Source: a virus. Taken from it: 25,939 nt of DNA. The notes below the pieces were generated by a model. That model saw nothing but the letters and a program-made list of their open reading frames with translations. It was not told the DNA's origin and searched no databases. Position 1 is the stretch's first letter. The number at the start of each line of letters is the position of its first letter. The stretch lies in IMG/VR virus record IMGVR_UViG_3300033145_000358, positions 1-25,939 of that record. The stretch is one strand, 5' to 3'. The position numbers and the translations under genes are program-made. Below are positions 1 to 25,939 of the stretch, piece by piece.

Positions 1-89
1 TAAAAAGAATCCTTTATCCCTGACCATTTACTATCCGCCAAGCCACCCAAATTGAAATTTTGAAGAGGAATTACATTTGAAGCCGGCAT
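1..89 (-). CDS. partial virion/tail-associated protein, N-terminus only
   Basis: The gene starts with ATG at 89 and runs off the left edge, so only 29 codons are visible. The peptide begins MPASNVIPLQNFNLGGL and continues with ADSKWSGIKDSF. The pattern 'IPLxNFNLGGLADSKWSG' is one I associate with large phage virion proteins encoded downstream of fibre-like genes, but the stretch is too short to assign a function. It follows the repeat protein by 18 bases on the same strand and continues the late block. The family recollection is an inference. Confidence 0.6.
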   Translation of the reverse strand, partial: MPASNVIPLQNFNLGGLADSKWSGIKDSF

Positions 90-107
90 AAGATTAATTA
101 TAGCCTA

Positions 108-1076
108 TTAGTAAGGTTTCGGTTTTCTTGTCCAGGTAGAAGAAGCTTTCCCCCCCTTAATCCAGGTAGCCACATTCTTAACAATTTTAGTGAAAGTAGC
201 AGTCGGTTTTGCTGTTTTACTGAAAGTATCATCAACATAGCGAGCCAAATTAGCACCTCCGTAACTTGCTCCACCAAAACCAAACGCACCATAACTTCCG
301 CTACCGTAATTTACAATTGTTACAGGAAGACTTTTAGCCTTTTTAGTGAACGTGGCTGTCAATTTCGCTACCTTCGTCCAGGGACTAATGAGAAGGCCGT
401 TTAGATAGCGCCGGATCGAATCAAAGAGATTAACGGTATCTGAGAGTGATTTACCCACTAACTTTGTTATACCGGTATCTACCATTGTCAGGGTATCGTT
501 AAAAGTTCTATAAAAAGTACGAAGAAGGGTAATGGTTTCGGACATGATGACAGTTTCGGAAAAAACCTTCTGAATATACCTAGATATTGTATCGGAGAGG
601 ACAATGGTGTCACTAAAAGTTCTGTACTGAGTTTTTAGAGTAACAAAGGTTTCAGAAAGAATAACGGTGTCGGCAAACGCCCTCTGCATGGCTTTTGCGA
701 TAGTTTCGGACATAATTACCGTATCAGAGAAAACTTTTTGAATATATCTACTAATGCTGTCGGCAACGGTAATTGTCTCAGAGAATGGTTTAGCAAGTAG
801 TGAACTGAAAGTATCGGCTACTATTACCGTTTCGGCTAAGGATCTTTGAATATACTTAGCAAAGGTTTCGGACATAGTAACAGTATCTGAGAGAGTTCTT
901 TGAAGGTACTTGGCAAAAGTCTCAGACATAGTGACAGCATCATCAAAAGTCCGGGCAAACACTATTTCAATGGTATCGGCCAGGATAACGGTATCATCCA
1001 GGGTCTTAGTCCAGTCTGTGTAGTAGGCGGGGATTCCACCGTAGCTTATTTCTCCGTAAGAATTGTATCCGTACAT
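108..1076 (-). CDS. virion-like protein with eleven 18-19-residue tandem repeats
   Basis: A 322-aa protein of unknown function. Residues about 23-225 are eleven degenerate repeats of 18-19 residues with the core (F/L)(S/A/D)(D/E)TVxMSETFAKYIQR. Each has an acidic DT or ET turn, an alternating beta-like TVxMS strand and a basic end. The N-terminus (MYGYNSYGEISYGG) and residues about 255-280 (YGSGSYGAFGFGGASYGG) are Gly/Tyr rich and resemble each other. The Lys-rich C-terminal part repeats the unit 'ATFTKxxK'. There is no signal peptide or membrane segment. Its place among fibre-like genes suggests a virion or adhesion role. The start at 1076 is an ATG with an AU-rich leader and no Shine-Dalgarno. 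The gene is convincing; the function is open. Confidence 0.8.
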   Translation of the reverse strand: MYGYNSYGEISYGGIPAYYTDWTKTLDDTVILADTIEIVFARTFDDAVTMSETFAKYLQRTLSDTVTMSETFAKYIQRSLAETVIVADTFSSLLAKPFSETITVADSISRYIQKVFSDTVIMSETIAKAMQRAFADTVILSETFVTLKTQYRTFSDTIVLSDTISRYIQKVFSETVIMSETITLLRTFYRTFNDTLTMVDTGITKLVGKSLSDTVNLFDSIRRYLNGLLISPWTKVAKLTATFTKKAKSLPVTIVNYGSGSYGAFGFGGASYGGANLARYVDDTFSKTAKPTATFTKIVKNVATWIKGGKASSTWTRKPKPY

Positions 1077-1098
1077 GCATTTTTATTTATAGTTACTT

Positions 1099-1779
1099 TT
1101 AAAGATTATCTGATCTTGATAATTGTGTCCATCCGGTTGCCGCTTTAAAAAGAACGATTTTATCAGCTTGGTTGGTCATTACAAAATCACTACCTATTCT
1201 TAAACCACTTACGTGTTTAACCGTAACCACACGAGCTGAGGTAACAGTTTGTAAAATTAAAATATCTCCAATCGCCCCTCCATTTATTGTGTCTAAATCA
1301 TCAGTTCCTGCATCTTCAAAAGTATCAACTTGGTGGTAACTGTGAGTGACTGTTATCTCTCCATCAGTGTCTATGGTTAATTCCGCTCCTTCACCAAAAT
1401 TAAGCTTGGCAACTGTTATATCTGAGTGTGTTCCATCATCATCATGTTCGGTCTCAAATATAGCATCCTGATCGTCTAAAATTTTCTTCGTAATTGCTAA
1501 AAATACCTCATCTCCCGCTACAATAGTCCTGGGATCTGAACTCTCCTGCTCTCTAACAATAGTAAAAGTATCACTTGTCAATGCCGTCACTCTCACAATT
1601 TCTGAATTGGCAAGAGTTGGAACTTCTCTGAAAGGTTTAACTACAAGATTATATTCTTCGACTGCTGGATCCGGGAACCTAGCACCATGTCCGGAAGTCA
1701 AAATCAATTCAGTACCACTAGCGGCGGGGGTAGGAGCAGTTAAAACCGTACCATAACTAAAGTTCTTACGATTGTCCAT
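1099..1779 (-). CDS. fibre-like virion protein
   Basis: A 226-aa protein. Residues 1-110 have the layout of phage fibre or appendage N-terminal domains: beta-rich, with 'TIVREQESSDPRTIVAGDEV' followed by 'FLAITKKILDD'. This 'REQ..S.p..h.aGd' pattern recurs in virion proteins that attach fibres. The middle is acidic (ETEHDDDGTHSDI). The C-terminus, from 'GDILILQTVTSARVVTVKH', looks like the beta-rich tip domain that ends many fibre proteins ('gdilvLrtv.saRtvtvk'). ATG at 1779; it lies 22 bases from each neighbour. Assignment rests on pattern memory, not on an alignment. Confidence 0.7.
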   Translation of the reverse strand: MDNRKNFSYGTVLTAPTPAASGTELILTSGHGARFPDPAVEEYNLVVKPFREVPTLANSEIVRVTALTSDTFTIVREQESSDPRTIVAGDEVFLAITKKILDDQDAIFETEHDDDGTHSDITVAKLNFGEGAELTIDTDGEITVTHSYHQVDTFEDAGTDDLDTINGGAIGDILILQTVTSARVVTVKHVSGLRIGSDFVMTNQADKIVLFKAATGWTQLSRSDNL

Positions 1780-1801
1780 GTCTAATTATAGACTATTTGA
1801 T

Positions 1802-2449
1802 TTAGGTAGTGACCTTGATATTGTGTGTGATCTGCAAACTGTCGCCCGATACCACATTCACGGCTGAAAACAATTGCCTAGCCGCCAATACTCCACCGGA
1901 AGAATTATTATCCAAAATGCCTTCCTCAGTAACAGCAAAAGTGCCGGTAAAAGTGAACGTCTTAATCCATCTTTCAGTATCCCCGGTAGTAGAATCTGTT
2001 TGATTAGATACCGAAGCGGCCCCTCTTTCTCCACCATTAGTTGTTATTTCTGAATTTAAAGCAGTATCACCAGCGGCAGGGCCACCGGCTCCTATTCCAA
2101 TAGCAATAGCCGTCATTGGTGAAGTTGTTGTTCCCCCCAGCTGATCTGCTACAGCGGCCTTACCAACGGTAGGAACTAAATTACTCTTGACAGCCTGATT
2201 CGTCCATCTTCCGGTTATAAAAGGGATTCTCAGATCAATTCTAAAAACCTTAGAAAAGAAAGACCAAACAAAATTCTCAGCAAATATAGGCTTAGAAGCC
2301 CAATCAAGAAGGACACCCACATCCTCTTTAGCGCTTACTAGGCCACTCAGCATAGCTTCTTTGACTGCGTATAGCTTGGCTGTATCAAAAAGCCTTCTGG
2401 ACACCGTTCCTTTAAGCCCTGCCTCACTATTAAATACTTTTGTTTTCAT
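1802..2449 (-). CDS. phage virion protein, tail or fibre type
   Basis: A 215-aa protein. The N-terminal 85 residues include an amphipathic, partly hydrophobic stretch (FAENFVWSFFSKVFRI). The C-terminal 115 residues follow a layout I recognise from phage virion proteins: 'AIAIGIGAGGPAAGDTALNSE', then Gly/Ser/Thr-rich strands, 'AVTEEGILDNNSSGGVLAAR' and 'SAVNVVSGDSLQITHNIKV'. The order 'G.g..a....L..Ei', 'EeGifd..sgG.lla', 'vv.gDsl.it..i' is typical. Its ATG overlaps the stop of the upstream 72-aa gene by four bases (ATGA), suggesting coupled translation. The exact position in the particle is unknown. Confidence 0.75.
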   Translation of the reverse strand: MKTKVFNSEAGLKGTVSRRLFDTAKLYAVKEAMLSGLVSAKEDVGVLLDWASKPIFAENFVWSFFSKVFRIDLRIPFITGRWTNQAVKSNLVPTVGKAAVADQLGGTTTSPMTAIAIGIGAGGPAAGDTALNSEITTNGGERGAASVSNQTDSTTGDTERWIKTFTFTGTFAVTEEGILDNNSSGGVLAARQLFSAVNVVSGDSLQITHNIKVTT

Positions 2450-2664
2450 TTCTTTACCACCTTTTCAATTGCTTCCTCTTTGTAAAAACTAACACCATGT
2501 ACAATCTTTTTCTCTTTAATATCAACCTCTTTGGAAGTAACTTTATATGTAAAACTTTCCCCATCATAGGAAAAGCCTAAAACTTCATGCTCCTCTTCGC
2601 TCGAATCTTTTATGTCTAAAACCTTATCGCCAACATTAAATTTCTGTTTTGTCTCCTTAACCAT
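2446..2664 (-). CDS. small charged phage protein of unknown function
   Basis: 72 residues, Lys/Glu rich. It contains 'KFNVGDKVLDIK', 'HEVLGFSYDGESFTYKV' and a Lys-rich end, so a small beta-barrel fold (SH3 or KOW-like) is possible. That is only a guess from the alternating hydrophobic pattern. I chose the ATG at 2664 over an in-frame TTG two codons upstream (2670), because AAGGA lies nine bases before the ATG. The stop overlaps the start of the following virion gene (ATGA), so translation is probably coupled. Confidence 0.7.
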   Translation of the reverse strand: MVKETKQKFNVGDKVLDIKDSSEEEHEVLGFSYDGESFTYKVTSKEVDIKEKKIVHGVSFYKEEAIEKVVKK

Positions 2665-2694
2665 ATTCAATTATCCTTGTTTAATCAATAAAAA

Positions 2695-3441
2695 TCAATA
2701 GTCCTGACCATCATTACCTCTGCTGGAAGCCGGAGGAAGATCCCCAATAACCTCTCGATCCAGGTTTGCCGGTTTGAGTGAAGCTATTGCCTCAGCCTTA
2801 TCATCTTTATAATTTTTTTCTGTTTCGCTTAAAGGAATCGGTTTTTCACGACTTTCCTTGTAATCAATAATTACTCCGGTAGCCCAAGTCCTATGCATTT
2901 CTCTCGGTATTCCGTGTGTGGTTGTAGACGGATCCTGACTCATATCACTAGTAGCACTCAAATCACCTATAGCTGTAGGCCAAGTATTACACCAAACCCT
3001 CAAACCATCAGTAACATCGACAATTGACCCGGAATAAATCATCAGGGACTTTCTCAAAAGATCGAATCTCGCACCATAAAGGTTTCCCTTGCTTACCCTG
3101 GAATTATTAAATCTTGCAGTGATATCAGCCTCAGTTGTAATTGGAGCATCGTACTGAGTCATATCAAACTCTTCAAGTTCAATGTAGTTAGTTTCATCTA
3201 ATTTAGCCTCAACGCGCTTGAAGCTAGAGAGTATATCTTGGGGTAGGGGATAGTCTCTCTGATCTACTACTAGGTCTGTGTACTGTGGGATCAATAAAAT
3301 GTCCTCATCGGCCTCTAAGATAGCCTTAGCAAGCTCGTCCTGCCTAACCGCCATCAGAGCAAGGATCTGGGCATCAGTAAAAGTTGTCGAACTAGTGCGT
3401 GTCTTGAATCGAACGTAGGTTGCAAATTCAGCAGGGGTCAT
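2695..3441 (-). CDS. probable head-tail adaptor (connector) protein
   Basis: A 248-aa protein. The N-terminus ('MTPAEFATYVRFKTRTSS', 'TFTDAQILALMAVRQDELAK') is helical and resembles the helical bundle of phage adaptors that bind beneath the portal. The middle 'YPLPQDILSSFKRVEAKLD' and 'LRVWCNTWPTAIGDLS', followed by 'IPREMHRTWATGVIIDYKES', match the usual adaptor order: a 'Y.LP.dil...r....' strand, then an 'ip...h..i...a...y.e' helix. It lies between capsid-region genes and fibre-like genes, where such adaptors usually are. The leader is AU-rich (ACAATAAATC before ATG) without a clear Shine-Dalgarno. Family is inferred from pattern and context. Confidence 0.65.
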   Translation of the reverse strand: MTPAEFATYVRFKTRTSSTTFTDAQILALMAVRQDELAKAILEADEDILLIPQYTDLVVDQRDYPLPQDILSSFKRVEAKLDETNYIELEEFDMTQYDAPITTEADITARFNNSRVSKGNLYGARFDLLRKSLMIYSGSIVDVTDGLRVWCNTWPTAIGDLSATSDMSQDPSTTTHGIPREMHRTWATGVIIDYKESREKPIPLSETEKNYKDDKAEAIASLKPANLDREVIGDLPPASSRGNDGQDY

Positions 3442-3456
3442 GATTTATTGTACCAC

Positions 3457-3936
3457 TTAGGCGGCTACAATTAATCCGTCAGAAGATAGTGGCCTCCAAA
3501 AACAGTAGTAGTCTAATTCTCCGGCAGTAATGTTAGCCGTGCCGACTGTTTGAATGATATCTAACCCACCACCAATGGGATGAATTTTAGGAGTCGAACC
3601 CTCACCCAGAGCAGGGGTTGAATCCACCCAAGCCATGTTTACATCAAAAGTAGTAGTATCGGCTATCTGAGCTAATAAAATAGCTGTGTTACCGACCAGT
3701 CCGGCCTCCAAAGTAGCCGCGCCAACTAATGAAACAGAACAAATCCCTAACAAATAAGCCTGAACATTGCCGGTGACTGTGAAAAGAGTAGCGGGATTTC
3801 CTGTACCACCGGTATAATCTCCTGGATCATTCACGGTAGCACCAGCAAACACCATGTTCTTTTCGGCTCTAAAAGGGAGAAGGGAATAGAGAGGTTTGCC
3901 TTGTCCGTCCAAATCCATTACGGCTTTATATATCAT
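3457..3936 (-). CDS. small beta-rich virion-associated protein
   Basis: 159 residues, Gly/Ala/Thr rich with alternating hydrophobics. Landmarks are 'LFTVTGNVQAYLLGICSVSL', 'LEAGLVGNTAILLAQIADTT', 'DVNMAWVDSTPALGE' and a C-terminal 'DYYCFWRPLSSDGLIVAA'. This order (a 'vtG.v...i.gv' strand, then 'leaGv.gntaaliaqt', then 'W.d.tp') is one I associate with small phage structural proteins encoded near the capsid gene. The stop of the 46-aa zinc-binding gene lies four bases upstream of this ATG. Decoration or neck roles are possible; nothing here decides. Confidence 0.65.
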   Translation of the reverse strand: MIYKAVMDLDGQGKPLYSLLPFRAEKNMVFAGATVNDPGDYTGGTGNPATLFTVTGNVQAYLLGICSVSLVGAATLEAGLVGNTAILLAQIADTTTFDVNMAWVDSTPALGEGSTPKIHPIGGGLDIIQTVGTANITAGELDYYCFWRPLSSDGLIVAA

Positions 3937-3940
3937 GGGG

Positions 3941-4081
3941 TTATTTCCCCCTTTTCTTTTCCAGTCCTTCCGGATTACACTCAGGGCAAGCTACTGCACC
4001 AGCAAAACCCACACCACTACAAACTTTACAATTTTTGTTTGTTTTTGCGTATTGTTTAACTTTCTTTTTAGTTTTCCCCAT
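3941..4081 (-). CDS. 46-aa putative zinc-binding peptide
   Basis: A short gene of 46 codons between two structural genes. The peptide starts with a Lys-rich tract (MGKTKKKVKQYAKTNKN). It then has CKVCSGVGFAGAVACPEC, that is Cys-X2-Cys at residues 18 and 21 and Cys-X2-Cys at 32 and 35. The CxxCxGxG spacing resembles a single DnaJ-type zinc knuckle. The start is ATG at 4081 and the stop TAA is four bases before the next gene's ATG, so it fills an otherwise empty slot exactly. A role is not evident; such knuckles can bind nucleic acid or protein. Confidence 0.6.
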   Translation of the reverse strand: MGKTKKKVKQYAKTNKNCKVCSGVGFAGAVACPECNPEGLEKKRGK

Positions 4082-4088
4082 ATTATTT

Positions 4089-5030
4089 TTAAGTTGTTAT
4101 TGCAACAGCTCCACGATAATTTAATCCTGCATTGTAGGTACTGTAATCGAAACAAACATCGTCGCTTGCGTAGTTTATAAACCTATTTCCATCAATCGCC
4201 CAATCGCTTACCGCAGGAGTTGGAAGGTTAATTGCTATACAATTTCCACCCTCAACAGTGAAGAACAAATTGTTTAAAATCTGTCCCATTGGAGCAGTGG
4301 CATCGTAGCAGTCAATTGCAATCCAAGTAGCACCATTGCCAATAGTCGTAAAAGTATTGCCTCTAATTATACCTCTGGTAGCTGAAAGCCAATCAACCAT
4401 TGGTACTCCAGCTGATCCACCTTTCCAAAAATCATTGTTTTCAATAACAATAGAATCGGCATCATGGGAAGCCGCTGTACCCATTTGAATAGCCTGAGTA
4501 TTTGCAGATGCGGGAGCATAGAAATAATTATCGTGAATCCATACACCATAGCTTGCTGCCGTGTCTGATACTTTTATTCCAGTAGAAGTTGTGCTGTTAT
4601 AAGGAGTAAGTCTAAATCCAGCAACTTCTACATTGTGAGCGCCATTAATACTGATAATGTCAGTATCTGCTACTCCGTGCATCCTAATCTCTGTTCGTGT
4701 TAAAGCTCTTCCTGGCCCCATTTGAGCCGCTAGAAGTTTGAAATTACTTTGAGTAATAGCAATGGTGGCCGGTTCTTCATTATATTGATTAGGAGCAACA
4801 TAAACAACATCGTCATCACTAGCCGCCGCGACTGCTTCTGTAATAGTCTTAAAAGCTTTATCCCATGTCTTTCCATCCCCACTACCAGCAACATCTTTAT
4901 TAACAAACCACTTATCACCAACAATATAGCCAGTAGTAAGATTCTGGGCATACACCGCAAAATCCGCAAGATACTTTTGGAGTCCTAAATTACCGTGTAC
5001 TGTTTCTTGTGTTAATCCTGGTCTTTGCAT
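4089..5030 (-). CDS. right-handed parallel beta-helix virion protein
   Basis: A 313-aa protein. After a short N-terminal region it has 'GSGDGKTWDKAFKTITEAVA', the motif that opens many pectate-lyase-like right-handed beta-helix domains in phage tailspikes. Regular rungs follow, rich in Asn/Asp and I/V pairs ('ISINGAHNVEVAGFRL', 'VIENNDFWKG', 'IIRGNTFTTIGNG', 'ILNNLFFTVEGGN', 'AIDGNRFINY'). No signal peptide or catalytic residues could be assigned, so it may be structural, glycan-binding or depolymerising. It lies between the duplicated pair and an adaptor-like gene. ATG at 5030 has an AU-rich leader (AATAAAATAAAATC). The 393-aa protein at 11460-12641 shares the opening motif. Confidence 0.75.
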   Translation of the reverse strand: MQRPGLTQETVHGNLGLQKYLADFAVYAQNLTTGYIVGDKWFVNKDVAGSGDGKTWDKAFKTITEAVAAASDDDVVYVAPNQYNEEPATIAITQSNFKLLAAQMGPGRALTRTEIRMHGVADTDIISINGAHNVEVAGFRLTPYNSTTSTGIKVSDTAASYGVWIHDNYFYAPASANTQAIQMGTAASHDADSIVIENNDFWKGGSAGVPMVDWLSATRGIIRGNTFTTIGNGATWIAIDCYDATAPMGQILNNLFFTVEGGNCIAINLPTPAVSDWAIDGNRFINYASDDVCFDYSTYNAGLNYRGAVAITT

Positions 5031-5048
5031 GATTTTATTTTATTATAA

Positions 5049-5558
5049 TTATTGTGCCGCGTCAAACCTCGGAGATAAAAATCCGATATTGTAAAAAGTA
5101 TCAGTTAAGTGACCCGCGCTTAAAAGATCGGAGCTTGCATCAAAGTCTGTAGCTCCAGCGGCAACCTGTATTCTTGCATAACCAAGTGGAGTCAAACCTG
5201 TGGGAATGGCTGGAAGCAATGCTCCACCATCAGTAGAAGCAATGACTCCCATGTGGAGAGTTAGAGCATCAGAAGCATCAATACACACAAGATAGCAAGC
5301 CTCTTGAACCGAATCAGCATCAGCGGGAATGTCGTGGGTAGTAGCTGTAAAAGCTACCTCAGCACCGGTTCCAGTATAAAAAACTCCATTGTTTAGATAT
5401 GCCGGGGAATTACCCATTTTAACTTTAGCGGCGCTACCGGTTCCAATAACAATCCCCGGATCGGCCAAAGCGCGGTACTTGAGATTCGTATTCAATTCAT
5501 CAAAAACATCCATCAATTGCTGATGAGATAGTGATTTTGTTTTGGCTAGTGCTTCCAT
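5049..5558 (-). CDS. virion-like protein, second copy of a tandem pair
   Basis: 169 residues, clearly paralogous along its whole length to the upstream gene (5560-6069) and exactly the same length. Shared blocks are 'KTKxLSHQxLMDxFDELNTN', 'FTATTHDIPADAD', 'VQEACYLxC', 'IPTGLTPxGY' and 'GFLSPRFDA'. The frame is open further upstream to 5630, but homology with the paralogue fixes the start at the ATG at 5558. That ATG lies one base after the paralogue's TAA stop (TAA T ATG). A short helix followed by a beta-rich domain, located just downstream of the major capsid gene, suits a capsid decoration or head-fibre protein. That role is inferred from position only. Confidence 0.75.
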   Translation of the reverse strand: MEALAKTKSLSHQQLMDVFDELNTNLKYRALADPGIVIGTGSAAKVKMGNSPAYLNNGVFYTGTGAEVAFTATTHDIPADADSVQEACYLVCIDASDALTLHMGVIASTDGGALLPAIPTGLTPLGYARIQVAAGATDFDASSDLLSAGHLTDTFYNIGFLSPRFDAAQ

Positions 5559-5559
5559 A

Positions 5560-6069
5560 TTATTGTTCTGCGTCAAATCTTGGGGATAAGAATCCAAGAT
5601 TGACATAAGCATCAGTAATCCAAGTTTCACTCAAATCATCTGTAGTTGCATTGAAATCATCCGTTCCGGCGGCAACTGTAACTCTTACATAACCAATTGG
5701 GGTTAGACCTGTAGGAATTTCTGGTAACAAAGCATTGCCAGAACCAGAAGCAATCTCTCCCATGTGTACAGTGGCAGTACCAGCGGCGTTCAAACATAAA
5801 AGGTAACAAGCTTCCTGGACTGTATCAGCGTCAGCAGGAATATCATGAGTGGTGGCGGTAAAAGCAATGTTGTCCAAAGCTGATTTGGATTTGAAAATAC
5901 CATTGTGTAGATATTTAACAGTAGAAGTAAATTTAAACTGTGTAGCGGTAGCAGAAATAGCCAAAGTCGGAATAGTTAAAGCCCGGTATTTCAGGTTTGT
6001 ATTCAGCTCATCAAACGTATCCATTAACTCCTGGTGAGAGAGTCCTTTTGTTTTATTTAGTACGTCCAT
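5560..6069 (-). CDS. virion-like protein, first copy of a tandem pair
   Basis: 169 residues; the first gene downstream of the major capsid gene and a full-length paralogue of 5049-5558. Roughly half or more of the positions look identical by eye. The helix 'GLSHQELMDTFDELNTNL' at the N-terminus and 'AFTATTHDIPADADTVQEAC' in the middle are the best-conserved parts. The segment around residues 35-65 is the most divergent, which is what would be expected of surface-exposed loops. AAGGA about six bases before the ATG gives a good ribosome site, unlike most structural genes here. Decoration or fibre protein is the best guess; I recognise no named family. Confidence 0.75.
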   Translation of the reverse strand: MDVLNKTKGLSHQELMDTFDELNTNLKYRALTIPTLAISATATQFKFTSTVKYLHNGIFKSKSALDNIAFTATTHDIPADADTVQEACYLLCLNAAGTATVHMGEIASGSGNALLPEIPTGLTPIGYVRVTVAAGTDDFNATTDDLSETWITDAYVNLGFLSPRFDAEQ

Positions 6070-6105
6070 AATTTTTCCTTTATTTAACCTAACCTGGCCT
6101 AACTA

Positions 6106-7068
6106 TTATTCTGTTACTGCATGTTCTATTCTGCCGATCCAGGATTGATTTAATATTCTAGCAACGTAGGTAGCTTTCCAGCCACTTGTAGCTCTCTGAT
6201 TAAGTGGATCCTCACCCGAACCCAAAGGTTTAACAATGTTTTTAAGAGCCTCGCCGGAAATTCGGGTTTGAGCATAAGCCCTTGTCCCGAAGATCAGGGT
6301 ACAGTGAACGGTAGTAACTAAGGTTCCAGCTTTTGTTTTAGCTTCTGTAGTCATTAAGAACCTGACGTTAGATACTGCGCCAACCTCATCATCCATTACA
6401 TTAGATTTATTCGGATATTTCTCAACTGGTGTCCACCCGGTAGCATCGTCTAAGTCAAAAAGAGTATCTTCACTTATGATTCCAATAAAGGATCTACCAA
6501 CCGGTGAAGTGTTATATCCAGTGGAAGGATCAATCATTTTCATAACAGGTTTAGCGTTGTTTCCTCGAAGAGTCCTGACCATCTCTTTAACTTCGGCTCT
6601 ATTCAATTTCATCGCTGGGCCAACCTCAGCAGTAGTAGTGGCTGTTGAAGCGTACTGAATAGTAGTGCCGGCGGAAATAATATCTCTACAAAGTGTGTCT
6701 AAAGTAAGACCAACCTGATCTCCCAAAACTTCCTCAGCTACGTCAGTCAAAACCGGATCATAGCTTTGCATGTCAACGATATCGGTCACGGTAACATAAT
6801 CACCATATTGTAGAACCGTAGCGGTAAGGTCAGTCGTTGAAAGTTGTTTGCCGGCAGGAGTAACACCCTCAGAAAGAGGTGTGGTAGCAGCGGCCAATAC
6901 TCCATATCTGCGGAATTTAACTACGTTTGTTCCACCCTTGCGTGGAATATCTTTGATTTGTGCAAAACGATTGTGGATGAGAGAAGGAGTTGCTCTATCA
7001 AGCAATAACTTGTTGTAAAAGTTATTAACCTCTGCTGGAATTTCTGTTCTTGTTGTTAGATCTGGCAT
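6106..7068 (-). CDS. major capsid protein, N4-gp56 family
   Basis: A 320-aa protein forming the capsid shell. The N-terminus 'TTRTEIPAEVNNFYNKLLLD' followed by 'KGGTNVVKFRRYGVLAAAT' and 'TPLSEGVTPAGKQLS' matches the N4-gp56 capsid family, as does 'VLQYGDYVTVTDIVDMQSYD'. Further family marks are 'GDQVGLTLDTLCRDII', the helix 'KLNRAEVKEMVRTLRGNNAK' and the late 'IFGTRAYAQTRISG'. The length is usual for the family. It has its own promoter about 80 bases upstream, and a strong hairpin with a U-run lies between promoter and ATG. The leader just before the ATG (TAAAAAATAAATC) has no Shine-Dalgarno, although this should be one of the most highly translated genes. Confidence 0.93.
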   Translation of the reverse strand: MPDLTTRTEIPAEVNNFYNKLLLDRATPSLIHNRFAQIKDIPRKGGTNVVKFRRYGVLAAATTPLSEGVTPAGKQLSTTDLTATVLQYGDYVTVTDIVDMQSYDPVLTDVAEEVLGDQVGLTLDTLCRDIISAGTTIQYASTATTTAEVGPAMKLNRAEVKEMVRTLRGNNAKPVMKMIDPSTGYNTSPVGRSFIGIISEDTLFDLDDATGWTPVEKYPNKSNVMDDEVGAVSNVRFLMTTEAKTKAGTLVTTVHCTLIFGTRAYAQTRISGEALKNIVKPLGSGEDPLNQRATSGWKATYVARILNQSWIGRIEHAVTE

Positions 7069-7084
7069 GATTTATTTTTTATAT

Positions 7085-7116
7085 AAAAAAAGCGCCTGGC
7101 CTTTCGACCTTGCGCT
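7085..7116 (-). terminator. hairpin with GNRA loop and U-run in the capsid leader
   Basis: Read leftward, the RNA is AGCGC AA GGUC GAAA GGCC AG GCGCU followed by a run of seven U. This gives a 5-bp and a 4-bp helix around a 2x2 internal loop, capped by a GAAA tetraloop. The shape is that of an intrinsic terminator. It ends 17 bases before the capsid ATG and is downstream of the capsid promoter. It may be an attenuator, a boundary that stops read-through from the scaffold transcript, or a stabilising 5' hairpin. Confidence 0.65.
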
Positions 7117-7130
7117 CGGTTTTTCCGTTA
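7116..7130 (-). repeat. 15-base leader element, copy 1
   Basis: Leftward sequence TAACGGAAAAACCGA, identical over all 15 bases to the copy at 8381-8395. It contains a small dyad, CGG-AAAAA-CCG. Here it begins 15 bases after the -10 box and abuts the leader hairpin. It lies in the 5' untranslated leader of the capsid gene. Confidence 0.75.
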
Positions 7131-7145
7131 CGACTAATCCCTTTA

Positions 7146-7175
7146 ATAATAAAGGAAGTAAAACCAGCCTGTCAA
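7146..7175 (-). promoter_or_regulatory. sigma-70-type promoter of the capsid gene
   Basis: TTGACA (7175 to 7170), an 18-base spacer, then TATTAT (7151 to 7146), reading leftward in the gap between the 176-aa gene and the capsid gene. The -35 is a perfect consensus. The same arrangement, with identical boxes and spacer length, occurs before the scaffold gene at 8402-8431. The predicted start of transcription is near 7139, giving a leader of about 70 bases. Confidence 0.75.
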
Positions 7176-7183
7176 GAAGATGA

Positions 7184-7714
7184 TTATAATTCCAATCTAT
7201 CGCTAACCGGCTTCCCTGTTTTATGATCTATTCTGTCTATCAAATGATCTTTCCCGGCCAACATCGTAGCACTCTGGGCATCAGCTATCGTATCAGCAAC
7301 CTGCCGGGGAACTTCAACGTAAAGTCCATGAGGAACTATCCACTTAAAACCATTTAGCTGAACAGGAGTGTGCGCCCCTTTCATCAACACTTGTTCTTTT
7401 CTTTTGCTGATTTTATTAAAAACCCACTTTACAACTCCTGGTTCTTCCTTACCCTGTAAGGGGATCAAGATCCTTATTTTCTCCTGCTTCATTAACTTAG
7501 CCCTCATCGTTTCCTTTTTACTCATCCACTTTTTCTCATCCTTTTTTAATTGACCGGGAACAACAACATTAGCACGAAGAGTAGTAATTGTAGCGACAAG
7601 AGGCTTTTTAGTCTCAAAATTCTCAGCATCCTCTTCTGGCATCCCTAATTTAACTACTATTTCCCTTAATTCCTTTACTGTTAATTTCATCAAGTCTGTT
7701 GTTTTGTTTGACAT
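7184..7714 (-). CDS. phage protein with possible SAP/Rho-N-like N-terminus
   Basis: A 176-aa basic protein. The first 30 residues ('LMKLTVKELREIVVKLGMPE') look like the small helix-extended-helix of SAP or Rho N-terminal domains, which bind nucleic acid or protein. A Lys-rich stretch follows, with 'KKDEKKWMSKKETMRAKLMK'. The C-terminal half ('GKEEPGVVKWVFNKIS' to 'LNGFKWIVPHGLYVEVPRQV') is beta-rich with a helical end. It sits between the scaffold and capsid genes, where assembly or head-completion proteins are common. The ATG at 7714 has an AU-rich leader (AAAATAAAATAAC). I recognise no named family beyond the N-terminal pattern. Confidence 0.6.
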   Translation of the reverse strand: MSNKTTDLMKLTVKELREIVVKLGMPEEDAENFETKKPLVATITTLRANVVVPGQLKKDEKKWMSKKETMRAKLMKQEKIRILIPLQGKEEPGVVKWVFNKISKRKEQVLMKGAHTPVQLNGFKWIVPHGLYVEVPRQVADTIADAQSATMLAGKDHLIDRIDHKTGKPVSDRLEL

Positions 7715-7737
7715 GTTATTTTATTTTAACATCTAAT

Positions 7738-8373
7738 TTATACGTTCCGGCCAAGTACCTCATTTCTTTTGGCATCCATCTCTTCTTTGGTAGCCTTACT
7801 CCAATCAACTCCTCCACCAGAGGGTTTTCTAGCAGTAGTACCACCACCCTGTGTATCCTTAGCCTTTTTAGCAGCATCTCTTTCTCTCTGCGCTCCTATT
7901 TTTTGCTGATCTTCGGCAGAAACAATCCGCATAGCATCCCTGGCAGTAAGATTAGGATGAACCTTCATATATTTCAAAGCGTTAGCTCTATATTTACCAA
8001 GTTCAGGATTTTCCCTAATTTGAGAGTCTACTTCTAACTGATCTTTAGCATCTCCTACACCTGCTTTTTTCAATTGCTCAGCAACCACCCGGCCAATTGC
8101 TTTTTTATCTTCCAAATCAACGTCATCATCATCGTCCTTCTTGCCATCATCTTTCTTCTTAGTCTCTCTCCTTGTTTCAGGTTCTACATCTTCCGGATCC
8201 TCATCTTCTTCCTTGAGAGTGTCTTTGTAAGTCTCTTTTTGCTCATCAGTAAGATCTTCTACATTCTCATTCAAAAACTCTTTCTGCTCATCGCTAAGAT
8301 CCTCTTGAGCAACCTCAACCACATCATCCAAAACCAGTTCTTCATTGTTGTTATCTTCTTCTTTCTCTGTCAT
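7738..8373 (-). CDS. probable head scaffolding protein
   Basis: 211 residues. The N-terminal 90 are extremely acidic, with two 'DEQKE' repeats (LSDEQKEF, LTDEQKET) and Asp runs. Lys-rich patches and a helical, coiled-coil-prone stretch follow. The C-terminal quarter is basic ('ERDAAKKAKD', 'WSKATKEEMDAKRNEVLG'). A charged, helical, low-complexity protein encoded between portal and major capsid protein is the classic signature of a scaffold, whose basic C-terminus usually contacts the capsid protein. It has its own promoter (8402-8431) and a short leader without a Shine-Dalgarno. The function is inferred from composition and position, not from homology. Confidence 0.7.
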   Translation of the reverse strand: MTEKEEDNNNEELVLDDVVEVAQEDLSDEQKEFLNENVEDLTDEQKETYKDTLKEEDEDPEDVEPETRRETKKKDDGKKDDDDDVDLEDKKAIGRVVAEQLKKAGVGDAKDQLEVDSQIRENPELGKYRANALKYMKVHPNLTARDAMRIVSAEDQQKIGAQRERDAAKKAKDTQGGGTTARKPSGGGVDWSKATKEEMDAKRNEVLGRNV

Positions 8374-8380
8374 AAAAATA

Positions 8381-8395
8381 TCGGTTTTTCCGTTA
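8381..8395 (-). repeat. 15-base leader element, copy 2
   Basis: Leftward TAACGGAAAAACCGA, identical to the copy at 7116-7130. It begins six bases after the -10 box, so it starts at about the first transcribed base, and it ends eight bases before the scaffold ATG. Its recurrence in the two leaders suggests a shared function at the RNA level or a protein-binding site. Confidence 0.75.
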
Positions 8396-8401
8396 CCTAT
8401 T

Positions 8402-8431
8402 ATAATACAACCGTCCTAACAGGATTGTCAA
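8402..8431 (-). promoter_or_regulatory. sigma-70-type promoter of the scaffold gene
   Basis: TTGACA (8431 to 8426), an 18-base spacer, then TATTAT (8407 to 8402). The -35 box overlaps the stop codon of the 115-aa gene upstream. Box sequences and spacer length match the capsid promoter exactly, and the downstream bases are similar (AATAGG here, TAAAGG there). Expected transcription start is near 8395, giving a leader of about 22 bases. Confidence 0.78.
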
Positions 8432-8775
8432 TCTTCGCTTATTTTCTTTCTTTCCGCCTTCAAGCTCTCAAGCGTTGGATAAGGATCAGGATTAGGTTCT
8501 TCCACCTCTGTAGCAGAGAGTCTCTCTAACAAGCTCTCTGGGGTATCTTTTATCTTCCTGTAGATCCTTAGCCTGTCTCTAAGCCTCTCTGTTTCCTCTT
8601 CGGTAGCCTTTCCCCCCTTCACATTCTTTCCATCTAGTATAAGACTGGAAACATTCTTAATATTGGCCCGTAACACCTTCTTCATTAATAGCCAAAAAGG
8701 AGTGGTAACACCGACCTCAAAGGTGGCCCTCGCATCTTCTCTTTTTTTATCAGTATCGAATAGTGAATCTTTCAT
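8428..8775 (-). CDS. small charged protein between portal and scaffold
   Basis: 115 residues from the ATG at 8775. The frame extends six codons further to a GTG at 8793, but that would overlap the portal. The ATG sits one base after the portal TGA stop (TGA T ATG), the same one-base spacing seen at several other junctions here. The protein is mostly helical and charged, with 'TTPFWLLMKKVLRANIKNVS' near the N-terminus, 'EETERLRDRLRIYRKIKDTP' in the middle and a Pro-rich then Lys/Glu-rich tail. I recognise no family. Its position suggests a head-assembly accessory role. Confidence 0.65.
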   Translation of the reverse strand: MKDSLFDTDKKREDARATFEVGVTTPFWLLMKKVLRANIKNVSSLILDGKNVKGGKATEEETERLRDRLRIYRKIKDTPESLLERLSATEVEEPNPDPYPTLESLKAERKKISED

Positions 8776-8776
8776 A

Positions 8777-10762
8777 TCACGTTGTCGCTGCACCGGAAGT
8801 CTGACTTGGAGTTACCGGACTTGGAGTCTCACCAACAGTACCGGGAGTCGCTATCTGTGGTTCCCCAGCCGGCGGTTGAAAAGCGGTAGCCTCCTCATCT
8901 TCCGGAAAGAACTCCGGATTAGTTTTTTTAATACTTAACGCCTCTTCATGAGCTTTAATGTGAGCATAGGTAGCATTTGTATCCCCGGCCTTAGCATGCA
9001 CTTCCAAATGGACATTGTGATCGTCCTCCGCTAATACCGGAACCGTTTTATTTTCATTCAATAAATCATTCTGATCCTCAGCAACCCTCTCATCAATTGT
9101 TGGAGGGAAAAGCCTATCAACTTCGTCTTTTTCTAACCCATTAAGCCTTCCTAATTTCTTTAATCCCCACCGTCTATTGGCAGTTGGCTCCTGTAAGGCG
9201 AGACTGAAATACTCAGTCAACTGAGTCCTCTCTTCTAGCTGTTTGGCACGATTCAGAATTTTACTTTCAATTGTTACGTCCGGATCTATGTTTGCAATTA
9301 TGTTAGAACGAGTTAACTTCCTCCACTTTGCTCCAAATGCACCTTTAATCCTAAGTATCTTCTCGTCTATTTTTTCTTCAAAGTTATCTTTATAAAGCCT
9401 GTACCACTGTTGCCAAAATCTTTTCTCAGACCAACCAAAAACCTTAGCTGACAAAGAATAGCGGGTGGTCACATTTGAAGCAATCAGATTAGTTTCACCT
9501 AGCGGTCTATCCTTCTCTGACTGGATCCCCTGTTGAATGTCCGGAGTGGCAGTAGCCTTCTGAGCCGAAACGTCCAGGGAGTCATAGATGAAATTAAGCA
9601 ATGCCAAATTCGGCCTAGCTTTATTCATAGGAACAATGGTGGTATTTATATTCTCTCCTTTAGGATCTACCGGAATAAACTTGTTGAAACCAAACTTCAA
9701 ATTCTTTTTATTCTCAACCTTGTTAGTATCGTAGATGTACATAGGATAAAGATCCGCTTTCATCGCATCCAGACCCAAATTCTGGGCTACCGCCCTTGCT
9801 CTCTGCTTGTCCTCAGTTAAATCCGGGATAGACGTACCATCCCAATCATGAGAAGTAGGATAGAGAGGTCTATCAATTACCGGCCAAAGAACTCTCTTAG
9901 CCTTACTTTTCAAAACCTGGATCCCTATTACCTTGCCACGCTGATTAGCCAACCACACCTTTACCTTTTCAACCTTACCCTTCATTTCGTAATGAGTGTG
10001 CCATTCAGTTATGTCATATTCAGCATTAGCCCCTAATCCCTCCTCAGCATACCGTTTTTGGTTCTGTCTACCCTGCGCCGCATCCCTGGCCTCCTGAGCG
10101 TCCCGGAGAAGAGACTTTGTGCCACTACCCACCCTAATTCCCCTAAAATCATTGTCAAAAATATGAGAATGATCCTTGACTGCCCGCTTTGTCATTTTCA
10201 CTTCCCTACCAAAAAATCTGGCCGCTCCCTTACCCATTCTGTTTCCGTTGATTGAAGTAGCCCTCGGATCTTTAAGAAAACTGAGAGGATCTAAAACCTC
10301 CGGAACCGGTAAGAAAATATGATTATCCGCATCTCTTTCCCATTCATGAAGTGCCAATAGTCCACGACCAAAGAACAAAGTATCCCAATCCCAAAAATAA
10401 TCAGTCTCGTCCTTCTCCATGTCAACATAATCAATCTCAGCCATTGAATCAAGATTGTCTGCTGTTTCTTCATCCCCATCTTCTTTCCCACCAAACTCAA
10501 CTGTCAATTTATCCACGTACAATGAGGCCAAAACTGTTTGATGAATAGTGAATAGGGTAGTGTCACCAACCGCTTTCTTGTCTCGTTTTTGGTTGTTGTA
10601 GAGCTTGAGCCTTATCCTCCACTCAAGTATTTTGGGTTGTTGATGTTTCCAGGCTAAATTATATTCAGATTGAACTTGTTTTGCTAGATCCGCATATTTG
10701 TTTCCAACCGACTCAGCCTTTTTAGGTTCCCCCACCTTTGGTAGTGTTTCTTTTTCCGGCAT
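8777..10762 (-). CDS. portal protein
   Basis: A 661-aa protein, in the size range of P22/N4-type portals, forming the dodecameric DNA channel at one capsid vertex. It has the expected order. A helical N-terminus ('YADLAKQVQSEYNLAWKHQQ') is followed by 'LFTIHQTVLASLYVDKLTVE'. Then comes 'DTLFFGRGLLALHEWERD', the stretch in which portals test for a bound sample state, and a central domain with 'ITEWHTHYEMKGKVEKVKVW'. A long helical crown region contains 'KRFWQQWYRLYKDNFEE', and a Pro/Thr-rich tail ends the protein. It lies between the terminase-side genes and the scaffold and capsid genes, as portals do. The only oddity is the fibre-like block separating it from the terminase. Confidence 0.88.
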   Translation of the reverse strand: MPEKETLPKVGEPKKAESVGNKYADLAKQVQSEYNLAWKHQQPKILEWRIRLKLYNNQKRDKKAVGDTTLFTIHQTVLASLYVDKLTVEFGGKEDGDEETADNLDSMAEIDYVDMEKDETDYFWDWDTLFFGRGLLALHEWERDADNHIFLPVPEVLDPLSFLKDPRATSINGNRMGKGAARFFGREVKMTKRAVKDHSHIFDNDFRGIRVGSGTKSLLRDAQEARDAAQGRQNQKRYAEEGLGANAEYDITEWHTHYEMKGKVEKVKVWLANQRGKVIGIQVLKSKAKRVLWPVIDRPLYPTSHDWDGTSIPDLTEDKQRARAVAQNLGLDAMKADLYPMYIYDTNKVENKKNLKFGFNKFIPVDPKGENINTTIVPMNKARPNLALLNFIYDSLDVSAQKATATPDIQQGIQSEKDRPLGETNLIASNVTTRYSLSAKVFGWSEKRFWQQWYRLYKDNFEEKIDEKILRIKGAFGAKWRKLTRSNIIANIDPDVTIESKILNRAKQLEERTQLTEYFSLALQEPTANRRWGLKKLGRLNGLEKDEVDRLFPPTIDERVAEDQNDLLNENKTVPVLAEDDHNVHLEVHAKAGDTNATYAHIKAHEEALSIKKTNPEFFPEDEEATAFQPPAGEPQIATPGTVGETPSPVTPSQTSGAATT

Positions 10763-10766
10763 AGAT

Positions 10767-11144
10767 TCAGTTTAACACTTTTTGTCTTCCGCTTTCAAAA
10801 ATCTTGATAGTTTCCTTCGTCTTTTTATCCAATTTTCCACCAAGATGCATATCAATAGTTGCCACGGCTCCGGCCATAGTCATTGCCGCCGCTTGATTAA
10901 CCTCATCCTTAGTCAAATCTTTCTTCCCCGGAGAGGGCTTGATTATCCAATAGGAAGAATAGAGCTGATCCTTATAAATTACCAAGTATTCAAATATCTC
11001 TATGTCAATTCTTCTGAGATAGATCATGCACCCACGATAGGGGATCGCTTTCAGCGTTGTGATTCGACCTTTAACCTTTTTTACCTTTGGTGTTTGAATT
11101 TTCTTTGCCACGTTTCCCTTCAAGAAGATCGCAAATTCTTCCAT
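10767..11144 (-). CDS. small phage protein upstream of portal
   Basis: 125 residues, basic at the N-terminus ('TPKVKKVKGRITTLKAIPY'), with a central beta-rich stretch ('CMIYLRRIDIEIFEYLVIY', 'LYSSYWIIKPSPGKKDLT'). The C-terminal half is helical ('NQAAAMTMAGAVATIDMHLG'). The ATG at 11144 lies 74 bases inside the upstream gene. No other good start exists before residue 39, and the overlap region encodes a Lys-rich tract in both frames. It precedes the portal by four bases. I recognise no family; the spacing suggests a protein made together with the portal. Confidence 0.6.
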   Translation of the reverse strand: MEEFAIFLKGNVAKKIQTPKVKKVKGRITTLKAIPYRGCMIYLRRIDIEIFEYLVIYKDQLYSSYWIIKPSPGKKDLTKDEVNQAAAMTMAGAVATIDMHLGGKLDKKTKETIKIFESGRQKVLN

Positions 11145-11442
11145 AAACTAACGGATTAATGTTAGCAACCTTACCTGCCCGATCTTTTATAAATGCTGCT
11201 GATTCTACAGATAACTGTAATTCCTTTTTTGCCAACCACAATTTAACTGAAAGATGATAAATCCTTCCCTTAAGGTCTGCCGTCAAAGGAACCGGCGCTC
11301 CTCTTGCTCCTAATTCCACCCCATTAATAACAGAATTTAACGCATCCCTGACAGTTAAATCCTTGTCCTTCTTCCCGGCCTTAATCATTTTCAGCGACTT
11401 ATCCTCGTAGTCTTTCAAAACCTGCTTTAGGTTTATTTTCAT
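11071..11442 (-). CDS. small phage protein of a widespread uncharacterised type
   Basis: 123 residues. The layout is familiar from many tailed phages but I know no function for it. It starts 'MKINLKQVLKDYEDKSLK' and continues 'LTVRDALNSVINGVEL'. A helix 'GRIYHLSVKLWLAKKELQLS' leads to 'VESAAFIKDRAGK', then 'NPLVYGRICDLLEGK' near the end. The typical form reads 'L.lrdaL...L', 'klkry.L..ki..a...veLs.ed...ik..ig'. The last 25 codons overlap the next gene out of frame and encode a Lys/Gly-rich tail that could be dispensable. The ATG at 11442 has an AU-rich leader (AATACAATC). Confidence 0.65.
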   Translation of the reverse strand: MKINLKQVLKDYEDKSLKMIKAGKKDKDLTVRDALNSVINGVELGARGAPVPLTADLKGRIYHLSVKLWLAKKELQLSVESAAFIKDRAGKVANINPLVYGRICDLLEGKRGKENSNTKGKKG

Positions 11443-11459
11443 GATTGTATTTTAACACA

Positions 11460-12641
11460 TTATATTTTTTGTATTTCTATCCAAACCTGACAATTATTAC
11501 CTCCGCTTTCGCTTCTCATTTGACAATACAATTCTGTTCCAGCATTAAAGATAAACTCTGTACCCGATGGGGCAGCCATAGCCCATTTCTTAACACCCCT
11601 AAACAAAATACGATCATGATAAATCGCACCAGAATTACCACTAAATCTTAATTCATGCCACTCAGTATCAACAGGTTCAACGTGAACACCCACAATCCTA
11701 AAAGGTTGATCTATCTCATTTTCAGAAGCAAATACAACAGCATCTCCCCAATCAGCCTCAATTCCTGTAGCCCCATCTCCAGCAGTTGCTAGTAATCCAT
11801 TTAAGTCAACAGGTATTAATTCAATTGGGAACTGTCCATATATATTTGACCAAGAATGATCTTTCACCTCATCATCTACATTCTTTGTATTGCCGTGAAA
11901 TAATATATTATCAAAGTGTTGTCCACTTCCATCATCAATATTTAAGGCAATTCCGTTAGCGTGAGAACAACCCCCAATATCAATATCCTTAAATACATTT
12001 TCGTTCGGGGCAGTTCCAACAATCTGAATCCCCTCAAGACAAGCATGAATGTGTAGATGCTTAAAATGCGAACAACAGAAATTATCTACTAAAATGCCCC
12101 TACAATAGGTAATATTACCAAGTACGTCTATATTCTCAACCCTAACGCGTTTGCCAGTTGAGGCGTGATCTAGGTGTAAACAAGTCTTTACTGAGGTTAA
12201 ATCTTCACCAACAAACTGAGTATTTAAAACTCTTGATCCACCGTGAGTTAAAATTAAACCATTATTGCCAGTACCCAGATTGATGTTTAAACTTATAATT
12301 GCAACCTTGCCCGTGAACTTCATTACTGAAGTTGCTGTTTCATGTTCGTTCTTTATCTTTGCCCAATTCCTAAACGCGCCCTTTAGAATATAATTACCTG
12401 TCCATGTCGGATCACCATCAGTATTTATATCGTAGTTAGTTGCATGAGGAGAAATCATTATCAGGGTACAATCGCCCGGATCTGTACTAGCAACTGCTAG
12501 AGCCGCTTGAATTGTAGTAAACGCCCCACCCCATGTCTTTCCGTTAGTTCCTGCACCCTCTGGTGAAACGTAAAGAGTCTCAGTAACAGCCCTACCAATA
12601 ATTCCCGTTCCTATTTCTGGTAAATGACTTATAAAACTCAT
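11460..12641 (-). CDS. tailspike-like parallel beta-helix protein
   Basis: 393 residues. The open frame continues to a TTG at 12674, but a strong Shine-Dalgarno (GGAGGG) ten bases before the ATG at 12641 fixes the start. That ATG is one base after the upstream stop. 'LYVSPEGAGTNGKTWGGAF' with 'TTIQAALAVA' is the opening motif of right-handed beta-helix domains. Rungs follow ('VAIISLNINLGTGNNGLIL', 'VRVENIDVLGNITYCRGIL', 'NENVFKDIDIGGCSHANGI', 'GQHFDNILFHGNTKN'). The C-terminal 110 residues form a separate beta-rich domain ('FRIVGVHVEPVDTEWHELRF', 'TELYCQMRSESGGNNCQVW'), perhaps a receptor-binding or trimerisation part. A tailspike or glycan-degrading role is plausible; catalytic residues cannot be assigned. 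Confidence 0.75.
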   Translation of the reverse strand: MSFISHLPEIGTGIIGRAVTETLYVSPEGAGTNGKTWGGAFTTIQAALAVASTDPGDCTLIMISPHATNYDINTDGDPTWTGNYILKGAFRNWAKIKNEHETATSVMKFTGKVAIISLNINLGTGNNGLILTHGGSRVLNTQFVGEDLTSVKTCLHLDHASTGKRVRVENIDVLGNITYCRGILVDNFCCSHFKHLHIHACLEGIQIVGTAPNENVFKDIDIGGCSHANGIALNIDDGSGQHFDNILFHGNTKNVDDEVKDHSWSNIYGQFPIELIPVDLNGLLATAGDGATGIEADWGDAVVFASENEIDQPFRIVGVHVEPVDTEWHELRFSGNSGAIYHDRILFRGVKKWAMAAPSGTEFIFNAGTELYCQMRSESGGNNCQVWIEIQKI

Positions 12642-12642
12642 A

Positions 12643-14241
12643 TTAAAATACCCTCCAACCTTCTGTGGATTCAAATATAATTATAATGGAGTCCTCATCA
12701 CTTAACAATTGAGTCAACTCCCCATTTATCTCCTCTGATCCATCCCCATCAATAGTTAAATCATTACCCGAACCACCACAATTAGTAATAAAAAATCTTT
12801 GCCCATCCACTCCTGCCGGGAGAGTCAAAGTCCAGGCCGCCCCATCAGTATCACAATAAATAGCATCATCGGTTACTAAAACAGTATAAGTAGTTGTTTC
12901 GCGAGTAGTGTTTACTATACGCCCACCAGTTGTATGAAGTTCCGCTAATGGCTCTGCCGTCCCAATACCAACATTGCCATTATCAAGAATAGTTATCGCT
13001 CCGGTAGCCCCACTGTTTGTTAGAAGAGTCTGTCCACCTGTTACGTCTGACAACACCGCAAGTTCACCAGAAGCATTTGGAAATTGAAAGGTTTTGTTGG
13101 CAGTAGCAATGTTATCCGACAAAAGAATGGCGGACTTTGTGCTTCCACCAGTCTTAAGACGAATCCCGTCAGTCATCTCAATCTGAAAATACTTACTCCC
13201 CACCGCCCCTTGTGATGAATTGAACAAGCCAACCGTGCCGTCAACAGCCAATCTCAAATTAGGCTCCCAACTTCCTGCCCCATCAGCACCGGTATTAGCC
13301 ACAATGTAGCAAAGACCTTCCGTAATTACAGGATATGTGGTTCCCCAAACAGGATCAGTGTGAGTTGCCCGATACCCCAAAGATCTCGTCTTGGCAGTAT
13401 CAAAATAAATTACCTTCTCATCTGCCATTCCCAAATCTCCGGACATGGTATCTCCGGCTTTTTCTACCCAGATATCACCTGTGCCACCTGCGATTAACCC
13501 AAGATTAGTCCTAGCATCACCAGCGTTATCCAGATCAGAAAGATCATTTAGTATTTGAAGATAGCGAGCATCTCCATACGTTCCTACCCTGCCATCTGTG
13601 TAGTAGAGGTTTGTACCCTCAGACAAATCAGTTGTGGAAAAAGTTGACAGATCATCTAGTACAGCCAATTCACCTAGTCCCAACCCTGTCCTGGCGTTTG
13701 CCGGAGAGGTAGGATTGTAATTCGTTCCATCCGCCATTAAAAAGAAATTAGCGGTATTGGTAGTCATAAACAAATCATTACCAGAAATAATCAAGTCCCC
13801 ACCAACAGTTAAATCACCAGAAGTATTAATCGTACCATCAGGATTCATTACGAACTGATCGTCATTGACTCCAATAGCAGAATAGGTAGCCCACTCCATC
13901 CTGGTAGGTACATAATCACCAGAATCCCCTATTTGCTGAACTGACATGTAACAACCACCAGCAAATTCATCGGAATCATTAACACCCATATACTTGATGT
14001 TTCCAAGAAAAGTTCCGTCAAGTGTTTCTAGGACTGTTCCTGCGGTATTGCTTTGAGATTTACGAAAGTAAAGCCGACCATATCTATCGGGGTTGTCAGA
14101 ATATTGATCTAAGTAAAGGTGATAAGATTCATCATCTACTGCCTGAATAGCCAAATCACCAGTAAGAGGACTATTGACACAATCTAGCCTAAGATACCTA
14201 CTGTCTAAAAGTGCTATTGGTATTCCACCTATTGTTTTCAT
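12643..14241 (-). CDS. tail-fibre-like protein
   Basis: A 532-aa, Gly/Asn/Thr-rich protein with fibre hallmarks. These are 'NSPLTGDLAI' and 'KAGDTMSGDLGM' (the 'PLTGDL/TMSGDL' repeat that starts fibre segments), two 'ARTxLGL' motifs (residues about 184 and 243), 'LSEGTNLYYTDGRV' and 'NVGIGTAEPLAELHTTG'. Near the C-terminus are 'TDDAIYCDTDGAAWTLTLPA' and 'GSGNDLTIDGDGSEEINGE', a common final beta-prism-like domain. These features are known from phage long-fibre and side-fibre proteins. Its place between TerL and the portal, next to a beta-helix protein, makes an exchangeable receptor-binding cassette. Start is ATG at 14241, three bases after the upstream stop. Confidence 0.8.
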   Translation of the reverse strand: MKTIGGIPIALLDSRYLRLDCVNSPLTGDLAIQAVDDESYHLYLDQYSDNPDRYGRLYFRKSQSNTAGTVLETLDGTFLGNIKYMGVNDSDEFAGGCYMSVQQIGDSGDYVPTRMEWATYSAIGVNDDQFVMNPDGTINTSGDLTVGGDLIISGNDLFMTTNTANFFLMADGTNYNPTSPANARTGLGLGELAVLDDLSTFSTTDLSEGTNLYYTDGRVGTYGDARYLQILNDLSDLDNAGDARTNLGLIAGGTGDIWVEKAGDTMSGDLGMADEKVIYFDTAKTRSLGYRATHTDPVWGTTYPVITEGLCYIVANTGADGAGSWEPNLRLAVDGTVGLFNSSQGAVGSKYFQIEMTDGIRLKTGGSTKSAILLSDNIATANKTFQFPNASGELAVLSDVTGGQTLLTNSGATGAITILDNGNVGIGTAEPLAELHTTGGRIVNTTRETTTYTVLVTDDAIYCDTDGAAWTLTLPAGVDGQRFFITNCGGSGNDLTIDGDGSEEINGELTQLLSDEDSIIIIFESTEGWRVF

Positions 14242-14244
14242 AGC

Positions 14245-14538
14245 TTAAACCCATACTTCTATTTCAACCACAACCCCGGCCTCAGACGAAGCCAGATATA
14301 TTTTTTTACCGGTTATATCACTATCGTCCCCCCGGTACTCCAACCCCGCCGGTATCGTTGCGTAGGGAGCCGTTGGCGTTGCCACCTTGCCTGTTTCCCA
14401 AGCATATCGAACATTGAATAAAGTCCTGCACCTAACCCTAAATTCTCTGGTACTGGAAGGAAGAGCCTGTGAATACTGAGTGTCAGCGACAGTCAGAATT
14501 TTATTATAAATCGTAGGTTCTTTAGTTGGATTAGGCAT
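14245..14538 (-). CDS. small beta-rich virion-like protein
   Basis: 97 residues: 'TIYNKILTVADTQYSQALPS' then 'STREFRVRCRTLFNVRYAWE', 'YATIPAGLEYRGDDSDITGK' and 'KIYLASSEAGVVVEIEVWV'. The pattern of a leading strand, 'R.lrfrvR....vRya...g' and a closing 'iyl.ss.agv.veie.w' is one I associate with small accessory structural proteins of phages. Its ATG directly abuts the stop of the upstream gene (TAG ATG). It stands immediately before the fibre-like gene, so a role at the fibre base or in a decoration is possible. Confidence 0.65.
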   Translation of the reverse strand: MPNPTKEPTIYNKILTVADTQYSQALPSSTREFRVRCRTLFNVRYAWETGKVATPTAPYATIPAGLEYRGDDSDITGKKIYLASSEAGVVVEIEVWV

Positions 14539-14853
14539 CTACTTTATCTTACCACTTCGCGCATCTGCCACCGTTCGTTCAAAATCTTCTCTCTCCAAGC
14601 TTTTAGCATCAACCGGGGTATTCCCCAAAGGCTTAACAGCTAGTATCTGAAACTCGCCCTCAATCTTTTCCCTGTCAGTCATATCATCCGCTCCAACGTA
14701 CTTAGTATTTGCCTTAGCGATCATCTCCACCTTAACAATCAAATAGTATTTCTTGTTTACCTCCCAACTTCTGACCTGGGGTAGCTCCTCTTGTCTCAAA
14801 CTAAAACGTGGCAACCTTCTCCCTGGGGCGTGTATTGGCATGTCTCCGATCAT
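14539..14853 (-). CDS. unknown protein between TerL and the fibre-like block
   Basis: 104 residues. After a basic N-terminus ('HAPGRRLPRFSLRQEELPQV') it has a two-strand-like stretch ('WEVNKKYYLIVKVEMIAKAN') and a polar, helical C-terminus. A second ATG at codon 5 (14841) is an equally possible start. The stop abuts the next ATG, so it belongs to the same tightly spaced run as the TerL-side genes. I recognise no family. Confidence 0.6.
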   Translation of the reverse strand: MIGDMPIHAPGRRLPRFSLRQEELPQVRSWEVNKKYYLIVKVEMIAKANTKYVGADDMTDREKIEGEFQILAVKPLGNTPVDAKSLEREDFERTVADARSGKIK

Positions 14854-14864
14854 AATTCATTGTA

Positions 14865-15077
14865 TCAAAGTAAATCCCTCACCGCATCCTGCCCCTTATC
14901 TTCGGTCAACATAATACTCTCGCTAGACTCAAACCTGATTAGCTTTCCAGCATGCTTGTAAATAATGACTTTTCCAAACGAACACTTCCTAAGACACTTT
15001 AACAAGTGAGCTTCTTTGGCAGTGATTTCCACTTTTACCTTAACCTCTGGTTTTTCTGGGACAAGTGGGTTAGTCAT
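14865..15077 (-). CDS. small unknown protein overlapping the TerL stop
   Basis: 70 residues from the ATG at 15077, which overlaps the last eight bases of the TerL gene. A TTG four codons earlier (15089) is less likely. The protein has 'KVKVEITAKEAHLLKCLRKC' followed by 'FGKVIIYKHAGKLIRFESSE', a strand-helix-strand pattern with two cysteines. I recognise no family. The overlap implies translation coupled to the large terminase. Confidence 0.6.
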   Translation of the reverse strand: MTNPLVPEKPEVKVKVEITAKEAHLLKCLRKCSFGKVIIYKHAGKLIRFESSESIMLTEDKGQDAVRDLL

Positions 15078-16386
15078 AGGGATCCACAATTACTTCATTA
15101 ATAATAGCATCCTGCTGTACTACCTTCTCCCGGAAACCAACACCAAAAGTCCTAAAAGCATCAGCCGCGTGACTTGCCCAATCATGCTTTGGTTTTAGTC
15201 TAAATACTTGATTCTCCTCATCCCACTCCTTGTGGTAACTTCTCAAAGCATTTAGTCCCCGCTCGCACTTTTCCTTATCAAACCAGCTCCGGCCAAGCAT
15301 ATTTCGACAAGCTTCTATTCCATCTTCAATAGGGAGCCGGGGTACTACCTCGAACCTGATACCCAACTTCCTAGCCGTTTCTAGCCGGCTTCTTCCGGTT
15401 GTTAATTCCCTGACCTTGATGTCATGAGGAGCATAGTGAGTTCCGTACACATACGGTTTGTTCTTTAAATACTTTACATAATAGTGAAGCCCCTCGCCGC
15501 TAGACTCAAAATAATCAATAAAATGCAATTCTTTCCCGGCTACCTGCATGAACCAAATACTCATCGAATCATCAATCCCCAGATCCCAAAAGGTATGAAC
15601 CTCAGCGGCGGTGTCATACGGAACCTTAGTAATTCTTCCATCCTCCTCAGCCAACATCAACTGTTGGGCATAGTAAGCACCCTGGATCGGAACCTCAAAG
15701 CTACACATATATTCCTGTTGGTAGAGAGCATCATTGCCGTCCTTCGATATAATCTCTAACTTCTCTTGTTTTAAGATACGCTCGGAAATAGCCTTTGTAT
15801 CCTCAACCGTCAAGACCTCTGAATACCAAACATCCGGAAACTTCTTGGCAAGCTCTAGCAACTGATAGCCGTGATTCTTTCCTCTCGGAGTATAGATGAA
15901 GGCCGCCCACCCATCATTCTCTGCCAAAATCGGTCTAATGAAGTCCCACGCCGCCGGATTGCACAATGCATACTCACTAAAAATACAACCAACCGGATTA
16001 ACACCCACAATCGAATCAATCTTATCTGTACCGACCACCTGATAGATAGAACCGTTCATCATCTCAATTAACATGTCAGTATTATCAACACGCTTCCGGA
16101 GAGCTTTGGGAATGTGATCTGTAAACTTCATGCCATCCCTGTCCCGGCCATTCCAAATGACCTTCTTCCCCTGCTTGTACGTTGGAAAGAAATGGTAATA
16201 CCCTCCCACCCTCTCGTACATCTTCTTCCCAGTGTGAGCTATAAAGGTTTTGTCTTTCCCGGAACGCCTATGCCAAACGCAAACAGCTCTTTTTACTCCC
16301 TCGTCCAACGCTCTTAAAACAGGAAGCTGATAATCGCGAGGAGTAAATTCAAATGGCAGTCTAATTTTTTCGTCTTGGTTTGGCAT
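15070..16386 (-). CDS. terL: terminase large subunit (packaging ATPase/nuclease)
   Basis: A 438-aa protein that pumps DNA into the prohead and cuts it. The N-terminal ATPase has 'WHRRSGKDKT' (residues 39-48), a variant Walker A of the terminase type RRxGKxxT. It also has 'GCIFSEYAL' (133-141), a Walker B with Glu138 as the likely catalytic residue, and 'YTPRGKNHG' (165-173), the coupling motif. The C-terminal RNase H-like nuclease has 'FWDLGIDDS' (Asp268), 'YAPHDIKVRE' (Asp322) and 'HDWASHAADAFRTF' (Asp402 and Asp409), supplying the acidic metal ligands. All motifs are intact and the length is usual. The start overlaps the end of the TerS gene by 26 bases. Confidence 0.93.
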   Translation of the reverse strand: MPNQDEKIRLPFEFTPRDYQLPVLRALDEGVKRAVCVWHRRSGKDKTFIAHTGKKMYERVGGYYHFFPTYKQGKKVIWNGRDRDGMKFTDHIPKALRKRVDNTDMLIEMMNGSIYQVVGTDKIDSIVGVNPVGCIFSEYALCNPAAWDFIRPILAENDGWAAFIYTPRGKNHGYQLLELAKKFPDVWYSEVLTVEDTKAISERILKQEKLEIISKDGNDALYQQEYMCSFEVPIQGAYYAQQLMLAEEDGRITKVPYDTAAEVHTFWDLGIDDSMSIWFMQVAGKELHFIDYFESSGEGLHYYVKYLKNKPYVYGTHYAPHDIKVRELTTGRSRLETARKLGIRFEVVPRLPIEDGIEACRNMLGRSWFDKEKCERGLNALRSYHKEWDEENQVFRLKPKHDWASHAADAFRTFGVGFREKVVQQDAIINEVIVDPYD

Positions 16387-16906
16387 ATTTAGTTATTTCA
16401 ACCACCTTAACCGTATGCTCACTCTTCTCCGGCGCGTACTTACCTCTCTTCTTGTAGTACATGTCAATTGCAGTATTAGAAGCAGGAAGATTCTTACTCT
16501 GCATTATATTTTTGAAATGTCTTAACTCGACCCTTTTTTCCGTATACCCCTCGTCAGACAAAACTTTGTTGATATAACTCTCTATCTTAATGGATCTTAG
16601 GTTGTCTCTTCCTATTTGAGCGGCAACATTCGTAGCAACCACCCTTCTTCTCTTTTCTTTATCAGTTAATAACTTCCAGGGAATTTTACACAAATGCTTG
16701 TTCGTTATCGAATAAACCTCTAGGGCGGCAACCGTTAAATTTGAATCTTCCTCCAAATAAGCATCACACCAAAGTTTTTGTTTTGCCGTGAGAGTATGGG
16801 ACTTACCATCAGTATCTTTGAATTTAAAAGGGAAAGGACTGATTCTTCTTTTTGGCTTGGCGGACTTCTTAGCCTTAGCCTTTCCGTTTTTCGGTTGTGG
16901 CTTCAT
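16361..16906 (-). CDS. terminase small subunit (probable)
   Basis: 181 residues from the ATG at 16906. A GTG five codons upstream is less likely because it would lie over the -10-like box. The Lys/Pro-rich N-terminus is followed by 'LTAKQKLWCDAYLEEDSNLT' and 'VAALEVYSITNKH', the helix-turn-helix start typical of small terminase subunits ('lt.kq..f...Yl...n.t.Aa...'). 'IESYINKVLSDEGYTEKRVE' and 'HFKNIMQSKNLPASNTAIDM' follow, then 'YYKKRGKYAPEKSE', another TerS-like ending. It would recognise the packaging site and load TerL. It directly precedes and overlaps the terL gene. It lacks a Shine-Dalgarno. Confidence 0.82.
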   Translation of the reverse strand: MKPQPKNGKAKAKKSAKPKRRISPFPFKFKDTDGKSHTLTAKQKLWCDAYLEEDSNLTVAALEVYSITNKHLCKIPWKLLTDKEKRRRVVATNVAAQIGRDNLRSIKIESYINKVLSDEGYTEKRVELRHFKNIMQSKNLPASNTAIDMYYKKRGKYAPEKSEHTVKVVEITKYAKPRRKN

Positions 16907-16911
16907 GATCC

Positions 16912-16920
16912 AGTATAGCA
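16912..16920 (-). promoter_or_regulatory. extended -10 box before TerS
   Basis: Leftward TGCTATACT, a TGn-extended -10 sequence. TATACT ends five bases before the TerS ATG, so transcription would start at about the ATG. No good -35 is visible at 16-18 bases, which extended -10 promoters do not need. The box overlaps a possible GTG start at 16921. Confidence 0.45.
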
Positions 16921-16963
16921 CCCACTCAGGAAACGTGGCTTAGATCAAGGCTAAGAATTGATT

Positions 16964-17434
16964 TTACGCGGAATCCGGAGAAACCACGATATCCTCAGCG
17001 GTTAGGGTGAAACGCTTGCCAGCAAAGTCGAAACTAAACTCTTCACCTGCAATAGCCGTTTCCGCAAAATCCTTGATGTTTTGCACAAACACCGGCGTAT
17101 CCTCTACCGTAGAAAAGGGGACAGTACCACCAGAGGGATCCCCCGACACAGAACCAGAAGAAATAGGGGGAGGAGCAACGGCGCTGTTAGGTGGCTTGGC
17201 CTCTCTTACCGCCAACGGTCTACCACTCAGGTCAGTCTTATCAAACGTTTCAATGGCATGGCGCGCCTCGTCTTCCGTCAACATTTCAACAAACCCAAAG
17301 CCCCTCGACCTCCCGGTATCTCTATCCATGATGATGATGGAAGATACAACCGTTCCGGCTTGCTTAAAATGGTGAGCCAAATCATCAGCGATAACACCCC
17401 AAGACAAATTACCTACATATAGTTTTTTATTCAA
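16964..17434 (-). CDS. RRM-domain RNA-binding protein
   Basis: A 156-aa protein with one RNA-recognition motif. Residues 5-10 are LYVGNL (RNP2) and 44-51 are RGFGFVEM (RNP1). The other expected elements are 'DLAHHFKQAGTVVSSIIIMD' and 'DEARHAIETFDKTDLSGRPL' with 'AVREAK'. Both RNP motifs keep their aromatic residues, so single-stranded RNA binding is likely. Residues 80-110 are a Pro/Ser/Gly-rich linker, and a small acidic C-terminal domain follows ('AGEEFSFDFAGKRFTLTAED'). The start is TTG at 17434, fixed because the first RRM strand begins two codons later. It lies between an HNH gene and TerS. RRM proteins are rare in phages. The target RNA is unknown. Confidence 0.85.
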   Translation of the reverse strand: MNKKLYVGNLSWGVIADDLAHHFKQAGTVVSSIIIMDRDTGRSRGFGFVEMLTEDEARHAIETFDKTDLSGRPLAVREAKPPNSAVAPPPISSGSVSGDPSGGTVPFSTVEDTPVFVQNIKDFAETAIAGEEFSFDFAGKRFTLTAEDIVVSPDSA

Positions 17435-17440
17435 ATTACT

Positions 17441-17824
17441 TCACCCCCCCGCTTTAACTGATATTTCCTTACAATGATGGCAAATCAACAAAGAGGTTTG
17501 TTTTCCACAGTTTTTACATTTGTGGAGAACTTGCCACTTGAGCTTCTTTGTTTTAGGTTTTTTATTCAACGGATCGCCCTCCTGATCCCTCTTCCGGTGA
17601 CAACCAAAACAAATCCAATCAATGTTTTCCTTAGTATGCTTACCACACTGACTCCGCCTGATCTTATGATCCGGGGTAAGAAGCCAATGGTTTCCACAAT
17701 CTTTGCATGGCCCATAAACCTCTGTGCCAACAACATCATATTCACCGCTTTTTTTTAACTCTTTTACTAACCTTCTTCTGGCCCTTTGCCACGCTAGTCC
17801 CTTTTTTCCTACTCTTCTTATCAT
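17441..17824 (-). CDS. HNH-type endonuclease with a zinc ribbon
   Basis: A 127-aa protein. Residues 40-43 (CKDC), 'TPDHKIRRSQ' with Asp52-His53, Asn67 and 'CFGCHRKRD' (Cys72, Cys75, His76) form an HNH fold held by a zinc site. Residues 103-106 (CKNC) and 115-118 (CHHC) add a second zinc ribbon. The first 38 residues are basic and overlap the upstream gene out of frame by 83 bases. HNH proteins next to terminase genes are known in several phages to assist packaging cuts; a homing-type nuclease is the alternative. There is no in-frame start after 17824 that keeps the domain, so the long overlap appears real. Confidence 0.8.
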   Translation of the reverse strand: MIRRVGKKGLAWQRARRRLVKELKKSGEYDVVGTEVYGPCKDCGNHWLLTPDHKIRRSQCGKHTKENIDWICFGCHRKRDQEGDPLNKKPKTKKLKWQVLHKCKNCGKQTSLLICHHCKEISVKAGG

Positions 17825-18050
17825 CTTTTGGTTTTACCTCCGGCAGAACAGCACTAATCACGATTTTGTTATTTTCGCCACGCACTTTATCAATAATAAG
17901 TATGTCCGGCATAAAACCAAACTGCTGTTGGAAATTAATAACTAATCGGTTTCTGCCCATCTTCTGCCCAGGCTTCCTGTCCTTGAATTTAACTGGTCGC
18001 AACTGCCTAACTTCCAACATTGGCGACTTACCTGTTATTTTTCTGCTCAT
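17742..18050 (-). CDS. basic protein of unknown function, possible resolvase-like fold
   Basis: 102 residues. 'FKDRKPGQKMGRNRLVINFQ' then 'FGFMPDILIIDKVRGENNKI' and 'VISAVLPEV' give a beta-rich core of about 70 residues. A 30-residue Lys/Arg tail follows, which would bind nucleic acid or simply reflects the overlap with the HNH gene. The ATG overlaps the upstream stop by four bases (ATGA). The strand pattern is weakly reminiscent of small phage nucleases encoded beside DUF1064 proteins, but no catalytic residues stand out, so I do not assign a function. Confidence 0.55.
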   Translation of the reverse strand: MSRKITGKSPMLEVRQLRPVKFKDRKPGQKMGRNRLVINFQQQFGFMPDILIIDKVRGENNKIVISAVLPEVKPKDDKKSRKKGTSVAKGQKKVSKRVKKKR

Positions 18051-18430
18051 GTTTCTCTAAACTCCCATTTTGCTCTATTTCTGAACTTGTGAAGTAAGAG
18101 CTTCTTCTTCAATTTATAAACTGCCGTTTTCATTCCTTTAACGTCCTCAATAATAACTATACCATCTTCCAAATAAGAAAAATCAGCAACGTAACAAAGA
18201 CTCCGGATCTTCTTCCCCTCATACCGGAACCCTCTCTGTAGCACAAACCGGGGTTGTTGTTTTAATTGGCTGATCTCCTCCTCCCCTGCCGAATGATAAA
18301 GCTCATCGCATCTAAGAGCTTCTCTGTACGAATCATGAACGTGACCGTGACCACACCGAGACTTCCGGTTACGATACTTACTCTTTCCAGCAATGGCTCC
18401 TCTAAATTGTTTGATAGTTATTTCTTCCAC
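18047..18430 (-). CDS. DUF1064-family nuclease-like protein
   Basis: A 127-aa protein of a phage family with a PD-(D/E)xK nuclease-like fold. 'GKSKYRNRKSRCGHG' and 'DSYREALRCDELYHSAGEEE' correspond to the family's opening ('nKy.akk...dG..fdSk.Ea.ry.eL'). 'ISQLKQQPRFVLQRGFRYEG' matches 'i..L..Qp.f.l....'. 'YVADFSYLEDGIVIIEDVKG' supplies Asp83, Glu95 and Lys98 of the D...ExK core. The start is GTG at 18430, directly after the upstream stop. Family members are often encoded near replication or recombination genes and may act as junction-resolving or structure-specific nucleases; that activity is inference. Confidence 0.85.
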   Translation of the reverse strand: MEEITIKQFRGAIAGKSKYRNRKSRCGHGHVHDSYREALRCDELYHSAGEEEISQLKQQPRFVLQRGFRYEGKKIRSLCYVADFSYLEDGIVIIEDVKGMKTAVYKLKKKLLLHKFRNRAKWEFRET

Positions 18431-18670
18431 TTAATCGTGAAACTTTCTAAAATGCTCCCTTCTTCTAACCTCATGGGGAGTTCCCCTTCTTTCATAATAA
18501 TCAGCGTGTTCTTGCGCTCTCGTAATGGCGGTTCTCCTGTTTGCCATTGTAGATTTTCCCGCAAAAAACACCTTCCGACAAGTCAGACAAGCCGATGCTA
18601 CACTCACAGCATAAATTGGCCTCAGGAGAATGGGTCTTACTCTCTGATGGTCTTTCATCCTTTCAGTCAT
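18431..18670 (-). CDS. small Arg-rich unknown protein
   Basis: 79 residues, strongly basic. It has one Cys-X2-Cys ('ACLTCRKVFFAGK') and then 'RRTAITRAQEHADYYERRGT' and 'PHEVRRREHFRKFHD', an amphipathic helical end. One CxxC pair is not enough to call a zinc finger within one chain. A start at codon 5 or codon 42 cannot be excluded. A TAGAAT box ends five bases before the first ATG, so its message may be leaderless. It is the first gene after the tRNA region and heads the packaging-side block. No family recognised. Confidence 0.55.
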   Translation of the reverse strand: MTERMKDHQRVRPILLRPIYAVSVASACLTCRKVFFAGKSTMANRRTAITRAQEHADYYERRGTPHEVRRREHFRKFHD

Positions 18671-18675
18671 AAATC

Positions 18676-18702
18676 ATTCTACCACCACGCTTAAATTGTC
18701 AA
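18676..18702 (-). promoter_or_regulatory. candidate promoter between tRNA-Met and the 79-aa gene
   Basis: TTGACA (18702 to 18697), a 15-base spacer, then TAGAAT (18681 to 18676), reading leftward. Both boxes are good matches but the spacer is short. The expected start coincides with the ATG at 18670. The -35 lies in a 15-base sequence that recurs at 19062-19076. Confidence 0.45.
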
Positions 18703-18706
18703 TGTT
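18692..18706. repeat. 15-base direct repeat, copy 1
   Basis: The sequence TAAATTGTCAATGTT is identical to 19062-19076 and in the same orientation, 370 bases apart. This copy touches the 3' end of tRNA-Met. The two copies bracket both tRNA genes. Shorter relatives (AATTGTCAA) lie at 18891-18899 and 19088-19096. Confidence 0.7.
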
Positions 18707-18776
18707 GCGGAGTGGAGAATCGAACTCCATCTAGTAGCTTATGAGACTACTGTGCCAACCAATACACTACCCCACA
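18705..18776 (-). tRNA. tRNA-Met (CAT)
   Basis: 72 bases, read leftward. The acceptor stem TGTGGGG/CTCCGCA pairs at all seven positions, with two wobbles. TA stands at positions 8-9. The D stem GTGT/GCAC encloses a loop with GG. The anticodon stem GTAGT/GCTAC holds loop CTCATAA, giving anticodon CAT. The T arm TGGAG-TTCGATT-CTCCA is perfect. CCA is not encoded. The first pair is U-A rather than a mismatch, so it looks more like an elongator than an initiator, but a CAT-anticodon isoleucine tRNA cannot be excluded by eye. Confidence 0.88.
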
Positions 18777-18814
18777 TTAGAGATGCCCCACATACGAAAT
18801 GCGAAAGCACCTCA

Positions 18815-18887
18815 TGGTGGACACACTGGGAATCGAACCCACCTCCCTCGATGCAAACGAGGTGTGCAGCCTTTACACTTGTGGCCC
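18815..18887 (-). tRNA. tRNA-Ala (TGC), slightly irregular
   Basis: Read leftward. The anticodon arm CCTCG-TTTGCAT-CGAGG is perfect and gives anticodon TGC. The D arm is GTGT/GCAC and the T loop is TTCGATT. The discriminator is A and CCA is encoded at 18817-18815. The acceptor GGGC(C)ACA/TGTGTCC pairs at all seven positions only if one C is bulged; this restores G3-U70, the main alanine identity pair. The T stem has a G-G mismatch at its base and the variable loop is short. It may be a working but strained tRNA, a decaying copy, or carry a one-base error. Confidence 0.72.
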
Positions 18888-19061
18888 ATGAATTGTCAAC
18901 AACTTGTGGCGGGGCAGATAGACATAAACAGTACCTATCAATCGTTTACATCCTTTCTAGCTCGGCAAGTTAATTACTTCTTTTAATATTGGAATGACCT
19001 CATAACAGAAGGTTCTCCTACTCTGCCCAGTCCACTTAGATAGTATCAAACTGCACCCCCA

Positions 19062-19076
19062 TAAATTGTCAATGTT
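19062..19076. repeat. 15-base direct repeat, copy 2
   Basis: TAAATTGTCAATGTT, identical to 18692-18706. Read leftward it contains TTGACAATTTA, a perfect -35 hexamer. A weak TGATAC stands 18 bases further on. A third TTGACAATT lies 24 bases to the right (19088-19096). Confidence 0.7.
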
Positions 19077-19098
19077 TTTGTAATGTTAATTGTCAATA

Positions 19099-19198
19099 AA
19101 GCAGGAGAGCTACCCCCACAAACATGCTAGACAGAATGCAGAAGTAGCAAATCCGAGTCCTCCAAAATCTGTGAAGATTTGGTCGGATACCCCCGCTT
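19099..19198 (-). ncRNA. candidate structured small RNA of about 100 bases
   Basis: Read leftward, the ends pair over seven bases (AAGCGGG with CCTGCTT). Inside are two hairpins. ATCCGA/TCGGAT (19188-19183 with 19156-19151) continues into CCAAATCT/AGATTTTGG around a UCAC loop, with a 5-base bulge on one side. A 4-bp GCTA/TAGC stem follows. The result is a three-way junction with a tRNA-like closing helix but no anticodon or T arm. It could be a phage small RNA, a strongly degraded tRNA or a leader structure. Strand is uncertain because the helices also form on the plus strand. The folding was judged by eye only. Confidence 0.4.
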
Positions 19199-19212
19199 TC
19201 CCTACATTAACC

Positions 19213-19398
19213 TTATTTTTTAAAAGTAGCAACTAACACCGGATTGTTTGCGACATTCACCGCATCCCGGAACTCTTTTACAGTGTAGTAGGACAAGCCT
19301 AAAACCATGCCGAGGAACAGACCAACAACCAAGAAAAGAAGAACACAGACATCATTGAAAAGCTTGTTTTTATTCTTATATGGATTATCTTTGTGCAT
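19213..19398 (-). CDS. small single-pass membrane protein
   Basis: 61 residues with one clear membrane segment (residues 18-39, 'VCVLLFLVVGLFLGMVLGLS'), a Lys/Asn-rich cytoplasmic N-terminus and a short external C-terminus ('FRDAVNVANNPVLVATFKK'). Inner-membrane location is predicted from the positive-inside rule. The ATG stands one base after the upstream stop, and AAGGAG is located eight bases before it. Small one-pass proteins in phages can be holins, spanins or superinfection-exclusion factors; nothing decides between these. It is far from the RlpA-like gene. Confidence 0.65.
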   Translation of the reverse strand: MHKDNPYKNKNKLFNDVCVLLFLVVGLFLGMVLGLSYYTVKEFRDAVNVANNPVLVATFKK

Positions 19399-19399
19399 C

Positions 19400-19558
19400 T
19401 TACTCCTTATCCATCTTTATCAATCCGGCTTTTGCTGTCGGAAAGACAACCTTGATAGTTTCTACTAAATTATTAATCAAAAACTCAATAGCTTCCTTCT
19501 GAGTTTTGTTTGCCTTGACTTCTAGCATGTACATTCTGCTAAATTTATTTGTAGCCAT
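19400..19558 (-). CDS. 52-aa phage protein of unknown function
   Basis: A short gene of 52 codons. The peptide runs 'MATNKFSRMYMLEVKANKTQ', 'KEAIEFLINNLVETIKVVFP' and 'TAKAGLIKMDKE', a strand-helix-strand pattern. Its start overlaps the end of the upstream 80-aa gene by 14 bases, and the stop lies one base before the next ATG. The exact fit between neighbours and the good Shine-Dalgarno at its end for the next gene support a real coding sequence. No family recognised. Confidence 0.6.
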   Translation of the reverse strand: MATNKFSRMYMLEVKANKTQKEAIEFLINNLVETIKVVFPTAKAGLIKMDKE

Positions 19559-19787
19559 CTGGATCTCCTTTCTTTACTAAATAATATTTGTGAACAAGAT
19601 CAATTAACTCTGACAAACATTTTTGAACAATATCTATTGCCTCAAGCCTCATTTTAAAATCATTTTTTATTACCGGATTCCTGCTCCCCATTGAAATAAT
19701 CACACACTTGGGGCCAATCGCTCTTCTTAATGCCACATCTACTGAATCTAAAACAAGAGAAAACCAATCTCTATTTTTACTAGCCAT
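19545..19787 (-). CDS. small helical unknown protein
   Basis: 80 residues: 'NRDWFSLVLDSVDVALRRAI' then a short strand ('KCVIISMGSRNPVIKNDF') and a long helix ('EAIDIVQKCLSELIDLVHKY'). The ATG at 19787 directly abuts the TAG stop of the frame upstream. GGAT before the ATG is a weak ribosome site, so coupling with the upstream frame is likely. No family recognised. Confidence 0.6.
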   Translation of the reverse strand: MASKNRDWFSLVLDSVDVALRRAIGPKCVIISMGSRNPVIKNDFKMRLEAIDIVQKCLSELIDLVHKYYLVKKGDPDGYK

Positions 19788-19974
19788 CTAAGCATCCTTT
19801 TTAACTTTTAATAATTCTTTTAAACCCTTAACAGTTAATCTCTTTACCGACCCCTTGACCCTAGTTTCATGTTCTATTTCCCCACACAGTTACCACGCGA
19901 TTATCATCACTAAACCGAAGCCTAACGCCCTTTCCGTTTTGATTTGCAAATACTCCTACTATATCAATTTTCAT
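19788..19974 (-). pseudogene. small gene split by a one-base shift
   Basis: The frame from the ATG at 19974 gives 35 residues (MKIDIVGVFANQNGKGVRL, RFSDDNRVVTVWGNRT) and stops at 19867. The +1 frame continues from the GGGG run near 19883-19886 as 'EIEHETRVKGSVKRLTVKGL' and 'KELLKVKKDA', ending at a TAG that directly abuts the next ATG. Joined by removing one G, this is a single protein of about 61 residues. The joined reading fits the neighbourhood, because both ends are tightly linked (ATGA upstream, TAG-ATG downstream). It may be a sequencing or assembly error in the homopolymer, a true mutation, or programmed +1 frameshifting. Confidence 0.55.
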
Positions 19975-20117
19975 TTTTTCTTTTTAACTTTTACTCTCCT
20001 ACTCTTCGTCCTCCAATAAGGGGACTTGCACTGGGGACATACGTGGGGATCTGTCCGGGGAATCCACTCGTAGCCACAACGCTTACACTTAACCTTGTCC
20101 AACTTTATCATATTCAT
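19971..20117 (-). CDS. 48-aa zinc-ribbon protein
   Basis: A short gene. 'KCKRCGYEWIPR' followed by 'PHVCPQCKSPYWRTK' gives Cys-X2-Cys at residues 11 and 14 and Cys-X2-Cys at 27 and 30. This is the classic small zinc ribbon in the form 'CxxCGyeW.PR....CP.CkS.yW', common in archaea, candidate-phyla bacteria and some phages. A Lys-rich tail follows. Two ATG codons (20117 and 20111) are possible starts; both lie inside a 23-base dyad, so a bound regulator would block expression. Its stop overlaps the next ATG (ATGA). It probably binds nucleic acid or serves as a regulator; this is inference. Confidence 0.7.
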   Translation of the reverse strand: MNMIKLDKVKCKRCGYEWIPRTDPHVCPQCKSPYWRTKSRRVKVKKKK

Positions 20118-20128
20118 ATAGTATGATA
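20106..20128. promoter_or_regulatory. perfect dyad in the divergent intergenic region (operator candidate)
   Basis: TATCATA at 20106-20112 and TATGATA at 20122-20128, separated by nine bases, form a perfect 7-base inverted repeat centred on the start of the leftward zinc-ribbon gene. The region separates the only rightward genes of the window from the leftward block, a usual place for an operator. Confidence 0.45.
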
Positions 20129-20171
20129 ACAGATTAAACAAATTAAAGAAAGACCCGGATTATTTTTGTTA

Positions 20172-20177
20172 TATACT
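20172..20177 (+). promoter_or_regulatory. -10-like box before the metallophosphoesterase gene
   Basis: TATACT on the plus strand ends seven bases before the ATG at 20185. There is no Shine-Dalgarno, so the message would be leaderless. No convincing -35 is visible at 16-18 bases upstream. Confidence 0.35.
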
Positions 20178-20184
20178 AATATTA

Positions 20185-21147
20185 ATGAAGGAACGTCAGA
20201 TAGTCATTAATGCTCATGGGGACGTTAGAACCATTACCGACAAGCCTTCTCCTGAACTACGAGAAGCCCTGTTAAAAGAGCGCAGACCCAAGAATTTAGA
20301 GTTATTAGCCTCTGAGGTCGGATCAGGAATTGAGATCGTCAGGCACGCCATAGATCAGCTTAAAAATGAAGGGTACGGTATCGGCTCCCAGGGAGATATG
20401 TTCTTCCGGACTAAAGCCCGGAGGCCAGTAGGAGAACACGACCACTCTCATTTACACGACCTACACATGATGTACGGAGTCGTTTCAGATCCTCACCTTG
20501 CTAGTAAAAAAGAACGTCTGGATGCTCTTCACTATGTCTATGACGTTTTTGAAAAAGAGGGAGTTACGGAAGTTTACAATGCCGGAGATGTAACCGCCGG
20601 AGTAGGTGTTTATCGGGGACAAGAATTTGAAGTGAAGCATTTTGGGCAAGCAGAACAAGTAGAGTATTGTGTTGAAGAATATCCTCAAAGAAAAGGAATC
20701 ACCACTCGTTTCATTACTGGAAACCACGACCTAAGACAATACGAGAGAGGCGGAATGGACATTGGTGTTCCAATCGCCCAGAGAAGAGTAGACATGGATT
20801 ATCTGGGACAGATGGCCGCTTATATTCAATTACCTGATGGAATAGTAATGGAAATGGTACACCCGGACGGCGGTGGCGCTTATGCTCTCAGCTACAAGGC
20901 TCAAAAATTTATTAATAATTTGGCCCCGGAAGATGTACCAGACCTTTTAGTATTCGGACATTACCATTGCGCCTTCTATATGAAATACCGGAATGTCCAC
21001 TTCCTTCAAGCTCCCTGCTTTGAAGATGCTAGTACATGGGCAAAGAGGAAAGGTCTTAACCCTACAATCGGAGGGTGGATGGTGGAGGCAACAATAGAAA
21101 CAGGACAAATTACCAGATTCAAACCAGAGTTAATCGTCCCCAGATGA
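20185..21147 (+). CDS. calcineurin-like metallophosphoesterase with N-terminal HTH-like region
   Basis: A 320-aa protein. The metal-binding motifs of the family are in order: Asp102-Pro-His104, Gly134-Asp135, Gly-Asn-His-Asp at 179-182, His226 and Gly-His-Tyr-His at 258-261. It is therefore probably an active two-metal phosphodiesterase or phosphatase, acting on nucleic acid or nucleotides. Residues about 35-68 ('NLELLASEVGSGIEIVRHAI', 'DQLKNEGYGI') look like a winged helix-turn-helix, so the enzyme may be DNA-targeted. It is one of only two rightward genes, in an otherwise leftward region. It has no Shine-Dalgarno. The substrate cannot be read from the sequence. Confidence 0.82.
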   Translation: MKERQIVINAHGDVRTITDKPSPELREALLKERRPKNLELLASEVGSGIEIVRHAIDQLKNEGYGIGSQGDMFFRTKARRPVGEHDHSHLHDLHMMYGVVSDPHLASKKERLDALHYVYDVFEKEGVTEVYNAGDVTAGVGVYRGQEFEVKHFGQAEQVEYCVEEYPQRKGITTRFITGNHDLRQYERGGMDIGVPIAQRRVDMDYLGQMAAYIQLPDGIVMEMVHPDGGGAYALSYKAQKFINNLAPEDVPDLLVFGHYHCAFYMKYRNVHFLQAPCFEDASTWAKRKGLNPTIGGWMVEATIETGQITRFKPELIVPR

Positions 21148-21356
21148 AAGCTGAATTTACTAACTCAACCGGCATGGTGTTTAGAGGTCAGGTAGTAGGT
21201 ATGCGTAGAGAAAGAAGAATCAATGATGGGTTTAGAGATACGATGGTAGGAGCGTTCAATTCCAGTAGAGAGTCTAAGTTGCCAGCATTTGTGAGGATCA
21301 GGAACCCAGAAGGGACGGAAGCAGAAATACATCCATCAAGGGTTAGGTTTGGTTAA
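21144..21356 (+). CDS. 70-aa partner of the metallophosphoesterase, unknown
   Basis: The ATG at 21144 overlaps the stop of the metallophosphoesterase gene (ATGA), so the two are co-translated. The frame is open further upstream to 21075, but that would be a long overlap. The peptide is basic and beta-rich: 'MKAEFTNSTGMVFRGQVVGM', 'RRERRINDGFRDTMVGAF' and 'ESKLPAFVRIRNPEGTEAEI'. The stop is followed within a few bases by the end of the convergent leftward block, leaving no room for a terminator. No family recognised. Confidence 0.6.
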   Translation: MKAEFTNSTGMVFRGQVVGMRRERRINDGFRDTMVGAFNSSRESKLPAFVRIRNPEGTEAEIHPSRVRFG

Positions 21357-21395
21357 TTCTTTATCCCCCTCGCTTGCCGGTTCGTTTCTTTTTAG

Positions 21396-21542
21396 TCATT
21401 TCTTCCTTTCTTTTAATTCTTTAATAATTTCCTTCCTGAGTTGGTTTCTAATTTTCTTTAGTGGAGTATTCCAAGCACCTTTCTTAAATTTTTCCATCTC
21501 CATTGAGGGGAGTTTTTTTATGTCTGATATAGGGTGGGTCAT
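21396..21542 (-). CDS. 48-aa peptide, paralogue A of a short pair
   Basis: A short gene with ATG overlapping the methyltransferase stop (ATGA). The peptide is 'MTHPISDIKKLPSMEMEKFK' with C-terminal 'IRNQLRKEIIKELKERKK'. It is a clear paralogue of the gene at 22915-23076: both open 'MTxxISDIKKLxSM' and close '(E)IRNQLRKEIIKELxEKK', with a divergent centre. The end is a strongly charged amphipathic helix, suited to oligomerisation or binding a partner. Function unknown. Confidence 0.65.
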   Translation of the reverse strand: MTHPISDIKKLPSMEMEKFKKGAWNTPLKKIRNQLRKEIIKELKERKK

Positions 21543-22210
21543 TTATTAGTCCCATAAAATGCTAATGCAAAGCCCCTGGGAGTAATTGCACGCCTTGCCT
21601 TTCTGTCTAGTTTCCCAAACCACTCTGGGGCAATGTCTTTGCTTTTCATGTAATCAAATTTACATCCGGTTGGTTTTATTGGGTTCCTTTTGGGTTTTTT
21701 GAAATATCCCCACAAAGCTGTCTCTTTCTTGTAATCGTCACCAAAATCATAAGGATTGAAAACAAACGCCGGCTTTCCCAGAAACCACTTTAACATTCCC
21801 CTGTTAGGGTTCTCCAAAGCCCAAAATTTTAGGGGTGAATATTTTTGCTGGTCACTGTTTAGTCTGTATTGACAGGCGTGAATTATATTAAGGCAAGCAT
21901 TTACCAATTCCATTCCACTTTTTAGGTCTCGTGGTGTCTTGGCGTTGGTTCTAGCAAAGCTAAACATTGGACAAGGCGGGGCAGCCAAAATGCCATAAAC
22001 CTTCCCGCCATCTATGGCTCTTAAAACCTTGCTGGGAAATTGTTGTGGTCTGGTTACGTTGTAATCTGGCAGGGTTAGGTTGAAAACCCTATACCCGCTT
22101 TCTTTATAAGGAAGGCTCCACGATCCGGTACCTCCACAGAGGTCTAAGATAATTTTTTTACTATTCCCCTTGTCTAGTTTCTGTTTAGTTATTTTATTAA
22201 GTAGTGTCAT
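21539..22210 (-). CDS. compact C5-cytosine DNA methyltransferase
   Basis: A 223-aa protein that transfers methyl groups to cytosine in DNA. Residues 21-31 (ILDLCGGTGSW) are motif I for S-adenosylmethionine. Residues 76-84 (AAPPCPMFS) are motif IV with catalytic Cys80. 'ALENPNRGML' (131-140) corresponds to motif VI, with the usual ENV changed to ENP. 'KKETALWGYF' and 'ITPRGFALAFYG' match the closing motifs of phage forms. It is much shorter than bacterial C5 enzymes (over 300 aa), with little room for a target-recognition domain. No restriction enzyme is adjacent, so it probably protects phage DNA from host restriction. Its start overlaps the upstream gene by 14 bases. Confidence 0.82.
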   Translation of the reverse strand: MTLLNKITKQKLDKGNSKKIILDLCGGTGSWSLPYKESGYRVFNLTLPDYNVTRPQQFPSKVLRAIDGGKVYGILAAPPCPMFSFARTNAKTPRDLKSGMELVNACLNIIHACQYRLNSDQQKYSPLKFWALENPNRGMLKWFLGKPAFVFNPYDFGDDYKKETALWGYFKKPKRNPIKPTGCKFDYMKSKDIAPEWFGKLDRKARRAITPRGFALAFYGTNK

Positions 22211-22526
22211 CTGTTTTTTCTTTAATCGTTAAGCAATGAATACAATAAAACCGAACGTGGTAATTTCCAGCATAATTCATTTTGAATTTCTTTTGGCGCA
22301 ATTGTCTCCATTCGTGTTTGCATTCCTTATCTGGTTTCTTTAGTTGTTGCATAGATTTGCTCTTTTCTTGCATAGGTTTTGTGGTTTTATGTTTGGACAT
22401 ACTGGGGATGTCAAAATATTTTATTAAATCAGTAATCAAAAAGTCTATATTGTCACACTTAACTCCATTAACAAAAAGCAAATTTCTTAGACCTTCGTCT
22501 TTCTTTAGTTTTGTGGATTTGGTCAT
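22197..22526 (-). CDS. small protein with a C-terminal zinc-binding motif
   Basis: 109 residues from the ATG at 22526, which overlaps the upstream stop (ATGA). A GTG 15 codons earlier is less likely. The N-terminal half has 'EGLRNLLFVNGVKCDNIDFL' and 'ITDLIKYFDIPS'. A Lys/Gln-rich linker leads to 'KECKHEWRQLRQKKFK' and 'HVRFYCIHCLTIKEK', a CxH...CxxC arrangement that would hold one zinc. The pattern 'C.HeW........f.C..C' is common in tiny phage proteins of unknown role. It immediately precedes the methyltransferase gene. Confidence 0.65.
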   Translation of the reverse strand: MTKSTKLKKDEGLRNLLFVNGVKCDNIDFLITDLIKYFDIPSMSKHKTTKPMQEKSKSMQQLKKPDKECKHEWRQLRQKKFKMNYAGNYHVRFYCIHCLTIKEKTDDTT

Positions 22527-22918
22527 TTCTTCCTTTCTAACAACTTTTTCTCTTTTAAATATATCAAGCACTTAGCTCTAGCATTGGCTTCGGTCTTGGC
22601 TACTTGTCCAAAAACCTTTTTCTTTTTATTTTGTGAATTGTATTGAACCACCCACTTAAGCGATAGGCGATAAGTTTCAAAAAAATATTCGTTGTCTTCT
22701 GGTAACTCCATTGGCAACTTCTCTCCTAATTCAGCAACAGTAAAGGCAGAATGTTTTCCCCTTTTGTCTGTAACAGCAGTCACTAATTTCCATGTTGGAA
22801 GATTAGTTTCTCCTTTGAGGGCATAGAAACTCCAATACCAATAACTATTCTGTTTCACCCCCAACTTCTCCAGTTTCCTAGCTAACTCTAAACTACAAAC
22901 TTGATTTTCTAGTTTCAT
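22523..22918 (-). CDS. widespread phage hypothetical protein
   Basis: 131 residues. The opening 'MKLENQVCSLELARKLEKLG' followed by 'VKQNSYWYWSFY', 'FTVAELGEKLPMELPED' and 'KVFGQVAKTEANARAKCLIY' is a pattern I know from many phages of unrelated hosts ('vcs.elA..LkelGv.qes.fyW', 'sAfTvaELgemLP', 'teAdARAkmLiyLle'). No function is established to my knowledge. Linked by ATGA overlaps on both sides. The family recollection is from memory. Confidence 0.75.
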   Translation of the reverse strand: MKLENQVCSLELARKLEKLGVKQNSYWYWSFYALKGETNLPTWKLVTAVTDKRGKHSAFTVAELGEKLPMELPEDNEYFFETYRLSLKWVVQYNSQNKKKKVFGQVAKTEANARAKCLIYLKEKKLLERKK

Positions 22919-23076
22919 TTCTTCTCCTCCAATTCTTTTATAATTTCCTTTCGGAGTTGGTTTCTGATTTCGGCTCCTACATTTTCAAATTCACCTTCTG
23001 GAGTGAAGACAGAACCCCCTTCTGTTTCCGTCTGCATGCTCTTCAATTTCTTTATGTCTGATATAGAGTAGGTCAT
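22915..23076 (-). CDS. 53-aa peptide, paralogue B of a short pair
   Basis: A short gene joined to both neighbours by ATGA overlaps. The peptide is 'MTYSISDIKKLKSMQTETEG', then 'GSVFTPEGEFENVGA' and the end 'EIRNQLRKEIIKELEEKK'. Its N- and C-terminal parts match the 48-aa peptide at 21396-21542, while the middle differs in length and sequence. Even the DNA around the shared ISDIK codons (ATATCAGACATAAA) is conserved, so the duplication is fairly recent or under constraint. Confidence 0.65.
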   Translation of the reverse strand: MTYSISDIKKLKSMQTETEGGSVFTPEGEFENVGAEIRNQLRKEIIKELEEKK

Positions 23077-23549
23077 AAGATATTTTTATTCCAAGCTATT
23101 TTAATTAGCAACCCCTCTAGGATAGAAACATAATTGTCATTTTCTAATTCATGGAGTTTAAAGCGATAAGCCATTTCTTCATTTCCTGCCCAACGTGGAT
23201 TTTCTCTAAGCCAAACCTCTACGAGGCCTATTTTGTTGGGCAGTTCTTCCTTTTTTATTATTCCCTTGGGAGCAACAAAATAAAATTTGGTACAATACTT
23301 TAGGTATTTTTCCCATTTCTTGTCGTTCAAAAAGTCAGTACGACTTAATTTAATTTCGTAACCTATCGCCTGCTTGTTCCACCGATTAAATTGGTAAGCA
23401 TCAATTCTAATTTTACCTGAGTTATAGGGAGAAAACTCTGTAACAGTTATGTCACTACCACGATTAACCATTCCCCCAACAATGTGTTTGTTGATATCGT
23501 CAACAGTAATACCAATTCCTGCTGTTTTTTTCCCCTTATCTGGTTTCAT
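23073..23549 (-). CDS. MmcB-like PD-(D/E)xK nuclease-family protein
   Basis: A 158-aa protein. 'KIRIDAYQFN' (Asp50) and 'AIGYEIKLSRTDFLNDKKWE' (Glu65, Lys67) are the D...ExK core. 'KYLKYCTKFYFVAPKGIIKK' with 'LPNKIGLVEV' follows the order known from the MmcB family of DNA-repair-associated proteins ('DvlayndkgtrigiEvKvSr.Df..D.kw..Y...cd..yfavp'). The catalytic residues appear intact. In this context a role in phage DNA processing or damage repair is likely; the exact substrate is unknown. Linked by ATGA overlaps to the tiny genes on each side. Confidence 0.75.
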   Translation of the reverse strand: MKPDKGKKTAGIGITVDDINKHIVGGMVNRGSDITVTEFSPYNSGKIRIDAYQFNRWNKQAIGYEIKLSRTDFLNDKKWEKYLKYCTKFYFVAPKGIIKKEELPNKIGLVEVWLRENPRWAGNEEMAYRFKLHELENDNYVSILEGLLIKIAWNKNIL

Positions 23550-23704
23550 TCCACCTTCTCCATTTCATCAGTAATTTCTTCTAAATGATTCTTGATTAAC
23601 TTGTCTAGTAACCAAAGTTCCCAGCTTGAAACTGCCCAAGTAATTTTTCCAATGGTTAAAAACCAACCACTTCCTTTTGCTTTAACTAGTTTTACGTTTG
23701 TCAT
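23546..23704 (-). CDS. 52-aa unknown peptide
   Basis: A short gene joined by ATGA overlaps at both ends. 'MTNVKLVKAKGSGWFLTIGK' then 'ITWAVSSWELWLLDKLIKNH' and an acidic end ('LEEITDEMEKVE'). Four tryptophans and a helical C-terminus suggest a small folded protein. I recognise no family. Without it there would be a 150-base hole in a fully packed block. Confidence 0.6.
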   Translation of the reverse strand: MTNVKLVKAKGSGWFLTIGKITWAVSSWELWLLDKLIKNHLEEITDEMEKVE

Positions 23705-23856
23705 TTTAGCCTCACAACAACATGATAATGAGTCATATACACGTTGTCTGTTTCTTTAACAACTCGGCAAGAGTACCCAGCATTAGCCAAAGCAATAACT
23801 AGGTTTTCCCTTTCTTGTTGGTCTTGTATTTCAAATCGTATTTCTTTCTTTTTCAT
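23701..23856 (-). CDS. 51-aa unknown peptide
   Basis: A short gene joined by ATGA overlaps at both ends. 'MKKKEIRFEIQDQQERENLV', 'IALANAGYSCRVVKETDNVY' and 'MTHYHVVVRLK' give a strand-helix-strand-strand pattern, like a small ferredoxin-type or ACT-like alpha/beta unit. The ending 'YHVVVRL' forms a good closing strand. No function is assigned. Confidence 0.6.
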   Translation of the reverse strand: MKKKEIRFEIQDQQERENLVIALANAGYSCRVVKETDNVYMTHYHVVVRLK

Positions 23857-24140
23857 TCCTTTCCCTCCACTCCAAATTGTTGGTTAAGTTTGGCTAGGGC
23901 TTGGCGTAACTCCTTTTTTGCCAAATTGTATTGACTATTACCGTAATTCTCTCTCTGCCACCTTGCATCAGGATATTTTGAGTTTGGCTCTACGGTCCTA
24001 AAATCCTCCACCACCTTCTTTACCTCATCAGCATATTCTTTTAGGGTGGATTGGATGAAGGCGAGCTGTTCGTCAACGGTCATATTCCCCAAGTTGGCTC
24101 CCTCTAATTCATAACGATACTTTTTCTCCCACTTACTCAT
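23853..24140 (-). CDS. small helical unknown protein
   Basis: 95 residues: 'MSKWEKKYRYELEGANLGNM', then a long helix ('TVDEQLAFIQSTLKEYADEV', 'KKVVEDFR') and a second helix near the end ('LAKKELRQALAKLNQQFG'). A helical hairpin is expected. AAGGAGTAAGGA precedes the ATG at 24140, a strong ribosome site that overlaps the upstream gene's stop. No family recognised. Confidence 0.65.
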   Translation of the reverse strand: MSKWEKKYRYELEGANLGNMTVDEQLAFIQSTLKEYADEVKKVVEDFRTVEPNSKYPDARWQRENYGNSQYNLAKKELRQALAKLNQQFGVEGKE

Positions 24141-24143
24141 TCC

Positions 24144-24248
24144 TTACTCCTTTTGTATTTGTTTTAATAAATATTCTAAAAATTGTTTAAAATTCATTCT
24201 CCAAATTGGGTGTATTTTAAATTTCCCTCTCTTGTTTTGTGTTTTCAT
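24144..24248 (-). CDS. 34-aa basic peptide
   Basis: A very short gene: 'MKTQNKRGKFKIHPIWRMNF' and 'KQFLEYLLKQIQKE'. The ATG overlaps the upstream stop (ATGA), and its last codons carry the AAGGAG ribosome site of the next gene. It could be a translated spacer that couples its neighbours rather than a protein with its own job. Confidence 0.45.
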   Translation of the reverse strand: MKTQNKRGKFKIHPIWRMNFKQFLEYLLKQIQKE

Positions 24249-24400
24249 TCCTTCTCCGTTCTGTTTTTTAATTCCTTAACAATCTTCCTCTCTTCTAGCC
24301 AATTCTCTGGAGCCAAGAAAATAGTCCAAAAAATAATCTTGGTTTTCTTCCACAAATTAGCTTTCCTCCATCGTTCCTTTTTGTGTTCTTGAAGGTTCAT
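24245..24400 (-). CDS. 51-aa basic peptide with a hydrophobic stretch
   Basis: A short gene joined by ATGA overlaps at both ends. 'MNLQEHKKERWRKANLWKKT', 'KIIFWTIFLAPENWLEERKI' and 'VKELKNRTEKE'. The stretch IIFWTIFLA is hydrophobic but too short for a clear membrane span; peripheral membrane attachment is possible. No family recognised. Confidence 0.55.
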   Translation of the reverse strand: MNLQEHKKERWRKANLWKKTKIIFWTIFLAPENWLEERKIVKELKNRTEKE

Positions 24401-24657
24401 TCTTCTCCTCCAAATAAACTTCTAGTAATTGGAATACTTGCTGTCCACCTTCTTGTTGGGGGTAGGGGGCAATCTTCTATTTTTCCTTGCTTGCTGACTT
24501 CAAGAGTTTCGTTTCTAATTCTTATTCTTCCATCATTTAGACTGGTACAACGATACTCTACACACTCACAGTGGGTGTAGTCGGGGAACATTTGTTCCTC
24601 TGTTAAGGGAACTCCTGTTATTTGTTCGTAATGGTCGCTAAGGTCAAATTCATTCAT
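24397..24657 (-). CDS. small unknown protein with a Cys/His cluster
   Basis: 86 residues from the ATG at 24657, chosen because AGGGG lies five bases before it. A GTG eight codons upstream lacks such a site. It has 'NEFDLSDHYEQITGVPLTEE', then 'YTHCECVEYRCTSLNDGRIR' and 'IEDCPLPPTRRWTASIP'. Cysteines at residues about 30, 32 and 37 plus a later one could bind a metal. No family recognised. The stop overlaps the next ATG (ATGA). Confidence 0.6.
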   Translation of the reverse strand: MNEFDLSDHYEQITGVPLTEEQMFPDYTHCECVEYRCTSLNDGRIRIRNETLEVSKQGKIEDCPLPPTRRWTASIPITRSLFGGEE

Positions 24658-24895
24658 TTTTCCCCTTTTCTTTATCTTCACTTTTAATCAGTATTTTCTC
24701 TCCACAAATCAAACAAATAACAAAACTGTCAATAATTGGGATACTTTTGTATTCCCGCGATCCTCCAGGACCGGAGAATAAATTTCTCAAGGTTTCCGTA
24801 GTCATCACGCTCTTCAAAGATTCTTCTTTAATAATATCGGCCTTTTTAAAATCAACTTCGTGGTAACACCCTCTGTATTCATGATAAATTTTCAT
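24650..24895 (-). CDS. small unknown protein
   Basis: 81 residues. 'MKIYHEYRGCYHEVDFKKAD' followed by 'TTETLRNLFSGPGG' and a hydrophobic strand 'PIIDSFVICLICGEKILIKS', which includes one CxxC. A single CxxC cannot make a full zinc site in one chain. The ATG overlaps the upstream stop (ATGA), and the end overlaps the next gene by eight bases. No family recognised. Confidence 0.6.
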   Translation of the reverse strand: MKIYHEYRGCYHEVDFKKADIIKEESLKSVMTTETLRNLFSGPGGSREYKSIPIIDSFVICLICGEKILIKSEDKEKGKNE

Positions 24896-25041
24896 TTTTG
24901 CCTCTTTTTCCTCTCTAGTAAATGTTCTATGAATTTCCGTAAAACATTTCCATCAAAAATGATAGTATCTTTTTCCCAGTCGGGATCCAATCCAAATTCT
25001 TTCTCAAACTCCTTCTGCCACTCCTTTTTTTCTTGTTTCAT
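24892..25041 (-). CDS. 49-aa charged peptide
   Basis: The frame is open back to a TTG at 25143, which would overlap the upstream gene by 92 bases. Internal ATGs at 25062 and 25041 each follow a G-rich ribosome site. I chose 25041 (AAGGG six bases before) because it starts after the upstream stop. The peptide is 'MKQEKKEWQKEFEKEFGLDP' and then 'DGNVLRKFIEHLLERKKRQK', a charged helical protein. The alternative start adds seven residues. No family recognised. Confidence 0.5.
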   Translation of the reverse strand: MKQEKKEWQKEFEKEFGLDPDWEKDTIIFDGNVLRKFIEHLLERKKRQK

Positions 25042-25051
25042 CCCTTTCCCT

Positions 25052-25429
25052 TCAGTTACCATCCCGCCCCCTAATTCTTTTCTCTCCCTCTTTTTCCAGG
25101 AGCCGGTTGGCGTCCACCCTAAGAAGCCGTATAAGCTCCTCAACGCAAATTACAAGAGCAAGGGTAGGGCCACCATGTCCTTCTTTCTCTAGGGCGGCGT
25201 CCCGAGCTTGATCGGTGTATTTACTCAACCTTCCCAAACCATTAACCCGGTTCCTTAACCAACCGATTCTTTTCCGCTTTTTCTCACCTTTACTCTCATC
25301 AATGTGGCGTGGATCTCCAAGCATTCCTAAAAGTAAATCCACATACCCACTCTCCATACTTCCGGTGTTACTAAAATACCGATTTGCCCTAACAAATTTT
25401 ATTACTGATTTCCTGTCTACTTCTTTCAT
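25052..25429 (-). CDS. helical unknown protein, possibly DNA-interacting
   Basis: 125 residues from the ATG at 25429, which overlaps the stop of the RlpA-like gene (ATGA). The frame is open 5 codons further upstream. 'VIKFVRANRYFSNTGSMESG', 'YVDLLLGMLGDPRHIDESKG' and 'LIRLLRVDANRLLEKEGEK' are mostly helical. 'HGGPTLALVICVEELIRLLR' resembles the end of phage proteins of the NTP-PPase/MazG-like or holliday-associated helical type only superficially, so I do not assign it. Tail is basic. Confidence 0.55.
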   Translation of the reverse strand: MKEVDRKSVIKFVRANRYFSNTGSMESGYVDLLLGMLGDPRHIDESKGEKKRKRIGWLRNRVNGLGRLSKYTDQARDAALEKEGHGGPTLALVICVEELIRLLRVDANRLLEKEGEKRIRGRDGN

Positions 25430-25911
25430 TCCACCACCTCCCACTCAATTGCTAATACCCCAACACTTAACGAGGCGAGTTCTTTAAAAGCAGCAGAAGA
25501 CAGATCAAATTGCCTTCCGTACTTTTCAAACCCGCCTCGGTCGTTGATAGTTACGATAACAAAAGCATCACTAAGGCGACTTGAGACCCTAACGCGAGTC
25601 CCAAAAGGAAGCTCATTGTGAGCAGCGGTGAATTTATTGCACCAGAAATAGTCTCCACTAGCTGTTTGTTTCCCCTCAAAACCCTCACAATACCAAGACG
25701 CCATCGCTGTCCCAACCTCTTTAGCCGGCGGGGTAGGGGTAGGGACTGGCGTGGGCTGTACCCCTGACAGTGGATTGAGTAATTCTTGCTCTTGTTCATG
25801 TTCATGCTTTCCTCCTGTTAAACCTAATAAAAATGAAAAAAGTATTAAGACTGTCAACCAAAGAATTGCGAGGTAGTACCAAATAATTTTATTAGCTGTC
25901 CGGTTATTCAT
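25426..25911 (-). CDS. membrane-anchored RlpA-like double-psi beta-barrel protein
   Basis: A 161-aa protein. Residues 9-31 are one membrane segment ('IIWYYLAILWLTVLILFSFL'), 35-65 are a Glu- then Pro/Thr-rich linker ('PTPVPTPTPPAKE'), and 68-161 are an RlpA-type domain. Family marks are 'ASWYCEGFEGKQTASGDYF', 'FTAAHNELPFGTRVRV', 'VTINDRGGF' (with Asp124) and 'FDLSSAAFKELA'. Bacterial RlpA cuts naked glycan strands, so this may be a wall-degrading or cell-envelope factor fixed in the inner membrane and facing outward. Cys75 and Cys91 could form a disulfide. It heads the ATGA-linked small-gene block. A lysis or superinfection role is inference. Confidence 0.8.
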   Translation of the reverse strand: MNNRTANKIIWYYLAILWLTVLILFSFLLGLTGGKHEHEQEQELLNPLSGVQPTPVPTPTPPAKEVGTAMASWYCEGFEGKQTASGDYFWCNKFTAAHNELPFGTRVRVSSRLSDAFVIVTINDRGGFEKYGRQFDLSSAAFKELASLSVGVLAIEWEVVE

Positions 25912-25939
25912 TTTTGTTTTAATTTCTAAAGTAGCGGGA

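Follow-up and report, generated by a model that had tools for sequence, protein, structure and literature searches.

In the window, the whole 25,939-nucleotide stretch of viral DNA from IMG/VR analysed here, the capsid gene, a scaffold-like gene, their promoters and two copies of a short element all lie on the minus strand, with the genes running from right to left. The major capsid protein (320 aa, 6106..7068, ATG at 7068) matches PHROG 1357, major head protein (E = 1.6e-62). The 211-aa acidic protein encoded at 7738..8373 has no PHROG or Pfam match; its gene lies between those for portal and capsid, a position kept in 11 of 11 relatives compared, which makes it the probable scaffolding protein. 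Thus, of the two gene identities given by the first-pass annotation, which was made from the letters alone, the capsid is confirmed by homology, and the scaffold is a probable assignment from position and acidic character.

Both genes are preceded by the same promoter-like arrangement. For the capsid gene, the −35 box TTGACA is at 7170..7175 and the −10 box TATTAT at 7146..7151; for the scaffold gene, the same boxes are found at 8426..8431 and 8402..8407, the spacer being 18 nt in each case. TTGACA-N18-TATTAT occurs at two sites in the window, only in these two leaders. Downstream of each −10 box lies an identical 15-mer (TAACGGAAAAACCGA), which has two exact copies in the window: the capsid copy, at 7116..7130, starts 15 nt after TATTAT, and the scaffold copy, at 8381..8395, 6 nt after TATTAT and 7 nt before the ATG at 8373. 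In the capsid copy, CGG (7127-7125) and CCG (7119-7117) flank AAAAA as an inner hairpin. Judging from the promoters, the element is presumably transcribed. The first-pass annotation had called the twin promoters, the identical 15-mer, its unequal distances from the −10 boxes and the CGG-AAAAA-CCG dyad, and all of these are borne out on the minus strand. Elsewhere in the window, two adjacent genes (5049-5630 and 5560-6069) encode similar proteins, e.g. SHQQLMDVFDELNTNLKYRAL and SHQELMDTFDELNTNLKYRAL, and are tandem paralogues.

In an order-1 simulation, about 0.8 repeated 15-mers are expected anywhere in such a window, so the repeat by itself is weak evidence. Relatives were gathered by capsid-based searches of IMG/VR and by a pattern combining promoter and element. 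The pattern matched 15 IMG/VR stretches; nine of these are scaffold or capsid leaders, for which a rough estimate puts the number expected by chance at about 0.01, and the marine matches (L012, L015, L016, L018, L022 and L026) represent one different locus without this gene context and were set aside. Conservation in the scaffold and capsid leaders of relatives indicates that the element is not a chance occurrence, and the recurrence upstream of both genes that the first-pass annotation had proposed to look for was found. A recent duplication of the whole region is unlikely: the spacers are dissimilar, as that annotation had noted, every phage retains a pair of its own, and within one phage the stems at the two sites can differ (L037 and L055).

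The resulting set comprised 58 non-redundant capsid leaders and 41 non-redundant scaffold leaders, and the conserved RNA hairpin is present in about 60 related phages. The layout at the capsid site of relatives is promoter, element, GC-rich hairpin, U-run and AUG, and that at the scaffold site is promoter, element and AUG; promoter-like sequence precedes the element in 57 of the 58 capsid leaders. In the capsid tree, nearly all element-bearing phages fall in one clade of 62 rows, and among its five unlabelled rows are the window under another name, contigs not long enough to span the leader and rows nearly identical to element-bearing ones. A second, separate element-bearing group is small (L061, L094, L095 and L247), and the element is absent from more distant capsid relatives. 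Absence from close relatives that keep both genes, an outcome that the first-pass annotation had said would overturn its claim, was not encountered: relatives in the clade that keep both genes and have a sequenced leader also have the element.

The inner 3-bp stem shows ten different pairings in the 58 capsid leaders (CGG/CCG, UGG/CCA, AGG/CCU, CAG/CUG, CUG/CAG, CCG/CGG, CGA/UCG, GGA/UCC, GGG/CCC and UAG/CUA), and RNAalifold, run on an alignment, detects double-sided substitutions in each of the three pairs, although these pair counts are inflated because detection of the element demanded paired stems. Among high-scoring capsid leaders of the clade that lacked a strict match and had a sequenced leader, only L036, L041 and L045 have non-Watson-Crick inner stems, each with a U·G pair, and none of those listed has a broken one. 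The loop is AAAAA almost throughout, single changes being tolerated. The shared element had been described as a fixed sequence; its shape and loop are indeed kept, whereas the letters of the stem covary. On the RNA-like strand the loop is A-rich in 107 of 110 leaders and T-rich in one of 110, and this strand specificity speaks for a hairpin in RNA rather than a dyad in DNA.

Three further observations concern possible related structures. In the window, the first codons of the small terminase gene (ATGAAGCCACAACCGAAAAACGGAAAGG) are closely followed, at 16883-16897 on the minus strand, by CCG-AAAAA-CGG, a stem variant known from relatives, with TGCTATACT upstream; this could be a third site or chance coding sequence. 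Several element-lacking phages (L067, L076, L077, L102, L253 and L256) have a capsid leader of another kind, which also looks conserved and contains a hairpin, for example GGAAUAUGUCGCAAUAUUCC; L067 and L077 gave no Rfam match. Scaffold leaders of the element-lacking phages L065-L104 (e.g. L071, L079, L085 and L090) have another structured-looking form in common, GTTTT...CGCCATTTC or AGTTTTAACCCGTTTTCT between complementary arms followed by GTGC, and those scanned had no Rfam match.

Between the capsid copy of the element and the capsid gene lies a terminator-like hairpin with a GAAA loop (AGCGCAAGGTCGAAAGGCCAGGCGC, 7092..7116, minus strand; RNAfold −14.7 kcal/mol), followed by a U7 tract (7085..7091); both the hairpin and the U-run are conserved in relatives, and U-runs directly 3' of the hairpin occur in nearly every capsid leader. 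A simple consensus terminator scan of the window did not flag this hairpin because its stem has internal mismatches. The nucleotides flanking the element on its 5' side can form base pairs with the hairpin's 5' arm: in the window, CGU at 7130..7132 (minus strand) pairs with GCG at 7115-7113, forming an outer stem of three pairs, one of them G·U, and in relatives this stem has 3-6 pairs. The 5' arm of the terminator hairpin thus doubles as the 3' strand of an antiterminator, and the capsid leader can fold in either of two ways.

To quantify the outer stem, we compared its pairing score with that obtained after swapping 3' flanks between phages. The observed score was 9.65 compared with 7.61 ± 0.26 in the permuted sets (z about 7.6; 0 of 5000 shuffles reached the observed value), and the test is conservative because relatives share both flanks. 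The signal is gone at offsets of +6 and +10 and when the 5' flank is taken from 14 nt upstream, and is kept after collapsing to 46 leaders (z = 7.0). When the RNA is cut before the 3' arm of the terminator, the predicted fold in nearly every leader is the antiterminator hairpin (median −6 kcal/mol), composed of the outer stem, one asymmetric internal loop, the inner stem and the A-rich loop. Across leaders, the terminator hairpin is the stronger of the two (median −14 kcal/mol). Mutually exclusive folds of which the terminator is the stronger are the signature of an attenuator, with termination by default and an antiterminator that would need help, and on comparison of the leader sequences the reading of the capsid leader as such a putative antiterminator/terminator pair is well supported.

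In most leaders of one subgroup (L032, L033, L037, L040, L042-L044, L046, L047, L053, L056, L201, L203 and L209), the 5' flank of the element is also complementary, over 6-10 bp, to sequence beyond the U-run (z = 7.8 by permutation), and on a transcript that has read through, this third pairing could close a stable 5' structure. In the window's group, a ribosome binding site is not obvious in many capsid leaders.

All 41 scaffold leaders bear the element near the AUG; in most relatives it lies 0-12 nt before this codon and near the transcription start predicted from the −10 box. Scaffold sites are without a terminator, with the exception of L025, where an element, a terminator and a second element follow one another. 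Across the element, UAGU pairs with ACUA(UG) in many scaffold leaders, covering part of the AUG, and permutation support for this outer stem is moderate (z = 4.1, AUG included). The scaffold copy may serve translational control or the loading of a factor.

Because the MAFFT alignment misplaces the outermost base of the inner stem, additional sites were sought in 2.39 Mb not with a covariance model but with a purpose-written scan for the element followed by a terminator. The scan identified 69 unique sites compared with one in the reversed control. Besides capsid leaders, the unit precedes a gene homologous to the one at 2695-3441 in the window (L054 and L235), ITELT-type proteins (L003 and L230) and a 149-aa protein (L020); further non-capsid sites are found in L062, L094, L095, L197 and L247, and L061 has two units in tandem. 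Searches of whole records found one to three sites of the GG/CC type in records having any. That some relatives have the unit ahead of further late structural genes is suggestive of a small late-gene regulon.

When gene content was compared between 13 element-bearing and seven element-lacking records, a single family, small proteins of 67-74 aa resembling DUF2292, was present in all of the former and none of the latter (13/13 vs. 0/7; the next best family, 9/13 vs. 0/7). The association (Fisher p = 1.3 × 10−5) is optimistic and partly reflects shared ancestry, given that element-bearing phages mostly belong to one capsid clade. In a profile search, the protein was detected in 20 of 24 element-bearing and one of 18 element-lacking phages; the one match among the latter scored 14 bits, and three of the four misses among the former are short fragments. 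The protein also occurs in L061, L094, L095 and L247, the divergent group of phages with the element. The whole collection was scanned for the small protein with a profile of a closer subset, profile A5 being too variable; all loci found in this way belong to the same phage group, and the element is present wherever the leaders are covered.

The window encodes a 74-aa member at 14868..15089 (minus strand). Its resemblance to DUF2292 (PF10055) is sub-threshold, at 12.9 bits against a gathering cut-off of 22. AlphaFold2 predicts a helix and a beta hairpin (pLDDT 79, pTM 0.49), for which no fold-search match and no recognised RNA-binding fold were found. Being the sole family with the 13/13 vs. 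0/7 distribution, the DUF2292-like protein is the leading candidate for a trans-acting partner of the element, and we regard this co-occurrence as a lead rather than proof.

Several other candidates and readings were discarded. The window's RRM RNA-binding protein (16964-17434; PF00076, E = 3.8e-17), also found in three related records, is present in only four of 35 records, and BglG-type and ANTAR proteins fail as partners since their domains are absent from 13 element-bearing phage records. A CsrA-like reading of ACGGA does not hold because GGA is lost in the covarying stems CUG/CAG, CAG/CUG and CCG/CGG. Base pairing between the A5 loop and the U-run is not supported: where the loop reads, for example, AUAUA or AACAA, the U-run is unchanged. 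Ribosome-mediated attenuation with a leader peptide was discarded because the window has no start codon between the predicted transcription start and the element.

We propose a small RNA switch of which the element forms the apical portion. The nascent capsid leader would fold first as the antiterminator, with an outer stem of 3-6 pairs, an A-rich internal loop, the 3-bp inner stem and the AAAAA loop. By default, the terminator would win and transcription would end before the capsid gene; a trans-acting factor bound to the inner hairpin and internal loop would hold the antiterminator and let RNA polymerase enter the capsid gene. The likeliest factor appears to be the co-occurring phage protein of 67-74 aa. 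At the scaffold gene, where the hairpin would be at or near the 5' end of the RNA before the AUG, the same factor would alter translation or be loaded. We assign a probability of about 0.62 to this switch as a whole, that is, an antiterminator/terminator pair in the capsid leader held by a factor, most likely the DUF2292-like protein, with the same hairpin at the scaffold AUG. Conservation and covariation of the hairpin, mutually exclusive pairing in the capsid leader and co-occurrence with the small protein come directly from comparison of relatives; from these patterns we infer termination, readthrough, the direction of regulation, the role of the small protein and its putative RNA binding.

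The first-pass annotation had suggested common control of the two head genes at the RNA level or through a protein. This core idea, with a shared leader element as its basis, is supported, but the probable attenuator at the capsid copy had been overlooked; the capsid hairpin with its U-run, the adjacency of the scaffold copy to the AUG, the units before other structural genes and the candidate protein were all lacking from that description.

An alternative reading is processive antitermination, in which the hairpin, like nut or put, would modify the polymerase at both promoters so that it passes over the terminator of the capsid leader and those further on, and the overlap with the terminator would be secondary. 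The element is indeed located just 3' of the promoters, its 3-bp stem and A-rich pentaloop resemble boxB hairpins, the scaffold site is usually without a local terminator, and polymerases from the scaffold promoter must cross the capsid-leader terminator 1.2 kb further on. We consider this reading credible but unlikely, since covariation maintains the outer stem that overlaps the terminator's 5' arm, and processive action would require no such stem. The placement resembles that of putL, just downstream of PL, but the element is far smaller than put, which is about 70 nt long and has two stems (PMC9378689).

Autogenous control, in which free scaffold (or coat) protein, bound to the hairpin, would repress translation from its own AUG while promoting readthrough into the capsid gene and thereby keep the two in proportion, would explain why the sites are located at exactly the two genes whose products must be kept in ratio. 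Unassembled scaffolding protein of phage P22 depresses its own synthesis, and the UAGU/ACUA(UG) pairing that covers part of the AUG in many scaffold leaders is compatible with such repression. The presence of homologous scaffolds and capsids in element-lacking relatives, the fact that some relatives have sites ahead of structural genes of unrelated kinds and the lack of an evident shared RNA-binding motif in the scaffold alignment nevertheless render this possibility improbable.

Conceivably, there is no switch, and the element and hairpin form a stabiliser of the mRNA 5' end or a translation feature, the U-run being non-terminating. The third pairing of the subgroup would close such a 5' structure, and the missing ribosome binding site in many capsid leaders of the window's group fits a translational role; we rate this explanation as quite improbable because it accounts neither for the U-runs right after the hairpin in nearly every capsid leader nor for the covarying, mutually exclusive stems. 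Finally, a repressor operator in DNA, with the CGG-N5-CCG dyad near the predicted transcription start, is highly improbable even though dyads covary in operators too, given that it should occur in both orientations, unlike the A-rich loop, and leaves the outer stem and its terminator overlap unexplained.

Tailed phages in general face the problem of controlling the amounts of capsid and scaffold proteins. A major capsid gene attenuated by a leader RNA that is common to the scaffold gene was not found in Rfam or in the literature searched. If the proposed antiterminator/terminator switch is real, the few RNA-binding antiterminators known so far would be joined by a new protein family, and a compact regulated terminator part would become available; as the RNA and the terminator are defined and there is one small candidate protein, the mechanism is testable in a simple in vitro transcription assay. 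Tentatively, and as a possibility rather than an expectation, DUF2292-like proteins may be a new class of phage RNA-binding antiterminator that uses one hairpin both to release an attenuator at the capsid gene and to act at the scaffold start codon, setting the timing and ratio of head proteins.

When compared with known systems, the element had no counterpart in Rfam: in the window, at E ≤ 1, only two tRNA genes were returned (RF00005; 18705-18776 and 18818-18886, minus strand), and ten loci, including the element-bearing L033, L047 and L056, gave no match at the gathering score. The motif was not found in the literature searched, the coverage of which leaves out most subscription journals. 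The lambda nut site (boxA/boxB), on which N acts, contains a small promoter-proximal hairpin with an A-rich pentaloop at a phage control point. The element is likewise a promoter-proximal small RNA hairpin with an A-rich pentaloop at a late or early control point of a phage, but its stem is only 3 bp, varies in sequence and overlaps a terminator directly. The put RNA of HK022, which likewise lies near the promoter in two phage leaders that have terminators further downstream, is about 70 nt with two long stems and acts without a protein and not via terminator overlap (PMC9378689), in contrast to the small hairpin adjoining a terminator described here.

The closest parallels are with RNAs held by proteins. 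The RAT of BglG, LicT and SacY is a hairpin with asymmetric internal loops that overlaps and excludes a terminator, is held by protein and is common to several operons (PMC3369936). The antiterminator of the element also overlaps and excludes the terminator, as indicated by the localised outer-stem signal (z = 7.6), but has one internal loop in predicted folds compared with two in RAT (PMC3369936), differs in sequence, serves phage structural genes rather than sugar operons, and occurs also beside a start codon without a terminator. The CAT RNA-binding domain (PF03123) is absent from the 13 element-bearing phage records, control genomes being positive; a protein of this type could conceivably be supplied by the host. 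In leaders regulated by the ANTAR proteins NasR, AmiR and EutV, a distal stem overlaps the terminator, is held by protein and is common across a regulon (PMC3369936). The element is also a small hairpin whose distal stem overlaps a terminator in several leaders; however, it is a single hairpin with an A-rich pentaloop, whereas ANTAR leaders have two hairpins with A1 and G4 loop residues, and the ANTAR domain (PF03861) is absent from the same 13 records. With one internal loop, a single A-rich-loop hairpin and neither a CAT nor an ANTAR domain, the element is filed under neither family, and we rate the logic of the proposed switch as protein-directed antitermination of the RAT/ANTAR kind, reached with a different RNA.
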